Of a stretch of DNA of 61,791 bases, positions 1 through 61,791 are shown piece after piece. Each line of letters begins with the position of its first letter. Position 1 is the stretch's first letter. The notes below the pieces were generated by a model. That model saw only the letters and a program-made list of their open reading frames with translations, was not told the origin of the DNA and ran no database searches. The position numbers and the translations under genes are program-made. Origin of the DNA: Bacteroidaceae bacterium (GTDB taxonomy: Bacteria > Bacteroidota > Bacteroidia > Bacteroidales > Bacteroidaceae); the NCBI GenBank assembly GCA_017617335.1, contig JAFZWK010000069.1, positions 1-61,791 of the forward strand, read 5' to 3'.

Positions 1-64
1 AATGCAACAGTGCAACAGTGTCAATGTCCTCTGTCTTTTCTGATTTTGGTTGACTCGCTTTTTC
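1..64. other. left edge, non-coding
   Basis: No gene is visible in this short edge. It contains the direct repeat TGCAACAG twice in a row (about positions 3-18), followed by a related TGTCAATG. The sequence lies downstream of the esterase gene on the minus strand. I see no convincing terminator. Confidence 0.5.
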
Positions 65-940
65 TTATTTCTTCAGTATGAAACCCTTCAACCATTGGAT
101 GACTTCGCCGCGCCACTGGTCACCAAAAACATAGGAGGTGTTGCCGCAGAAACCGTGACCACCAGAGGGATACACGTGGAGGGAAGCGGGCACACCATTT
201 GCCACAAGTGCCTGGTAATAGATAATGGATTGGTAAACAGGAACCAGCCCGTCGTCAGTACAATGGAAGATAAGGGCTGGAGGGGTGTCCTTCGTCACCT
301 TCTTCTCGTTGCTGTACTCGTCGGCCAGTTCCCTGCTGGGATTCTTGCCCAGAAGATTGTCACGGCAGGCAGCGTGGGTATGGTCAGGGTCAAAGGAGAC
401 CAAAGGATAATAGAGAATGGTGAAGTCGGGCCTCTCCTCAGGCTTGGTGTAGTGGGTGGAGGTCATAGCAGCCAAGTGCCCGCCAGCCGAGCAGCCCTGA
501 ATGCCCAGAAGGTGGAAGCCGTATTCCTGCTGATGGGACTTCAGTATCTTCATGGCCTCGTGGACATCATCCAAGGGCACCTCCTTGTGTCCGTTGGGCA
601 AGCGATACTTGAGCACAGCATACACGATGCCGTTATCGAGGAACCACTGAGCCAGGTTGTGTCCCTCCGTGCCGATCCACACGTCGGTATAACCTCCGCC
701 AGGACAATCCAGCACGCAGATGCCGCAAGGATTCTTGGGGACATAGACGGTCAGGGTGGGGACGGTAACATTGTTGACATGAAGTCCAAGGTCATTCTCA
801 GGACCTGTCAACCCGTTGCTGGTGGGTGCCCCATTGGGCCACAGGCGGAAGGTGACGTTGGGTGTGGGGAACTGGGCAGAAGCTGCCGAGGAGCAGAGCA
901 ACAGAACCGCTCCAAGAAAAGAAGCAAACATCGTTTTCAT
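65..940 (-). CDS. secreted alpha/beta hydrolase, esterase type
   Basis: This is a 291-residue exported hydrolase of the alpha/beta fold, of the type often annotated as acetylxylan or feruloyl esterase or endo-1,4-beta-xylanase B-like esterase. It begins with a signal peptide (MKTMFASFLGAVLLLCSSAASA). An oxyanion-type stretch CPGGGY follows. The nucleophile sits in GCSAGG, the acid in CTDDG and the histidine in GGHGF, in that order, so the triad is complete. I chose the ATG at 940: an upstream GTG at 1033 would put about 30 residues before the signal peptide and would start upstream of the -7 box at 964-972. It is probably monocistronic and faces away from the GLUG protein gene. The acyl substrate cannot be told from sequence. 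Confidence 0.85.
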   Translation of the reverse strand: MKTMFASFLGAVLLLCSSAASAQFPTPNVTFRLWPNGAPTSNGLTGPENDLGLHVNNVTVPTLTVYVPKNPCGICVLDCPGGGYTDVWIGTEGHNLAQWFLDNGIVYAVLKYRLPNGHKEVPLDDVHEAMKILKSHQQEYGFHLLGIQGCSAGGHLAAMTSTHYTKPEERPDFTILYYPLVSFDPDHTHAACRDNLLGKNPSRELADEYSNEKKVTKDTPPALIFHCTDDGLVPVYQSIIYYQALVANGVPASLHVYPSGGHGFCGNTSYVFGDQWRGEVIQWLKGFILKK

Positions 941-963
941 ATACATGACATAAAGTTTCCATC

Positions 964-972
964 GCAAAGTTA
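964..972 (-). promoter_or_regulatory. Bacteroidetes -7 box for the esterase gene
   Basis: The minus strand reads TAACTTTGC, an exact match to TAnnTTTG, about 24 bases upstream of the chosen ATG at 940. This supports the short start of the hydrolase. Confidence 0.7.
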
Positions 973-1110
973 CATCTTTTTTTTGAATCACACACACGAG
1001 AAAAACACAAAATCGAAAAGAACTCACGCACACAGGCGCGCAGATTCATAAAATACGTTAAAACGGGAATTGCGAAAGGCCAAAAATCGGATATTCTAAA
1101 ATATTTTTTG

Positions 1111-1118
1111 TATCTTTG
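1111..1118 (+). promoter_or_regulatory. -7 box for the GLUG-repeat protein
   Basis: TATCTTTG matches TAnnTTTG. It leaves a leader of about 80 bases before the ATG at 1203, rich in A and T and ending in an A-run just before the start codon. Confidence 0.65.
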
Positions 1119-1202
1119 TCTATGATATGCGGCAATCTTTGTCCTGCATTGTCGGAAACACTTATTTGATAAATATATTTATTCACAAACAAAAAAAAAA
1201 TT

Positions 1203-4200
1203 ATGAAAAAAAGACTACTCTTTTTGCTATCTCTTATGATGGGATGCACAGGTCTTTGGGCTCAGTCCGCCCTGGACCAGTTGACCATCGTGGATGACGT
1301 TGTTCAGATTTCCTCGGCTGAGGATCTGGAAAACTTTGCGCAAGCTGTCAACGAAGGCAACCTGACGCTGGACGCTGTTCTGACAGCCGACATTGCCGAG
1401 TACACAGGCACGGCAGTTGCCTTGGAAGGTGAGGTCAATGCATACAGCGGCACCTTCGACGGCCAGTATCACACCCTCAACATCAACCTGACGACAACAG
1501 GTGCGAACTGGGGTCTGTTCCGCGCATTGAAAGGAACGGTGAAGAACCTGCACGTGAGCGGTCAGTTCAATGCTGCCCACAACCGCGTAGGTGTCATCGT
1601 GGGTGAAATCTTCGGCGGTACCATCGAGAACTGCTGGAGTTCGGCAGAAATCGCTGCGACCTTTGGCGGTGACGGTGCCATCTCTGGTATCTGCGGACGC
1701 GCCAGCGGTGCTGGAAGCACCATCCGCAACTGTATCTTCTCAGGTAACATAAACGGAGGTGAGACAGGAACCTACAACTGTGCAGGTATCGTAGGCTGGT
1801 GTCCCAACCCCATCAGCATCATAAACTGTGTCGCCACGGGAACCATCGAAACCAACCATGCTGGCAACGAACGCCCCATAGCACGCCATGCTGACGACAA
1901 CACGAACGCCCAGTGCTCGAACTGCTTCTATGTGGACCCCAACGGTACCTTGCTGAATGCAGGTGCTGAGCAGATAGATCCTGAATCAGTAGGGACTGGC
2001 GAGCTGTGCTACCTCATGAACTTCAATCTGGACTCCCCCGTCTGGTTCCAGACTTTGGGCGAAGACCCAGTGCCCGTGCCCTTCCCCTCTCACAAGGAAG
2101 TCTATCCCGTTGGCAATCTCCGTTGCGACGGCCATGCAGCAGACGGCGCCACCCTGACCTTCACCAACGACAAGAGTGCTGCAAGCACGCCTCCTGCCCA
2201 CCATTATGTTGACGGCATCTGCACCGTGTGCGGTCAGGCCGATCCCAGCATGGCAAACCTGGTGGACGGATACTACGAGATCGGCACACCTGAGCAGATG
2301 GCTTGGTTTGCTGCCAAGGTGAACAATGGGGACACGAGTGCAAACGGTAAGCTGATAGCTGACATTGAGCTACCTGCCGGCTTCACCCCAATAGGTAGCA
2401 GCAGCACCATCTATGCAGGTATATTTGACGGCCAGTATCACACGCTGGAGATCAACATGACAACACAGGATGCCAACTACGGCTTGTTCCGTGCATTGCA
2501 AGGAACGGTGAAGAACCTGCATGTGAGTGGCATCTTCACAGCTGCCAACAACCGCGTGGGTGTTATCGTGGGTGAAATATTCGGCGGTACCGTCGAGAGC
2601 TGTTGGGTATCAGCTGACATCGCTGCTGTCTTTGAAGGTGACGGTGCGATAGCCGGTATCTGCGGACGTGCCAGCGGTGCTGGCAGCACCATCCGCAACT
2701 GTGTCTTCTCTGGCAACGTGAGCGGTCCTGCTTGGAACTGCGCCGGCATCGTGGGATGGTGTCCCAACCTGATCGACATCCAGAACTGTCTGGTGACAGG
2801 TACGTTTGATACCGATCATAGCCAAGGAAACGCACGTCCCATCGCCCGTTATGATGCAGCCAACAACACGAATGCCAACTGCACGAACTGCTTCTATGTG
2901 AACCCCAACGGCTCAGACACGAACATCAACACGACTCAGGTGACAATGGAACAGGTGAGGAGCGGTGAGATGGCTCTGCTGCTGAACGAAATCTGCGGCG
3001 AAACCATCTGGTACCAGCGCATCGGCGAGGACGAGGTACCCTCTCCCATGCCCGATCGTGGTGTAGTTTACCAAATCAACAAGGTTTATGGCAATGCCTT
3101 CGACAGCGAAAGCTTCCAGAATTTCAAGGCTGCTGTCCTCGACGCAGAGAAAGATTACGCCGAGAATGTGATAGCCCAGACCTCTCTGAAAGAAGAATAT
3201 GCAGATGTTGTGGCCAACACGCTGAAAGGCAACAATATCGAAGAGTTCATGGCTGCCTGGGCAGAGATAGAGCCTCTCTATCAGCAAGTGGCTGAGAACG
3301 AAGCTGCCTATGCCGCTTACAAGGCCAAGGTGGAAGAAGTGATCAATGACCTGCAGAATAACGAGAACCTGCAGAACATAAAGCGTGACGAACTGGAGGA
3401 CTACCTGACAGAGTTTGAAGATCCTGGTGCACTCTACGCCAATGGTTCTGCTCCATACATCCTGGAAGAGCGTCAGCTGAATACTGAGGAGATAAAGTCA
3501 GAGACAGCAAAGATTGATGCCATGTACAATGCTGCGCTCACCTACGAGCCCGCTTCTGGCACAGACATCACCAAACTGCTCACCAATCCTGACTTTGCCG
3601 ACGGCTTCAACGGATGGCAGGGTACCGTAGGTACAAAATATGGCAGTGCTGCCGGCAGTAGTGTTCGTGCAGCCGAGTGCTACAGTGCAACAATGGATAT
3701 GTACCAGACACTCACCGGACTCCAGAACGGTGTCTATGAGCTGCAGGTGAATGGAGCCTTCCGTCCCTATCCTGGTGCAGACAACCTCTACAACACCAAC
3801 TATGCCGCCACGCTTTATGCCAACGGCATCCACAACTACTTCCAGGCCATCATCGAAGACATGATCCCTGTGGGTGAGGACATCGACGGATACAACTGCG
3901 ACCACTCAAGCGAATGGCCCGACTTCGAGGTGAAGGACATCAATGATGAAGTGGTTGGCTATGTGGTACATGGTATAGACGGATGCTGCTATGCCTTCCA
4001 GGCAGAGCGCTATTTCAACACCATCCTTTGCGAGGTAACCGATGGTACCTTGACCGTAGGTATCCGTCAGCCTGGCACTGGCCAGCAGCCTGAATGGTTG
4101 GGCTTCGGCAACCTGAAGCTTATCTATCACGGCACGAAGGACGAGGCCGACGAAGCCATGGAACGCGTACTGGAATCACAGATTGCACGTGCCACCACCA

Positions 4201-6470
4201 TTCTCGAGACCTATGAATACAGCTCTGGTCCTGACTATGCCACTTATCCCAACTTCTCCAAGGAACTCAAGTTGCAGCTTCAGGCAACCATCGAGGCTGC
4301 TGACGCAGCTTCCGACGTGAATGCCAAGTACGAGGCCATCCAGAAGTTCTCTGATCTCTTCCTGCAGATTTACGAGTGCAAGAAAGCCTACATCAACCTA
4401 TTGGATCAAGCAGAAAGATGCAACGATATCGCAGGCTCTATGGCCGACCTCTTGGATGCTTCTCAATTGAAGGAAGTCTATGATCTGATGGATAAACTCA
4501 ACGCGTGGTATGAAGACGGTACCGCCAGCTTGGAAGAGGCTCAGAAGAACTATACGAATGACTTCTCGTTCTTCATCAAGAATGTGGATGGCGTTTATCA
4601 GATAGGCTCTCCCGCTGATTTCATCCAGTTTACGACCATAGTGAACGGCGGCAAGCATGATGCCAACGCAGTCCTGACGGCTGACATAGATATGGATGGC
4701 CACGAATTCACGGCTATGGGTACCAATGCATCGGCAGACACATACTATGCTGGTACGTTCGATGGTCAGTATCACACCCTCAACATCAACATGACAACGC
4801 TGGAAACGAATTACGGTATCTTCCGCGCCCTGAGTGGAACAGTGAAGAACCTGCACGTGAGCGGTCTGTTCACAGCCGCCAACAACCGCGTGGGTGTTAT
4901 CGCTGGTGAAATGTTTGCCGGCACCATCGAGAACTGCTGGGTATCGGCCGACATCGCTGCCACATACAACGGTGACGGTGCCATCGCAGGTATTGCAGGA
5001 CGCAGTAGTGCCGATGGCAACATCATACGCAACTGTGCCTTCACAGGCAACATTAGCGGTATAGCATACAACTGTGCAGGTATCGTTGGATGGTGCGCCA
5101 ACCTGATTGACATCCAGAACTGTCTGGTGACTGCCATGTTCGATACTGATCAAACTCAAGGAAATGCACGCCCCATAGCACGTCATGATACAGGCAACTC
5201 GAACGGTGCTTGCGTGAATTGCTATTACGTGAATCCCAACGGCACGATAGCGAACGTGAACACCACACAGGTAACAGCTGAGCAATTACCCACTGGCGAA
5301 ATCTGTTTCTTGCTGAACGGCAATCAGAAGGACATCCAATGGACTCAGACCATAGGAACGGATGAGATTCCTGTGCCCTTCCTCAACAGAAGCACCGTCT
5401 ATATTCATGGCGATTTGAGTTGCGATGGCATCACTCCCAAGGAAGGCAGCGACGTATCTTATGCCAATACTCCTTGCACCACCATCGACAAGCACGACTT
5501 CGTAAACGGTGTGTGCACCAAGTGTGGTGCAGCTGATCCTGGTATGGCAGAACTGAAAGATGGCTACTATCAGATCAGCAATGCAGACCAGCTCGTTTGG
5601 TTTGCTGCTAAGGTAAATGGCGGTGAGACTGACCTCAATGCCCAAATCACTGCTGACATCGACTTGACCGAGATAGAATTCCCTGCCATCGGTTCATCAG
5701 ATGCACGCTACGCTGGTATCCTGGATGGCCAGAACCACACCATCACCATTAATCTGACAGCAACGGGCAGCAGCTACGGATTCGTTCGCTATCTGACCGG
5801 TACCATCAAGAACCTCCGCCTCGACGGAACTCTGAACACAGCCTTCAACAAGGTAGGTCCCTTCGTAGGAGAGAGCTTCGCTGGTACGCTGAAGAATTGC
5901 TGGAGCTCAGTGAACATAATCAGTACACAGGGTGGCGACGGAGCCATTTCAGGTCTGGTTGGTCGTGGCAGTGCCGATGGTACACTCATCGAGAACTGTC
6001 TGTTCTCAGGTACCATCACAGGTAACAGCTATAACAGCGCTGCCTTCATCGGATGGTCAGGAAGCAAATCAACAGTCCGCAACTCACTCTTCTCAGGAAG
6101 CATCGAGGTAGATGCCACTCAGGGTAATCCTTACGTCATCGCCCGCAATCCTGGTCAGGTAACTTGCGAAAACGTGTACTTCGTGAATCCTTTCGGAGAG
6201 GTGAACGAAGGCGCTGTTCAGATTACTGCCGATCAGGTAGCCAACGGTGAGGCACTCGCATTGCTCAATGAGGGTCAAGAGACTACTCAATGGTATCAGG
6301 CAGGAGAACTGGCTATCCCATTCCCAGCCTCATCGGCTGTTGAGAGCATTGCCAGCGACACCAAGACTGGAGATACCAGCATCTATAACCTGATGGGGCA
6401 GAAGATTCAGAAGGTTCAGACTTCTGGCATTTACATTACTGGTGGACGCAAAGTCTTCATCAAGAAGTAA
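1203..6470 (+). CDS. giant GLUG-repeat surface protein with C-terminal sorting-like tail
   Basis: This is a 1755-residue exported protein of unknown function. A signal peptide (MKKRLLFLLSLMMGCTGLWAQ) is followed by four long repeats. Each has a GQYHTLNIN-type strand, a (Y/W)GLFRAL-GTVKNLHVSG block, a GGTIENCW block and a GIVGWC block, the pattern of GLUG/beta-helix adhesins. They begin near bases 1460, 2430, 4763 and 5727. Units 1-2 and 3-4 are each about 965 bases apart and each pair is joined by a linker ending in CTVCG or CTKCG, so a two-unit block seems to have been duplicated. Between the blocks lie helical spacer sequence and a jelly-roll-like module starting at LLTNPDFADGFNGWQ. The C-terminus (NLMGQKIQ, then GIYITGGRKVFIKK) resembles the short tail of many Prevotella cell-surface proteins. 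It probably binds or displays something outside the cell; no catalytic motif is visible. Confidence 0.85.
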   Translation: MKKRLLFLLSLMMGCTGLWAQSALDQLTIVDDVVQISSAEDLENFAQAVNEGNLTLDAVLTADIAEYTGTAVALEGEVNAYSGTFDGQYHTLNINLTTTGANWGLFRALKGTVKNLHVSGQFNAAHNRVGVIVGEIFGGTIENCWSSAEIAATFGGDGAISGICGRASGAGSTIRNCIFSGNINGGETGTYNCAGIVGWCPNPISIINCVATGTIETNHAGNERPIARHADDNTNAQCSNCFYVDPNGTLLNAGAEQIDPESVGTGELCYLMNFNLDSPVWFQTLGEDPVPVPFPSHKEVYPVGNLRCDGHAADGATLTFTNDKSAASTPPAHHYVDGICTVCGQADPSMANLVDGYYEIGTPEQMAWFAAKVNNGDTSANGKLIADIELPAGFTPIGSSSTIYAGIFDGQYHTLEINMTTQDANYGLFRALQGTVKNLHVSGIFTAANNRVGVIVGEIFGGTVESCWVSADIAAVFEGDGAIAGICGRASGAGSTIRNCVFSGNVSGPAWNCAGIVGWCPNLIDIQNCLVTGTFDTDHSQGNARPIARYDAANNTNANCTNCFYVNPNGSDTNINTTQVTMEQVRSGEMALLLNEICGETIWYQRIGEDEVPSPMPDRGVVYQINKVYGNAFDSESFQNFKAAVLDAEKDYAENVIAQTSLKEEYADVVANTLKGNNIEEFMAAWAEIEPLYQQVAENEAAYAAYKAKVEEVINDLQNNENLQNIKRDELEDYLTEFEDPGALYANGSAPYILEERQLNTEEIKSETAKIDAMYNAALTYEPASGTDITKLLTNPDFADGFNGWQGTVGTKYGSAAGSSVRAAECYSATMDMYQTLTGLQNGVYELQVNGAFRPYPGADNLYNTNYAATLYANGIHNYFQAIIEDMIPVGEDIDGYNCDHSSEWPDFEVKDINDEVVGYVVHGIDGCCYAFQAERYFNTILCEVTDGTLTVGIRQPGTGQQPEWLGFGNLKLIYHGTKDEADEAMERVLESQIARATTILETYEYSSGPDYATYPNFSKELKLQLQATIEAADAASDVNAKYEAIQKFSDLFLQIYECKKAYINLLDQAERCNDIAGSMADLLDASQLKEVYDLMDKLNAWYEDGTASLEEAQKNYTNDFSFFIKNVDGVYQIGSPADFIQFTTIVNGGKHDANAVLTADIDMDGHEFTAMGTNASADTYYAGTFDGQYHTLNINMTTLETNYGIFRALSGTVKNLHVSGLFTAANNRVGVIAGEMFAGTIENCWVSADIAATYNGDGAIAGIAGRSSADGNIIRNCAFTGNISGIAYNCAGIVGWCANLIDIQNCLVTAMFDTDQTQGNARPIARHDTGNSNGACVNCYYVNPNGTIANVNTTQVTAEQLPTGEICFLLNGNQKDIQWTQTIGTDEIPVPFLNRSTVYIHGDLSCDGITPKEGSDVSYANTPCTTIDKHDFVNGVCTKCGAADPGMAELKDGYYQISNADQLVWFAAKVNGGETDLNAQITADIDLTEIEFPAIGSSDARYAGILDGQNHTITINLTATGSSYGFVRYLTGTIKNLRLDGTLNTAFNKVGPFVGESFAGTLKNCWSSVNIISTQGGDGAISGLVGRGSADGTLIENCLFSGTITGNSYNSAAFIGWSGSKSTVRNSLFSGSIEVDATQGNPYVIARNPGQVTCENVYFVNPFGEVNEGAVQITADQVANGEALALLNEGQETTQWYQAGELAIPFPASSAVESIASDTKTGDTSIYNLMGQKIQKVQTSGIYITGGRKVFIKK

Positions 6471-6486
6471 CCTCATAATTCTCATC

Positions 6487-6523
6487 AAGTGGTAGCGTCA
6501 AGAGACCCTTGTCGCTACCACTT
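6487..6523 (+). promoter_or_regulatory. 11-bp perfect inverted repeat between surface genes
   Basis: AAGTGGTAGCG (6487-6497) and CGCTACCACTT (6513-6523) are perfect complements separated by 15 bases. There is no T-run after the right arm, so it does not look like an intrinsic terminator. It sits 17 bases after the GLUG protein stop and 37 bases before the fasciclin start. An mRNA-processing or 3'-end-protecting stem is the simplest reading, allowing part of the transcript to continue into the next genes. Confidence 0.6.
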
Positions 6524-6560
6524 ACCATTAACATTCCAATCCCTCCTAAAAAACATCACC

Positions 6561-8666
6561 ATGAGAATGAGAAGGAATATATTCTTGCTTATAAGTGTCC
6601 TGATCCTATCAGGATGCACAGAGGAGATAGACAAATCGGCCCGTTACGTCTTCAAGGAAGTCACCATTACCGACTACCTGCAGAAACACGAGGAATACAG
6701 TCAATACATTGAACTGCTGAAAATAGTACCCGTTAGCGAACGAAGTGAGTCCTCCGTCTTTCAGCTACTGAGCGCGCGAGGCAATTACACGGTCTTCGCT
6801 CCGACTAACGATGCCATCCAAGACTTTCTCCAAAAGCTGACCGACAAAGAATTTATACCTGCCCCCTCATGGGATGCTTTCTCCGATAGCCTTAAACTGG
6901 ACTCTATCCAAAAGGTTATCGTCTACAACAGTATCATCGACAACGGGGATGACGAGGAAGGCATGCAGACCTTCGATTTCCCTGAAGAAAGTAACGGAGA
7001 GTTTCCGCAGGCAAACATGAATGACTTGAAACTCACCGTCTATTATCCCGCAGGAAGCCCTGACAGCATTTACATCAACCGGACCTGTGCCATCAACGTT
7101 CGAAACCGCGACATTCCTGCCATCAATGGATTCATTCACCAGATGGAAAATGTCATCGCTCCTGAAGAAATCACGCTGGCAGGTATCCTGACCAAGTACA
7201 TTCGAGGGGAACAGCAAGGCTTCCTCGTGATGGCAAAACTCTGCGATGTCTGCGGTCTGATGGACACATTGTCCAAGATTCGCGACGAGCGCTATGAGAA
7301 ACTCTATCAGTCAGGCCTCATCCGCGAAAAAATGCCAGCTAATGGTATGGCATCTGTGGAAACTGGTTATTCCTACACTCCTGAGCATCGCAAATACGGA
7401 TTCACCATCTTTGCTGAGCCTGATGAGTTCTGGGAGGAGCAGTTGGGTAAACCCGCTCAGGATATCTCGCCTGCCGATGTGCAGCAATGGGTGGAGCAAC
7501 AGGGATATTATCCTGAATTCCAAGCCACCAGCAATTACCGCGACTACAATAATCTGCTCTACCAATGGACCACATATCACGTCATTGGCTGGAAGTGTGC
7601 TCCAAATCGTCTCATCTTCCACTATTGTGAGTTTGGCTATGATTATCGGTACAGCAAGAACTACACAATCCCCGTGATGGAGTACTACACCACGATGGGC
7701 AAACGTCGACTGCTGAAACTATATGAGAGTCCAGAGGCAGGAGGAATCTTCCTGAACCGTTTCCCCATCGTAGACAACAGGCGCCGAGGAACTGGTCATG
7801 AAATAGGATGCGATGACGACAAAGTTGGCAACCGCATTTACACCGATGATCCGACGATGGAAAATCACAGCGGCATCAACGGTTACATCTACAGTATAGA
7901 CAAACCTCTGGCTTATAGCCAACAAGTCCGCAACAACCTGGGAAAGCAACGTATCCGCATGGATGCTATGAGTTGGTTCCAGGAGGCCATGAACAACGAC
8001 ATTCGTTGTATTCCTCTGAGCGATCCCATTCACGGATGGGTTCACTTCCCTGATGATTTGGAATACAAATATTTAGAGAACTTCAGTATCAACGAGGGCT
8101 CAACTTTTGTATATTGTAATGGCTACGGCCACAACTGGGGTTCCTATTGTGCTGATGAAATCAAGTGCGTGGGGCGCTGGGAACTTGTTTTCCGTCTGCC
8201 TCCTTTCCCAACAGGTGGCACTTGGGAGATACGCTATCGTGTCCTGTCAAATGGGAATCGTGGAGTTGCCCAAATCTATTTCGGCACCGATCCCGATAAC
8301 CTTCCCGTTGCAGATATTCCTGTTGACCTAACTATGGGAGGTGAAGATCCACGCACAGGATGGAGAGCTGACACAGACGACGAAGACTATAACGCTGAAA
8401 CCGATAAGCAGATGCATGCCAAGGGATTCCTGAAAGGCGAGAAATCAATCGACCGACTCAATGCAGCTTTGAACTCCCGCGTGAATGCAAGCAGCAACAT
8501 CGTACGTCATGTGATAGTACGTCAGACGATGGATCCTGACAAGACCTACTACATCAAGTTCAAGAGCGTACTGGACAGAACCACAGCTGAATTCTATATG
8601 GACGGGTTGGAATTCTGCCCCAAGACGGTTTACGACAATCCTGAGGAACCTGAAGATATATGGTAA
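6561..8666 (+). CDS. fasciclin-domain lipoprotein (paralogue 1)
   Basis: This is a 701-residue predicted outer-membrane lipoprotein. The lipobox is LILSGC, followed by acidic residues (TEE). The first 150 residues carry a fasciclin domain, with the diagnostic LLSARGNYTVFAPTNDAIQ. A second, divergent fasciclin-like part may start near the YGFTIFAEPDEFW stretch. The C-terminal part is unrecognised and ends with VYDNPEEPEDIW. The start at 6561 was chosen because the lipoprotein signal begins there; the frame extends to 6489 without a signal and through the inverted repeat. The stop overlaps the CotH start by 7 bases (ATGGTAA), which suggests translational coupling. The gene at 10827 is a clear paralogue of the same length with an almost identical last dozen residues. 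Confidence 0.85.
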   Translation: MRMRRNIFLLISVLILSGCTEEIDKSARYVFKEVTITDYLQKHEEYSQYIELLKIVPVSERSESSVFQLLSARGNYTVFAPTNDAIQDFLQKLTDKEFIPAPSWDAFSDSLKLDSIQKVIVYNSIIDNGDDEEGMQTFDFPEESNGEFPQANMNDLKLTVYYPAGSPDSIYINRTCAINVRNRDIPAINGFIHQMENVIAPEEITLAGILTKYIRGEQQGFLVMAKLCDVCGLMDTLSKIRDERYEKLYQSGLIREKMPANGMASVETGYSYTPEHRKYGFTIFAEPDEFWEEQLGKPAQDISPADVQQWVEQQGYYPEFQATSNYRDYNNLLYQWTTYHVIGWKCAPNRLIFHYCEFGYDYRYSKNYTIPVMEYYTTMGKRRLLKLYESPEAGGIFLNRFPIVDNRRRGTGHEIGCDDDKVGNRIYTDDPTMENHSGINGYIYSIDKPLAYSQQVRNNLGKQRIRMDAMSWFQEAMNNDIRCIPLSDPIHGWVHFPDDLEYKYLENFSINEGSTFVYCNGYGHNWGSYCADEIKCVGRWELVFRLPPFPTGGTWEIRYRVLSNGNRGVAQIYFGTDPDNLPVADIPVDLTMGGEDPRTGWRADTDDEDYNAETDKQMHAKGFLKGEKSIDRLNAALNSRVNASSNIVRHVIVRQTMDPDKTYYIKFKSVLDRTTAEFYMDGLEFCPKTVYDNPEEPEDIW

Positions 8667-10813
8667 GGAAGAAAACTTTTCTCTCCGCGCTGCTCATAAT
8701 GGTTGTTGCACCTATGCTTTCCCAGCCAAAATTCAGCAAGCCACACGGACTCTACAAGAATCGGTTCTCACTGAAAATCACCAAGAGCGATGCTAGTGCC
8801 GAGATCCGATTTACTACGGACGGCAGCGAACCCACAGCCAATAGCAAACTCTATAGCACAAGTTCCACGATAGTACAATCCACTACCATTCTGCGGGCAG
8901 CAGAATTCAAGAACGGTGAGCGGATATCCGACATCAACACCGTCTCTTATATCTTCCCAACTGATGTTCTAAAGCAATCCAATACGCCCACAGGCTATCC
9001 ATCTACCTGGGGCAAGTTTACCTCAATGAGTGGAACAGCCATTGCTGATTACGAGATGGATCCCGAAATGACATCCGATAAGCAATTGGCTCCCAAGATA
9101 GTGGATGGATTCTACTCCCTCCCCATCCTCTCTATCGTATCTGACAAAAACAACTTTTTCAATCAAACTAAAGACCCAAATACAGGCGGCATCTATATCT
9201 ACACAGGGACTTCAGAAAGTAATGGTCGCGGATGGGAGCGTCCAGCCTCTGTGGAACTGATAGGTGGTAACCAAGACTTCGATCTAAGTGTAAACTGCGC
9301 CATCAAGATGCATGGTGGACAGGGGCGTGTACCCGAGAAGAACCCAAAACATTCCTTCCGTCTGGTCTTCAAGGATGAATATGGACCCAATATTCTCGAC
9401 TATCCCGTCTATGGGCAAGAGAATATCTCAGAGTTCAACTCCCTTATAATCAGGACTTTCTACAACTATTCATGGACACATAGCGACGGCACCCAACGCA
9501 AACAGGCACAATATGAGCGTGATTTATGGGCGCGACGTATGCAGAAGAGAATGGGTTATTGCGCCAGCGATGGGATCTATGTTCACGTCTTCTTGAATGG
9601 AATGTATTGGGGACTCTATAATCTAGCAGAACGCATCGACGAGACTTATTGCCGAGAGCATTTGGGAGGGAAGAAGTCTGACTACGATATCATCAAGCGA
9701 GAAGATTATCTGGAAGCCACAGAAGGAAGCCTGGATAAATGGAATCTGTTGGTAAGTCTGAGCGAAAAGGCTTCTGATAACAATGTCTATCTCACACTTC
9801 TGGGTCAACTTCCTGTAAACAATGCAGTTGAGCCTGAAGTCTTCCTCGACGTAGATAATCTGATTGACTACATGCTCATTAACCAATATGGAGGCAATGC
9901 AGACTGGGATCAGCACAACTGGATAGCCGTACGGAACCGTGAGCGCGGCAACCGAGGATTCCAATTCATTTGCTGGGATACGGAACAGACTTTCCAGAGT
10001 GTCAGTCGGAACGTACTGGACATCAACAACAAGAGTTGCCCTACCTACATCTTCCTCAACTTGATGAAGAACCGCACCTTCCTGCACCGCTATATGGACC
10101 GAGCTTATAAGCATCTGACACACGACGGGTTGCTTACAGAGAAGAAAGCGGTAGAATTGTGGGACAGTCTCTACAATGCCATTTCTCTTGCAGTCTATGA
10201 CGAGGCTGCCCGATGGGGAGATTATCGACGCGACGTGCATCCTTATAGCAGCAAGGGTGAGCTTTACTCTGTGGATGGGCATTATCTGCCTGAACGACAA
10301 CGACTCCTCACCAGCTACTTTCCCACCCGTACTGCTACTGTCATCAGCCAGCTGAAAAGCAAAGGATGGTTCCCAAAGGAAGAAGCTCCCACATTTCTTG
10401 TTAATGGAGAGGATGTACAAAGCGACAGTTTGACGAGGGATGATGTGTTGACTCTCTCTGGTACCAGCCGAATTCTTTACACTACCGACCTTTCCGATCC
10501 CGTTTCTTGGGTGACAAACTCATCGGGTAACCCTACGCCCACAGCCCAACTATATGATGGGGGCAACCTTCTCGACCTTCTTCAAGACACGAAAGGATGG
10601 GTTACCATACGGGCCATAAACCAGTCCAATGCTGGCTGGAGTGCTACCATAGATCATTCCTTCTACATCAAGAACGAAACTGGTATCATGGCAGCAAAAC
10701 AAGAACCTGACCAATACGTTTCGCCCATATTCGACCTGCAAGGGCATCGCTTGACGGGAGCACCCCGTCATGGAATATACATTCAAAATGGCAAGAAATA
10801 CATGAAACATTGA
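8660..10813 (+). CDS. CotH-family kinase-fold secreted protein
   Basis: This is a 717-residue exported protein of the CotH family (spore-coat kinase fold). After the signal peptide comes a chitobiase C-terminal-type module (IRFTTDGSEPTANSKLY). The CotH core follows: MHGGQ, KHSFRLVFKDEYG, NGMYWGLYNLAERID, then GGNADWDQHN near residue 414 and ICWDTEQTF near residue 440. The last two are the CotH counterparts of the catalytic-loop and metal-binding aspartates, and both are present, so activity is possible. A C-terminal domain ends in IFDLQGHRL and GIYIQNGKKYMKH, a sorting-like tail. It is translationally coupled to the upstream fasciclin gene and 13 bases ahead of the second. Many Bacteroidetes CotH proteins have no known substrate; phosphorylation of the neighbouring surface proteins is my inference. 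Confidence 0.85.
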   Translation: MVRKKTFLSALLIMVVAPMLSQPKFSKPHGLYKNRFSLKITKSDASAEIRFTTDGSEPTANSKLYSTSSTIVQSTTILRAAEFKNGERISDINTVSYIFPTDVLKQSNTPTGYPSTWGKFTSMSGTAIADYEMDPEMTSDKQLAPKIVDGFYSLPILSIVSDKNNFFNQTKDPNTGGIYIYTGTSESNGRGWERPASVELIGGNQDFDLSVNCAIKMHGGQGRVPEKNPKHSFRLVFKDEYGPNILDYPVYGQENISEFNSLIIRTFYNYSWTHSDGTQRKQAQYERDLWARRMQKRMGYCASDGIYVHVFLNGMYWGLYNLAERIDETYCREHLGGKKSDYDIIKREDYLEATEGSLDKWNLLVSLSEKASDNNVYLTLLGQLPVNNAVEPEVFLDVDNLIDYMLINQYGGNADWDQHNWIAVRNRERGNRGFQFICWDTEQTFQSVSRNVLDINNKSCPTYIFLNLMKNRTFLHRYMDRAYKHLTHDGLLTEKKAVELWDSLYNAISLAVYDEAARWGDYRRDVHPYSSKGELYSVDGHYLPERQRLLTSYFPTRTATVISQLKSKGWFPKEEAPTFLVNGEDVQSDSLTRDDVLTLSGTSRILYTTDLSDPVSWVTNSSGNPTPTAQLYDGGNLLDLLQDTKGWVTIRAINQSNAGWSATIDHSFYIKNETGIMAAKQEPDQYVSPIFDLQGHRLTGAPRHGIYIQNGKKYMKH

Positions 10814-10826
10814 AAAACATAGAGTT

Positions 10827-12965
10827 ATGATGAAAAAAATTATCCTTCTCTGCATGAGTCTCCTCTTCTTCATTGGATGTAAAGAGGAGGTCGACATGTC
10901 TGCACGCTACGTATTCAAGGAACAAACCGTCATTGGCTATCTAAAGAAGCATGCGGACGTTTACAGTACCTACACGGACATTCTTTACAAAGTGCCCGTA
11001 AGTCCAATAAGTGCCACGACGCTGGGACAGTTGCTTTCGGCACGAGGTCACTATACGGTCTTCGCTCCCACCAATGATGCCATCAATGCCTATTTGGACA
11101 CGCTGGTTATTTGCGACGTAATCGACAAGCCAAGCTGGGATGGTTTCCGCGACAGCATGACGCTCGACTCCATTCTCAAGGTCATCGCCTACAACAGCAT
11201 CATCGACGGAGGCGATGATATGACCTACTATACAACTTCATTTCCCGTGCAACAGGATGCCGAGATTCCCAGAGCCAACATGTATGACCGACGTCTTGTG
11301 GTTCATCAGCCTAACAGAAACGAGGAGAATGGAATTTTTCTGATCAATAACGCGCCGATGGACGAGCGCAACTACGACATTCCCCTGCATAATGGATGTC
11401 TCCATTCGATGAACCGTGTCGTCTGTCCTTCAAACAACACCTTGGGACACCTGCTTACAAGTTATGTGGAGGATCAGAAGGAAGGGTTCTATGTAGCATC
11501 ACTTTTGGCTATGGCCGCAGGTCTGATAGATACGCTGAAGATGCATACCGACTATGTTTACGAGGATAAGTTCCTCAGGGGCGAAATCATAAAAAGCATT
11601 CAGCCTATCCATGTGGAAGGATCGGTTTTGGTGCCTGCACCAGGCTTCTGTACGCCTGAGCATCGATATTACGGCTTCACCTACTTCGCCGAAACCGACA
11701 GCGTATGGCGCCAGCTGATAGGAAAAGAGCCTTTGGACATCACCGTAGATGATGTTGTGCAGTATCTGGAATCCAACAATATCTATCCTGAAGCCAAGCG
11801 CGACAAGAACTACACCGATGAAGACAACCTGCTGAACCGCTTCGTCACCTATCATCTGCTGCCCGAGCGTCTAACTACAGACCACCTTGTCTATCACTAC
11901 AACGAAGTAGGTTATGTTCCTGGCACGGGTACGTTAGGCGTGGCGATGAGCGAGTTCTACACCACGATGGGACACCGCCGCCTGCTGAAGATTTATGAAA
12001 GCCACGAGAGCAACGGTATCTACCTGAACCGCTTCCCCAACCTCGACAATGGTCGTCATGGTAACTTCCATGAACTGAGTTGCGACCCCGATAAAGAGGG
12101 AATCCGTATCGGAGCTCCCAATCTGGAAGGCGAGAATAGCGTGAGAAACGGAATGCTTTATCCCATCAACAAACTGCTCGTCTATGATGAAAAAACTCGC
12201 AACAACCTTGTACGAAACCGCATCCGATGGGACGTGACTGCCATGATACCTGAGTTCATCAACAACGACATACGCATGTCACCCATCATGGACGTCAGAC
12301 ACATGAATGTACGTATCCCTGTAACTTCCGAATACCGATATCTGGACGATGTAGACATCTCTGACGACACCCAGTTTTTCTACTGGACAGGTCTTGGCAA
12401 TGGTTGGCTCAACTACGATGGCGATGAGTTTACCATTCGCGGCCTTCAGGATGTGACATTCCGTCTTCCACCCGTTCCCAAGCGAAGTACCTACGAAATA
12501 CGCTATGCCGTCAACAATACGGGAAAACGTCGAGTCATCGCTCAGTTCTATTGGGGCAAGGATAAGAACAAGCTGGCTGTGCAGGGTATCCCCTTGGATT
12601 TACGTATCGGCCCCACAACGGTGAACACTACCACACTCTCCTTCCCCAGTTTCTTGGGATGGGAGCCCGATACGGGTGACGAAGATTACGATGCAGAAAT
12701 CGACAAGCAGCTACGTAACAAGGGCTTCATGAAAGGCTCCTCCATCCATTATGCAGGAGGACCAGGGTCAGGCAAACCAGCACGTGCGAGCGAACTCAAC
12801 TCGCGCCGCATCATCGTACGACAGACAATGGACCCCGATGAGACCTATTACATCCGCTTCAAGACCGTGATAAATGACATCACGCTCTATCTCTACATGG
12901 ACTATCTGGAGTACTGCGCCAAGGAGGTTTACGACAATCCAGAGACACCTGAAGACATCTGGTAA
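10827..12965 (+). CDS. fasciclin-domain lipoprotein (paralogue 2)
   Basis: This is a 712-residue lipoprotein (lipobox LFFIGC followed by KEE) and a paralogue of the 6561-8666 product along its whole length. Both have SARYVFKE just after the lipidated cysteine, a fasciclin core (LLSARGHYTVFAPTNDAIN here), an EFYTTMGHRRLLKIYES block, and the ending VYDNPETPEDIW. It begins 13 bases after the CotH gene, with two ATG codons in tandem (10827 and 10830), so it is almost certainly in the same operon. A terminator follows at 13000. The pairing of two related fasciclin lipoproteins around one CotH protein suggests that the three act together at the cell surface, but their ligand is unknown. Confidence 0.85.
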   Translation: MMKKIILLCMSLLFFIGCKEEVDMSARYVFKEQTVIGYLKKHADVYSTYTDILYKVPVSPISATTLGQLLSARGHYTVFAPTNDAINAYLDTLVICDVIDKPSWDGFRDSMTLDSILKVIAYNSIIDGGDDMTYYTTSFPVQQDAEIPRANMYDRRLVVHQPNRNEENGIFLINNAPMDERNYDIPLHNGCLHSMNRVVCPSNNTLGHLLTSYVEDQKEGFYVASLLAMAAGLIDTLKMHTDYVYEDKFLRGEIIKSIQPIHVEGSVLVPAPGFCTPEHRYYGFTYFAETDSVWRQLIGKEPLDITVDDVVQYLESNNIYPEAKRDKNYTDEDNLLNRFVTYHLLPERLTTDHLVYHYNEVGYVPGTGTLGVAMSEFYTTMGHRRLLKIYESHESNGIYLNRFPNLDNGRHGNFHELSCDPDKEGIRIGAPNLEGENSVRNGMLYPINKLLVYDEKTRNNLVRNRIRWDVTAMIPEFINNDIRMSPIMDVRHMNVRIPVTSEYRYLDDVDISDDTQFFYWTGLGNGWLNYDGDEFTIRGLQDVTFRLPPVPKRSTYEIRYAVNNTGKRRVIAQFYWGKDKNKLAVQGIPLDLRIGPTTVNTTTLSFPSFLGWEPDTGDEDYDAEIDKQLRNKGFMKGSSIHYAGGPGSGKPARASELNSRRIIVRQTMDPDETYYIRFKTVINDITLYLYMDYLEYCAKEVYDNPETPEDIW

Positions 12966-12999
12966 CCCAATCCGATCAGGTCAACAACGAATCGCTATA

Positions 13000-13048
13000 C
13001 TCAGGGCTTCTCCTGCCTAACGCCAAGAGGAGTCCTGAGGCTTTTTAT
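13000..13048 (+). terminator. intrinsic terminator after the fasciclin/CotH operon
   Basis: CTCAGG (13000-13005) pairs with CCTGAG (13034-13039), and CTCCT (13010-13014) pairs with AGGAG (13028-13032). The stem is followed by GCTTTTTAT. It lies 35 bases after the stop of the second fasciclin gene. Confidence 0.8.
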
Positions 13049-13150
13049 ACATATACAGAAATCATTTATTAAAGATTCCAGGATATCTGTTTCCTAATGG
13101 AGAAGAGCGGTTGAGAGTTTACTACCAAGTATTCCATCTCTTGAAAAACA

Positions 13151-13226
13151 CAACGTGTTGACTTTGCGGTTTCAACGTGTTGACTTTGCGGTTTCAACGT
13201 GTTGTGTTGGCGGTTTCAACGTGTTG
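13151..13226. repeat. 22-bp-period palindrome array 1
   Basis: Four copies of CAACGTGTTG start at 13151, 13173, 13195 and 13217, an exact 22-bp period. The 12-base spacers are ACTTTGCGGTTT, ACTTTGCGGTTT and TGTTGGCGGTTT. Each core is a palindrome of CAAC and GTTG around the dinucleotide GT. The array lies in the 333-base gap between two convergent genes, after the terminator at 13000-13048. The rest of the gap shows no gene. Related arrays are at 40606 and 51554. Confidence 0.9.
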
Positions 13227-13298
13227 TCCAAGAACTCGGATGATTAGGATTACTCAAAAGGTTGGTTTCTATGGCTACCGAAGAAAAGGAAAAAAAAT

Positions 13299-14261
13299 CT
13301 ATGGGAAAGCTTTCAAGAGTTTCTTATACTGTTTTTTGCTGATCCTGATCACACATCCATGACGACCACGCTCTGGGGCAACAATATCGACTGGTATCCA
13401 TGTTTTGGAGGAAAGAGAGGGAGCCTGATAAAGATTGTACTGCTGGGGATATTCCTCGGCATAAATACTCCAGCCGGAACCTTTCAGCTGAGGAACAACA
13501 GTAGGAGCCTCACGCCATGCAGGAGTGACAGAGGGACCTGGATTGGAATAAGGACCTGTCAGTTGTTTTGACTGAGCAATCCGAATCGTCTTTCCCGTGG
13601 GTGATGTGCGCGGCCATCGCTCGTCCTTGATGATGGCATAGTAAATGCCTCGATTCTCGACGATTGTTGCATCGATGGTAGCCATCTGAGCATCTTCGTC
13701 CGTGAAGTTAAACAGACGGGCAGGGGAAGTGAAAGACTGGAAGTCGGAAGTCAGCATATAAAAGGTACGCATGGATTCCCACAAGTCATCTCCCGTTGTG
13801 CCAGGAAGGAAAGCATGCCATGTAACGATAAACTGATTGCTTTCCTTGTCATAGAACAACTTGGGCGCACCGATGAAACAATCTTCGTTTTGATACCCTA
13901 TTTCTGATACTTTGTCGAAAGCCTTCCTGTCAAGATTACGTGTCTTCCACGTGATCAAATCCTTAGAATAATAAAGGATGGGAGTATGAAGCCGTCCTAC
14001 TGGCTTGCGACTCACGGCGATCATATAATAGATTCCGTCTCCACCCTTCACGATATTGGGATGACCATAATACTCAGAAACGATACGCTCGTAACCGTTA
14101 AGGGTTGTCCACTTTTTACCGTCCAAAGAGAGAGAATAATAGAGAGCTCCATAATCGGCATCCTTCATGTGGGCAAAGAGATAAGCGCCGCGCGAATAGG
14201 CAGGAAGGACGACCAAGAAGGCCAATTCCAACAAAACAGAATAAAGGAAATATCTTTTCAT
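13299..14261 (-). CDS. GH43-like beta-propeller protein with altered catalytic base
   Basis: This is a 320-residue exported five-bladed-propeller protein related to GH43 arabinosidases/xylosidases. It starts at the ATG at 14261 with a signal peptide; a TTG three bases earlier is less likely. The general acid candidate is E251 in REAPTVV and the pKa-modulating aspartate is D197 in TIDATIV. At the place where GH43 enzymes have the base aspartate (usually xDP) this protein reads GHP, with H67. It may therefore be inactive, use another mechanism, or be a binding protein. Its end (KKQYKKLLKAFP) resembles that of the GH43 protein at 57698, suggesting common ancestry. It is transcribed alone, convergent with the fasciclin operon. 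Confidence 0.75.
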   Translation of the reverse strand: MKRYFLYSVLLELAFLVVLPAYSRGAYLFAHMKDADYGALYYSLSLDGKKWTTLNGYERIVSEYYGHPNIVKGGDGIYYMIAVSRKPVGRLHTPILYYSKDLITWKTRNLDRKAFDKVSEIGYQNEDCFIGAPKLFYDKESNQFIVTWHAFLPGTTGDDLWESMRTFYMLTSDFQSFTSPARLFNFTDEDAQMATIDATIVENRGIYYAIIKDERWPRTSPTGKTIRIAQSKQLTGPYSNPGPSVTPAWREAPTVVPQLKGSGWSIYAEEYPQQYNLYQAPSLSSKTWIPVDIVAPERGRHGCVIRISKKQYKKLLKAFP

Positions 14262-14292
14262 CAACTCAATGTATTTTCATGCAATGATGCCA

Positions 14293-14300
14293 CAAAGTTA
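14293..14300 (-). promoter_or_regulatory. -7 box for the GH43-like gene
   Basis: The minus strand reads TAACTTTG, matching TAnnTTTG, about 32 bases upstream of the ATG at 14261. Confidence 0.65.
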
Positions 14301-14431
14301 CTTCTTTTTACTTGATTTGATGCTTCTGGAACAAGAAAATTTGAGGGGGAGCAAAAAATGCGACGAGAATACTCAGATAGGAAAACGAGAAACAGAATAG
14401 GGATTTTCCTTTCACAAAAAAGGGAAACTTC

Positions 14432-14463
14432 TTGGAGGGAACGCAAAAAGAGACTAAATTTGC
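14432..14463 (+). promoter_or_regulatory. promoter of the secreted Ser/Arg-rich protein
   Basis: TTGG at 14432 and TAAATTTGC at 14455-14463 are separated by the usual distance of about 19-20 bases for a Bacteroidetes sigma-A promoter. The ATG follows at 14494. Confidence 0.7.
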
Positions 14464-14493
14464 CCTCAGTAAACAACTTAAAGGAGAAATATT

Positions 14494-15420
14494 ATGAAAA
14501 AGTTATTCTTCACCCTATTGATGGTCTTTGTAGCTGGAAGCTGCATGGCTATGAGCAAGTCCAAGATCCGCAAGAGCGCAAGATTCCTGACGGACCGCAT
14601 GGCATACGAACTGGACCTGACTGTACAACAGTATGATGACTGCTATGAAATCAACTATGACTTCATCAAAGCCGCCAACTACATCATGGACGATGTTGTG
14701 TATGGTTATCGTGACGCCATCTACCAGTACTATCAATTGTTGGACTATCGTAACGAGGACATGAGATACGTGCTCACTTATTACCAGTACAACAAGTTCA
14801 TTAACTCGGAGTATTTCTATCGCCCCATCTACAGCACGGGCACCAGATGGGCTTTGCGAATCTACACGATCTACAGCAATCACAATTTCTACTTCTTCGA
14901 CGCTCCCTATCATTACAAGATCTATGATGGTGGGCACAGCAGAATACATTTCTCTAATGGCTTCTACAACGATCGCTATCGTGGGCTGGATCACTTCACC
15001 GAGCATCATTACATCATGGGTAGCCAGACGTTTGGCCACAGCTTGAAGAACGACTTTGGCACCAATCTGAAAGAGCGCAACCAGCCTATTGTGTACAACA
15101 ACTACAAGAATCCTAATCAGAACAACCGCACGAAGGATGAACGGTATCGCGACATGAGTGGCAACACCAACTCGCCTCAGATCAACAACCGCAACCAGCC
15201 TCAGCAGAACACGCAACCGCAACAGACTACCAGCGGGCGTCGTCAGGGTACCACCACAACCGGAACTCGTGGCAATCGCTCAGGCAGCACCACCAGTACC
15301 CCTCAAAGCAACAATTCTGGAAGTGGTTCCTCCAGTAGCAGTACGAGCACCCGTTCAAGCAACAGCTCCAGCAGCCGCTCTTCGGGTACGACTACCTCAG
15401 GCCGTCGTGGCGGAAGATAA
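14494..15420 (+). CDS. secreted protein of unknown function with Ser/Thr/Arg/Gly-rich tail
   Basis: I do not recognise this 308-residue protein. A signal peptide (MKKLFFTLLMVFVAGSCMA) is followed by about 170 residues rich in Tyr, Asp and Asn with helical character (LTDRMAYELDLTVQQYDDCY, NYDFIKAANYIMDDVVYGYR). From about residue 195 on, the protein is low-complexity: an Asn/Gln-rich stretch, then Ser/Thr/Gly with scattered Arg, ending GRRGGR. The front part faintly recalls small periplasmic stress proteins whose helices begin with a TDRMAYEL-like motif, but I would not name it. The tail may be disordered or surface-exposed. It has its own promoter and terminator. Confidence 0.8.
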   Translation: MKKLFFTLLMVFVAGSCMAMSKSKIRKSARFLTDRMAYELDLTVQQYDDCYEINYDFIKAANYIMDDVVYGYRDAIYQYYQLLDYRNEDMRYVLTYYQYNKFINSEYFYRPIYSTGTRWALRIYTIYSNHNFYFFDAPYHYKIYDGGHSRIHFSNGFYNDRYRGLDHFTEHHYIMGSQTFGHSLKNDFGTNLKERNQPIVYNNYKNPNQNNRTKDERYRDMSGNTNSPQINNRNQPQQNTQPQQTTSGRRQGTTTTGTRGNRSGSTTSTPQSNNSGSGSSSSSTSTRSSNSSSSRSSGTTTSGRRGGR

Positions 15421-15461
15421 AGAGACACTTCTATCTAACAACTCCGTCTTTGATTTTACAC

Positions 15462-15501
15462 AAGGCGTCGGAACAAAAGAGTTCCGATGCCTTCTTTTTT
15501 T
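15462..15501 (+). terminator. intrinsic terminator
   Basis: AAGGCGTCGGAAC (15462-15474) pairs with GTTCCGATGCCTT (15481-15493) with a single G-U, followed by a run of T. It ends the secreted Ser/Arg-rich protein gene. Confidence 0.85.
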
Positions 15502-15574
15502 ACCAAAAGAAAAAATCTTTGTTCAAGAAAGTATTTTTCCAAGCAGAATTTTAGGAGAATGAGAAGATTTTTTG

Positions 15575-15583
15575 TACCTTTGC
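15575..15583 (+). promoter_or_regulatory. -7 box for pepD
   Basis: TACCTTTGC matches TAnnTTTG, preceded by a T-rich stretch and followed by the ATG at 15627. Confidence 0.7.
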
Positions 15584-15626
15584 ACTCCAGAAAAACAGCA
15601 AGAATTCTCCAAAAAGAAATTTTAGA

Positions 15627-17081
15627 ATGACAAACGCACCCTCTGTGGACGCTGTCTACAAGATTTTCAGACAACTGAACCGCACTCCCAGACCCTCTCA
15701 CCATGAGGACAGAGTCGCCCTCTTTCTGACACGCTTTGCCGAAAAGCTTAGTTTGGAATATGAGCGTGACAAAGAAAACAACATAGTGATACGCAAACCT
15801 GCCACACCAGGTTACGAGAATGCCGAACCCATCGTTCTGCTTAACCACATGGATATGGTTTGTGTGGCAGCCGAGGGAGTTGATTTCGACCCTCTGCATG
15901 ACAGCATCAAGCCTATCATTGAGGACGGATGGATGCGTGCTGACGGAACGTCCTTAGGTGCCGATAATGGCATAGGTCTCTCTATGGCGTTGGCTATCCT
16001 GCAGGACGATACTATCGTACATGGTCCCTTGGAAGTGCTGACCACCACAAACGAGGAAGATGGCATGACGGGAGCTGAAGCCTTGGCTACAGATTTCATC
16101 AAGGGACGCAAGGTCATCAATCTGGATTCCGAGGAGTACGACTCAATCACAGTAGCTGCCGCTGGAGCCTGCATACAAGAAATAGGTATGCGTGCCCGAA
16201 GGTTGAAGACACCGCTGGGTTCCACTTTCTATGACGTGAACATTACGGGTGGTCTTGGTGGGCACTCCGGTGTTGACATCAACAAGGGCAGAGCCAATGC
16301 TATCCTCTTGCTGGCAGAAATCCTGACGAAGATGAATAAGCAAATCACCGACTGGTCCTGCCATTCCTTCGAGGGAGGAAATGCTGCCGCATCCATCCCT
16401 AATTATGCACGGGCCAGTCTGATTCTCCCAGAGAAGAACATCAACAAGATGAAGACTTCCCTGAAGGCTGCTTTCAGCAAAGCCATCAAACCTTACAGCA
16501 AAACTGACCCCAACCTTAAACTGAGCATTACCAAGGGGAAACCTGTTGATGATTTCATTGCACCAGAGGACATCGTTAATTTCATGGATACTATTCTCAG
16601 TTTGCCTAACGGTGTACTGAAAATGCGTACAGACATGCCCGAGGTGGTGCAAACAAGCTCCAATCTGGGTCTCCTGAAACAGCAGAAAGCCTATTTCGAC
16701 TTCTTTACCCATTCCAGGAGTTTCTCAGATAACCAGATGCAGGGACTTATTCAGAAGATTCAGCACATAGTCTTCGAACAGGATGCTGCCTGTAAAATCA
16801 TCATGAAGGCTCCCGCATGGCAGGAAGATGAAAACTCGGAGTTCTTGCAAATGGTGGACCAGACTTTCCAAGACGTACTGGGATTACGCCCACGAAAAGC
16901 CGCCATGCACTTTGTTCTGGAAGCAGGATATTACGTGCAGAAGTTCCCAGGCATCCAAATCGCCTCCATTGGTCCCAGAATCGTTGAACCTCATAGCCCT
17001 TCGGAGCGGGTAGAACTTTCCACCGTGGAACATATCTGGCAAGTAACCATCGAATTGTTGAAGCGACTCGCTGAGAAATAG
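15627..17081 (+). CDS. pepD: aminoacyl-histidine dipeptidase (M20, PepD)
   Basis: This is a cytosolic 484-residue M20 metallopeptidase that cleaves Xaa-His and related dipeptides. The length matches PepD. Metal-site motifs are in order: LLNHMDMV (His and Asp), LGADNGIGLS (bridging Asp), TTNEEDGMTG (catalytic and metal Glu), LDSEEYDS, and a C-terminal EPHSPSERVEL (metal His). An HSGVDINKGRANA stretch lies in the lid domain. There is no signal peptide. The gene is transcribed alone from the promoter at 15575. Its presence between exported carbohydrate genes is probably incidental housekeeping. Confidence 0.93.
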   Translation: MTNAPSVDAVYKIFRQLNRTPRPSHHEDRVALFLTRFAEKLSLEYERDKENNIVIRKPATPGYENAEPIVLLNHMDMVCVAAEGVDFDPLHDSIKPIIEDGWMRADGTSLGADNGIGLSMALAILQDDTIVHGPLEVLTTTNEEDGMTGAEALATDFIKGRKVINLDSEEYDSITVAAAGACIQEIGMRARRLKTPLGSTFYDVNITGGLGGHSGVDINKGRANAILLLAEILTKMNKQITDWSCHSFEGGNAAASIPNYARASLILPEKNINKMKTSLKAAFSKAIKPYSKTDPNLKLSITKGKPVDDFIAPEDIVNFMDTILSLPNGVLKMRTDMPEVVQTSSNLGLLKQQKAYFDFFTHSRSFSDNQMQGLIQKIQHIVFEQDAACKIIMKAPAWQEDENSEFLQMVDQTFQDVLGLRPRKAAMHFVLEAGYYVQKFPGIQIASIGPRIVEPHSPSERVELSTVEHIWQVTIELLKRLAEK

Positions 17082-17166
17082 TCCTATTTTCTCTTGCTGG
17101 GAATAACATAACCCGTTGGAAATAGTTTTTTATCTCTTTTCATAGAGGCGTTTCAGATTTTATTAC

Positions 17167-17174
17167 TATATTTG
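17167..17174 (+). promoter_or_regulatory. -7 box for the GH51 operon
   Basis: TATATTTG matches TAnnTTTG, 36 bases before the ATG at 17211. Confidence 0.7.
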
Positions 17175-17210
17175 TACAGAAATCTGAACATATTATCTCC
17201 GTGACGCATC

Positions 17211-19727
17211 ATGAAAAGAAATCTTATCATTCTTATATTAGCAACCTGCTTGGGGAGAGCAAATGCTCAAGTAAATATCAATATTAATGTCAACAATCGA
17301 GGTATAGCCATTAGTCCCGTACTTTACGGCATTTTCTTCGAGGACATCAATCATGCGGCTGATGGCGGGCTCTATGCAGAACTGATCCGCAACCGTTCAT
17401 TTGAAGAGGATGGCCCACATCCTGCGGGTCCCAATCCGGAAAATCCTGAAGAAGCAATGTCATGGGGCACCATTGGACAAGGTACAACCTTAAAACGTAC
17501 CACAGAAAACATGCTTAACGATGCACAAGCTCATGCCGCGCTTCTGAGTGTGACGAATTCTGGTGGAGGTGCTACGAACGAGGGATTCTGGGGCATCAAT
17601 TGTGTTGCAGGACAGCAATACTCCCTATCCATGTGGGTTCGCATCGTAAACGGAAAACCTGGCAATTTAATGGCCTCGTTAGTTTCTGAGGATGGAACTA
17701 CGTTAGGTTCATCTATTCTGAAAGGAAAACTCAGTAAGAAATGGCAGAAGATAGAGGGTATCCTCGTTCCCATGATGAATGATCCCAAAGCGTCTTTCCA
17801 TTTGACAATGAGCGGAACAGGAACCATCGAGATTGATGTGGTAAGTTTGTTCCCTCCAACTTATAAAAACCGCCCCAACGGATGCCGTCCTCAACTGGCA
17901 GAGATGTTGTCTAAGATGAAACCGCAATTCATGCGTTTTCCCGGGGGATGTTATGTGGAAGGACAAGGTGATTCCATAAATGCATTCCACTGGGAACGTA
18001 CTATAGGACCTATCGAAAAACGTCCTGGTCACTATAATGCCAATTGGAAATATTGGACAAGTGACGGCCTCGGTTTCCACGAATTCCTGCAACTCGCTGA
18101 GGACATTGGTGCCAAGCCTCTTTATGTAGTCAACGTAGGTATCTGGCACGGAGGAGTGACTCCCGTCAGTCAACTGGAGCCTTGGATTCAAGAATGTATG
18201 GATGCACTGGAGTACGCTAACGGAGACATTTCCACCCAATTCGGTAAGATGAGGGCTGATAATGGACATCCTCAACCATTCAATATCGAATACTTGGAAA
18301 TTGGGAACGAGAATGGCAACAATCGCTTTGACGACAACTCGGACATGAGCGACCATTATTTCGAACGTTATCGACTTTTTTACGATGCTGTGAAAGCCAA
18401 ATATCCCAACATTAAATGTGTGGGTAACGTTCAGGCATGGGGCACTGACTGGCCCAGCTGGAGAAGTCAGGAACCCGTAGAATTGGTAGATGAGCATTAC
18501 TACCGTAATCCCTCTTGGTTTGCTGATGCATTCAACAAATATGACAATTACGATCGCAAGGGACCTGGCGTTTATGTTGGCGAATATGCCGTAACCTCAC
18601 AATTCGGCAAGGTTGGAAACATGAACGCGGCTTTGGGTGAGGCGGTTTATATGATTGGCATGGAACATAACAGCGACATCGTCAAGATGAACTCCTATGC
18701 TCCTCTTTTTGTCAACGACAATGCTTCCAATTGGCCAACGGATTTAATTCATTTCAATTCAAGCGAGGCATTCGGAACGCCCAGTTATTGGGTTCAGCAG
18801 CTCTTTTCCACCCATGTAGGTACTCGCCTCATCAATAGCAAAATGGAATGGAGACTCCCCGATGTTCAGGTCAAGGAAAGCAAGAAGCCCATTCACATCG
18901 GTGTGTCTGCCTGGAACACGAAAGCAACCTATAAAGATCCGCAAGTCATCATTGATGACCAAATCATTAATCTTCCTGCCATCGAAGATTGGAACACTCC
19001 CTCAACGGGTCAACAACCAGGTGGTCCCAGACGAATTAGGGCTAAAAGACAATGGACTACCCATGAAGGTTCGGTAACAAATTTGGGTGACACTCAAGGT
19101 AACATGTGGATTTGCCCTACAGAGATTAATGCCAAAAAATACACTTACAAGGTTCGAGCCTATAAAGAGAGTGGGACTGAGGGATTCCTAATAGTCTTCA
19201 ACTACGAGAATGAGAAGGACTTCGACTGGTTCAATGTGGGTGGATGGGGCAATGCAACGAACAACATAGAACAAAGTCAAGATGGTGGCCGTATCAACTT
19301 GACAGCAGGCCAAAGCTACAAGGTAGAAGAAGGACGCTGGTACGATCTTCGTATCGAAGTGGATGGCGACAATATGGCTACCTATATTGATGATAAACTG
19401 CAACTTCAAGGAAAACATCGGGATTCATCCATGCGAGGTATTTATCATGATGTCACTATCGATGAAGACAAGAAACTCATGTACATCAAAATAGTAAATG
19501 TTGGGAATACAGGTACTGATGGCACCATCAACTTGACCAATGGTTCTGCCCAAACAGCTGAAATGATTCGCCTGAGCAGTCAGAATGGACAAGACGAAAA
19601 CACGATGGAATATCCACTCAACATCATCCCTCGACCTGGAAATGTAAGTGTGGAGAACAACGGAGCACGACTCGCATTCCCAGTAGATCCTTTCTCTATC
19701 AATATCATCAGCGTGAAACTGAAATAA
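17211..19727 (+). CDS. GH51 alpha-L-arabinofuranosidase
   Basis: This is an 838-residue exported retaining enzyme that removes alpha-L-arabinofuranose from arabinoxylan or arabinan. Signal peptide residues come first, then VLYGIFFEDINHAADGGLYAELIRN typical of GH51. A CBM4/9-like jelly roll with SLSMWVRI lies near residues 75-215, and then the TIM barrel. The acid/base is E367 in EIGNEN and the nucleophile is E458 in YVGEYAV. The beta-sandwich domain after about residue 600 carries an extra LamG-like part (KVEEGRWYDLRIEVDGD), which makes the protein longer than simple GH51 enzymes. It forms a likely operon with the lyase-like gene 30 bases downstream. Confidence 0.93.
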   Translation: MKRNLIILILATCLGRANAQVNININVNNRGIAISPVLYGIFFEDINHAADGGLYAELIRNRSFEEDGPHPAGPNPENPEEAMSWGTIGQGTTLKRTTENMLNDAQAHAALLSVTNSGGGATNEGFWGINCVAGQQYSLSMWVRIVNGKPGNLMASLVSEDGTTLGSSILKGKLSKKWQKIEGILVPMMNDPKASFHLTMSGTGTIEIDVVSLFPPTYKNRPNGCRPQLAEMLSKMKPQFMRFPGGCYVEGQGDSINAFHWERTIGPIEKRPGHYNANWKYWTSDGLGFHEFLQLAEDIGAKPLYVVNVGIWHGGVTPVSQLEPWIQECMDALEYANGDISTQFGKMRADNGHPQPFNIEYLEIGNENGNNRFDDNSDMSDHYFERYRLFYDAVKAKYPNIKCVGNVQAWGTDWPSWRSQEPVELVDEHYYRNPSWFADAFNKYDNYDRKGPGVYVGEYAVTSQFGKVGNMNAALGEAVYMIGMEHNSDIVKMNSYAPLFVNDNASNWPTDLIHFNSSEAFGTPSYWVQQLFSTHVGTRLINSKMEWRLPDVQVKESKKPIHIGVSAWNTKATYKDPQVIIDDQIINLPAIEDWNTPSTGQQPGGPRRIRAKRQWTTHEGSVTNLGDTQGNMWICPTEINAKKYTYKVRAYKESGTEGFLIVFNYENEKDFDWFNVGGWGNATNNIEQSQDGGRINLTAGQSYKVEEGRWYDLRIEVDGDNMATYIDDKLQLQGKHRDSSMRGIYHDVTIDEDKKLMYIKIVNVGNTGTDGTINLTNGSAQTAEMIRLSSQNGQDENTMEYPLNIIPRPGNVSVENNGARLAFPVDPFSINIISVKLK

Positions 19728-19757
19728 GATTCCAAACTAACTAATCATAGAAGAAAT

Positions 19758-21599
19758 ATGAAAAAAAGACTTTCTTTAGTGCTGATTGCACTTTCTTTTG
19801 TTACCACCATAGAAACTAAGGCAGCTACTTTGCGTGCCGATAATGAACCTGGAACCTATGTCGAAACCAATCAAAAGATGCGCAAGCACCCTCGTTTACT
19901 TCTTCTGAAGGGAGAGGAGAAAAAACTCTTGAGGGACATCAAGAAAGATTCCATCTGGACTCGAGTCCATCTAAGTATTATCGATGCTTCTGATCAAATA
20001 TCCAAGCAACCTTATAACCTGTTGCAAAGAAAGATGGAAGGCAGACGTCTACTAAGCATCAGCAGGACTGCCCTCAGGAGAATTTTCTTTACCAGTTATG
20101 CCTATCGCACTACCAAGGATACCAAGTATAGAGACTACGCTAAAACAGAAATGCTGAACGTGTGTCAATTCTCAGATTGGAATCCCAACCATTTTTTGGA
20201 TGTCGCAGAGATGACATTGGCGGTTTCCATTGGTTATGATTGGCTGTACAACGAGTTGACTCCCACGGAACGACACATCATAGAACAAGCTATTATTGAG
20301 AAAGGATTGAAACCCTCATTCGATAATCATTTCAACATCCGGGGTGACAATAACTGGAATCAAGTGTGCCATACAGGTATGTCCTTTGGTGCCATAGCTA
20401 TTTGGGAGCAAGAAAAGGAACTCTGTGCCAACATCGTGAACCGTGCTATCTGGGGCGAGCCCTATGCCATGAAGGCTTATGATCCTGATGGAGTCTATCC
20501 TGAAGGCCCTGGGTACTGGGAATACGGAACTTCCTTCAATGTGCTCTTCATTGAAGCCATTCGACAGAACTTCGAATCAGATTTCGGTTTGACTAAGATT
20601 CCTGGATTCATGAAAACAGGAGAATACATTACTCACATGTGTACCCCTGGACTGGGTTGTTTCAACTACAGCGACAACGGAAACGGTTCAGCTGCCACTT
20701 CAACAGCTTTCTGGTTCTATCGTGAGACACGTGATCATAACATTCTCTTCAATCAAATGAGAATTCTTCATCGTCGTAATCCGGAATCTCTATCAAGGGA
20801 CCGTCTTGCACCTGCTGCTCTAATTTATGGTCATGATTTTTCTCTCACCATGCCTGAACAACCTAAAAGACTTGCGTGGACAGGAGATGGCATTAATCCT
20901 GTCTATGTTACACGAAGCGGTTGGGGCTATAACGATGCTTTCATGGCCATAAAAGCCGGCACCCCTAAAGCCAATCATGCCCACATGGATGTGGGAAGTT
21001 TCATTTATGAATCTCATGGCGTGAGGTGGGCTCTCGATCTTGGGACAGAGAATTACAATAACCTAGAACAGGCAAATTTAAGCATCTGGAACATGAAACA
21101 GAACTCAGATCGCTGGACCATATACCGCTATAACAATTACAACCATAACACGCTGACTTTCGATGATCAATTACAAGTTGTGAATGGCAGAGTTGACTTC
21201 AAGGAACGTAAAGTGGAATATCCAGGTTATGCCTCCCTCGACCTCTCTCCCATTTATGAGGAGCAAGTAAAAAATGTCACTCGCAGATGTGAACTAAATG
21301 GAATGGATAACCTGAAAGTGACCGATCATATCGAGACACTAAACAAATCAACCAAACTCATCTGGACCATGATGACGGAGGCAATGGTGAGCGTCATGGA
21401 TAATCAGAGGATAAAACTGACTAAGGGTGATTATAGCCTAACGTTATGCATCCAAGGGGCAAATGGGAAGTGGTTTGTGGAGAATGCTTCACCCCTTCGT
21501 AGTGTGGAGAGCGAAAACAAAGGCATCACCCGTATTCACTTCGTGGCCCGATTGGGAAGGAATTCTTCAACAGATCTTGTTGCCACTCTCAACAAATAA
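19758..21599 (+). CDS. heparinase II/III-family protein (polysaccharide-lyase type)
   Basis: This is a 613-residue exported protein with the alpha/alpha-toroid plus beta-sandwich plan of heparinase II/III-type lyases. The signal peptide ends near KAA. The toroid includes GYDWLYNELTPTER, then GDNNWNQVCHTGM (candidate active-site Asn/His), PEGPGYWEYGTSF (candidate Tyr) and, in the sandwich, KANHAHMDVGSFIYES (candidate His). These are the places where such lyases keep their catalytic groups. The substrate is unlikely to be deducible from sequence; uronate-containing glycans are usual for the fold. Being 30 bases behind a GH51 gene, it may act on an arabinose-decorated acidic polysaccharide such as pectin or an arabinogalactan, which is inference. 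Confidence 0.8.
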   Translation: MKKRLSLVLIALSFVTTIETKAATLRADNEPGTYVETNQKMRKHPRLLLLKGEEKKLLRDIKKDSIWTRVHLSIIDASDQISKQPYNLLQRKMEGRRLLSISRTALRRIFFTSYAYRTTKDTKYRDYAKTEMLNVCQFSDWNPNHFLDVAEMTLAVSIGYDWLYNELTPTERHIIEQAIIEKGLKPSFDNHFNIRGDNNWNQVCHTGMSFGAIAIWEQEKELCANIVNRAIWGEPYAMKAYDPDGVYPEGPGYWEYGTSFNVLFIEAIRQNFESDFGLTKIPGFMKTGEYITHMCTPGLGCFNYSDNGNGSAATSTAFWFYRETRDHNILFNQMRILHRRNPESLSRDRLAPAALIYGHDFSLTMPEQPKRLAWTGDGINPVYVTRSGWGYNDAFMAIKAGTPKANHAHMDVGSFIYESHGVRWALDLGTENYNNLEQANLSIWNMKQNSDRWTIYRYNNYNHNTLTFDDQLQVVNGRVDFKERKVEYPGYASLDLSPIYEEQVKNVTRRCELNGMDNLKVTDHIETLNKSTKLIWTMMTEAMVSVMDNQRIKLTKGDYSLTLCIQGANGKWFVENASPLRSVESENKGITRIHFVARLGRNSSTDLVATLNK

Positions 21600-21709
21600 A
21601 AGTCAATCTCAGGTCATAAAAAAATAAATTGTTCCTACGGCATGCCAATGATTTGAGCATCGTAAGAAGGTAAAGAAAATAGGGCAGCAAAAACTGACAA
21701 GACAGAATA

Positions 21710-23407
21710 CTAAAAGGAATAAAGGAAATCTTTTCCTTCCTTCAAAAGGTCTTCTGCCTTTTGAGACTCATCATAACTGTTCGAGCGGAACTTTTCTAAA
21801 ATGGTGTCCCATTTCTTTAATTGTGTCTCTGAGGCTGTTTCCTTCAGGATGCGAATCTTCTCATAGTCCTGAATACCTTCCACTAATCGCTCCATACGGA
21901 TACTGCTGCAACCCGGATACACTAGATAGCAATCGCCTGAGGGCCAAGCAGGATATCGGCTGTCCTGATTGGGCTGTGGTGTCCAACTGCAATATGCCCA
22001 ACGCAAGTAGCCATCGTAGCCAGCGGCCATGGCATGCCATCCCAAGAAAGCGGATTCTGCAGGATCCGAGAAGGTAAATGTGTTGGGACGATCTGGACCA
22101 CAACAGGTGTAGAATGTTATCTTCTGCCCCTTTGTACTCCTCCTGTCCAACACCTCCCTTGCCAGGAGTTTATATTGATAGGCTACACTCAAGTCATACA
22201 CGCGATCACCGATTTCAGAGTCTACATCATAGTTGGCTGCACCTTCGATGCGCCAATTGGGATCGGCCTCCTTCACCACCTTCCATGCAGCATCCATTTG
22301 ATCCATGGGACGCTCATCCATTGCAATACAAGTACGGTCAAACCATCCCTTTAGTTTCAAATGTTTGGCAAAGTCCTTAAGAAAAGGAAGAATCAAGTCG
22401 CGATACTCAGGAGTGGATGGCTTACATGCTATCGTCTTCACGCTGTTGGTGGCACAATCATAATAATCAAAGATGTAACTCCAGGGAACCAGTGTATAAC
22501 AATCGATTTGTTCAGTGATGCCACAGTCCATCATGAACTGAATCCATTTGTCGAAAACGGTATAATCGTACTTCCAACTACCATCCAACTGCTTCATCTT
22601 GGCTATCATGCTCTCGAAGGGGTCAAACGTTTGACTATTCCAAGGATGCTGGATAATGGAGGCTGTGATTACTTTCTGGCCAGCATTGGCCAAAAGCTGC
22701 ATCATGGGACGCATAAGGTCGAAATGAGCCTGACTCCATAAAGGAACCTGATAATAGCGAGCAAAAGCATAAGGATTCTGCCACAGGTCGAGATGGAACT
22801 TCCAATCTTTGGGTTCGGGCAACACATGGTTGACCACTTGCACCTGTAAGGGGAGCGTTAGCTTTTGGCCATCACAATCCACCGATAGGGTACCTTTGTA
22901 AATTCCTGCCTTTATGTCAGCAGGCACTTTCACATCAAGCCATAAGGGGCGTGCTGTCTTTGCTTCTACCTTCAGGGTTTTGGCAGGATCCAGTCGATCT
23001 GCTAATAGAAACGAGTCTTTCTTATCGTTATGCCAATCGGTTAATACATAACGAACGAAATACTTCTTCATGTTAGATGAGGGAATGATACTCTTGCCAC
23101 ACTTCAGGTCACTTACCGTCATGCTGACATTTTGAAGTTCTGTAGGAGTAGCCAGTACTGCTTGAGCCGCAACCCGTTCACCCTTCCAAGCACGTATAGT
23201 CAACGTCTTGTCGCTGGAAACAGGAACTTGACTGCGTGAATATCTCTGGTCAATTGTTCCCCAGCCAAGAGTCACCTTTTTCAGGGTATTCCATGCTTCT
23301 TGTGGCCCTGGTTTTGGGTCAGCAGGTTCTGCATCATTGGGTTGTGCCATAGTAGGAAGTGCCATCAACAAGAAAGCAAGCACACTCATCCATTTGTTTA
23401 TTTTCAT
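21710..23407 (-). CDS. GH123-like DUF4091 glycosidase
   Basis: This is a 565-residue exported protein (signal peptide ends ALPTMAQ) with an N-terminal beta-sandwich and a C-terminal barrel of the DUF4091/GH123 type. Known GH123 members are N-acetyl-beta-galactosaminidases working by substrate-assisted catalysis with an adjacent Asp-Glu pair. Here D364-E365 lies in IAMDERPMD, as expected. The sandwich shows the GIYKGTLSV motif. Aromatic-rich loops (SWTPQPNQDSRYPAWPSGD) and GIQDYEK near the end are also typical. Many DUF4091 proteins have other or unknown substrates, so amino-sugar specificity is not certain. It starts 50 bases after the mutarotase gene and may share its transcript. Confidence 0.82.
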   Translation of the reverse strand: MKINKWMSVLAFLLMALPTMAQPNDAEPADPKPGPQEAWNTLKKVTLGWGTIDQRYSRSQVPVSSDKTLTIRAWKGERVAAQAVLATPTELQNVSMTVSDLKCGKSIIPSSNMKKYFVRYVLTDWHNDKKDSFLLADRLDPAKTLKVEAKTARPLWLDVKVPADIKAGIYKGTLSVDCDGQKLTLPLQVQVVNHVLPEPKDWKFHLDLWQNPYAFARYYQVPLWSQAHFDLMRPMMQLLANAGQKVITASIIQHPWNSQTFDPFESMIAKMKQLDGSWKYDYTVFDKWIQFMMDCGITEQIDCYTLVPWSYIFDYYDCATNSVKTIACKPSTPEYRDLILPFLKDFAKHLKLKGWFDRTCIAMDERPMDQMDAAWKVVKEADPNWRIEGAANYDVDSEIGDRVYDLSVAYQYKLLAREVLDRRSTKGQKITFYTCCGPDRPNTFTFSDPAESAFLGWHAMAAGYDGYLRWAYCSWTPQPNQDSRYPAWPSGDCYLVYPGCSSIRMERLVEGIQDYEKIRILKETASETQLKKWDTILEKFRSNSYDESQKAEDLLKEGKDFLYSF

Positions 23408-23457
23408 GTCCTTCGTATTTTGAGGGTTAAACTTTCATTTCACTTGGATGGCAATCT

Positions 23458-23835
23458 CTATTCATAGAGATAGAACATGCGTTCCATCATCTGCCACTTC
23501 TCGTCGCTTCGAGCCTCGGCCGAACATCCCTGGAATTTTGCCACAAAAGCTTCCCACTCCGCCTGACGGGGCAAGGTTGCCAAACGAGCCATAGCCTTGT
23601 CCCAGTCGAAGTCAATGGGAGCATCTACAATCATGACCAGTTTAGTACCAAGTATATAAATCTCCATCTCCAAGATACCTACCTCGCGGATACCATCGCG
23701 GATCTCCTTCCACTGATATTCTTGACTATGCCATTTGCGGTACTGGGCAATCATTTCAGGATCATCACGCAGTTCCAAAATTTGCACGAATCGTTTCGTC
23801 TCTCCAGAAAATTTCTTTTGTTCGTAGCCTTTCAT
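23458..23835 (-). CDS. L-rhamnose/L-fucose mutarotase family protein
   Basis: This is a 125-residue cytosolic protein of the RhaM/RhaU-type mutarotase family (DUF718), which interconverts anomers of deoxyhexoses. Visible features are EMIAQYRKWHSQEY, the I(R)EVGILEMEIYILGTKLVMIVD strand pair and a C-terminal WQMMERMFYLYE. The ATG at 23835 gives the usual family length; the frame runs on to 24027 but that would start beyond the -7 box at 23863. It is divergent from the thioredoxin gene and 50 bases upstream of the DUF4091 gene. Sugar preference cannot be read directly, and rhamnose or fucose would both fit the GH78 and GH29 enzymes elsewhere in the window. Confidence 0.85.
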   Translation of the reverse strand: MKGYEQKKFSGETKRFVQILELRDDPEMIAQYRKWHSQEYQWKEIRDGIREVGILEMEIYILGTKLVMIVDAPIDFDWDKAMARLATLPRQAEWEAFVAKFQGCSAEARSDEKWQMMERMFYLYE

Positions 23836-23860
23836 GTTTGTGTACTTTATGTTGTCTACT

Positions 23861-23870
23861 CGCAAATATA
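23861..23870 (-). promoter_or_regulatory. -7 box for the mutarotase gene
   Basis: The minus strand reads TATATTTGCG, matching TAnnTTTG, 27 bases upstream of the ATG at 23835; it decides the start. Confidence 0.7.
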
Positions 23871-23901
23871 GCAAGATTTCACGAAAGAATGATGTTTTGT
23901 T

Positions 23902-23933
23902 TTGGTTTTTATTGATTAATATGCTAACTTTGC
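23902..23933 (+). promoter_or_regulatory. promoter of the thioredoxin-like operon
   Basis: TTGG at 23902 and TAACTTTGC at 23925-23933 have normal Bacteroidetes spacing. The ATG follows at 23981. An in-frame ATG at 23834 lies upstream of this promoter and is rejected. Confidence 0.72.
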
Positions 23934-23980
23934 TCCACAAATCAACTTTTCCTTCGGGAAATCTAACTGGAAAATGCTCT

Positions 23981-24478
23981 ATGAGAAGATTTCTTTTTGT
24001 TTTGGTGATGGTTTTCCTGTCCACCACTGCACTCTATGCACAACTCAAGAAAGTATACAACGAGTCCATTGATCCCATCGCTCAGATAGATTCTGCCATC
24101 ACGGTAGCCAAGCAGTCCCAACGGCACGTACTCTGTCAAGTAGGTGGGAACTGGTGCCCCTGGTGCCTGAAATTTGCTGACTTCGTCACAAAGGATGAGG
24201 AAATCGACAAGATGCTACGAGACAACTACGTCTACATCCACATCAACTATACTTCACTCAAAGACAAGAAGAGTCGTCTGGTAGCCGAGCGACTGCAGAA
24301 TCCTGGTCGATTCGGATTCCCCGTATTGGTGATACTGGATGGTAAAGGCAAGATTCTGCATACTCAGGATTCCGCCATGTTGGAGGAAGGAGAGAGCTAC
24401 AATCAAAAGACGGTTCTCCGTTTCCTGAAGAATTGGACACCCGAAGCTTGTAGCGACAGTTGGAAGACGCAAAAGTAA
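23981..24478 (+). CDS. periplasmic thioredoxin-family protein
   Basis: This is a 165-residue exported thioredoxin-fold protein. The signal peptide is MRRFLFVLVMVFLSTTALYAQ. The redox motif is WCPWC in GGNWCPWCLKF, and the cis-Pro region is FGFPVLVILD. The order and length match the thioredoxin_7-type proteins that reduce or isomerise disulfides in the envelope. The redox partner is not evident. Its stop overlaps the acyltransferase start by about 19 bases, so the two are co-translated. Confidence 0.88.
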   Translation: MRRFLFVLVMVFLSTTALYAQLKKVYNESIDPIAQIDSAITVAKQSQRHVLCQVGGNWCPWCLKFADFVTKDEEIDKMLRDNYVYIHINYTSLKDKKSRLVAERLQNPGRFGFPVLVILDGKGKILHTQDSAMLEEGESYNQKTVLRFLKNWTPEACSDSWKTQK

Positions 24479-25407
24479 ACACTCCTTCCTTTAGACTTCC
24501 CTACTTTGATTTAGCCAAGGGAGTCTGCATCCTGTTGGTAGTCTTCTATCATCTGCAAGAAGCCTATGAGGTGAATCTTCCAACAGACCGTTTTCTGTTG
24601 TTGGTTCGAATGCCTCTCTATTACTTCCTCTCAGGCTTCTTCTTCAAGGAATATGATGGGTACTTCTCATTTGCCAAGAAAAAAATAAAGCGTCTGCTCA
24701 TACCCTTTCTCTTCTTTTACCTCCTTACCTCTGTTCTCTTACCTATTCTTGCGAACCGTTTTCTGGGGATAAGTTTCAGCACAGGAAAAAATTGGAGTCT
24801 GCTCTATGCGTTCCTCACCTATGCTGACTATCCCAATATTCCGCTGTGGTTTCTGTGGGCACTTTTTTTACTCAACCTGCTCTTTTATCTGTTACATTAT
24901 TATTGTCGAAACCTTCCCCTGCTAGGTTTTATCTGTCTGGTTTTATCGTGCGTATTAGGAAACTTCTCTCCCATCGCCTTGCCTGCATCGCTCAATCGCA
25001 TGTTCGATGGTCTGCTTTTCTTCTATTTTGGCTATGTCTTCCGGTTCCTTTTTACAGACAGTTTCCAACAATGGTACCACACCACCTCTTTTGTCGTCCT
25101 TTTCATCCTGATTGGCATATGGACTCCAGAGAACGTGGCTCTACTTCTTCTCCAGCACTATGTTGGTGGTCTTTTGGGTATCGTGGGATTGGTCCTCATC
25201 TGTCGAATGATAGGTCATCTCCCCTATCTTTCCTATCTGGGGCGCTACTCTATCATGGTTTTGGTAACTCATGAACCTCTTATCCGTCTGTTGCGGCTTG
25301 CTCATGTGCCCCACATTCTCATAGCCTTTGGTATTCTTTTACTCTTATATCCCCTCATTATTCCTCTCATGCGCCGTTATCTTCCCTATGTGACGGCCCA
25401 AAAATAA
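24460..25407 (+). CDS. acyltransferase family 3 membrane protein
   Basis: This is a 315-residue integral membrane acyltransferase with about ten hydrophobic segments, of the OafA/WecH type that transfers acetyl or other acyl groups to envelope sugars. The family's first-helix motif is present: YFDLAKGVCILLVVFYH, with the catalytic His at its end and a membrane-proximal LSGFFF soon after. No ATG is available, so I use the TTG at 24460, 19 bases inside the preceding gene and only about 14 residues before the conserved motif. It is followed after 23 bases by an AlaX-like gene. The acceptor is unknown. Confidence 0.85.
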   Translation: MEDAKVNTPSFRLPYFDLAKGVCILLVVFYHLQEAYEVNLPTDRFLLLVRMPLYYFLSGFFFKEYDGYFSFAKKKIKRLLIPFLFFYLLTSVLLPILANRFLGISFSTGKNWSLLYAFLTYADYPNIPLWFLWALFLLNLLFYLLHYYCRNLPLLGFICLVLSCVLGNFSPIALPASLNRMFDGLLFFYFGYVFRFLFTDSFQQWYHTTSFVVLFILIGIWTPENVALLLLQHYVGGLLGIVGLVLICRMIGHLPYLSYLGRYSIMVLVTHEPLIRLLRLAHVPHILIAFGILLLLYPLIIPLMRRYLPYVTAQK

Positions 25408-25430
25408 ATCTTATAACTCTTGTATTATGT

Positions 25431-25895
25431 ATGGCTGAAGAACCCATTCTGAATGAACACAACAAATTAGAGTTCCCTCCTGCTCATACTGCCGAGCACT
25501 TACTGAATCAAACAATGGTTCGCATGTTTGGCTGTGGGCGCAGTAAAAACACTCATATCGAGCGCAAGAAGAGTAAAATCAACTGGCCGCTTCCATCCTG
25601 CCCTACTCCAGATCAGATTGCTGAGATAGAAAATATCATCAATCGCCTCATCCAGCAAGACCTTCCCGTCACCTACGAATATGTCACTCGCGATGAGATT
25701 CCTGCTGATGTTCCTCTCGACAAGTTGCCTGATGATGCTTCCCAAACGTTACGCTTAGTCCACATCGGAGATTATGATGTATGTGCATGCATTGGAACAC
25801 ATGTTCAAAGTACGGGTGAAATTGGCTCCTTCCGCATCACCAGCACCAGCTACAAAGATGGAGATTTCCGCATTGTTTTCAAAGTACAGCAATAA
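25431..25895 (+). CDS. AlaX-like tRNA-editing domain protein
   Basis: This 154-residue cytosolic protein has the zinc-binding signature of the second additional domain (SAD) of threonyl/alanyl-tRNA synthetases: HTAEH (His-x3-His, near residues 19-23) and CIGTH (Cys-x3-His, near residue 118), followed by the strand GEIGSFRIT. Free-standing proteins of this kind deacylate mischarged tRNA such as Ser-tRNA(Ala). It is shorter than typical AlaX because the N-terminal beta-barrel is missing, so it would be a minimal SAD-only form; other hydrolytic roles are possible. It is third in the operon starting at 23981. Confidence 0.78.
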   Translation: MAEEPILNEHNKLEFPPAHTAEHLLNQTMVRMFGCGRSKNTHIERKKSKINWPLPSCPTPDQIAEIENIINRLIQQDLPVTYEYVTRDEIPADVPLDKLPDDASQTLRLVHIGDYDVCACIGTHVQSTGEIGSFRITSTSYKDGDFRIVFKVQQ

Positions 25896-25996
25896 CACAT
25901 CGTTGAAAAACTTTTTGCCCTCGTTTTAAAAATTGAGAAAGCACGATTCGGCTGATACCAAAGCGTGAAATAGACCAACCATTTTCTGGTTAATCC

Positions 25997-27049
25997 TTAC
26001 TTCTTGACTTTCCTAATAGCGGGGATGCCTTCTTGGGTGGGAGTTACCTTGCGAATGGTTCCGTCCTCGTTGAACTCCATTCTATCGATGCATACCTGCC
26101 GATGGAAACCAGGACCCTTAGCATGAGGATAGAGATAGTCCTTGTTGATGCGGTGGTAGACAATATACCATTCATCCCGACCAGGAATCTGCAGAACGCT
26201 GTTGTGAGCAGGACCATAGATTTCCTTTTCAGGACGCTGAAACAGAATCACAGGATCCTGAGCTACTTCAATGGGGCCAAGAGGACTGTCGCTCGTGCCG
26301 TATGCTACATGATAATTAGGACTTCCCGTATCGTCCACACTCCAAAGGAAATAGTACTTTCCATTACGATAAAAAACATAGGTTCCCTCGCGATACGCAT
26401 AATCTTCCAACGTTCCACCTCGGGGAGTCATCACGGTCACGGTATTCTGCCTGATGCTCACCATGTCATCGTTCAACTCAGCTCCTGCCATATAGCCATT
26501 CCCCCAGTAAAGATAACTCTTCCCAGAAACTGGATCTGTGAAAACGTCTACGTCTATCTGCTGACCACCTCGCACACCCTCGGGTTTCTCATCAATCAAG
26601 GGGTGTCCCAAGTCAACATAAGGTCCCGTAGGACTATCCGCCACAGCCACACCGATTGACTTGCGGTCTTTCGCCATATCATGTCCACTGAAATAGAAGT
26701 AGTATTTATACGTTCCATCTGCCTGAAGTTTTTCCTCAATGCAGGGAGCCCACGCATTTCCGCTGGCCCAGGCGACCTGTTGAGTACCCAGATCCAACAT
26801 GATTCCTTCGTGCTGCCAACACGTCAAATCCGCGCTGCTGAAGACAGTAAAGTAATAGCCGCCCCATCCTTCTACTCCATCAGTCGTGCTGTAGATGTAG
26901 AACTTTCCCGTCTGGTGTGAGTACATCACCTCGGGATCGGCATGAAACTCTGGCAGGATGGGATTTCCGCTCATTCGCTGTGTCTTGCGCGGTGAAACGG
27001 TCAGACAAATCAGAACCAGTGTTATCGACAAAAGTATTCTCTTCATCAT
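25997..27049 (-). CDS. GH43 glycosidase
   Basis: This is a 350-residue exported GH43 enzyme of the beta-xylosidase/alpha-arabinofuranosidase type. Catalytic residues are all present: base D38 in HADPEV, modulating aspartate in IDVDVF (D166/D168) and acid E221 in YREGTYVF. RNGKYYFLWS and YGPAHNSVL are further family marks. I start at the ATG at 27049, four bases after the transporter stop; the frame extends to 27070 but then would overlap the transporter and place residues before the signal peptide. It is probably in one operon with the EamA transporter. Confidence 0.9.
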   Translation of the reverse strand: MMKRILLSITLVLICLTVSPRKTQRMSGNPILPEFHADPEVMYSHQTGKFYIYSTTDGVEGWGGYYFTVFSSADLTCWQHEGIMLDLGTQQVAWASGNAWAPCIEEKLQADGTYKYYFYFSGHDMAKDRKSIGVAVADSPTGPYVDLGHPLIDEKPEGVRGGQQIDVDVFTDPVSGKSYLYWGNGYMAGAELNDDMVSIRQNTVTVMTPRGGTLEDYAYREGTYVFYRNGKYYFLWSVDDTGSPNYHVAYGTSDSPLGPIEVAQDPVILFQRPEKEIYGPAHNSVLQIPGRDEWYIVYHRINKDYLYPHAKGPGFHRQVCIDRMEFNEDGTIRKVTPTQEGIPAIRKVKK

Positions 27050-27053
27050 AGGG

Positions 27054-27980
27054 TCACTTTGAAGTTTCATTTCTCTTCAATGCTATCATATTCCTCAGCG
27101 TATAGAAAATCTTCTTCCCTGCTATCAGCAAGGTCACTGCGGTTAGGATGGTCACGATGCCCAGAAAGATTCGCGGTGTCAGTTTCTCATGGAAAACGAA
27201 CACACCAACCACGACAGCAGTGATAGGTTCCAAGGCTCCCAGTATGGCAGCATACGTACTACCGATATGGTGGATGCTGATGGTCATCGTCACCAGGGAG
27301 ATGATAGTGGGAAAGAGAGCCAAACAGATGGCACACAACCAATGAAGCGGTTCGCGGGGTATCACCACGTCAGCACAGAAATGTAAGCGAACGATATAAA
27401 TCAGGATTCCGAAAAGCAATGCATAGAATGTTAAACGGGCTGTATCGAGATCCTTTAAGCGGGTGTGGTTCACTCCCACGATATAGAGGGCATACGAGAA
27501 ACTCGACAGCATCACCAGCACAACTCCAGTCAAGCTGATATTACTACCGTCGCTTTGCTTCCCCAGTAGACACACACCCACAAAGGTCATCACCAGTGTC
27601 AACCACGTGATGATGGATGGTTTCTCGTGAAAGAAAAGCATCATGATGACAGCCACCATAACGGGATAGAGAAACAGGATAGTACTGGCAATTCCTGCAT
27701 CCATATAGTTGTAGCTCAAGAAGAGAAAGAGGGACGAGGCAGAAAAGAGTAATCCGAAAGAGGCCAACAACGGCAAATCTTTTCGACTCACCTTTATCGG
27801 CAATCCACGAAGTTTTATCATCATGCCCAACAGCACGATGGCAAATGCATAACGGTAAAACAGCACATTGTCTACCGAATAGCCTGCAGCATAGAGAGGA
27901 AGGGCAAAGAGAGGATTTAATCCATAACTTGCCGCTGCTATGGATCCCATCGTAAAACCTTTGACCTTAGGATTCATCAT
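27054..27980 (-). CDS. EamA/DMT-family transporter
   Basis: This is a 308-residue inner-membrane protein with about ten transmembrane segments and the internal duplication of the drug/metabolite transporter superfamily (two EamA domains, the first ending near LLGKQSDG, the second starting at SLTGVVLVMLSSFSYALY). Family features include GLNPLFALPLY and the ending LGIVTILTAVTLLI. Substrates of this family range from amino acids to nucleotide sugars and cannot be predicted here. It starts with two ATG codons at 27980 and 27977 and is followed after four bases by the GH43 gene. Confidence 0.88.
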   Translation of the reverse strand: MMNPKVKGFTMGSIAAASYGLNPLFALPLYAAGYSVDNVLFYRYAFAIVLLGMMIKLRGLPIKVSRKDLPLLASFGLLFSASSLFLFLSYNYMDAGIASTILFLYPVMVAVIMMLFFHEKPSIITWLTLVMTFVGVCLLGKQSDGSNISLTGVVLVMLSSFSYALYIVGVNHTRLKDLDTARLTFYALLFGILIYIVRLHFCADVVIPREPLHWLCAICLALFPTIISLVTMTISIHHIGSTYAAILGALEPITAVVVGVFVFHEKLTPRIFLGIVTILTAVTLLIAGKKIFYTLRNMIALKRNETSK

Positions 27981-28084
27981 CTACATTCTTGAACAAATCA
28001 CATGCAAAGGTGCGCAAAGAAATCAAAAACTATTCGTATATGAACAATCTTGATAAATCCTTACGAGGAAATGTCAATGGTTAT

Positions 28085-29911
28085 TTACTTACGAACAGGA
28101 CGAATCGTCATACCATAGCAACGATTTTGAGTATTAATTATCTTCATCGCTGTTATAACTCCATCCTCTACACTTATATAAAAAGAACTTCCCTTAACAT
28201 CCTTACTGGCATTATTGGCCCAATAATATCCATTATCATACGTTGTCGTTTCATTCTTGACAATTCCAGAAATAGGAAGGAATAATGTTGGAGAACCAGA
28301 AATTCTATTGTAAAATTTTATACCATATATTGTCTTCCCATTGTACTGTCTAGATGTGTACTCCTTTCTACAGTCATTAAGCTCTGCCAATTGTCCAGAT
28401 GTCGGCATACACCATTCATCACCCCAAAGCTGAGTGGCAGCATCATCTTCTGATTGTAAAATGGTTAATCCATCTGGCATGCCTCCTCCTGCCCAAATAT
28501 CGTTAGCTTGACAATATTTCGTAAATGATGTGTTTGTTCCATTACAATGAGCATAAGTAGACCAATTATATGTGGTCTTAGGCTCCGTCTCTCCCCAAGC
28601 GAAGTAATAGCCCATATCAGCAGGATCCTCCGCACCAAGATTACACGTAGCCCAAAGGGTTCCGCTCGTCAATCCTAAATCCACATATTTATGCTCAACA
28701 GGTACTGTTACTTCACATGTCGCAGATACACCACTATCATCTGTTGCTGTACAGGTGATGATTGCAGTTCCAGCTGCAACTGCTGTCACAACTCCATCTT
28801 CCACGGTAGCAACAGCCTCCGCACTACTGCTCCAAGTCACCTCCTTGTTGCTTGCATACTCGGGAGTCACCGTAGCTTCTATTGTTTGGGTATTACCGGT
28901 TTTCAATTTAATCGATGACTGCGAAAGAGTAATTCCCATGACCAATATCACTTTCGGGCTTACCGTCACTTCACACGTTGCATTAACCCTACTACCATCT
29001 GTTGAAGCACAGGTAATGGTTGCCGTTCCGGGTGCAACTGCTGTCACGACTCCATTCTCCACGGTAGCAACAGCCTCAGCATTACTGCTCCACGTAACCT
29101 CCTTATTGCTTGCATCCTCGGGAAGCACTGAAAATTCTATCGTTTCGGTATTATTTACTTCCAAATCAAGTGAAGATGGTGAAAGGGTAATCTCCGTAAT
29201 CAATGTCTGTTGAGTTATCGTCACTTCACACGATGCAGTTACTTCACTGCCATCGGTTGCAGCACAGGTGATGGTGACCATTCCTGGTGCAATAGCCGTA
29301 ATCACGCCATTCTCAACGGTAGCAAGAGCCTCATCACTACTGCTCCAAATCACTATTTGACGAGCATCTTCTGGAGTCACCGTTGCCATTATGGGTTCGG
29401 AAACATTGCCAGCTTTGAGTTCAAGCGTGGTTTGTGACAAGGTAATGCTCTCAACCTTCACCTTATTTGACAAAAGATACTCCACAAAATCCCCTACTTT
29501 ATTGTCAAAAATGCGTATTTGTGAATCAGACATTTTCTCGACATACAACATGACTTCCGTTTTTCCACTATCTTTATCAGAAAGAATCAACTTCTGCAAG
29601 TTAGGATAATACTGATAAGAATATTTCTTGGCATTGTAAGTGGCTTCCGTTTCGTCAAAAATGACAATACTTTCATTGTCAGACGTTTCCCATGTACCAT
29701 ACAATCCTGTGTTATCAATCTCGAACATGCCAATACCCGGATTTTCAATGGGTATAGGGGCTTGTCTCCCCATAACCATATCCACCAAAGTCGTCACATC
29801 TTCTACAGTCAAATCACCATCGTCATTCATGTCGCCCTTCAGCAATTGTTGGGCATTCATTGAGGTAACTGTGCAAAAGAGCACCATCAAAGAAAGTATT
29901 ATCTTCTTCAT
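28085..29911 (-). CDS. BIG2/FISUMP surface protein with dockerin-like start
   Basis: This is a 608-residue exported protein. After the signal peptide comes a calcium-loop motif of dockerin type (GDMNDDGDLTVEDVTTLVD). A strand-rich region follows, then three bacterial Ig-like (BIG2) domains in tandem, recognised by ITLS...TLEL, VTWSSNAEAVATVENG and CEVTV repeats, roughly residues 155-400. The C-terminal 200 residues are a FISUMP-type domain (YVDLGLTSGTLWATCNLG, WGETEPK, CMPTSGQLAELNDC, SGIVKNETTTYDNGYYW). There is no catalytic signature. A role as adhesin or scaffolded surface protein is likely. The near-identical BIG2 repeats could recombine or collapse in assembly. Confidence 0.88.
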   Translation of the reverse strand: MKKIILSLMVLFCTVTSMNAQQLLKGDMNDDGDLTVEDVTTLVDMVMGRQAPIPIENPGIGMFEIDNTGLYGTWETSDNESIVIFDETEATYNAKKYSYQYYPNLQKLILSDKDSGKTEVMLYVEKMSDSQIRIFDNKVGDFVEYLLSNKVKVESITLSQTTLELKAGNVSEPIMATVTPEDARQIVIWSSSDEALATVENGVITAIAPGMVTITCAATDGSEVTASCEVTITQQTLITEITLSPSSLDLEVNNTETIEFSVLPEDASNKEVTWSSNAEAVATVENGVVTAVAPGTATITCASTDGSRVNATCEVTVSPKVILVMGITLSQSSIKLKTGNTQTIEATVTPEYASNKEVTWSSSAEAVATVEDGVVTAVAAGTAIITCTATDDSGVSATCEVTVPVEHKYVDLGLTSGTLWATCNLGAEDPADMGYYFAWGETEPKTTYNWSTYAHCNGTNTSFTKYCQANDIWAGGGMPDGLTILQSEDDAATQLWGDEWCMPTSGQLAELNDCRKEYTSRQYNGKTIYGIKFYNRISGSPTLFLPISGIVKNETTTYDNGYYWANNASKDVKGSSFYISVEDGVITAMKIINTQNRCYGMTIRPVRK

Positions 29912-29954
29912 CTTATTTAGTTAAATTATTTGTCTAAATTGTTCAATTTGGGGT

Positions 29955-29962
29955 CAAAGATA
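29955..29962 (-). promoter_or_regulatory. -7 box for the BIG2/FISUMP gene
   Basis: The minus strand reads TATCTTTG, matching TAnnTTTG, 44 bases upstream of the ATG at 29911. Confidence 0.7.
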
Positions 29963-30050
29963 AGGAGAATTTTCTGAATGACAAAGGATTACGCATGCTT
30001 TTTTCGTTTAGAAGGCCTATGGCATCGAATTCAAAAAGACTAACGATTAT

Positions 30051-30081
30051 TTTGTAGTCTCAGAATCAATGCGTAAATTTG
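30051..30081 (+). promoter_or_regulatory. promoter of the GH2-GH127 operon
   Basis: TTTG at 30051 and TAAATTTG at 30074-30081 are 19 bases apart, a very good match to the Bacteroidetes consensus. The best start codon (30087) is only about six bases beyond the -7 box, which would give an almost leaderless mRNA. Confidence 0.65.
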
Positions 30082-30086
30082 TAACC

Positions 30087-32933
30087 ATGATACGCAAAGT
30101 TACATTCATCCTACTAACATGGATGTCCATTCTATATCTGGGAGCCCAACAAACTTTTGACTTGAGTGGAGAATGGGATTTTAGGACGGATGAACAAATG
30201 GTAGACAAGATTCTTTTGCCTGGCTCAATGCCAGAACGGGGGAAAGGAGACATGCCCAGTGTGGAGACGCATTGGACAGCCTCGCTCTATGATAGCAGTT
30301 ATTTCCACAATCCTTACATGGAGAAATACCGCAGGCAGGAGAACTTCAAGATCCCTTTTTTTCTAACCCCTGCCCGTCACTACATCGGAACGGCTTGGTA
30401 CCATCGGAAAGTGACTCTTATCAACCTCAGCGAGAAGATGCGTTACACCGTGTTGCTGGAACGTCCGCACATCACGGTGACACTATGGATGAATGGAAAG
30501 GAAGTGGGCAGGCGAAACTCTCTCTCTGCTCCCGATGAATGGGATGTAACCCGTTTCGTTCAAGAAGGAGACAATGACATTACCCTGCGGATTGAGAACA
30601 GGATAGAAGACGTGGGGGTAGGCCCCGACAGTCATTCTGTGACCGACCAAACACAAGGCAACTGGAACGGTGTGGTGGGACGAATGGAACTGAGGGAACA
30701 GCCCCGCATCTACATGGAGAACATCCGTGTTCTGCCCGATGTGGCGACTCGTTCTGCCCAGGCAGAGATCTGCATCCGGGTATTTCCTGATGAATCCATG
30801 GAGAAGAAACTGAAGAAAGGAATCAGTGTGGAATATACCTTCAGTGGAACAGAGGGAATTGGGAACAGAGGGACACAAACCATTCACGGGGACTCTACCA
30901 TACTGACTGTTCCCGTCGAAGGACTGGGAGAGAAGACACATCTATGGGACGAGTTCGACCCCTTCGTATACCAGTTGACCGCAACCCTGAAGAGTCGTTA
31001 TGGCACGGATACCTTCACTACCCAGTTCGGCATGAGAGAATTCCATACCGATGGACGCATGTTCAGCATCAACGGAAGACGCACGATGCTTCGTGGCACC
31101 GTGGAAAACTGCGACTTCCCTCTGACTGGTTATCCCCCCATGGATGTAGAGAGTTGGGAACGTATCTTCCGCCAGTGCAAGGCCTATGGATTGAACCACA
31201 TGCGGTTCCACTCTTACTGCCCCCCCGAGGCTGCTTTCGTGGCAGCAGACCGATTGGGATTCTACCTTCAACCGGAAGGTCCCTCATGGACCAACCACGG
31301 CGTAAGGCTCGGAGTCGGACAGGTAATAGACACGTTCCTCATGGACGAGACCAAGCGGATGGTGGAACAGTATGGCAACCATCCCTCCTTTTGTATGCTG
31401 TCATCTGGCAATGAACCTGCCGGAAACTGGGTTCCATGGGTAAGCAGGTTCGTGAATTACTGGAAAAAGACAGATAACCGAAGAGTCTACACGGGAGCTA
31501 GTGTGGGAGGCAGTTGGGCTTGGCAACCACAGAATGAATATCATGTGAAGGCGGGCGTGAGGGGATTGGACGAATGGCGACGCCAAGCGCCTGAATCCAC
31601 CTATGATTTCCGTGCCAAACTGGATACCGTACGTCAACCTTTCGTTTGCCACGAGGCAGGACAATGGTGTGCCTTCCCTGATTTGGAGGAAACCCGTCAG
31701 TACACAGGTGTTTATAAAGCCACCAACTTCGAGATTTTCCGCCAATTACTTAATAATCACGGGATGGCAGAGATGAGCCAACGGTTCCTCATGGCGAGCG
31801 GGAAACTGCAAGTGCTGTGCTACAAACACGAGATGGAACGTATCCTCAGGACGCCCGATTATGCTGGCTACCAACTGTTGGCACTTAACGACTATTCTGG
31901 TCAGGGAACCGCCCTCGTGGGACCCCTGAATGTCTTTTTCCGAGAGAAAGGGTATGTGACGGCGGAAGAATGGCGCGAATTCTGCAGCCCCATCACCCTC
32001 TTGTGTCGTCTACCGAAATTCACCTACTGGAACGACGAGGCCATCTCGGGAACCTTGGAAGTAAGCAACTTCGGACGAGGCGAGATAGAGCATCAAAAGG
32101 TAGTGCTTTCCTTATTGGATGGCGAGAAGGAAATTGGGCAGATAGAGGCAGTGACCTCTTCTTTCAGCATCCCCCTGAACGATATCAAGGAACCCAGGAA
32201 ACTGACTCTCCGTGCCACCCTGACGGGACAAAGCGCTGGCGAGAACGTAACGAGTACTAACCACTGGAACGTATGGGTTTATCCCAGGAAGAATGCTGCG
32301 AAGGCAAAGGAAACGCCCGAAGACATCTTTGTCTGCAAGCGACTGGACGAGAAAGCCATCCACGTATTGAACCAGGGAGGACGGGTGCTTGTGGAAGCTG
32401 CGGGACAGGTAACGTACGGTCAAGGCATCATCCAGCATTTCCTGCCTGTCTTTTGGAACACCAGCTGGTTCAAGATGAGACCGCCTCATACCACAGGAAT
32501 CTACGTCTGGAACGATCACCCCGTCTTCGACCTCTTCCCCACGGATTATTATAGCGACATGCAGTGGTGGGAACTGGTGAACAACCAGCAAGTAATGCTT
32601 TTCGACCGCTTTCCGCAAGACTTCCAACCCCTGGCGCAAAGCATCGACACCTGGTTTCTGAGCCGAAAGATAGGAATGCTCTTCGAGGCCAATGTTGCAG
32701 GAGGACGTATGATAATGACTACGCTGCCATTGGAACAGGAGAATTACGAGGAGCATCCCGTAATCGCACAAATGAAAGAATCCATTCTAAACTACATGTT
32801 GAGTGAACGTTTCCAACCGAAATACACCCTGAATGTAAGCCTCATCCAGGAACTCTTCGAACGTGAAACACCTCCCGTGAACATGTTCACCAAGGACATG
32901 CCTGACGAGTTGAAAAAGAAACAGAAAAACTAA
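30087..32933 (+). CDS. GH2-family glycosidase
   Basis: This is a 948-residue exported GH2-type enzyme. After the signal peptide (MIRKVTFILLTWMSILYLGAQ) comes the sugar-binding jelly roll (GTAWYHRKVTL, LLERPHITVTLWMNGKEVG), an Ig-like domain and the TIM barrel. The acid/base is E443 in SSGNEPAGN and the nucleophile candidate is E523 in CHEAGQW. The C-terminal 250 residues include a Rossmann-like part (VLNQGGRVLVEAAGQV). An in-frame ATG at 30069 exists but lies inside the promoter. It sits 18 bases ahead of GH127, so a beta-galactosidase, galacturonidase or arabinosidase role in pectin or glycoprotein side chains is plausible; the exact substrate is not visible. Confidence 0.85.
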   Translation: MIRKVTFILLTWMSILYLGAQQTFDLSGEWDFRTDEQMVDKILLPGSMPERGKGDMPSVETHWTASLYDSSYFHNPYMEKYRRQENFKIPFFLTPARHYIGTAWYHRKVTLINLSEKMRYTVLLERPHITVTLWMNGKEVGRRNSLSAPDEWDVTRFVQEGDNDITLRIENRIEDVGVGPDSHSVTDQTQGNWNGVVGRMELREQPRIYMENIRVLPDVATRSAQAEICIRVFPDESMEKKLKKGISVEYTFSGTEGIGNRGTQTIHGDSTILTVPVEGLGEKTHLWDEFDPFVYQLTATLKSRYGTDTFTTQFGMREFHTDGRMFSINGRRTMLRGTVENCDFPLTGYPPMDVESWERIFRQCKAYGLNHMRFHSYCPPEAAFVAADRLGFYLQPEGPSWTNHGVRLGVGQVIDTFLMDETKRMVEQYGNHPSFCMLSSGNEPAGNWVPWVSRFVNYWKKTDNRRVYTGASVGGSWAWQPQNEYHVKAGVRGLDEWRRQAPESTYDFRAKLDTVRQPFVCHEAGQWCAFPDLEETRQYTGVYKATNFEIFRQLLNNHGMAEMSQRFLMASGKLQVLCYKHEMERILRTPDYAGYQLLALNDYSGQGTALVGPLNVFFREKGYVTAEEWREFCSPITLLCRLPKFTYWNDEAISGTLEVSNFGRGEIEHQKVVLSLLDGEKEIGQIEAVTSSFSIPLNDIKEPRKLTLRATLTGQSAGENVTSTNHWNVWVYPRKNAAKAKETPEDIFVCKRLDEKAIHVLNQGGRVLVEAAGQVTYGQGIIQHFLPVFWNTSWFKMRPPHTTGIYVWNDHPVFDLFPTDYYSDMQWWELVNNQQVMLFDRFPQDFQPLAQSIDTWFLSRKIGMLFEANVAGGRMIMTTLPLEQENYEEHPVIAQMKESILNYMLSERFQPKYTLNVSLIQELFERETPPVNMFTKDMPDELKKKQKN

Positions 32934-32951
32934 CTTAAAACAAATATACAC

Positions 32952-35453
32952 ATGAAACGATTCACGATTTTATCCTTAGTACTTGCTTCCTTCTTTGGAC
33001 TTTTTGCCCAGACAAAGAGTGGAGGATATCCTGTCAACCCCATTCCTTTCACCAGTGTGACCATCACGCCCAACACCTTTTGGGGGCAACGTTTGGAAGC
33101 CAGCCGTGAGGTAACGGTTCCTCTCGCTTTCTCGAAATGCGAGGAAACAGGAAGATACCACAATTTCGAGATTGCAGCCCAACAACTGCAAGGTGTCAAT
33201 ACCGACACGGTGAAAGTAGGTGGATTTCCCTTCGACGATACAGATGTCTACAAGACTATAGAAGGTTGCTCCTATCTCCTGCAGACCTATCCCAAATTGA
33301 AGCTTGCCATTCATCGTCAAAATCGTATCGATATGGTGCCTGCACAGGAATACATGGATTCCGTTCTGAAGATTGTGGCAACAGCCCAAGAGCAGGACGG
33401 CTATCTTTATACCGCTCGCACCATGAACCCTAAGCATCCACACAATTGGTCAGGTAGCAAACGATGGGAGACCGTGGAACAAGGCAGTCATGAATTCTAT
33501 AACTTGGGACACATGGCAGAAGGTGCCATTGCTCATTACCAAGCTACTGGAAAAAAAACTTTCCTCAACATAGCCCGCAAATATGCTGACTGTATTATCC
33601 GTGAGATAGGGGATGGTCCCAACCAACAGGTTAAGGTACCTGGACATCAGATTGCAGAGATGGCATTGGCAAAAATGTATCTGGTTACTGGAGAAAAGAA
33701 GTATCTTGATCAGGCAAAATTCTTTTTAGACAAGCGAGGAAAAACAGATCGGAGAGATTCCTATGACCAAACCCATGTACCCGTAACGGAACAAAGTGAA
33801 GCCGTGGGACATGCCGTTCGTGCTACCTACATGTATGCTGGCATGGCAGATGTGGCTGCCCTGACGGGCGATACGGCTTACATCCATGCCATCGACCGCA
33901 TTTGGGACAACATCGTAGGCAAGAAATACTACATCACAGGCGGAATCGGAGCTACTTCGAATGGTGAAGCTTTCGGCAAGAACTACGAGTTGCCCAATAT
34001 GTCGGCCTATTGCGAGACCTGTGCAGCCATTGGAAATGTCTATGTCAACTACCGTCTCTTCCTGTTGCATGGCGAGAGCAAATACTACGATGTGTTGGAG
34101 CGGACACTCTACAACGGGTTGATTGCAGGTGTCAGTCTGGATGGTGGAGCCTTCTACTATCCTAATCCACTGGAATCCATGGGGCAGCATAAACGTCAAC
34201 CTTGGTTTGGATGTGCCTGTTGTCCCAGCAACATCTGTCGATTCATCCCTTCGTTGCCAGGCTATATCTATCAAACCTCAACCAGCGAAGGCAAGCAAAA
34301 CGTCTATGTGAACCTTTACATGGGTAACACAGCTTGCATTGCACTGCCTCAGAATGGTAAAAGAATCACTTTAGAGCAAGAAACCAATTATCCTTGGGAT
34401 GGCGACATCACACTCAATCTGAAGAAGGGAAGTGGAGAGTTTGCCTTGAACATCCGTATCCCGGGATGGGTTCGCAATCAAGTGGTGCCCAGTGACCTGT
34501 ATCGTTATACCGATTTGAAACGTCTGGATTATGCCATCTCGCTGAATGGAGAACAAGTGAATAGTGAAATCAATCCACAAGGATATGTGCAGATCAACCG
34601 CAAGTGGAAGAAAGGTGACCAGGTAAAAATCCACTTCGACATGGAACCACGAACTGTGAAGGCCAACGAGAACGTGATAGCCGACAAGGGACGCATCTGT
34701 GTGGAACGAGGTCCACTGGTCTATTGTGCCGAGTTCCCTGACAACGAGGGATTCAACATCCGGTCTATACTGATGAATCAGCATCCTCAGTTTACCGTTC
34801 ATGACAAGAACATCGAGGTAAAAACCGATATAAAGAATGCCAGTTATGGGGTGAAAGCCTTGGCAACAAAAGCCCAAACCATCGGATTTGGAGAGAATGG
34901 GGCACTGGAAACTAAAGACGTGGAGTTGACTCTCATTCCCTATTATGCCTGGAATCATCGAGGGGCAGGAAACATGATGGTGTGGTTGCCTCAAGACTTG
35001 AATGCCACTACGCCAGCCAAACCTGCAACATTGGCAAGCAGAAGCAAGATTGATGCCAGCACAGTCACCTCTTCGCTGAATTCCATCAACGACCGTTTGG
35101 TTCCTGCGGACGAAAACGACCGCTCGGTTCCCTACTATCATTGGTGGCCCAAAAAGGGCGGTACAGAATGGTTGACCTACACCTTCCCCAAGGAGAACAA
35201 AGTAGAGAGTTGTACGGTATATTGGTATGACGACAAACCTTGGGGCGGTTGTCGATACCCCAAGGACTGGAAAATCTATTATCAGAATGCTCAGGGAGGA
35301 TGGAGTCCCGTGGAGGGAGCCAATCAATATGGAACTCAAAAAGGTGTAGGAAACACAGTCCTGTTCAATCCTGTCAAGACAAAGGCCCTGAAACTGGAAG
35401 TAACCCTACCTGATGACGATTCCGCAGGAATCTTTGAATGGGAGGTGAATTAG
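32952..35453 (+). CDS. GH127 beta-L-arabinofuranosidase family protein
   Basis: This 833-residue exported enzyme (signal peptide ends GLFAQ) has the GH127/DUF1680 alpha/alpha-barrel. The zinc and catalytic cluster is intact: E355 and C357 in YCETCAAIG, and C421, C423 and C424 in GCACCPSN, corresponding to the Glu/three-Cys site of HypBA1-type enzymes, where a cysteine is the nucleophile. FYYPNPLES is also typical. The last 130 residues (WLTYTFPKENKVESCTVYW, KDWKIYYQ) form an F5/8-type carbohydrate-binding module. It is second in an operon with GH2. It would release beta-L-arabinofuranose, or a related sugar as in rhamnogalacturonan-II; the substrate is inferred. Confidence 0.92.
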   Translation: MKRFTILSLVLASFFGLFAQTKSGGYPVNPIPFTSVTITPNTFWGQRLEASREVTVPLAFSKCEETGRYHNFEIAAQQLQGVNTDTVKVGGFPFDDTDVYKTIEGCSYLLQTYPKLKLAIHRQNRIDMVPAQEYMDSVLKIVATAQEQDGYLYTARTMNPKHPHNWSGSKRWETVEQGSHEFYNLGHMAEGAIAHYQATGKKTFLNIARKYADCIIREIGDGPNQQVKVPGHQIAEMALAKMYLVTGEKKYLDQAKFFLDKRGKTDRRDSYDQTHVPVTEQSEAVGHAVRATYMYAGMADVAALTGDTAYIHAIDRIWDNIVGKKYYITGGIGATSNGEAFGKNYELPNMSAYCETCAAIGNVYVNYRLFLLHGESKYYDVLERTLYNGLIAGVSLDGGAFYYPNPLESMGQHKRQPWFGCACCPSNICRFIPSLPGYIYQTSTSEGKQNVYVNLYMGNTACIALPQNGKRITLEQETNYPWDGDITLNLKKGSGEFALNIRIPGWVRNQVVPSDLYRYTDLKRLDYAISLNGEQVNSEINPQGYVQINRKWKKGDQVKIHFDMEPRTVKANENVIADKGRICVERGPLVYCAEFPDNEGFNIRSILMNQHPQFTVHDKNIEVKTDIKNASYGVKALATKAQTIGFGENGALETKDVELTLIPYYAWNHRGAGNMMVWLPQDLNATTPAKPATLASRSKIDASTVTSSLNSINDRLVPADENDRSVPYYHWWPKKGGTEWLTYTFPKENKVESCTVYWYDDKPWGGCRYPKDWKIYYQNAQGGWSPVEGANQYGTQKGVGNTVLFNPVKTKALKLEVTLPDDDSAGIFEWEVN

Positions 35454-35469
35454 AACTAAAAGCTAGAAA

Positions 35470-36180
35470 CTATTCCAGCAATTTCCTTACCTGATCCTCC
35501 GTTGCCTCAGGCAAGACTGAAAAGAGATGTCGGACGATACGCTCCAAGGATTGCTGGGGGGTACGACCTTCTACACATTGGGGAACATCTATCTCGTACA
35601 TCGCCTCGGGAGTGCAATAGCGAGCCACACCCCAACCATATCTCTCCCCTTTCTTGCTGAAAAGATATTCAAAGTCAGCAATACAAACCCACGTACCCAT
35701 CTGGAGTTCATTGATGAGCTTATCGAAATCAGCTCCGTTATGCTTGTTTACGATGGGTTCCAAAGGATTGTCAGGATTGAACTTCGTGCGCTTGCGAGCC
35801 AACGAATAACCGCTCTTGGCTTTCAATTCCTTGGATAAGGCAGACTCGCATCCCCGCAACACCTCCAGAATATGACGAGGTTCCTCACCCAACTTCTTTA
35901 GAGGGAATTTCGAGCGGCGCCAGTTCATGAAATCAGGAAACCATTCCAAAGAAACAAAACCGGCTTTCTTCTCGAAAAACTTTCCGTAAGCGCTTTCCCA
36001 ATTTCCAATGACGGGACCCTTCCATTCCCAAGGTCCTGGATGCTCATCGTTGAACCAAAGTTCCTCGGGGGTATGTTCCTCAATGGAAAATCCTTCAATG
36101 CGATTGGAGAAGAAAGGCAGGAATCCGAGTTCACGAATCCATCGTTCCAGCACCTCCTGGGATGTTATCAAACCATGCAT
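35470..36180 (-). CDS. unknown cytosolic protein, possibly AlkZ-related
   Basis: This is a 236-residue protein without signal peptide. It contains many aromatic and charged residues (GFLPFFSNRIEGFSIEEH, HPGPWEWKGPVIG, VSLEWFPDFMNWRR, RYGWGVARYCTPEAMY). The pattern recalls proteins annotated as AlkZ-related (winged-helix DNA-glycosylase relatives), but I cannot confirm this. The ATG at 36180 is chosen: the frame extends upstream to 36315 on a non-ATG start but would overlap the GH3 gene. It begins 23 bases after the GH3 stop and is probably co-transcribed with it; the functional link is not obvious. Confidence 0.7.
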   Translation of the reverse strand: MHGLITSQEVLERWIRELGFLPFFSNRIEGFSIEEHTPEELWFNDEHPGPWEWKGPVIGNWESAYGKFFEKKAGFVSLEWFPDFMNWRRSKFPLKKLGEEPRHILEVLRGCESALSKELKAKSGYSLARKRTKFNPDNPLEPIVNKHNGADFDKLINELQMGTWVCIADFEYLFSKKGERYGWGVARYCTPEAMYEIDVPQCVEGRTPQQSLERIVRHLFSVLPEATEDQVRKLLE

Positions 36181-36203
36181 CCTGCTCTGTAAATGTGAGC
36201 AAA

Positions 36204-38366
36204 TCAAATAGAAACCCTGATGACTTGGCAATCTTCCGCACGACTGGATGTTCCGACGTACACATCGTATTCTCCAGGCAGGATACGCATGCTGTTGCTT
36301 TGGGTATCCCACCACTCGAAGGATTCGCGGGGAAGATCAATGAGAGCTGTTACCTTCTTACCTGCGGAAACTTCCACTCGCTTGAAGGCACGCAAGGTCT
36401 TGATGGGTCCTTCCTCGTCGCCTACACGATGCAGATAGACCTGCACGATTTCCGTTCCATCCCTCTCGCCCTTGTTGGCAACGGTCAGACGGATCTTTCC
36501 ATTCTCGTAAACAGGTTTCCCCAGAAGGAAAGTGGTGTAGCTGAGACCAAAGCCGAAGGGATACAGGGGTTCGCCTCGGAAGTAGCGATAGGTGTGACCT
36601 TCCATGTTATAGTCCTGGAAATCAGGTAACTGGTCTACATTCTGATAGAACGTTACAGGGAGTTTTCCAGCAGGATTGTTGTCACCGAACAAAGTCTCGG
36701 CCAGGGCCTTGCCGCCCGACTCACCTCCATACCAAGCCTGCAGAATGGCGTCAGCCGTTTCCGTTTCGGGAACCAAGCCCAAAGCACTACCGCTGCAACT
36801 AACGAAGATGACCTTCTTGCCTGCTTGATGCAGGGCAGCCATCACGTCACGTTGGGATTGGGGAATTTCTATCATCGTGCGGTCACCACCTTTGAATCCG
36901 GGTTCGTCCACTTTCATCTCCTCGCCCTCTAACTGAGGGGAGATACCGCCCACAAAGATGACGGTTTCGGTGTCTGCTACAGCATTGACCTGAGCATTCA
37001 CGTCCTTGCTCCATGCTACATATTTCAGGCTGGGAACCACCTGACGGATACCTTCCAGAGCCGTAATGGTATGCTGGGGGAATCCGTTGTAGTTGCCCCA
37101 TTGCATGATGGAATCGTTGGCATTGGGACCCATCACGGCCAAGCGCTGGATGTCTTTACTCAATGGCAGGATATTGCCCTTGTTCTGGAGCAAAGTCATG
37201 CTTTCGCGTGCCATCTGCAGGGCCAGCCACTTATGTTCAGCGCAACAGATGACATCGTCGCTGATACGGGTCCACTCCACCCATTCGGCAGGATCCAGGT
37301 CTCCCAAGCGGAAACGGGCTGCCAACAGGCGTTTCAGGCTGACATCAATCTCTTCCTCGGTGATCAGGCCTTCCTTCACGCCGTCTAACAGGTTCTGATA
37401 ACTGTTGCCGCATTCCAGGTCGGTTCCTGAGTGGACTGCCTGAGAGGTTGCGCTGGCTTTGGAGGGGGAATACTGATGACCTCCCCAGAAATCACTCACC
37501 GCCCAGCAGTCACTCGTCACGAGACCTTTGTAACCCCATTCCTTGCGCAGTATCTGGGTGAGAAGGCGGTTGTTGCCACAGCAGGGATCACCCTCGAAAC
37601 GGTTGTAGGCACACATTACCTCGCTGACATTGGCCTCCTGAACCAGAGCCTTGAAAGCAGGCAGATAGGTTTCGTAGAGGTCACGCAGACTGATGTTCTC
37701 GGCGTTGAAACTGTGACGGTTCCATTCAGGACCGCTATGTACGGCAAAATGCTTGGCGCAAGCCAACAATTTGCTGTAGCGACGGCCTTCAGGACCCTGT
37801 AAGCCCTTAACCACACTTACGCCCATCCGGCTGGTGAGATAAGGATCCTCGCCATACGTCTCCTGACCGCGTCCCCAACGGGGATCACGGAAAATGTTGA
37901 TGTTGGGAGTCCAGAAGGACAGGTTGTGATAGAGCTCCCCTTGCTTGCCTTCCGCACGAGCCTGGTTGTTCTTGGCACGTGCCTCATCGCTGACGGCATT
38001 GAAGACACGCTGCAATAGCTGGTCGTCGAAACTTGCCGCCATACCCATCGTAATGGGGAACACGGTGGCGGTCCCGTTTCGGCCTACCCCATGCAAGGCT
38101 TCGTTCCACCAATTGAAAGCAGGAATACCCAATCGCTCGATGGCGGGCGAGGTATGTTTCATCAGGGCAGTCTTCTCCTCCAGCGTCAGTCTGCTGCAAA
38201 GGTCTGCCGCACGCTCCTCGTAGCTCAAGGCTGGATTGCGGAAAGGCATGGTGGCCGTTGCCGCCTGAAAAGTCGTAAAACTCTGGGATGCTGTTTGAGC
38301 CGAAACATTCCCATAATATAGTCCAGAAAATGCCAATAAGGCGACCAAAGCAAAGTGTCTCTTCAT
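36204..38366 (-). CDS. GH3 beta-xylosidase/beta-glucosidase
   Basis: This is a 720-residue exported GH3 enzyme (signal peptide MKRHFALVALLAFSGLYYGNVSA). The barrel includes PAFNWWNEALHGVGR, KHFAVHSGPEWNRHSF and the nucleophile D286 in TSDCWAVSDF. The alpha/beta sandwich contains GGISPQLEGEE, where the acid/base Glu is expected, and the protein ends with a fibronectin type III-like domain (LTVANKGERDGTEIVQVYL). The WWNEALHG start and the E-R-H pattern are like the beta-xylosidase branch of GH3. It has its own promoter at 38390, and the unknown gene at 36180 follows in the same direction. Confidence 0.93.
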   Translation of the reverse strand: MKRHFALVALLAFSGLYYGNVSAQTASQSFTTFQAATATMPFRNPALSYEERAADLCSRLTLEEKTALMKHTSPAIERLGIPAFNWWNEALHGVGRNGTATVFPITMGMAASFDDQLLQRVFNAVSDEARAKNNQARAEGKQGELYHNLSFWTPNINIFRDPRWGRGQETYGEDPYLTSRMGVSVVKGLQGPEGRRYSKLLACAKHFAVHSGPEWNRHSFNAENISLRDLYETYLPAFKALVQEANVSEVMCAYNRFEGDPCCGNNRLLTQILRKEWGYKGLVTSDCWAVSDFWGGHQYSPSKASATSQAVHSGTDLECGNSYQNLLDGVKEGLITEEEIDVSLKRLLAARFRLGDLDPAEWVEWTRISDDVICCAEHKWLALQMARESMTLLQNKGNILPLSKDIQRLAVMGPNANDSIMQWGNYNGFPQHTITALEGIRQVVPSLKYVAWSKDVNAQVNAVADTETVIFVGGISPQLEGEEMKVDEPGFKGGDRTMIEIPQSQRDVMAALHQAGKKVIFVSCSGSALGLVPETETADAILQAWYGGESGGKALAETLFGDNNPAGKLPVTFYQNVDQLPDFQDYNMEGHTYRYFRGEPLYPFGFGLSYTTFLLGKPVYENGKIRLTVANKGERDGTEIVQVYLHRVGDEEGPIKTLRAFKRVEVSAGKKVTALIDLPRESFEWWDTQSNSMRILPGEYDVYVGTSSRAEDCQVIRVSI

Positions 38367-38389
38367 AAATTAAATCCATTTATTGTACG

Positions 38390-38397
38390 CAAAGATA
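38390..38397 (-). promoter_or_regulatory. -7 box for the GH3 gene
   Basis: The minus strand reads TATCTTTG, matching TAnnTTTG, 24 bases upstream of the ATG at 38366. Confidence 0.7.
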
Positions 38398-38429
38398 CGA
38401 TTAAGTGAGCGTAATTCCAAAGATTTTTG

Positions 38430-38438
38430 TAACTTTGC
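38430..38438 (+). promoter_or_regulatory. -7 box for the GH29-GH16 gene
   Basis: TAACTTTGC matches TAnnTTTG and is 20 bases before the ATG at 38459. It lies 32 bases from the divergent GH3 -7 box, so the two promoters share their upstream sequence. Confidence 0.7.
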
Positions 38439-38458
38439 CAAACAAAAACGTTAAGACC

Positions 38459-40588
38459 ATGAACAAGATGACTGACACGAGACGAAAGAAGAAAGTTTTC
38501 ATTACCCTGTTGTTCCTGTTGCTCCCCTTCCTGACGGGAGCGCAATCTATGGTGCACGAGCGATCCAGCACCTACATTCCCCCAAAGGAAACGGAAGTGC
38601 AGAAGAAACTGGCGGACTGGCAGGACCTGAAGTTCGGCATGCTGCTTCACTGGGGCATCTATTCGGTCCCTGGTATCTGCGAATCATGGACCATCACGAG
38701 CGAGGACTGGATAAAGCCCGACACCACACGCACCTACGAGGAATATAAACAATGGTACTGGGGACTCATCAACGAGTTCAATCCCACGCAGTTCGATCCC
38801 GAGCAGTGGGCAAGAGTGGCGCGACAGGCCGGCATGAAGTACGCCATCTTCACCACCAAACATCACGACGGGTTCTGTCTGTTCGATTCCAAGGAAACGG
38901 ACTTCACCGTCACCCATAGCGCCTTCGCAGGGGACCCCAAGCAGGATGTGGCGAGATACGTCTTCGATGCCTTCCGCAACGAGGGGATGATGATGGGAGC
39001 CTATTTCAGCAAACCCGACTGGCACAGTCCCTACTACTGGTGGCCCTCAAAGGCAACGAGCAACCGGAGTCACAACTATTCCATCAAGCAGTATCCTGAG
39101 CGGTGGAAGAAATACAAGAGCTTCGTCTACAATCAGATTTCGGAACTGATGCACGGCTATGGTCCGCTGGACATTCTCTGGTTGGATGGAGGCTGGTGTA
39201 CGGCTCCCCACGAGGACATCGGGTTGGACAGCATCGTGGAGATGTCGAGAAAGGTGCAGCCTGGACTGATTGTGGTGGAGCGAGCCTGTCCAGGCAAGTT
39301 CGAGAACTACCAGACACCCGAGCAGACGATACCTGACCACCAGATCCTGAACCCCTGGGAGAGTTGCATCACGCTCACGAACGATTGGGGATGGGTACCC
39401 AAGCCTACCTTCAAATCGCCTGCAACCGTCCTGCGCATGCTCAGCGAGATCGTAGCGAAGGGAGGTTCTCTGGTGCTGGGTGTGGGACCTACGCCGCAGG
39501 GGCTCATCGAGGAGGAAGCCGTCAGCCGACTGCAACAGATAGGCAAATGGCTGGAGGCCAACGGGGAAGCTATCTACGGAACCCTACCCACAGGAATCTA
39601 TACCAACGAGCAAAAGAACGTTTGGTTCACCACCAGCAAGGACCGAAAGACGATCTATGCCATCGTTCCCAGCCAAGAGGGAACCTTTCCCTCGGAAATC
39701 AGCTGGCAGGGGAATCTGCCTGAGAAAGGTGCCAAGATGCGCGACCTGGCAACAAGCCAAAGAATCAGCTACCGAATGGAGGGTGACCGAGTAACCGTCA
39801 GCCTGCCCGCCAAGATGACGCAAGGCAAGGATGCCATCGCGTTCTCCTTCCCCATCCGACAGCCAAAGTGGAAACTCACGTGGTCTGAGGAATTCAACAA
39901 GAAAGTGTTGGACGAGACCGTCTGGAGCAAGACGGACCGAGGGACACCGGATTGGCAGAACACGCAATCCAAGGACCCGCGTTGCTTTGATTTCCGCAAC
40001 GGCTGCCTGATCCTGCGAGGCATCGTGAATGATGACCTGACGAAGGATAGTTCGCCCTATCTGACAGGTGGAGTATGGACGACTGGAAAGTTTGCCTTCG
40101 AGCCGGAGTGCCGCATAGAGATACGTGCCCGACTGCATCGTGCCCAAGGGGCGTGGCCCGCCTTCTGGCTGCTTCCCTTCGACGGAAGCAAGCATCCTTG
40201 GCCCCACGGTGGCGAGATAGACATCATGGAACGACTCAACGGGGACGCTATCGCCTATCAGACGGTTCATTCGAAGTACACGTTCCTCCTGAAGCATAAC
40301 GACTACCCCAGAAACGGTGGGCAAGGTCCCATCGATCCGGATGACTTCAATGTCTATGGGGTGGATATCCTCGAGGACAGCGTCAGTTTCAGTCTCAACG
40401 GGAAGCACACTTTCAGCTATCCCCGCATCGAAAACGAGGCGGAGAACGGGCAATATCCTTTCATGATACCCCAATTCCTGTTGCTCGACATGCAGCTTGG
40501 AGGTGAATGGGTAGGTAAGGTGAATCCTGACGACCTGCCTGTCGAGATGGAGATTGACTGGGTAAGATACTACAGGAAGGAGGAATAA
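38459..40588 (+). CDS. two-domain GH29 (fucosidase)-GH16 fusion
   Basis: This is a 709-residue exported protein made of two catalytic modules in one frame. Residues 40-460 are GH29: KFGMLLHWGIYSVPG, TTKHHDGFCLFDS, and the nucleophile D243 in WLDGGW, followed by GGSLVLGVGPTPQG. Residues 480-709 are GH16: WPAFWLLPFDG and GGEIDIMERL with E586, D588 and E591 as the canonical E-x-D-x-x-E set, ending MEIDWVRYYRKE. GH29 enzymes remove alpha-L-fucose (some alpha-L-galactose); GH16 enzymes cut beta-1,3/1,4-glucans or galactans internally. The junction (SFPIRQPKWKLTWSEEF) is continuous with no frameshift. The start at 38459 follows from the promoter and signal peptide (KVFITLLFLLLPFLTGAQ). It is an unusual domain pairing. 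Confidence 0.9.
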   Translation: MNKMTDTRRKKKVFITLLFLLLPFLTGAQSMVHERSSTYIPPKETEVQKKLADWQDLKFGMLLHWGIYSVPGICESWTITSEDWIKPDTTRTYEEYKQWYWGLINEFNPTQFDPEQWARVARQAGMKYAIFTTKHHDGFCLFDSKETDFTVTHSAFAGDPKQDVARYVFDAFRNEGMMMGAYFSKPDWHSPYYWWPSKATSNRSHNYSIKQYPERWKKYKSFVYNQISELMHGYGPLDILWLDGGWCTAPHEDIGLDSIVEMSRKVQPGLIVVERACPGKFENYQTPEQTIPDHQILNPWESCITLTNDWGWVPKPTFKSPATVLRMLSEIVAKGGSLVLGVGPTPQGLIEEEAVSRLQQIGKWLEANGEAIYGTLPTGIYTNEQKNVWFTTSKDRKTIYAIVPSQEGTFPSEISWQGNLPEKGAKMRDLATSQRISYRMEGDRVTVSLPAKMTQGKDAIAFSFPIRQPKWKLTWSEEFNKKVLDETVWSKTDRGTPDWQNTQSKDPRCFDFRNGCLILRGIVNDDLTKDSSPYLTGGVWTTGKFAFEPECRIEIRARLHRAQGAWPAFWLLPFDGSKHPWPHGGEIDIMERLNGDAIAYQTVHSKYTFLLKHNDYPRNGGQGPIDPDDFNVYGVDILEDSVSFSLNGKHTFSYPRIENEAENGQYPFMIPQFLLLDMQLGGEWVGKVNPDDLPVEMEIDWVRYYRKEE

Positions 40589-40605
40589 AATTGCGGTAAA
40601 AAAAA

Positions 40606-40681
40606 CAACGTGTTGAAACGCGAAAGACAACACGTTGAAATTGCAAAGACAACACGTTGAGTCGGCCGACTCAACGTGTTG
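40606..40681. repeat. 22-bp-period palindrome array 2
   Basis: Cores start at 40606 (CAACGTGTTG), 40628 (CAACACGTTG), 40650 (CAACACGTTG) and 40672 (CAACGTGTTG), an exact 22-bp period. Spacers are AAACGCGAAAGA, AAATTGCAAAGA and AGTCGGCCGACT. The first two spacers are the reverse complement of the spacer type seen in the arrays at 13151 and 51554, so this array is inverted relative to them. The last two cores with the palindromic spacer form a perfect 42-bp palindrome. It begins 17 bases after the GH29-GH16 stop. Confidence 0.9.
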
Positions 40682-40691
40682 TCTTTTTTTT
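40645..40691 (+). terminator. terminator built from two repeat cores
   Basis: Positions 40645-40686 form a perfect 42-bp palindrome centred between 40665 and 40666 (GTCGG/CCGAC). The T-run continues to 40691 (eight T in a row from 40684). It would terminate the GH29-GH16 transcript and is itself part of the 22-bp repeat array. Confidence 0.75.
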
Positions 40692-40711
40692 CTGTCCGTA
40701 AACCAGGCTTA

Positions 40712-40791
40712 CTAGCCATTCTAGTGGGAACAAGGCATACTAGTCAGAACTAGGAGTACTAGTCATACTAGTTAGAACTAGTCTCTACTAG
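40712..40791. repeat. phased CTAG array
   Basis: CTAG occurs eight times, starting at 40712, 40721, 40740, 40750, 40759, 40768, 40778 and 40788; most are in the context ACTAG(T). Steps are 9, 19, 10, 9, 9, 10 and 10, i.e. multiples of about 9.5 bp with one position skipped. The array lies between the terminators of two convergent genes and is not part of any reading frame. Confidence 0.85.
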
Positions 40792-40807
40792 CCGTAAAGG
40801 CGGTGAG

Positions 40808-40846
40808 AAAAAAAGGAATCCCCTGCCTACGAGAGACAGGGGATTC
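40808..40846 (-). terminator. intrinsic terminator for the 53-residue peptide and giant surface gene
   Basis: On the minus strand GAATCCCCTG (40846-40837) pairs with CAGGGGATTC (40825-40816), followed by CCTTTTTTT. The 10-bp perfect stem and T-run make a textbook terminator, 33 bases after the small peptide stop. Confidence 0.9.
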
Positions 40847-40878
40847 GCTTATCAGTTTCCTATTACAAATCCTTTCGA

Positions 40879-41040
40879 TTATTCCCAAATAAATTCAGGA
40901 GCATCAATTGGCTTGTTGGGATCATAATCACTACCATCACCAAAATCAATTTCTTTACTTACAGCCATCATAGACTCTACCTCAACGAGTTCGATGTCTA
41001 TTTCAGGCTTGATATAAAACATTTTCATAGGTTTAATCAT
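40879..41040 (-). CDS. 53-residue peptide downstream of a giant surface protein
   Basis: This small gene encodes a 53-residue acidic peptide. It starts MIKPMKMFYIKPEIDIELV and continues with EVESMMAVS, a glycine/aspartate-rich middle and the end APEFIWE. Internal ATG codons at 41028 and 41022 could also start it. It has the look of a family of short Bacteroidales proteins whose N-terminus reads like KxYIKPxIEVVxVE followed by a Met/Ala/Ser stretch; I know of no function for them. It lies 79 bases after the surface gene, separated by a stable hairpin (41076-41107), and is followed by a strong terminator, so it is likely expressed on the same message. Codon use and the absence of competing frames support it being real. 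Confidence 0.7.
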   Translation of the reverse strand: MIKPMKMFYIKPEIDIELVEVESMMAVSKEIDFGDGSDYDPNKPIDAPEFIWE

Positions 41041-41075
41041 TTTTAGGGGTTAATATAAATCGTTTGGAATTTATT

Positions 41076-41107
41076 AGTCAATCCCGACCCGAGAGTCGGG
41101 ACTGACT
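41076..41107 (-). promoter_or_regulatory. intercistronic hairpin
   Basis: TCCCGAC and GTCGGGA, extended by AGTCA and TGACT with one mismatch, form a 12-bp stem around CCGAGA. No T-run follows on the minus strand within the stem's immediate neighbourhood. It sits between the giant surface protein stop and the small peptide start and may protect the upstream message or tune expression of the peptide. Confidence 0.65.
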
Positions 41108-41119
41108 ATTGGTTCTAAA

Positions 41120-44100
41120 TCACTTTACAAAAACCTTCTTGCCATTGATGATGTTAACCTTACCCTTAGCAGGAGCATTCAGTCTCTGACCAGCTACATT
41201 GTAGATCTGGGCATCACCCTCAGCAGCCTCAACGAAGTCGATACCAGTAGCATCGTCAACGTCAACACCGTTGATAGCAATCTTGATGTTGTAATCAATA
41301 CCCTTATCCGAAGATGTCATGAACCAACGCCATGCGGGAATGTAATTTGTTGTTTCTTCTACAGGTTGAACCTTGCCTTGAACCATCATCCAACCCTTTG
41401 GCTCAGTGAGGTCATCGACTGTACTACTAATCGTGAAATTAACTGTAGTAGTAGCGCACTCAACAGAAGCTCCTGTAGGTTCGACAACTTCCTTATCCTC
41501 GAGTGCGATGGACTTAAGACCAAGTTCAGCCTTTGGCTCAATAATATAAGGCAAGTTAGGAACAGAGTATTTAGCTACGTCAATGGCATTCAGCTTATTA
41601 TTATCGGGATTAGCAGGATCAGCCTTAATGAAGTCAATCTTATAGAGATCGAAATAGTCTTCACTTACTTCTTCTGGCTTAATCGAGAAGGGAACTGCTA
41701 ATGCCTGAAGGTTAGTACTTGCGAAGTTACGTGTGAAGTACATCTTCTCGTGTGTACCAGTCTCAGCATTAACCTCATCTACAGTAGAAGTTGTGCGATC
41801 CCTATACTTATATTCAGCGGGAACATCTGTAGCATCGGAGCAACCGTAGTCAACGAACTCGAAGATAACCTTAACGTCAACATCAATATCCTCGTAGCTG
41901 GTAGCATACTGACCCTTGAATGCACCTGCAGGAATGGTCAGTACATAATCACCACTACGGAGGAAGTTGTGCTCAGCACCCTTAACCAGAGGCTTAGCAC
42001 CACCGATAGTTACGAGCATTACGCCATCTTCCACCTTAGAAAGTGTAGCAGCTGTTCCATCGTCGAAGGAAGCGGTAGGTTTGAGAACTTCTGTCAGACC
42101 CTCGATGGGTACCTCGAATGCAAACTGCTTGGTAGTGATCTCGATAGGCTGATCAGCAGGACCTTCGAAGTCCTCAACGTTGATGATCAGGTCGAACTTC
42201 TCAGGATTCCTTACGTCAATCTGAGGATCGGCACCAGCATAAACGGTGTTGTTAACAACTGTCTCAGCAGGAACGGTCATGATATATGTACCACGCTCCA
42301 GACCACCATTTTTGCTACGCTCGGGCAGAGTTACAGTGTAGATACCATCTACTACTCTCTCCCAAGTCAGCTGCTCTTCTTTTCCGTCAAGCAACAGCTC
42401 AGTGCCTTCTTCAAGCTGGATAGACTTGTTAGCATTGCTGTTATCGTACTTATTGACAGCTGTCAGATAGAGAGTAATCTCGGTAGTAGAAGTAGAGATG
42501 TTGTAAATCTTATCCTTTGGCTTGGTAGCAGGATTGTTGTAATGATCTTCATTGGAAGTAGCATCGAAGTCGAGAGCAGCAACAACCTGGAAGTTGTTGA
42601 ACAAATCCCACTCATTTGCATTATAGCCCTCAGCCTGAACGGTACCAGCAGCACCTTCCCCACTAGTCTCACCAGCAAAGTTCATCTTGTAGTTGTTGGG
42701 AACCAATGGATTCTCGGGGAATTCGATTGTGAACAAGGTAGCAGGAATTGCCTTTCCAGCATACTCAGGAGCAATGAACTTATCGATACCAGTGAACTTA
42801 ACATCGGTAGAACCAAGTTCAGTAGCAGTTACATTGGGATACTTAGCCTTAGCAGATGTGGGATTCAAAGCATCGTTGTAAGCAAGAGCATTCAACTCGG
42901 TCTTACCTTCGCCAGTCTCACCAACATACTTGATCTCCTTATCCAATGGAGTTCCATCGGGCAGCAGAGCAGCGATGTAGTACTCTACAGACTTAACATC
43001 GGAAGAAATGCTGTAGTACTTGGTCTCGATGAAGTAGTTAACCTTAGGATAAACCTTCAGTGTAATTTCGTCATTGGGGCAACGGTTAGCAGTGAATGCG
43101 TTTTCGCTGATAACAATGTCATAAACTTCTGCATCATCGATAGGCTCCTCGAGTGTCAGAGTAACAACGAAGCTCTCTTCAACAACCTCAGAACCTTCCA
43201 TACCTGCGGCATCATACTTCGCATGAATATTCTCTTTACCATAAGATTCCTTCCATGCAAATGTTGTGTTATAAGGTATAGATACATCCGTCAGAGTCCA
43301 AGACTTAACGGCAATCGTCTTCTCGCCATTAGAGAGGGTAATCTTAGCAGGATTGGGAGTTGCATCATATGCAGTTACATCAGTCTCGAACAACTTCTCG
43401 AAGTCATCCAGAGTAGCTGTACAATCGAGAGTGATAGTGCTGGCACTCGTCTTGCCCTCATCATAAGTGTAAGGACGGGCAGTAGCAGCCCAATGAGGAT
43501 GAGCGGTAACATCAAGCTTACAGGTAGTTTCGGGAATTGCACTCATATTAATAGTGAATGTACCTTCGGGAAGAGTAACAACGTAGGGCTCACCACCATC
43601 CTCACGCAGATAACGATCAGCATCACGCATAGGATCTTCCTCACGACCCTTGAAGCCAGGATATGAAATTCTATAAACTTCCTTTGTACCTACCTTCTTA
43701 AGGGCAGCTGCATCTGAAGCATTAGCGGGATCAGCTTGCTTAATTGTAGCTGTTCCTTCTTCCTCATCACCATAGATAGTAGTACCTGCGATGGTAATCT
43801 CCTTTTCAGGATCAAGTACAATCTTAGACTCTTCGTCAGAATCATAAGCTGTGTTGTAGTTGGTACCGAGTACCTTACCAGTTGCAGTAACCTTAACGTA
43901 GAAGTAATATCCACCCTCGCAAGCTGTCTCCTTGATAGGCTCAACAACGAGATCAACAGCCTCGGTGAAGTAGATGTTAGCAGAAAGGTTAGGACCGTTT
44001 GTATATTCCTCGCTTACGAAGGTACCAGCGGGGAAGCCCAGGTGATAACCATTCTGAAGCAGAAGATCATTCTTCAGATAGTTCTCGATATACTCAGCCT

Positions 44101-45940
44101 TATCGTCTTCGTTAAAGAAGGTTACCTTGAAGGTGTTGGGCAGAGGATTACCCTCAGCGTCTTCTGTTACCTTCTCTACACTTTCAATTTCGCAATCTTT
44201 AATCTTGCCGTTGTTCTCATAAGTGAACGTAGTACCATGGGTAGGATCTTCGGAATTGGGGTTAGCGAAGTCAACCTCTGCATCGGGACCAAGTGCCTGA
44301 GGATAAACCTGGAACAAAGCGGTGTTGTCGTCAGTGGTCAGATACTTGTTGGGATCAATGGGCTCACCAGAAACCTCATCACAATCAATTACCCAAACTG
44401 AAGCATACTTGCCAGTATAGTACTTGAGATCCTTCTGCTCAGGAGTATCAACCTTGTTAGCTTTCTTGTCGCCACCAGTGTAGGTGTAGTAGAAGCCCTC
44501 GGGAACAGTGAAGGTGAACTCGCTGTTTGCATATTTCTTATCAGAGGGAACGGTAATATAAACCTTACCATCCTCGCCTTCCTTCACGTCAACTTCTTCC
44601 TCGGAACCATCCTTGAATGTCAAAGTCAACTTCTTGTTAGCATCCTTGGTACCATCATACTCTACACCATAGCCTTTCTGTCCAACCTCGAACCACAAGT
44701 CGATGTCTGTGCCAAGATCAACAGTTGTTTCGCGTTCTGGATCAGCAAAGAACTCAACCTCATCAGGAGCGGGATAAGGCGTGATGATGTACTCACGGGT
44801 TGTTGGATCGCTTGTAACAGGTTCCTCCTTACCCTTGAAGGTAACGGTCTTGGTAGCTGTAGCGGTAACGGTAACGGTCTGACCAATGTAATCAATCAGA
44901 TTCTCAGTTGCCTCGTTTGAGTCACCGGGCGTTGAAGTAGTACCATCTTCGCCAGTTATCTCATATGCGAGAGTTGTACCCTCCTCAGAAGTGATGGTAA
45001 CATCATCAATCTCACCGTTTTCGTCAACGTCGAAACCAGCCTCTGGGTCAATCTCAGGAGCTTCGATATCGGTCAGCAGGTAGGTAGAAGAAACCTCACC
45101 AGTCTCATTTCCATCATCAAAGACAATCTTAGCAATTACAGTTATTTCCTTATCCTTATCGGCTATGATAAAAGGACCTTCATAGTCTGTCCATTCTTCA
45201 TCGCCATCGAACTTGTACTGGATTTTACCTTCACCGTTGTCGTTTCCAATAGTAACCTCTAAACCATCAGCCTGGTTTTTCTTCACACCTTCTTCAGGTT
45301 GGATATAGGGCTTGTAAACTTCTTTAAGGTAGTAAAGAACAGCAGGAGTCTTAGAAAGAACTAGACCTTCATTTTCGTCTTTCAAAGCCACAGTGGTCTT
45401 GAAGATTTTTTCACCACGACCGTTTTCTGGATTATAGTCATAATAGATATAACGATCACTCCATGCCTCATTCCAGATAGCTACAGAGATGTCTTTACTC
45501 CATGAAACATCAGGGTCAAGATCACGATCCTCGATCCTGCCATCACGATTAATAAAATTACCTAAACCATCAGCTTGTGTGTTCAAACTGAATGCTTGAG
45601 ATCCCACAGTTACAGGATCGCCTTCACATGCAAACAAATAGCTACCATTTGATTCTGCATCAGCACCAACAACGAAGTCTTCAGCTTCCACCTGGGCGTC
45701 ACCAGCCTTATTAACGGTGTAAATCTTCTTCTGCACCTCATCAACAAGGGTAACCTTCAAGTAAGGCTTTACACCCAAGATAGAGCCATCAGTAACCTTA
45801 GCCCAAATGTTTTGGGGTTCACCTTTAGGCGTAGCTTCGTCAGCACCAGCAGTAGCCTGTGCATAAGAAGTCATACTCATCAGAGCAACCGCTGCAAATG
45901 CTAACGGTTTCTTCTGCAAAAAAGATAAAATCTTCTTCAT
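41120..45940 (-). CDS. giant acidic surface protein with C-terminal sorting-like tail
   Basis: This is a 1606-residue exported protein. A signal peptide (residues 1-29, ending SYAQA) is followed by strongly acidic, strand-rich repeats, many with the pattern of Ig-like or chitobiase-C-type modules (IQYKFDGDEEWTDYEGPFII, TTLAYEITGEDGT). No catalytic motif is visible. Repeated stretches such as ...YVVTLPEGTF, FTVPEGFYYT and VLTIPAGAF mark five or more similar beta-domains. The C-terminus reads IYNVAGQRL ... NIINGKKVFVK, like the tails of the GLUG and CotH proteins here, so all may use the same export or anchoring route. A leader of about 230 bases precedes it. Function unknown; adhesion or matrix role is likely. 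Confidence 0.85.
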   Translation of the reverse strand: MKKILSFLQKKPLAFAAVALMSMTSYAQATAGADEATPKGEPQNIWAKVTDGSILGVKPYLKVTLVDEVQKKIYTVNKAGDAQVEAEDFVVGADAESNGSYLFACEGDPVTVGSQAFSLNTQADGLGNFINRDGRIEDRDLDPDVSWSKDISVAIWNEAWSDRYIYYDYNPENGRGEKIFKTTVALKDENEGLVLSKTPAVLYYLKEVYKPYIQPEEGVKKNQADGLEVTIGNDNGEGKIQYKFDGDEEWTDYEGPFIIADKDKEITVIAKIVFDDGNETGEVSSTYLLTDIEAPEIDPEAGFDVDENGEIDDVTITSEEGTTLAYEITGEDGTTSTPGDSNEATENLIDYIGQTVTVTATATKTVTFKGKEEPVTSDPTTREYIITPYPAPDEVEFFADPERETTVDLGTDIDLWFEVGQKGYGVEYDGTKDANKKLTLTFKDGSEEEVDVKEGEDGKVYITVPSDKKYANSEFTFTVPEGFYYTYTGGDKKANKVDTPEQKDLKYYTGKYASVWVIDCDEVSGEPIDPNKYLTTDDNTALFQVYPQALGPDAEVDFANPNSEDPTHGTTFTYENNGKIKDCEIESVEKVTEDAEGNPLPNTFKVTFFNEDDKAEYIENYLKNDLLLQNGYHLGFPAGTFVSEEYTNGPNLSANIYFTEAVDLVVEPIKETACEGGYYFYVKVTATGKVLGTNYNTAYDSDEESKIVLDPEKEITIAGTTIYGDEEEGTATIKQADPANASDAAALKKVGTKEVYRISYPGFKGREEDPMRDADRYLREDGGEPYVVTLPEGTFTINMSAIPETTCKLDVTAHPHWAATARPYTYDEGKTSASTITLDCTATLDDFEKLFETDVTAYDATPNPAKITLSNGEKTIAVKSWTLTDVSIPYNTTFAWKESYGKENIHAKYDAAGMEGSEVVEESFVVTLTLEEPIDDAEVYDIVISENAFTANRCPNDEITLKVYPKVNYFIETKYYSISSDVKSVEYYIAALLPDGTPLDKEIKYVGETGEGKTELNALAYNDALNPTSAKAKYPNVTATELGSTDVKFTGIDKFIAPEYAGKAIPATLFTIEFPENPLVPNNYKMNFAGETSGEGAAGTVQAEGYNANEWDLFNNFQVVAALDFDATSNEDHYNNPATKPKDKIYNISTSTTEITLYLTAVNKYDNSNANKSIQLEEGTELLLDGKEEQLTWERVVDGIYTVTLPERSKNGGLERGTYIMTVPAETVVNNTVYAGADPQIDVRNPEKFDLIINVEDFEGPADQPIEITTKQFAFEVPIEGLTEVLKPTASFDDGTAATLSKVEDGVMLVTIGGAKPLVKGAEHNFLRSGDYVLTIPAGAFKGQYATSYEDIDVDVKVIFEFVDYGCSDATDVPAEYKYRDRTTSTVDEVNAETGTHEKMYFTRNFASTNLQALAVPFSIKPEEVSEDYFDLYKIDFIKADPANPDNNKLNAIDVAKYSVPNLPYIIEPKAELGLKSIALEDKEVVEPTGASVECATTTVNFTISSTVDDLTEPKGWMMVQGKVQPVEETTNYIPAWRWFMTSSDKGIDYNIKIAINGVDVDDATGIDFVEAAEGDAQIYNVAGQRLNAPAKGKVNIINGKKVFVK

Positions 45941-46416
45941 AAGTTAATAAATTTAATTAATAATAATGTTAGTAAACACTTTAGTTAGTTATTTCGTTTC
46001 GTTATTCAGAGCGACGCTTCGCTCTCGGGACATTTGTTTCTTGTTCATAAAAAAAGCGCAGCCGCCAAAGCTTTTCAGCATTCGCGCCCACGCATCGGGT
46101 TGTGAGTATTTTTTCATCAAATATCCCTAAGATGCGCGAGCAACTCACCTGCCAATCCACGCTTTCTCGGATGCAAATATATGTACATTTTCAATTTCAC
46201 CAAAATTTTTTTAAGTTTTTTTGCTTATTTGTTAAGAAAAAAGAGCAAAAAAGGTCAAAAATGCGCAAAAATATCATGATTTGTCGATTTTTAGGGGGCT
46301 GAGCGACCCTTCGAGAGCCTTTTCGCCAGAAAACAGGCATTTTCCCGGAAAAAGCCGCCATCCCTTTGCCACAAAGGCCTCGCGCGCGTTATTATTAATA
46401 AGGTATAGCCCGCTGG
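45941..46416. other. 476-base gap: long structured leader of the giant surface gene
   Basis: The left half is probably the 5' leader of the 41120-45940 gene, from the -7 box at 46174. On the minus strand it holds a GC-rich segment (about 46090-46056) with a GCTGAAAAGC stem followed by seven T, then a 7-bp perfect hairpin (AGAGCGA and TCGCTCT, 46008-46025). A 19-codon frame (45989-46048, MNKKQMSRERSVALNNETK) lies between. The right half (46182-46416) is AT-rich then GC-rich; I see no gene in it. Confidence 0.5.
46174..46181 (-). promoter_or_regulatory. -7 box for the giant surface gene
   Basis: The minus strand reads TATATTTG, matching TAnnTTTG. It is the best match in the gap and would give a leader of about 230 bases before the ATG at 45940. 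Confidence 0.55.
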
Positions 46417-47253
46417 CTAACACCTGTCGTTGCTCTCGAAGAGAAGGATGTGTCGCTCCACCACTTCCTGAGAGGCACGAACGATGACGTCCTTCATGTC
46501 GATATAGTTGGCATCGGGCTGCTGAACATACTGGCGCACCCGCTCGGTGACTCCCAACTGGATGGCTGTAGCCACGTTGACCTTCGAGATTCCGTTGTGG
46601 ACACAGGACTTGAAGTCCTCGTCGCTCGTACCTGAACCTCCATGCAGGACAAGGGGAAGTTGGTTGCGATCGCGTATTTCCTCCAAACGACGGATATTCA
46701 ATCGAGGCGTGGCGGTGTACTTTCCGTGCTTGTTGCCAATCGCCACAGCCAGCGCATCGATACGCGTCTGCTCGATGAAACGGGCCGATTCCTCCACATC
46801 AGTAAAGACATCCGCCTCGGCCTCATCCTTCCCAGCATCGCCCACCTTGCCCAGTTCCGCCTCCACGTCCACCCCAAAGGCACGAGCCATGCGAACCACC
46901 TCGCAAGTGAGAGCCACATTCTGGTCGAAAGGCAGGGATGAGCTGTCTATCATGACGGAATTGCATCCCAGACGGATAGCGCGGGCACAGGTCTCGAACG
47001 ACAAGCCGTGATCCAGATGGACACAGACGGGTACGGAGGCCTGACGCGCCTTCTCGATGAACATGGGAACCATCAACTCCAGCGGCGAGTAAGGGAATTG
47101 CACCTCGGCTATCTGCAGGATGATGGGTGAGCGGAAACGCTCGGCAGCCGCGATGGCTCCCAAGACGTTCTCTAAACTCAAGCAGTTGAAAGCCCCCACT
47201 CCATAATGATGGAGAAAGGCATCTTTCAGTATTTCTCTGAATGGAACTATCAT
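46417..47253 (-). CDS. class II ketose-(bis)phosphate aldolase
   Basis: This is a 278-residue cytosolic zinc aldolase of the FbaA/GatY/KbaY type, splitting ketose phosphates into dihydroxyacetone phosphate and an aldehyde. Zinc and phosphate motifs are present: HLDHG (catalytic Asp and zinc His), VEAELGKVG (zinc-near Glu), AVAIGNKHG (zinc His) and LVLHGGSGT (zinc His and phosphate loop), then KVNVATAIQ. It is last in the four-gene operon starting with GH92. From the neighbours, the substrate would be a ketose 1-phosphate or bisphosphate made by the PfkB kinase, rather than only glycolytic fructose 1,6-bisphosphate. Confidence 0.88.
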   Translation of the reverse strand: MIVPFREILKDAFLHHYGVGAFNCLSLENVLGAIAAAERFRSPIILQIAEVQFPYSPLELMVPMFIEKARQASVPVCVHLDHGLSFETCARAIRLGCNSVMIDSSSLPFDQNVALTCEVVRMARAFGVDVEAELGKVGDAGKDEAEADVFTDVEESARFIEQTRIDALAVAIGNKHGKYTATPRLNIRRLEEIRDRNQLPLVLHGGSGTSDEDFKSCVHNGISKVNVATAIQLGVTERVRQYVQQPDANYIDMKDVIVRASQEVVERHILLFESNDRC

Positions 47254-47286
47254 TTTCTCTTACTTCTTATGTTGTATTCTATACAA

Positions 47287-48468
47287 TCACACCTGCTCGA
47301 GGTAAGCCTCGTAATACGGCAGCAGCAGGCGACGCTTCTCTCCAGGTGCCTCTTCGTAGTAGGTGCCACCCACATAGAAACAGGTGAATCCACCAGAAGC
47401 CACACCCCAGCGGACAGCCTCCATCAGGTCGAGCACCGACTTGCCTTCATGCAACTGCTCCACGAGGGAAGCAATCACGCCGCCAGCGAAATTGTCGCCG
47501 CAGCCCGTCGTATCGCCTCGCTTGCCAGCCTTCAACTCGTTCTTCACCTTCGCAGAAACGGGCATCGTGGCAGAAGCCTTGCCAAAACGCTGGCTATCGG
47601 CATAGAACCACACATCCTTTGCTCCGTTCGTGACGACAGCAGCTCCTGTTCCCTTCTCGCGGAAGAACCTGAGGGCATCCTCGATGCAACTGGTTCCGCT
47701 CAAGCGAAGAGCCTCCTCGCAATCCGTAATCAACACGTCGATGTGGCGGTAACTTTCATCGCTGCTACCCAAGGGCCAGCGTCCGTTGGGATGCTTCTTC
47801 TCGTTGAGCGAGTCGAAAACAGTATTCACAACGGTCAGCGCGCCCTCTCGCTGAGCCTCAGGCAAAAGGCGGTCAAGCGCCTCATGAACAGGCGGCATGA
47901 GAGCCGTTGCACCAAAAACGACGATATCCGACTGGTAGAAACTGTCGTCCAACTCGTCAGGCTGGTATTTCCAAGAGGCTCCGATGGTGTTCACAAAGAT
48001 ACGCTCGCCGTGCCCCTCATCGTAGTTGGGATCAGAGAAAACGGAGGTGGAAGCCGTCTCTGCTCCTGGCTCGAGGCGATAATGCTCCAGCCGGACAGGA
48101 ACCCGCTGCAAGCGCTCCAGCAACTGACTGCCCACCTCGTCGTCGCCATAGCATCCGTAGAAGCGGACCTCTGAGATCTCGTGCGTCAACTGAGCCGCAT
48201 TGATGAGCGCCACGATACAAGGTCCTCCAATGTTGACCGTATCGGCAGGACGTCCACCTGTGATATCCTGCAGGACCTCAGGGAAACGGCGGCCACAGAA
48301 CTGCTCGAACTTCTCCTCGAACTCCAGTTTGCCAGGCTCCAAGCCACCATCACCATGCTGTCGGCTCAAATACTTGCTGAATGGCTCTGAACTGAAACTG
48401 ATACCGTTGTAGATTCTATCCACCAGGCAGCATCCCACGCCAGAGACAATAACCTTCCTGCTCTCCAT
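47287..48468 (-). CDS. PfkB-family sugar kinase
   Basis: This is a 393-residue cytosolic kinase of the PfkB/ribokinase family. The C-terminal signature GDTTGCGDNFAGG carries the catalytic Asp and the anion hole. The N-terminal part has VSGVGCCLVDRIYNG and NIGGPCIVALINAAQ. It is longer than usual PfkB kinases (about 310-340 residues), the extra length lying in the first 150 residues. The ATG at 48468 overlaps the TGA of the isomerase (TGATG), so the two are translationally coupled. Between an aldose-ketose isomerase and an aldolase, it most likely phosphorylates a ketose such as D-fructose or D-xylulose. Confidence 0.85.
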   Translation of the reverse strand: MESRKVIVSGVGCCLVDRIYNGISFSSEPFSKYLSRQHGDGGLEPGKLEFEEKFEQFCGRRFPEVLQDITGGRPADTVNIGGPCIVALINAAQLTHEISEVRFYGCYGDDEVGSQLLERLQRVPVRLEHYRLEPGAETASTSVFSDPNYDEGHGERIFVNTIGASWKYQPDELDDSFYQSDIVVFGATALMPPVHEALDRLLPEAQREGALTVVNTVFDSLNEKKHPNGRWPLGSSDESYRHIDVLITDCEEALRLSGTSCIEDALRFFREKGTGAAVVTNGAKDVWFYADSQRFGKASATMPVSAKVKNELKAGKRGDTTGCGDNFAGGVIASLVEQLHEGKSVLDLMEAVRWGVASGGFTCFYVGGTYYEEAPGEKRRLLLPYYEAYLEQV

Positions 48469-49145
48469 CACTTCAAGAACTTGTCGTAATCGTTACACAA
48501 AAGGTGATAGGGCTCCTCGTCTTCAATGGTTTCAGGGAATCGCCCTACTGGATCATAGAAACGATTGTCGGTCGTGTCGTCGTTGCATTGGCTCACCTCG
48601 CCCACCATAACCACTCCGTGACCTGGCTCGCCGTAGAACTTATGATAGAGATATTGCGTCATGCAGACACTCTGACCTGGGCGCAGGACGAGTTTGCCGC
48701 CTGGCTCCAGAACCCGCTCCAAGCCGTCCACCAGCACGTGAACAGGCGTGTCGGCCTTCTGCTCATCAGCATCCGCATTGAAGAACTCTACCACCAGATT
48801 GCCGCCACCTCGATTGATGATGTCCTCCATCTTGGACCAATGGAAATGCCAAGGGGTGACCTGATTCTCGCCTACAATCATGATTTTCTCGGCGTATGGT
48901 TTCTTGTCCACTCCATACTTGCCATTACGAAGGGTGAAAAGGAAGAGTCCCACCTGATTGAAATCGCCTGAGCCAAAATCCGTTATGTCCCAACCCAGCA
49001 TGCGTTCTGTGATGTAGTCGGTCTGACCCTTGTGGTCCTTCCAATCCTGCAGGTTCCAATTTGCCCATTCAGGCAGGATAAACTGTTTGCTTGCCAAGAA
49101 CTTCTCGGCCTCTCGCATGATCTGATTAATCTCGCTTCTTTTCAT
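48468..49145 (-). CDS. D-lyxose/D-mannose isomerase family protein
   Basis: This is a 225-residue cupin-fold protein of the D-lyxose ketol-isomerase family, which interconverts D-lyxose with D-xylulose and D-mannose with D-fructose. The metal site is visible: TPWHFHWSKMEDI (two His and Glu) and YLYHKFYGE (His), with RPGQSVCMTQ just before the last. The N-terminus MKRSEINQIMREAEKFL and PEWANWNLQDW are also family-like. There is no signal peptide. It starts 21 bases after the GH92 stop and its stop overlaps the kinase start. Mannose freed by GH92 is an attractive substrate, though D-lyxose fits equally. Confidence 0.88.
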   Translation of the reverse strand: MKRSEINQIMREAEKFLASKQFILPEWANWNLQDWKDHKGQTDYITERMLGWDITDFGSGDFNQVGLFLFTLRNGKYGVDKKPYAEKIMIVGENQVTPWHFHWSKMEDIINRGGGNLVVEFFNADADEQKADTPVHVLVDGLERVLEPGGKLVLRPGQSVCMTQYLYHKFYGEPGHGVVMVGEVSQCNDDTTDNRFYDPVGRFPETIEDEEPYHLLCNDYDKFLK

Positions 49146-49166
49146 GTTATTCTATGTATTTTAGTT

Positions 49167-51383
49167 TCACTTGTTCACATAATTGATGTCCGATGGGGGC
49201 GCATCCTTTTCGTCAGCTCCCCACGCACGATTAGGCTCGCTGCCCATCTCCAAAAGCAACGTGCCGCCCCGCATCAACTCCTCGTGAGTAAACCAAGGCC
49301 GTGTGAGTTCCTTTCCGTTGAGGGTAGCCCGCTGAATGTATTTGTTGTCCTCGCTGTAGTTTCTGGCATCCACAGTGAACGTCCTGCCTCCCGCAGGTAA
49401 CTGGATGACAGCCTTCTCGAAGAAAGGACTGCCGATAGCATAGACAGGGATGCCAGGCGTAACAGGAAAGAATCCCATCATGGAGAAAACGAGGAACGAC
49501 GACATGCCTCCCCCGTCCTCATCGCCAGGGATACCGTACCAAGTATCGTTGAACTGGCTATCGATGACCATGTGGATGCGCTTCTGAGTCTTCCAGGGAG
49601 CCCCCAGATAGTCATATAAATAAGGTATATGGAAGCTTGGCTCGTTGCCCATCGCGAACTGTCCTATCATTCCAGTCGCATCAGGCAACTGAGGCCAGAA
49701 CTCATACTTTGCTTTCCCCAAGGGGATGCGAAAGAGGAGGTCCAGCTGCTCCTGAGCTTTCTGCCTTCCTCCCATCAGGTCAGCCAGCCCCTGGATATCA
49801 TGCTTCACGTCCCATTGGAAGGTGTAGGCGTTGTTCTCTGTGTAGTAGGCACGGTCCATGTAACGCGGATCCATGCCCTCTATCCAGTTTCCTTCCGCAT
49901 CCTTGGGCCAGAAGAGATGCTTGTCAGGACGATAGAGGTTGCGATAGAAGGCTGCATAGCGCAGGAAAAGGTTGACGTCGTCCTTCTTCTTGAGTTCGCG
50001 AGCCAACTGAGCCATACACCAATCACAATAGCTGAAGGTCGTGGTGATGCTGACAGACTGACGCCTCTCCCAAGGCATCTGAACCTCAGGAACCGTCTCC
50101 TTCTCACCTGGCTTCAAACCAGGGAAATAGCCGTGTTCATCGTAGAAATCATCCAAAACAGACCTCTCTCCACGTCTCCAGGCGATGCGCGTCCGCTCGA
50201 GAGCATTGTGGCGAAGTCCCTCGTAGGCTGTCTTCAAGTCAAACTTCAGTCCCTTGAACCACGAATCCGCCATCCAGGCTGCCGAATAGTTGCCCGTCAT
50301 GCCAGGCATCTCGCCGCTAAGGATAGCGAACTGGGGAATGGCGCCACTCTGGCGGTACATCTCCAGATAGGAATTGATCTTCTGCACCTCCTGGTCAGGA
50401 TTGAGAATGGTATGCAAGGGTTCCAGGCATACATGCTGATCCCATATCCAGTTGTCCGTGAAGAAAGGTTCCTTACTCTTGTGAACCTTGTGGTCGAAAG
50501 AGCTGTAATACTGACCGTATTCATTGATGTCCACCATGCGCTCGAAGCAACGGTAGAGGGCTGTGTAAAAGACACGCCTGTGGGATTCTGTGCCTCCTGA
50601 GACACGAATCAGGTTGATAATGGGCTCCCACGTCTGCTTGGCAGCATCGCACACTTTATTGAAGTCAAACTGGGGAATCTCATGCTCCAGGTTCTCCTGC
50701 GCTTGCTTCAGGCTGACGTAAGAGATTCCGTAGCGCATCATCACCTGTTCCTTCCCTTGCCCCACGCCAGCAATCATCACCCGCTTGGCGTCCGATTCGT
50801 AGCGAGCATCGCTCAGGTCGTGGTCGAAGCAGGCATAAAGATACACTTTCATGCCGCTGAAGTCTGCCTCGCAAGTAACGGTACGGGCATCCGTCAGCTG
50901 GAAAACTCCCTTCTCGTTCACGTTGCTGAAGCGGAAGAAATTCTGCTGGTCACCCAAGAAATCCACTCGCACGATACCGCTCTTCTTGCTGGGAGTGAAA
51001 GCCAGACGGCACCCCTCCAACTCAGCCGTATACTGATAAGGTGTGTTCCGCTCGTGGTCATACTCCTGGCGACGCTGGAACATTTCCTTGCCGAAAGTAC
51101 CCGTCAGAGGAAGGAATCCGAAAGCCTGGCCCGTACGATGGGAAAGCATGATCAAAGGATAAGAAGCAACCTGATCGTCCAACATGTCGGCCCGCAAAGG
51201 AGTCCATCGAATCATCTGATTGGGCAAATGTACGGTAGGACGGCACGGCTGGAGCAGAAGCCCCACTCCACCAATGGTTGGATCCACGTAGTCCAGTCCT
51301 GTCTGGGCTGAACAAATCAGCGGGCAGAAGACAGCCAGCATAAGAAGTTTCCTAAGTATCGCGCTCATGGCTCTCATTTTCAT
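49167..51383 (-). CDS. GH92 alpha-mannosidase
   Basis: This is a 738-residue exported GH92 exo-alpha-mannosidase of the calcium-dependent inverting type. Signal peptide: MKMRAMSAILRKLLMLAVFCPLICSAQ, with alternative ATGs within it. The N-terminal beta-sandwich is followed by the (alpha/alpha)6 barrel with TDNWIWDQHVCLEPLHTI, and the C-terminal part has IPGDEDGGGMSSFLVFSMMGFFPVTPG, which carries the conserved Asp/Glu and the family signature. N-glycan or yeast mannan side chains are the usual substrates. It heads an operon with isomerase, kinase and aldolase genes. Confidence 0.92.
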   Translation of the reverse strand: MKMRAMSAILRKLLMLAVFCPLICSAQTGLDYVDPTIGGVGLLLQPCRPTVHLPNQMIRWTPLRADMLDDQVASYPLIMLSHRTGQAFGFLPLTGTFGKEMFQRRQEYDHERNTPYQYTAELEGCRLAFTPSKKSGIVRVDFLGDQQNFFRFSNVNEKGVFQLTDARTVTCEADFSGMKVYLYACFDHDLSDARYESDAKRVMIAGVGQGKEQVMMRYGISYVSLKQAQENLEHEIPQFDFNKVCDAAKQTWEPIINLIRVSGGTESHRRVFYTALYRCFERMVDINEYGQYYSSFDHKVHKSKEPFFTDNWIWDQHVCLEPLHTILNPDQEVQKINSYLEMYRQSGAIPQFAILSGEMPGMTGNYSAAWMADSWFKGLKFDLKTAYEGLRHNALERTRIAWRRGERSVLDDFYDEHGYFPGLKPGEKETVPEVQMPWERRQSVSITTTFSYCDWCMAQLARELKKKDDVNLFLRYAAFYRNLYRPDKHLFWPKDAEGNWIEGMDPRYMDRAYYTENNAYTFQWDVKHDIQGLADLMGGRQKAQEQLDLLFRIPLGKAKYEFWPQLPDATGMIGQFAMGNEPSFHIPYLYDYLGAPWKTQKRIHMVIDSQFNDTWYGIPGDEDGGGMSSFLVFSMMGFFPVTPGIPVYAIGSPFFEKAVIQLPAGGRTFTVDARNYSEDNKYIQRATLNGKELTRPWFTHEELMRGGTLLLEMGSEPNRAWGADEKDAPPSDINYVNK

Positions 51384-51413
51384 AAAAAGTTTCTCATTTC
51401 AACAATTTCATTG

Positions 51414-51421
51414 CAAAGATA
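51414..51421 (-). promoter_or_regulatory. -7 box for the GH92 operon
   Basis: The minus strand reads TATCTTTG, matching TAnnTTTG, about 31 bases upstream of the ATG at 51383. The region 51384-51801 (418 bases) also holds the repeat array at 51554 and the ThuA promoter; I see no gene in it. Confidence 0.7.
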
Positions 51422-51553
51422 CTTCTTTTTCTGATTCATTGGCATCGTCGAAAGAAGATTTATGAGCAGAAGACAGAAAAAAAGTGGCGAACAGTATCCA
51501 AACGGATCGCATCTGATGTCCAGAAAATGGGGGTCTCGTCACCCTTGAAAAGA

Positions 51554-51629
51554 CAACACGTTGTCTTTGCGATTTCAACACGTTGACTTTGCAATCTCAA
51601 CACGTTGTCTTTTCAAACTCCACGTGTGG
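51554..51629. repeat. 22-bp-period palindrome array 3, with compensated core
   Basis: Cores start at 51554, 51576 and 51598 (all CAACACGTTG) and a fourth, variant core CCACGTGTGG at 51620, again exactly 22 bp apart. Spacers are TCTTTGCGATTT, ACTTTGCAATCT and TCTTTTCAAACT, close to those at 13151. The variant core changes both arms (CAAC to CCAC, GTTG to GTGG), keeping the palindrome. Unlike the other two arrays it lies between divergent genes, about midway between their promoters. Confidence 0.9.
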
Positions 51630-51737
51630 CCCAAATCCGACCATTTGGGAGGTACTGCCTTACGAAATCCATCTGAACTCTTTCCTCTCCTGAACTGACG
51701 TATTTTTCATCCAGTAGAAGTTTTTTCCTCTCAGCAT

Positions 51738-51768
51738 TTGTCTATGTCAAAAAAGGTTGCTAAATTTG
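51738..51768 (+). promoter_or_regulatory. promoter of the ThuA-like gene
   Basis: TTG at 51738 and TAAATTTG at 51761-51768 have normal spacing; the ATG follows at 51802. Confidence 0.72.
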
Positions 51769-51801
51769 TAGCATCAAACAACGTAAAACAAATATTTTCC
51801 C

Positions 51802-52539
51802 ATGAAAAAGATATTCATCGCGATGCTGGCTATCGCTTGCGCCTCTTGCCAAGCAGTAGCCCAAGAGAATGCCCTCAAGGGTAAGAAAGTGTTGTTCGTC
51901 TATGGTGGATGGGACGGTCACGAACCCAGACAATGTTACGATGTCCTGAAGCCGTGGTTAGACAGTCAGGGGGCCATCGTGTACTCCTACGACAATCTGG
52001 ATGCCTACACCGACAAGGACCTGATGGGAAAGGTGGATCTAATCATCCAAACGTGGACGATGGGAAGTATCAGCGGCGATCAGGAAAGAGGACTGCTGGA
52101 AGCAGTACGCAACGGCGCTGGCATAGCTGGATGGCACGGTGGTCTGGGCGACTCTTTCCGCAACAATACGGAATACCAGTTCATGGTAGGCGGACAATGG
52201 GTGGCTCATCCTGGCGGAAAGGTTGACTACGACGTGAACATCAAGGACAAGAAAGACCCTGTGACAAAGGGATTGAAGACCTTTCACATGAAGTCTGAAC
52301 AATACTACATGCACGTGGATCCAGGTGTAAAGGTGCTGGCTACCACCACTTTCAATGGCGAGGGCGGTGCTCCCTGGATAAAGGGTGTGGTGATGCCTGT
52401 TGTCTGGAAAAAATATTATGGTAAAGGCCGTGTCTTCTACTCCTCGCTCTGCCACGATGCAAGCGACTTCAAGGTTCCTGAAGCCTTGGAGATCATGAAG
52501 CGCGGCATCGAGTGGGCTGCCCAGTCAAAGGAAGAATAG
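51802..52539 (+). CDS. secreted ThuA-domain protein
   Basis: This is a 245-residue exported protein (signal peptide MKKIFIAMLAIACASCQAVAQ) with the ThuA/GATase1-like fold. Marks are KVLFVYGGWDGHEPRQCYDVL, GSISGDQERGLLEAVRNGAGIAGWHGGLGDSFRN (the GWHG turn of ThuA proteins) and VWKKYYGKGRVFYSSLCHDASDF. Members are often linked to sugar oxidoreductases or glycoside degradation, but their reaction is not settled. A Cys soon after the hydrophobic core (SCQ) might be lipidated. It is transcribed alone and is convergent with murQ. Confidence 0.85.
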   Translation: MKKIFIAMLAIACASCQAVAQENALKGKKVLFVYGGWDGHEPRQCYDVLKPWLDSQGAIVYSYDNLDAYTDKDLMGKVDLIIQTWTMGSISGDQERGLLEAVRNGAGIAGWHGGLGDSFRNNTEYQFMVGGQWVAHPGGKVDYDVNIKDKKDPVTKGLKTFHMKSEQYYMHVDPGVKVLATTTFNGEGGAPWIKGVVMPVVWKKYYGKGRVFYSSLCHDASDFKVPEALEIMKRGIEWAAQSKEE

Positions 52540-52546
52540 CGAAGAA

Positions 52547-52556
52547 CAACGTGTTC
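52547..52556. repeat. lone repeat core
   Basis: CAACGTGTTC lies 8 bases after the ThuA stop, within the palindrome-like GAACA-ACG-TGTTC. It differs by one base from the array core but stands alone, so its membership in the family is uncertain. Confidence 0.45.
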
Positions 52557-52581
52557 AGAAGAAAGGAGAAAACCCTCCGAT

Positions 52582-53394
52582 TCACTTCTCCTCCTCGAGA
52601 ACAGAGCTGACACTACCCGCCTGCAAGAGACGCTGCTGAGCTTCCTCGTAATCGAGGCCGAGGCTGTCTTGTATCATGCGAGTGCCGCGATCCACGAGTT
52701 TCGCGTTAGTCAGCTGCATGTTCACCATGCGATTGCCCTGCACGCGACCTAATCGAATCATCAGGGTGGTGGAAATCATATTGAGAATCATCTTTTGAGC
52801 CGTACCACTCTTCATGCGACTACTGCCTGTAACGAACTCGGGACCCAGAATGACCTCAATGGGGAAATCCGACTCGGCAGCAAGAGGCGTATTCGGATTG
52901 CTGGTGATGCAACCCGTCAGAAGACCATTCGCGCGAGCATCATGCAACACTCCAACCACATAGGGCGTAGTGCCTGAGGCGGCGATTCCCAAAATCGTAT
53001 CGTCCTTCGTGAGATGAAACGGCTCTAAATCGGTCCAGCCCTGATGCACGTCATCCTCTGCATTCTCCACAGCATGGCGCAAGGCAACATCACCACCCGC
53101 AATCAAACCGATCACCCACGTATCAGGAACACCAAAGGTGGGAGGCAGTTCGCTGGCATCCAACACACCTAAACGACCACTCGTGCCTGCCCCCATATAA
53201 AAGAGACGTCCTCCTCGACGCATACGAGGCTCCACCTGACAAACAAAGGCTTCTATCTGGGGGATGGCCTTCTGAACAGCACCAGCCACCCGATGGTCCT
53301 CACGATTGATATCCTCAAGCAACTCTAAAGGAGTCATCTTTTCCAAGTGATCATAATAAGATGACTGCTCGGTAATTTTTTCAGAGATTTTCAT
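52582..53394 (-). CDS. murQ: N-acetylmuramic acid 6-phosphate etherase
   Basis: This is a 270-residue cytosolic SIS-domain enzyme that splits the lactyl ether of MurNAc 6-phosphate to give GlcNAc 6-phosphate and lactate in cell-wall recycling. The fold motif GAGTSGRLGVLDASELPPTFG carries one catalytic Glu, and HAVENAEDD the second. GPEFVTGSSRMKSGTAQKMILNM is the family signature. The ATG at 53394 gives the standard length; the upstream extension to 53478 would run through the promoter. It is divergent from the M18 aminopeptidase gene with overlapping promoter elements. Confidence 0.93.
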   Translation of the reverse strand: MKISEKITEQSSYYDHLEKMTPLELLEDINREDHRVAGAVQKAIPQIEAFVCQVEPRMRRGGRLFYMGAGTSGRLGVLDASELPPTFGVPDTWVIGLIAGGDVALRHAVENAEDDVHQGWTDLEPFHLTKDDTILGIAASGTTPYVVGVLHDARANGLLTGCITSNPNTPLAAESDFPIEVILGPEFVTGSSRMKSGTAQKMILNMISTTLMIRLGRVQGNRMVNMQLTNAKLVDRGTRMIQDSLGLDYEEAQQRLLQAGSVSSVLEEEK

Positions 53395-53414
53395 GCTTTC
53401 CCGAAATTTCTTGC

Positions 53415-53434
53415 TATCTTTGTAGGCAAAAGTA
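53415..53434. promoter_or_regulatory. overlapping head-on promoters of murQ and the M18 peptidase
   Basis: TATCTTTG at 53415-53422 reads rightwards to the M18 gene (ATG 53470). CAAAAGTA at 53427-53434 is TACTTTTG on the minus strand and reads leftwards to murQ (ATG 53394). Only four bases separate the two -7 boxes, so each start site should lie in or beside the other promoter. Confidence 0.65.
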
Positions 53435-53469
53435 CACAAAAATCCAACGCAAACAAAATAATTGCACCA

Positions 53470-54759
53470 ATGATCCAACGATTAATTGATTTTTTGAATG
53501 CCTCACCAGTCAATTTCCTGGCCGTGGAGACATTGAGAAAAGAATTGGAGAAAGCGGGATTCCAAAAGAAGGACCCTGCCAAGCCATTGGGTGAACTGAA
53601 CCCAGGCGACCAGTTCTATGTAACGAAGAATGACTCATCCATCTATGCTTTCCGCTTAGGAAATGAACCTCTGCAAGAATCAGGATTCCATATCATCTGT
53701 GCTCATTGCGACTCACCGACCTTTCGTATAAAGCCAAACGCCGAGATAATCTCGGAGGGCATGGTCAGACTGAATACGGAAGTGTATGGAGGTCCCATCA
53801 TGAGTACCTGGTTCGACCGTCCTCTCAGTCTGGCTGGACGCGTGATTCTACGCACAGAAGACCCCATGCATCCCAAAACACGCTTGCTGCATGTAAAGCG
53901 TCCCCTTCTGCAAATCTCAAATCTGGCTATCCATTTCAATCGTCAAGTCAATGATGGAGTGAAACTAAGCAAACAGAAAGACATGCTGCCCATTCTGGGC
54001 ATCGTGCAAGATGAACTGGAGAAAGGCAACCTGCTCCTGAATGTCATCACAGAAGAACTGGGCGTGAAAGCGACTGATATTCTGGACTTTGACCTCTATC
54101 TCTACGACGTGACTCCAGCCTGTACCTTTGGTGTTCACAACGAATTCATCTCCAGCGGAAGACTGGATGATCTCTCCATGGTTTTCGCTGGATTGGAAGC
54201 CCTGCTGGCAACAGGAGAGAATACACCAAAGCGTACCCAAGTGCTGGCTGTCTTCGATAATGAGGAAACAGGATCACAAACCAAACAAGGAGCAGGTAGT
54301 CCCTTCCTGAGCAGCATCCTGAAGCGTATCGTGATGGAACAAGGCGGCAATCTGGAGGATTACTACCGAAGTGTGGAACAAGCTTTCATGGTCTCGGCCG
54401 ACAACGCTCATGCCTGGCATCCCAACTACAGCGAGAAATACGACCCCACGAACCATCCTGTGCTGGGTGGCGGTCCTGTCATCAAATACAATGCAGCTCA
54501 AAAATATGCCAGCGATGCCGTGTCAGGTGCCGTCTTCGCCAATGTCTGCGAGACAGCCGGTGTGCCCTGTCAGCGCTTCGTGAATCATAGTGATGTCGCA
54601 GGTGGAAGCACCTTGGGCAACATCCTTGCAAGTTCCCTTCCCCTGCGTGGTGTGGATATGGGTAATCCCATTCTGGCCATGCACAGCGCCAGAGAAACTG
54701 GCGCCGTGAAGGACCATGAATATTGTGTGCGGGCTTTCACCCGTTTCTATCAACTCTAA
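53470..54759 (+). CDS. M18-family aminopeptidase
   Basis: This is a 429-residue cytosolic di-zinc aminopeptidase of family M18 (aspartyl aminopeptidase type). Metal and catalytic residues are visible in IICAHCDSPTFRIKP (His and Asp), GRLDDLSM (bridging Asp), DNEETGS (catalytic Glu and metal Glu), SADNAHAWHPNY (Asp) and FVNHSDVAGGSTLGNI (His). The length fits the family. It does not have a signal peptide. The stop overlaps the convergent monooxygenase gene by four bases. Confidence 0.93.
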   Translation: MIQRLIDFLNASPVNFLAVETLRKELEKAGFQKKDPAKPLGELNPGDQFYVTKNDSSIYAFRLGNEPLQESGFHIICAHCDSPTFRIKPNAEIISEGMVRLNTEVYGGPIMSTWFDRPLSLAGRVILRTEDPMHPKTRLLHVKRPLLQISNLAIHFNRQVNDGVKLSKQKDMLPILGIVQDELEKGNLLLNVITEELGVKATDILDFDLYLYDVTPACTFGVHNEFISSGRLDDLSMVFAGLEALLATGENTPKRTQVLAVFDNEETGSQTKQGAGSPFLSSILKRIVMEQGGNLEDYYRSVEQAFMVSADNAHAWHPNYSEKYDPTNHPVLGGGPVIKYNAAQKYASDAVSGAVFANVCETAGVPCQRFVNHSDVAGGSTLGNILASSLPLRGVDMGNPILAMHSARETGAVKDHEYCVRAFTRFYQL

Positions 54760-55031
54760 AACTCGAAGGTTTCAATCTTCAGCTCACCAGTCTCCTGCAT
54801 GATGCCCACATACTGAATGAACTCGGGAGTTGCAGAATGCTTATCGAGCATTTCCTGATTCTGCCAGGTCTCAACGATACAGAACACATCAGGACGAGTA
54901 GCACTCTCAAACACATCATAAGCAACCACACCTTCGTGCTTCTGAGACTTGGCAACCAATGAAATGGCAGCCTCTAATCCACGGTCATACTGACCTTCCT
55001 TGGCTTGATAAAAACAATTAATACGAATCAT
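54756..55031 (-). CDS. antibiotic biosynthesis monooxygenase-type small protein
   Basis: This is a 91-residue cytosolic protein of the ABM/YgiN-type ferredoxin-like fold. IRINCFYQAKEG, HEGVVAYDVFES and CIVETWQNQEMLDKHSATPEF follow the usual pattern of these dimeric proteins (the last with the W-x-N-x-x-x-x-x-H motif). Known relatives are quinol monooxygenases or of unknown role. It is transcribed alone from the -7 box at 55075, and its end overlaps that of the M18 gene. Confidence 0.85.
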   Translation of the reverse strand: MIRINCFYQAKEGQYDRGLEAAISLVAKSQKHEGVVAYDVFESATRPDVFCIVETWQNQEMLDKHSATPEFIQYVGIMQETGELKIETFEF

Positions 55032-55074
55032 AAAATGAAATAAAATTTAAAGGGTTAAACAAAGTTCTCTTCTG

Positions 55075-55082
55075 CAAAATTA
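55075..55082 (-). promoter_or_regulatory. -7 box for the ABM gene
   Basis: The minus strand reads TAATTTTG, matching TAnnTTTG, about 44 bases upstream of the ATG at 55031. Confidence 0.55.
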
Positions 55083-55151
55083 AGTAAATTCAGTGGAACC
55101 GAACCTGAAACAAAAGAAAAAACCCACCTCTTTACATATTATTAACGTAAG

Positions 55152-56315
55152 ATGAGAAACCTGACATTTATCTTAAGATACTTGCTGACAAATGTGGTCT
55201 GTATAATTGCACTTGAAACATTTGCCCAGACACAAATTGACTATAAAAGTTTAGCCCGCCAGATATACTCGGGCGAACAGGACAGATTTCATGTACAAGG
55301 CATTGCATTCGACCCTGTAAACAAATACATGTATCTGTCCTTTACCACCTCGTTGATCAAACTGGACCAACAAGGCAATCTGATAGGCAGTGCCATTAAC
55401 CTGACCGGGCATTTGGGATGCATGACCTACAATCCTGATGACGGCCGCATCTATGCAAGCCTGGAATACAAACATGACGTCATCGGGAAAGGAATCATGT
55501 CAGGCACAAACTCCGTGAACAGCTCCGAGGATGCCTTCTACATTGCGATCTTTAATGGAGATAAGATCACTCGCCCCAACATGGATGCAAGTGAAGTGAT
55601 GACAAGTGTCTACATCAAAGAAGCGGTGAATGACTATAATGCTACCGTAACCAACCAAGGCAAACGAGTGGAGCATCGCCATGGGTGCTCAGGAATCGAT
55701 GGTGTGACTGTTGGTCCCAAAATAGGCAAATCGAATGGAAGAAACCAAATCTATATTGCCTACGGCATCTACGGTGATACGAAACGCGACGACAACAACT
55801 ATCAGGTAATCCTGAGCTATGATATCAAAAAGTGGAAGAAATATGAGCGCCCCCTAAGTGGACAAAACCTGCATCACAGCGGTCCTTCAAAAGTTGGACA
55901 AAAGTACTATGCATGGACAGGAAATACCAACTGGGGCATCCAAAACCTGGCCTATGATCCGAATCTGCATTGCCTGATGGCTGCCGTTTATCGCGGAGGA
56001 AGAGAAGGATGGGAGAACTATGATCTTTTTGCTATCGATGCCAGCCAGAAACCAAAGAAGCAAGTGCTGAAGGGGATAGAACCTGAAACAAAAGGTGAAG
56101 TATTTCCCTTGTTGGAGAAAGGGAATCACGATGCACGGAACAACACGTGGGGCTGGTATTTCCCCTGGGGAAGCACGGGACTGAATCCTTTGGGTAACGG
56201 CTACTACTACATCTCAAAGAATGCCAAGAACAAGGAAACAAACCGACAAAGTAGCACTGTTTGTCTCTTCAAATGGACAGGTGACCCCAAAACTCCATTC
56301 GAAGAAATAAAATAA
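55152..56315 (+). CDS. secreted propeller-like protein of unknown function
   Basis: I do not recognise a named family for this 387-residue exported protein. A hydrophobic signal (LLTNVVCIIALETFAQ) is followed by strand repeats such as HVQGIAFDPVNKYMYLSFTT, LGCMTYNPDDGRIYASLEY and NLAYDPNLHCLMAAVYRG, which suggest a beta-propeller with a possible metal site at HRHGCSG. No catalytic motif is clear. It starts a cluster with the isomerase-like gene 44 bases downstream, the small membrane protein and GH43, so a role with an exported sugar-handling pathway is possible. Confidence 0.75.
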   Translation: MRNLTFILRYLLTNVVCIIALETFAQTQIDYKSLARQIYSGEQDRFHVQGIAFDPVNKYMYLSFTTSLIKLDQQGNLIGSAINLTGHLGCMTYNPDDGRIYASLEYKHDVIGKGIMSGTNSVNSSEDAFYIAIFNGDKITRPNMDASEVMTSVYIKEAVNDYNATVTNQGKRVEHRHGCSGIDGVTVGPKIGKSNGRNQIYIAYGIYGDTKRDDNNYQVILSYDIKKWKKYERPLSGQNLHHSGPSKVGQKYYAWTGNTNWGIQNLAYDPNLHCLMAAVYRGGREGWENYDLFAIDASQKPKKQVLKGIEPETKGEVFPLLEKGNHDARNNTWGWYFPWGSTGLNPLGNGYYYISKNAKNKETNRQSSTVCLFKWTGDPKTPFEEIK

Positions 56316-56359
56316 TCAACCTGAATACTAATCATTTTCAAACACTGAAATCAAGAATC

Positions 56360-57364
56360 ATGAAAAGAAGAGATTTCTTAAAAGATGCCTCATTGCTTTC
56401 ATTGGGAGCCTTGGCAACAGGATGCACTAATCCTGCTAAAGAAGGAACTGCAATTGCCTCTCAAGTAATTGGAGACAAGAACATGGGGTTGCAAATCTAC
56501 ACGTTGGGCCATGAACTTTATACAGGCGATTTAAGCACTAACCTGAAACGTATTGCTGATATGGGTATCAAAAACCTAGAATTAGCAGGTTATGATCCCG
56601 CAGACCGCAAAATTGGAGGTATAGAGAGAGCAGTATTCAAGAAAATGGCTGAAGAAGTTGGACTGAAGATTGTCAGCTCACACGTTAATCCTCCTACCGT
56701 CTTTTCAGGTGCAGCAGGACGCGAGAACCGTACTGGACGAGATGGATACTATAGCGGTGACATGAAGAATGACATTGTGGAGTCCTTTAAACAGATTGCC
56801 GACGACCATGCAGAACTAGGCATTGAATACCTGATACAACCCATGATGCCCAAGGAAGGAATCAACAACACAAACGACGTGAAGATCTTCTGCGACACAT
56901 TGAATGCTACCGGAGAAGAAATCAAGAAACATGGTGTAACCTTTGGTTACCACAATCATAACATGGAATTCTGTAAAGTAAGCGAGAACAGCGATGCTCG
57001 CTTCATGGGTGACATATTGACCCGTCCGTATGTTGAGGGAGAGCAAATCATCGACATCATGATGCGTGAAACCAATCCTGACCTTGTAATATTCGAGATG
57101 GATACTTATTGGACCATCATGGGCCAGAATGATCCCGTAGCCATGTTGACCACGTATACAGATCGCATCAAACTGCTCCACATCAAGGATTTTGTCGTAC
57201 TGGGCGAATCAGGTGCTCTAAACTTCTCAAATATTTTCAACAAATTCTTTGAGAATGGTAACAAGTACTACTTTATCGAGATAGAAGACATTGATAGCGG
57301 AAAACAGTTTGAACGTCTAGAGAAGAGTGCAACATGGTTGGCTCAACAAGATTATGTAAAATAA
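56360..57364 (+). CDS. sugar phosphate isomerase/epimerase-like TIM-barrel protein, exported
   Basis: This 334-residue protein has the xylose-isomerase-like TIM barrel (AP endonuclease 2 family). Visible metal-site stretches are NLELAGYD, GYHNHNMEF, VIFEMDTYW, LLHIKDF and YFIEIEDID. The N-terminus KRRDFLKDASLLSLGALATGC combines a twin-arginine signal with a lipobox, so it is probably a Tat-exported lipoprotein, like many Bacteroidetes relatives. The substrate is unknown. It follows the secreted propeller protein by 44 bases and is probably co-transcribed. Confidence 0.85.
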   Translation: MKRRDFLKDASLLSLGALATGCTNPAKEGTAIASQVIGDKNMGLQIYTLGHELYTGDLSTNLKRIADMGIKNLELAGYDPADRKIGGIERAVFKKMAEEVGLKIVSSHVNPPTVFSGAAGRENRTGRDGYYSGDMKNDIVESFKQIADDHAELGIEYLIQPMMPKEGINNTNDVKIFCDTLNATGEEIKKHGVTFGYHNHNMEFCKVSENSDARFMGDILTRPYVEGEQIIDIMMRETNPDLVIFEMDTYWTIMGQNDPVAMLTTYTDRIKLLHIKDFVVLGESGALNFSNIFNKFFENGNKYYFIEIEDIDSGKQFERLEKSATWLAQQDYVK

Positions 57365-57452
57365 GATTCAACAGAGAAAAAGAATCACAAAATATTGCCT
57401 TTAGAGCGAGTATAAACTGTAAATATAAAAATAAAACAAAATCATTAAAGGA

Positions 57453-57686
57453 ATGCTTTGGTCTATTATTGTAGGTATCATTGCTGGATTCATTGCCAGC
57501 AAGTTAACCGATGGAAGTGGCAAAGGTTGTTTGATTGACCTCATTTTAGGTATTATCGGTGGCGCATTGGGAGGTTGGTTGTTCGGCCTCCTCAACATCA
57601 GTTGGGGCGGTTGTTTAGGTCAAATTGGTACCGCTGTTATAGGAGCCGTCATATTCCTGTTCATTTGGAAGAAACTTACTAAATAA
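57453..57686 (+). CDS. GlsB/YeaQ/YmgE-family small membrane protein
   Basis: This is a 77-residue inner-membrane protein with three hydrophobic segments rich in Gly, of the transglycosylase-associated (GlsB/YeaQ/YmgE) family. WSIIVGIIAGFIASKL, CLIDLILGIIGGALGGWLFG and IGTAVIGAVIFLFIWKK are the family pattern. Relatives are linked to general stress. It lies 88 bases after the isomerase-like gene and 11 bases before GH43, so co-transcription with the latter is likely though functionally odd. Confidence 0.9.
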   Translation: MLWSIIVGIIAGFIASKLTDGSGKGCLIDLILGIIGGALGGWLFGLLNISWGGCLGQIGTAVIGAVIFLFIWKKLTK

Positions 57687-57697
57687 AACAAGTAAAA

Positions 57698-58711
57698 ATG
57701 AATAAAACGAAATTCCTGTTGACAGCACTTTGTATGATGGGTGCAGTTACAGTTTGTTTGGCTAAAGAGCCCTTCCGTTATTTGTTTGCATATTTCCCCA
57801 GTAATGACAACGAGAATCTCTACTATGCCCTAAGTACTGATGGATTCAACTACACGCCCATCAATCACGGACAAAAAGTGATGGCCAGTGATACGGTTGC
57901 CCTGAAGAAAGGCATCCGCGATCCTCACATCCTGCGTGGGCAGGATGGCAAAACCTTTTATATGGTTGCCACCGACATGCGATGTGCTGAAGGATGGGCC
58001 AGCAACCGAGGCATCGTACTATACAAGAGCAAGGATCTCATCCATTGGACCCACAGCACCGTGCATTTCCCTACTCGATTCCCCGACAAATGGAGTCACG
58101 TAACGCGTGTGTGGGCACCCGAGACCATTTGGGATCCCAACTACATGAACTCTGATGGAAGCAAAGGACGGTATATGGTCTACTATTCCTTGCTAACTGA
58201 CGATGGAACACTTCCCTACGATAAGGTGTTCTACAGTTATGCCAACGACGACTTCACTGATTTGCTAACGGAACCCACTTATCTATATGACCGAGGTTCG
58301 GCCACTATAGATTCCGACATTGTCTTTGATAAACGAGACCAACTCTATCACATGATTTACAAGAATGAAGGTAGTGGTGGAATATGCCAAGTAACAGCCA
58401 AGACACTAACGGCACCTTCCGGTACCCCTCTGGGAAGCCAATGGAGTAAGCCCTCATCTACACTGCAACAGACCAAGGTAGCTGTGGAAGGCGGAGGTCT
58501 ATTCCAACTGCAAGGGAAAAACACATGGGTACTAATGTACGACTGCTACACCAGCAACTACTATCAATTCTGTACCACTGAGGATTGGAAACATTTCACT
58601 TTGCAAGCACAAACGCAAACACAAGGTGTCTTCACACCTCGTCACGGGACGGTGATACCCTTAAAGAAAAAGGAAATCAAAAAACTGCTGAAAGCATTCC
58701 CTATAAACTAG
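57698..58711 (+). CDS. GH43 glycosidase
   Basis: This is a 337-residue exported GH43 enzyme with all three catalytic residues: base D75 in GIRDPHI, modulating D205 in ATIDSDIV and acid E264 in AVEGGGL. VWAPETIWDP is also typical. The end, KKLLKAFPIN, resembles the 13299-14261 protein. Substrate is likely an arabinofuranosyl, xylosyl or galactosyl side chain. It ends 11 bases inside the convergent GH78 gene. Confidence 0.88.
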   Translation: MNKTKFLLTALCMMGAVTVCLAKEPFRYLFAYFPSNDNENLYYALSTDGFNYTPINHGQKVMASDTVALKKGIRDPHILRGQDGKTFYMVATDMRCAEGWASNRGIVLYKSKDLIHWTHSTVHFPTRFPDKWSHVTRVWAPETIWDPNYMNSDGSKGRYMVYYSLLTDDGTLPYDKVFYSYANDDFTDLLTEPTYLYDRGSATIDSDIVFDKRDQLYHMIYKNEGSGGICQVTAKTLTAPSGTPLGSQWSKPSSTLQQTKVAVEGGGLFQLQGKNTWVLMYDCYTSNYYQFCTTEDWKHFTLQAQTQTQGVFTPRHGTVIPLKKKEIKKLLKAFPIN

Positions 58712-60989
58712 TCTGCAAATGATGGCGTCCAGATCCCAAGGTTATACGGACGAATTTACCATCCACCGTACCCTTTATTAAACTGCCATCAACTGACAGT
58801 TTGCCTTTTCTGCTGAGAAGAGGAAGATAAATCTGTGCCTCAGAATTAGCAGGAATTTCAACGTCCAAAATAAAAGATTTGCCTGGTTCGTTCTGAAAAG
58901 CAACTTTCACATTTCCACGAATAGTGGGTACAACAGCTTCTGCATTGTGAAGTGAACCTGGTTGAGGTTTGATGCGAAAAGTGCGGAAACCTGGTTCCAA
59001 AGGTTCCACGCCCATCAGTTTACGAGGGATGATATTGGCAGGAGCAGCTCCCCAGGCATGATTCCAATCAAGATTATTCTTGAAACGAGTATCCCAAGCT
59101 TCCATGGCAATCGTGGAACCCACACGAATCATGTTGTACCAACTGCGCTCATGCGTGGCATTCATCAACGAAAGAGCATAATCCGCGTCCTCTGCCTCAT
59201 ACAAGGCTTCCAACAAAAACTGGGCGCCATAGACACTGCAAGCCATACCACGAGAATGAATGAAATCCAAAACCGAATCACGACACTTATTAGGTACAAT
59301 TCCAAACGCCAAAGGGAACATGTTAGCATGCAAAGAAGCGTGTTCACTCTCCAAACCATCTAAATAACAACCTGTCTGCTTACTCAAAAGTAATTTGTTG
59401 ATCTGTCCAGCCACACGTACAGCCTCCTGAGCAAACATTTTTTCATCCGTGCTCTTACCTAAAATCCTAGCCATCTGAGCGACCAGACGAAGTGCCTCGT
59501 AATGGTAAGCATTAACCACTGTAATATGGTCGGTCAACTGATATCCATCTGCTTCGCCAGCTTCCTTTTTGCCAATTCCAAAAGCTCCACTCTGGGGCCA
59601 ATCCACAATATCACGGATACTCTTTCCGCGATAGCCGATAGATGACAGAAATTCTTGCGTCTGACCCTTTTTTGTACTGATCAAACCATTCTCCTGACGC
59701 AATGACAACATTGTACGAGCTTTTAGCAGGTCATAATGACGCTGGATGAGTTGAATATCACCCGTATAGAGATACTCATACCAAACCATCAAAATAGATT
59801 GTAAAATCCACTCAGTAGGCCATGTGGGATAGCCGATTAGGTAATCCACACTATAGCGGGCCATCGAATATTCTCGATCCACCCCGTAGTGTCCTAATTG
59901 ATTAATGAGAGCATCAGCCTCGTAAGGGATACGTTCGCGATCGCCATCCACATACACACCAGCAAAAGAAGTAGCACAGATAGTGTATTTACAAAGATCC
60001 CACACTTTATTCAATACTGTATCACTAGAGATGAAAGAGGATGCTTCATCATCGAACAAATAATGAACAGAGGGACGAATGATATCCGAAACCGTCACAT
60101 CAGGACGATAATTTTCTATCTCACAATAGCGAAATGGATAAACTTCACCCACATAATCAGGCATCAAAATGGGTTTTACAGAACTCTCATTGGCTTTCAT
60201 GTCGGTATTACGTCCATCGGGACGAATCTTCAGATGATAAGTGTGGGTACCTCTCATAAGAGGCATACGATATTGGGTATATCGAATCGTCCCGCCTGGT
60301 TGTCGGTTCACGTGTCCATCGTCCTGAATAGCTTCGCCCAAATGAATAATGATGGTATCTTTACCAGTACCTGACCAAAGGGAGATTTCCAGTTGCCCAA
60401 AAGCAGCCCGTCCGAAGTCAAAAACTTGATCCGTATCTGAAATGCGCATCACACTGACAGGACGATCATTATCCTTCTGAAGAGGATAACGGGGAAACTT
60501 TTCATCCATGTTTGCTGCTGTGCGAAAAGCTTTTGCTGGAGAATAGGAAGATTCCTCTCCATGATCGTCCCACACCTTGACTGTCCAATAATATGTAGTG
60601 GAGGATTGCAAAGTTTTACCCTCCATCGGAACAGAGACAGAATGATCTGACTCCACTATACCACTATCCCACACATCTGCCTTCCCTTCTATCAGCAAAT
60701 CGGGACTGGAGGCTACAAGGATACGGTATGCAGTCTGCAAAGTAGCAGGAGTATCAGACTCCACCTGCCAGCTAAAAGAAGGATGCGTACGATGGATTTC
60801 TGCTATCTGATATGATTCCACCATACGGGGCAAATCTGTCAATGTGAAAGAGGTCGGATATCCATCCATGAAGACTCGCTCAGTATGTTCCAAAAGGTCT
60901 GTCATCAGATGTACAGGAGCCAGTTTCTGAGCAGAACCAAGCAACACATTGAATCCAATCAGACATAAAAAGAAACTTCTCAACCTCAT
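58701..60989 (-). CDS. GH78 alpha-L-rhamnosidase
   Basis: This is a 762-residue exported enzyme with the domain order of GH78: N-terminal beta-sandwiches (FSWQVESDTPATLQTAYRI, QLEISLWSGTGKD), an (alpha/alpha)6 barrel and a C-terminal sandwich (FRTFRIKPQPG). The catalytic motif VDGDRERIPYEAD has the candidate acid aspartate D359 and MEAWD has the candidate base glutamate E630; their spacing of 271 residues fits the family. The product would be L-rhamnose from pectin rhamnogalacturonan or flavonoid glycosides. It begins 18 bases after the surface protein gene to its right and is likely in its operon. Confidence 0.92.
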   Translation of the reverse strand: MRLRSFFLCLIGFNVLLGSAQKLAPVHLMTDLLEHTERVFMDGYPTSFTLTDLPRMVESYQIAEIHRTHPSFSWQVESDTPATLQTAYRILVASSPDLLIEGKADVWDSGIVESDHSVSVPMEGKTLQSSTTYYWTVKVWDDHGEESSYSPAKAFRTAANMDEKFPRYPLQKDNDRPVSVMRISDTDQVFDFGRAAFGQLEISLWSGTGKDTIIIHLGEAIQDDGHVNRQPGGTIRYTQYRMPLMRGTHTYHLKIRPDGRNTDMKANESSVKPILMPDYVGEVYPFRYCEIENYRPDVTVSDIIRPSVHYLFDDEASSFISSDTVLNKVWDLCKYTICATSFAGVYVDGDRERIPYEADALINQLGHYGVDREYSMARYSVDYLIGYPTWPTEWILQSILMVWYEYLYTGDIQLIQRHYDLLKARTMLSLRQENGLISTKKGQTQEFLSSIGYRGKSIRDIVDWPQSGAFGIGKKEAGEADGYQLTDHITVVNAYHYEALRLVAQMARILGKSTDEKMFAQEAVRVAGQINKLLLSKQTGCYLDGLESEHASLHANMFPLAFGIVPNKCRDSVLDFIHSRGMACSVYGAQFLLEALYEAEDADYALSLMNATHERSWYNMIRVGSTIAMEAWDTRFKNNLDWNHAWGAAPANIIPRKLMGVEPLEPGFRTFRIKPQPGSLHNAEAVVPTIRGNVKVAFQNEPGKSFILDVEIPANSEAQIYLPLLSRKGKLSVDGSLIKGTVDGKFVRITLGSGRHHLQTSL

Positions 60990-61007
60990 CCTTTTATACT
61001 ATCTATT

Positions 61008-61790
61008 TCATTTCACTAAAACCTTCCGACCATTTATCACATAAATCCCTGGCAACAAACCATCCAGAATTACCTTTCCGCCACGGACATGAGTCGAAGC
61101 AACCCGCTGCCCCGTCAGATTATAGACCTCAACCCTGCTATCGGAATGAGACTCGCGAACAGTCACAAGAGCAGTGGAGAAATTGGGAACCATACCGATG
61201 GCCAAGCTCTCCGGACGAGATTCTTCATCAAGCAATGTGGTAAAATATGGGACTGTAGCAGCCACATTGACCCTCGCATCGGAATAGACAAAGGCAGATC
61301 CTTCCTCATTGAGCGTATAACCACCTGTCACATGATTCTGATAAGTGCTTCCATAGAAGTTATAAGCATTCGAGCTAACCATTATCTTTGTGCTGCCTGA
61401 CCTTTTAAAATCCACATTACGAGCCGTGAAGACTACAGTCTTACCTACCAATTCCTCACTGCAAGCTATTACGTAAGGAGTATTGGCACGCATGGAATAT
61501 ACATCCTCGAAAATCACATTATTATCATCGTCCAGATATGCAAACTCACGTATACTGATACAAGTCTCATCGCCCATCCATGTTATTGGATAGCCATCAA
61601 TGATGACCGAATCCGCCTTGAAAGGCAACGTGATAGCTTCCCAACCAGTCTCTCCATCACCAGCACGGGTGAAGGTGTGGCTGAAAGATGCGTAATTTGC
61701 CTTGAAATCAACAGGAACGTAGAAAGGTTCACCACTCACCAGTTTGATGGAATCTGCCTCACCTGCATAAACCACATTCCTATTTTCCAC
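61008..61790 (-). CDS. C-terminal part of a surface protein, cut by the window edge
   Basis: Only the last 260 residues are in the window. They contain strand-rich domains (AITLPFKADSVIIDGYPITWMG, TPYVIACSEELVGKTVVFTA) and end with VEVYNLTGQRVASTHVRGG, then GIYVINGRKVLVK, the same kind of C-terminal tail as the GLUG, CotH and 1606-residue proteins. The frame stays open to the right edge, so the start lies outside. It is 18 bases ahead of the GH78 gene. Confidence 0.8.
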   Translation of the reverse strand: MENRNVVYAGEADSIKLVSGEPFYVPVDFKANYASFSHTFTRAGDGETGWEAITLPFKADSVIIDGYPITWMGDETCISIREFAYLDDDNNVIFEDVYSMRANTPYVIACSEELVGKTVVFTARNVDFKRSGSTKIMVSSNAYNFYGSTYQNHVTGGYTLNEEGSAFVYSDARVNVAATVPYFTTLLDEESRPESLAIGMVPNFSTALVTVRESHSDSRVEVYNLTGQRVASTHVRGGKVILDGLLPGIYVINGRKVLVK

Positions 61791-61791
61791 G

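Follow-up and report, generated by a model that had tools for sequence, protein, structure and literature searches.

Three intergenic gaps in the 61,791-bp stretch of DNA analysed here (the window) hold rows of ten-base palindromic cores that recur every 22 bp. The question is whether such rows are products of mutation, members of a known repeat family or regular elements at which something acts. The original prediction, which favoured a regular element over a decayed gene, described four cores at an exact 22-bp step in every array. This was borne out, with exact cores, at 13151 and 40606; at 51554 three cores are exact and the fourth, although in phase, is degenerate (Table 1).

Table 1. Array features of the window
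Feature	Position	Strand	Gap and neighbouring genes	Basis
Array 1: four CAACGTGTTG cores, 22-bp step (starts 13151, 13173, 13195, 13217)	13151..13226	.	Convergent; + gene 10827-12965 at 185 bp, - ORF 13299-14264 at 72 bp	Direct reading and TRF
Array 2: four cores, 22-bp step (GT, AC, AC, GT centres at 40606, 40628, 40650, 40672)	40606..40681	.	Convergent; 17 bp behind alpha-L-fucosidase/GH16-like gene (38405-40588)	Direct reading and TRF
Terminator-like part of array 2	40645..40691	+		Reading of the sequence
Array 3: three exact CAACACGTTG cores, 22-bp step (starts 51554, 51576, 51598)	51554..51607	.	Divergent, mid-gap; GH92 gene 49167-51383 (-), ThuA-family gene 51802-52539 (+)	Direct reading and TRF
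Degenerate fourth core CCACGTGTGG, in phase with array 3	51620..51629	.		Direct reading

Anatomy of the arrays

The cores follow the plan CAAC-(GT or AC)-GTTG and are separated by 12-bp spacers. TRF reported period 22 at 13151-13226, 40601-40660 and 51554-51620. As had been proposed, the centre is independent of the orientation of the spacer: it is GT at 13151 and AC at 51554, and the respective spacers, ACTTTGCGGTTT and TCTTTGCGATTT, are oriented alike. The closeness of the step to two helical turns also stands, and a decayed gene is excluded by the placing of the window arrays in gaps and by a step that is not divisible by 3. A chance origin was addressed by shuffling: CAACRYGTTG with at most one mismatch has 26 matches in the window against a mean of 7.39 and a maximum of 16 in 100 shuffles.

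A search for two cores 22 bp apart gave 157 matches in G000, the draft assembly of 2.37 Mb to which the window belongs, and none when the pattern was read backwards, which upholds the view of the intergenic, regular arrays as a real repeat family. Anatomy was examined in 443,457 bp of G000, made up of the window and 20 stretches picked for holding matches (the own sample), and in stretches of G015, another genome of the genus. In the own sample, 55 of 58 distances between neighbouring CAACNNGTTG words less than 120 bp apart were exactly 22; the others were 44 (two) and 66 (one). When degenerate cores in phase were added, 34 arrays of 2 to 7 units were obtained. Four units is the peak size, found in 19 of these 34, and 19 of 27 arrays in G015 have three or four. 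The usual array is a compact block of three to five units, or 66-110 bp.

Internal cores with exact arms had AC or GT at the centre in 60/60 cases in the own sample and 34/35 in G015; the AT and GC centres, intermediates one step from either GT or AC, hardly occur. Altered arms were seen in 11 of 71 internal cores (own) and 11 of 46 (G015). Among variants with double or multiple changes, compensated double arm changes account for 5 of 22 and 2 of 11, respectively; these counts are only suggestive. Neighbouring cores have equal centres in 41 of 54 own pairs and 31 of 42 G015 pairs. The spacers carry the symmetric dinucleotide GC at their exact midpoint in 31/54 (own) and 22/42 (G015) cases, and this places a second dyad 11 bp from the dyad of the core.

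Gene context and evolution in place

Gene context was derived from the calls of a home-made codon-score caller, after removal of three own arrays that overlap an ORF so called and of 11 items at the ends of stretches. The 39 classed arrays of the own sample and G015 fall into 16 convergent, 18 tandem and 5 divergent gaps. Convergent gaps are over-used, both relative to their 14% share of gap bases (p=4e-5) and relative to their 47 of 240 gaps (p=0.002), and divergent gaps are under-used (p=0.02). In tandem gaps the array lies nearer the upstream 3' end in 13 of 18 cases (p=0.10), or in 27 of 33 (p=3e-4) when loci fetched by their arrays are included. RGIG8271 arrays have a mixed context (7 tandem, 4 divergent, 3 convergent). 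These positions fit a boundary element, and they fit as well elements that are tolerated only away from promoters, without deciding between the two.

Orthologous gaps were then compared between relatives. At the 51554 region G122 and G015 are 90% and 83% identical to the window. Across the three species (G000, G122 and G015) 30 of 30 core columns are invariant, as against 16 of 24 spacer columns (p=7e-4) and 194 of 403 flank columns (p=1e-9); this is one locus, and alignment gaps in the flank were counted as variable. In the DUF3109-gyrB gap the order of units is the same in G000 and G015, and the two are alike at 37 of 40 positions in the cores and 24 of 36 in the spacers, the three differing core positions speaking against perfect conservation of the cores. 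The synteny of this gap was not found in the other loci examined beyond G015. In G015, array 2 departs from the window at two centres and has one degenerate core; in G122 it has extra units upstream. At other orthologous gaps the number of units differs (5 vs 3, 5 vs 4) and spacers have changed, with most cores kept. Of 11 orthologous gaps compared, four have arrays in both genomes and seven in neither, a count biased by three G015 loci that were fetched by their arrays.

The gap upstream of rubrerythrin was compared across 30 loci of the genus. Lag 22 was the top lag in five of them (G000, G122, G015, G090 and G113), with 28-34 of 40 matches at the best lag as against at most 25 of 40 in the other 25 loci. 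All five arrays lie 350-425 bp upstream, behind a common tRNA-like motif. This motif occurs in eleven of the loci, one of which is cut short, and 5 of the 10 remaining gaps hold a 22-bp array. The array is of the CAAC form in G000, G122 and G015 and has two other sequences in G090 and G113. One and the same gap is occupied by 22-bp arrays in three sequence forms. We propose that the cores are under selection within a lineage and that across lineages the sequence drifts while the step and the dyads tend to persist.

The CAAC form and the 22-bp step in relatives

The CAAC form is abundant in three of 139 genomes of the genus, with 157 matches in G000, 255 in G015 and 132 in G122; two further genomes have one match each, making five. 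By rubrerythrin, which is 100% identical among them, the three are closest to one another; G066, G090 and G049 follow at 90-92%. In a family sample CAAC matches were found in 11 of 399 genomes, seven of them in one other genus (g30), where most cores read CAACGCGTTG and the spacers include GGTAACGTTGCT. In the order and phylum samples the only genome with a CAAC array was G000 itself (1/60 and 1/61). Among the matches listed, at least 80 named CAAC-bearing records are metagenome assemblies titled Bacteroidales or below, with one Bacteroidia, and many of the records listed come, by title, from rumen or omasum. The RGIG8271 arrays look like those of G343, with mostly three cores between the conserved flanks TTTTTCAAGGGGG and CCCCCGAAGTCAAAGAAA (L189-L208 in G343; L131, for example, in RGIG8271). 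These flanked arrays look like a dispersed element. The RGIG8271 flank motif was matched 39 times in G343 but not once in the four other genomes searched.

To look for the step irrespective of sequence, lags of 14 to 40 were scanned at a threshold of 0.72 in twenty stretches from ten genomes without CAAC arrays, with one first-order Markov resample of each gap as the shuffle. Lag 22 was found in six of the ten genomes (13 arrays) and lag 21 in two (4 arrays), with 5 arrays at other lags; there were none in G050, G123 and G207 and none in the shuffled gaps. The units of these arrays include TTAACGTGTTAA, TTCACACGTGAA, CTACGTGTA, ACTCCGTGGAGT, AACCTTAGGTT and AACATCGCGATG, and G049 and G090 each hold arrays with different arms within the single genome. 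One 22-bp array of about 12 units, at L261:2134-2398 in G119, has a second half that seems to repeat the first in reverse complement, which would make the whole array a large inverted repeat.

For a comparison across taxa lags of 10-60 were used, with 42-46 set aside. Arrays of lag 21-23 outnumbered those of other lags 18 to 6 in the intergenic DNA of the same ten genomes, a genus set that includes one member of another genus, G207. Other genera of the family gave 7 to 4, a G167 stretch picked for a known array contributing two arrays of lag 21-22, and other families of the order gave 4 to 2. Other orders of the class (19 kb of gap DNA) gave 1 to 2, and no arrays of either kind were found in other classes of the phylum (19 kb) or in E. 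coli K-12, of which 150 kb with 25 kb of gap DNA were scanned. After short stretches had been dropped, 19/20 were kept for the family, 18/20 for the order, 9/10 for the class and 7/10 for the phylum. In the same comparison the array density of G000 is inflated by the choice of its 20 stretches for matches, and 6 of the 20 G015 stretches are from a contig known to carry matches. Beyond the genus, few arrays carry the excess of the 22-bp step, and its lead shrinks at the level of family and order.

Dyads were scored in 42 arrays of lag 21-23 from other genomes. The consensus unit beat shuffles at p<=0.05 in 12 of 42, and the mean best dyad score was 5.07 of 6, as against 4.31 for shuffles. Dyads are therefore enriched in these arrays as a set, though not evident in every one. 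Overall, the CAAC sequence is the form of one lineage, and the relatives sampled share with it the step and often a dyad, but not the sequence.

Candidate explanations

Several candidates were rejected: CRISPR by reading, the 12-bp spacers being drawn from a limited set; a phage origin, as there were no exact three-core matches in viral contigs; and RAYT-driven REP elements by the result for PF01797 given below. Rfam had no match at gathering score in the window and three matches far below it in the region of array 2, and the open-licence literature on Prevotella, Bacteroidetes and Porphyromonas repeats yielded no description of the arrays, in line with the original prediction, to whose author no described family with this plan was known. 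Of the 16 papers in that literature that contain the core CAACACGTTG, none deals with a Bacteroidales repeat, as judged by title or start of abstract.

The nearest described case is the BrickBuilt minisatellite/MITE of Porphyromonas gingivalis. Its report (PMC4596501) describes a 23-nt intergenic tandem repeat in 19 dispersed elements, with unit numbers that differ between strains at conserved sites, and arrays of up to 22.8 units enclosed by a leader and a tail that bear terminal inverted repeats; it also mentions 22- and 23-nt repeats in P. gingivalis W83. BrickBuilt thus resembles the arrays studied here in being intergenic and dispersed, in a nearly equal step, in varying unit number and in belonging to the order Bacteroidales. 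On a reading of the published consensus it is set apart by its unit AGAYCATARTATCCTCTCRTRTG, which has no CAAC-RY-GTTG core; the arrays here step by 22, and their flanks in G000 have no common ends, leader and tail or terminal inverted repeats. REP/BIME sequences, according to a second source (PMC3733652), are clustered, dispersed intergenic palindromes that favour convergent and unidirectional gaps and bear a GTAG or CGTC tag, the GTAG types accompanying RAYT genes. The likeness lies in the clusters of dispersed intergenic palindromes and in the gap preference. The tag, as given there, is absent from the exact cores CAACACGTTG and CAACGTGTTG, the spacers of the own sample and G015 have no common tag, and an exact 22-bp lattice is the hallmark of the arrays here. 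The domain PF01797 (Y1 transposase/RAYT) had no match in any of the eight CAAC-array genomes searched, most of them incomplete and one 97% complete, and matched 6 of 12 other genomes. Plasmid iterons and partition-site arrays are likewise short, helix-phased repeats, bound side by side by dimers, but they occupy one locus of a replicon, whereas the arrays here are dispersed over the chromosome.

Our preferred reading, held tentatively, is that the arrays may be rows of binding sites for a two-fold symmetric protein that mark the boundaries of transcription units. What was observed is how the arrays are built, their step, their distribution, their setting among genes and, at one locus, the conservation of their cores; the protein (none was found), its side-by-side assembly and its boundary function are inferred. 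Supercoiled bacterial DNA has a helical repeat close to 11 bp. One dimer would occupy each 22-bp unit, about two helical turns, so that neighbouring dimers would sit on one face of the helix; with dyads in the core and, 11 bp away, in the middle of the spacer, one dyad would fall inside each dimer and one between dimers, which, repeated every 22 bp, would give the observed lattice. Such blocks would separate convergent genes, in tandem gaps they would usually follow the 3' end, and between divergent genes they would lie mid-gap. Their action would most likely be to stop read-through RNA polymerase or to hold supercoils apart, and some copies might double as intrinsic terminators. A single sequence-specific protein would not explain the arrays with different arms in G049 and G090; several proteins or recognition of shape would be called for.

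The main rival is mutational: palindromes would provoke slippage and template switching at sites where this does no damage to a gene, the replication machinery would set a 21-23-bp unit, and the arrays would have no function. Slippage with template switching clearly contributes to changes in unit number, which are seen at orthologous gaps, and the mutational account also draws on the two-unit (44-bp) higher-order repeats of G015 (L071, L074), on the AC/GT flips of the centre at orthologous cores and on the equal-step arrays of other sequences in relatives. As the whole explanation we consider it somewhat unlikely, given the invariant core columns and diverged flanks at 51554, the narrow range of array sizes, the scarcity of AT and GC intermediates and the preference for convergent gaps. 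A different suggestion, that tandem duplication has made rows of bidirectional intrinsic terminators or of 3'-end RNA hairpins, finds an example in array 2, which shows the GC-rich hairpin and trailing T-run of such terminators: 40645-40665 and 40666-40686 are complementary arms of 21 bases with eight T at 40684-40691, and the core pair at 40650-40691 looks, in its sequence, like an intrinsic terminator. The convergent preference suits this suggestion as well, as do T-runs of at least five within 16 bases outward in 18 of 54 own flanks (A-runs in 1 of 54) and a fold z, relative to shuffles, of -2 or below on at least one strand in 27 of 32 own arrays (median best-strand z -3.6; -7.4 and -6.3 for array 2). 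Any palindrome array folds well, however, so the fold scores do not discriminate, and array 1 lacks a fold signal altogether (z -0.9 and -0.2). T-runs occur in just 4 of 42 G015 flanks; in the RGIG8271 form the left flank is often rich in T and the right flank rich in A, opposite to what a terminator would show; and 4 of 22 classed own arrays lie in divergent gaps. Terminators have no need of a 22-bp lattice. Neighbouring cores are mostly like-centred and hence imperfect complements, and the sense strand has no clear preference (19 GT and 14 AC own, 16 and 16 in G015), which together argue that pairing is not generally selected. We regard the terminator reading as unlikely, though the fold data of the 27 own arrays may be compatible with a role at the level of the strand.

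Non-autonomous mobile elements of MITE or REP type, with a mobiliser lost or not known, would account for the many dispersed copies, for the flank motif confined to G343 among the genomes searched, for the patchy occurrence of the CAAC form and for three pairs of related flanks in G000 (one exact over 71 bp, one of 226 bp at 85%, one of 93 bp at 92%). Set against this are the missing PF01797, 51 flank matches in G000 without ends common to the arrays, array positions common to several species and the want of an exact three-core match in viral contigs, and we judge a mobile origin very unlikely.

Returning to the proposed rows of dimer sites, the same step with different words in several sampled relatives hints at an undescribed kind of gene-boundary element. 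Taken further, Bacteroidales might share such a class, its 22-bp dyad geometry kept and its sequence rewritten in each lineage, through a putative side-by-side DNA-binding protein, fast-evolving or largely shape-reading, that insulates or terminates transcription units; this wider proposal is speculative and we hold it as doubtful. Short intergenic tandem repeats of bacteria tend to count as curiosities of one species. Here the step is the apparent common trait, and many relatives, sampled at 20 kb, have 21-23-bp arrays of unrelated sequence. Read by a protein, the arrays would amount to a boundary or termination system in a major order of gut and rumen; otherwise one would have to account for a mutational process that measures out 22 bp.

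Other repeats were noted alongside the arrays. At L022:80-190, L038:19555-19640 and L033:10000-10060, and in G015 at L043 near 19000 and L053 near 17400, a degenerate array is joined to a conserved TTAAACGTACCTTTG stretch to form a compound copy; the neighbouring flanks of these copies are common to several loci, and the adjoining stretch resembles a Bacteroidetes promoter box. The arrays at L032:19016-19087 and L033:19558-19628, about 20 kb apart, have an exact 71-bp flank in common, in inverted orientation. A period-258 tandem repeat of 2.3 copies (28768-29348 of the window) lies within the minus-strand ORF 28085-29911, 258 being a multiple of 3. A second type of phased array consists of ACTAG words at a 9-10-bp step; two such clusters were found in the 443-kb own sample, at 40740-40791 of the window, directly beside array 2, and at L033:10654-10731, with 6 and 9 CTAG copies.
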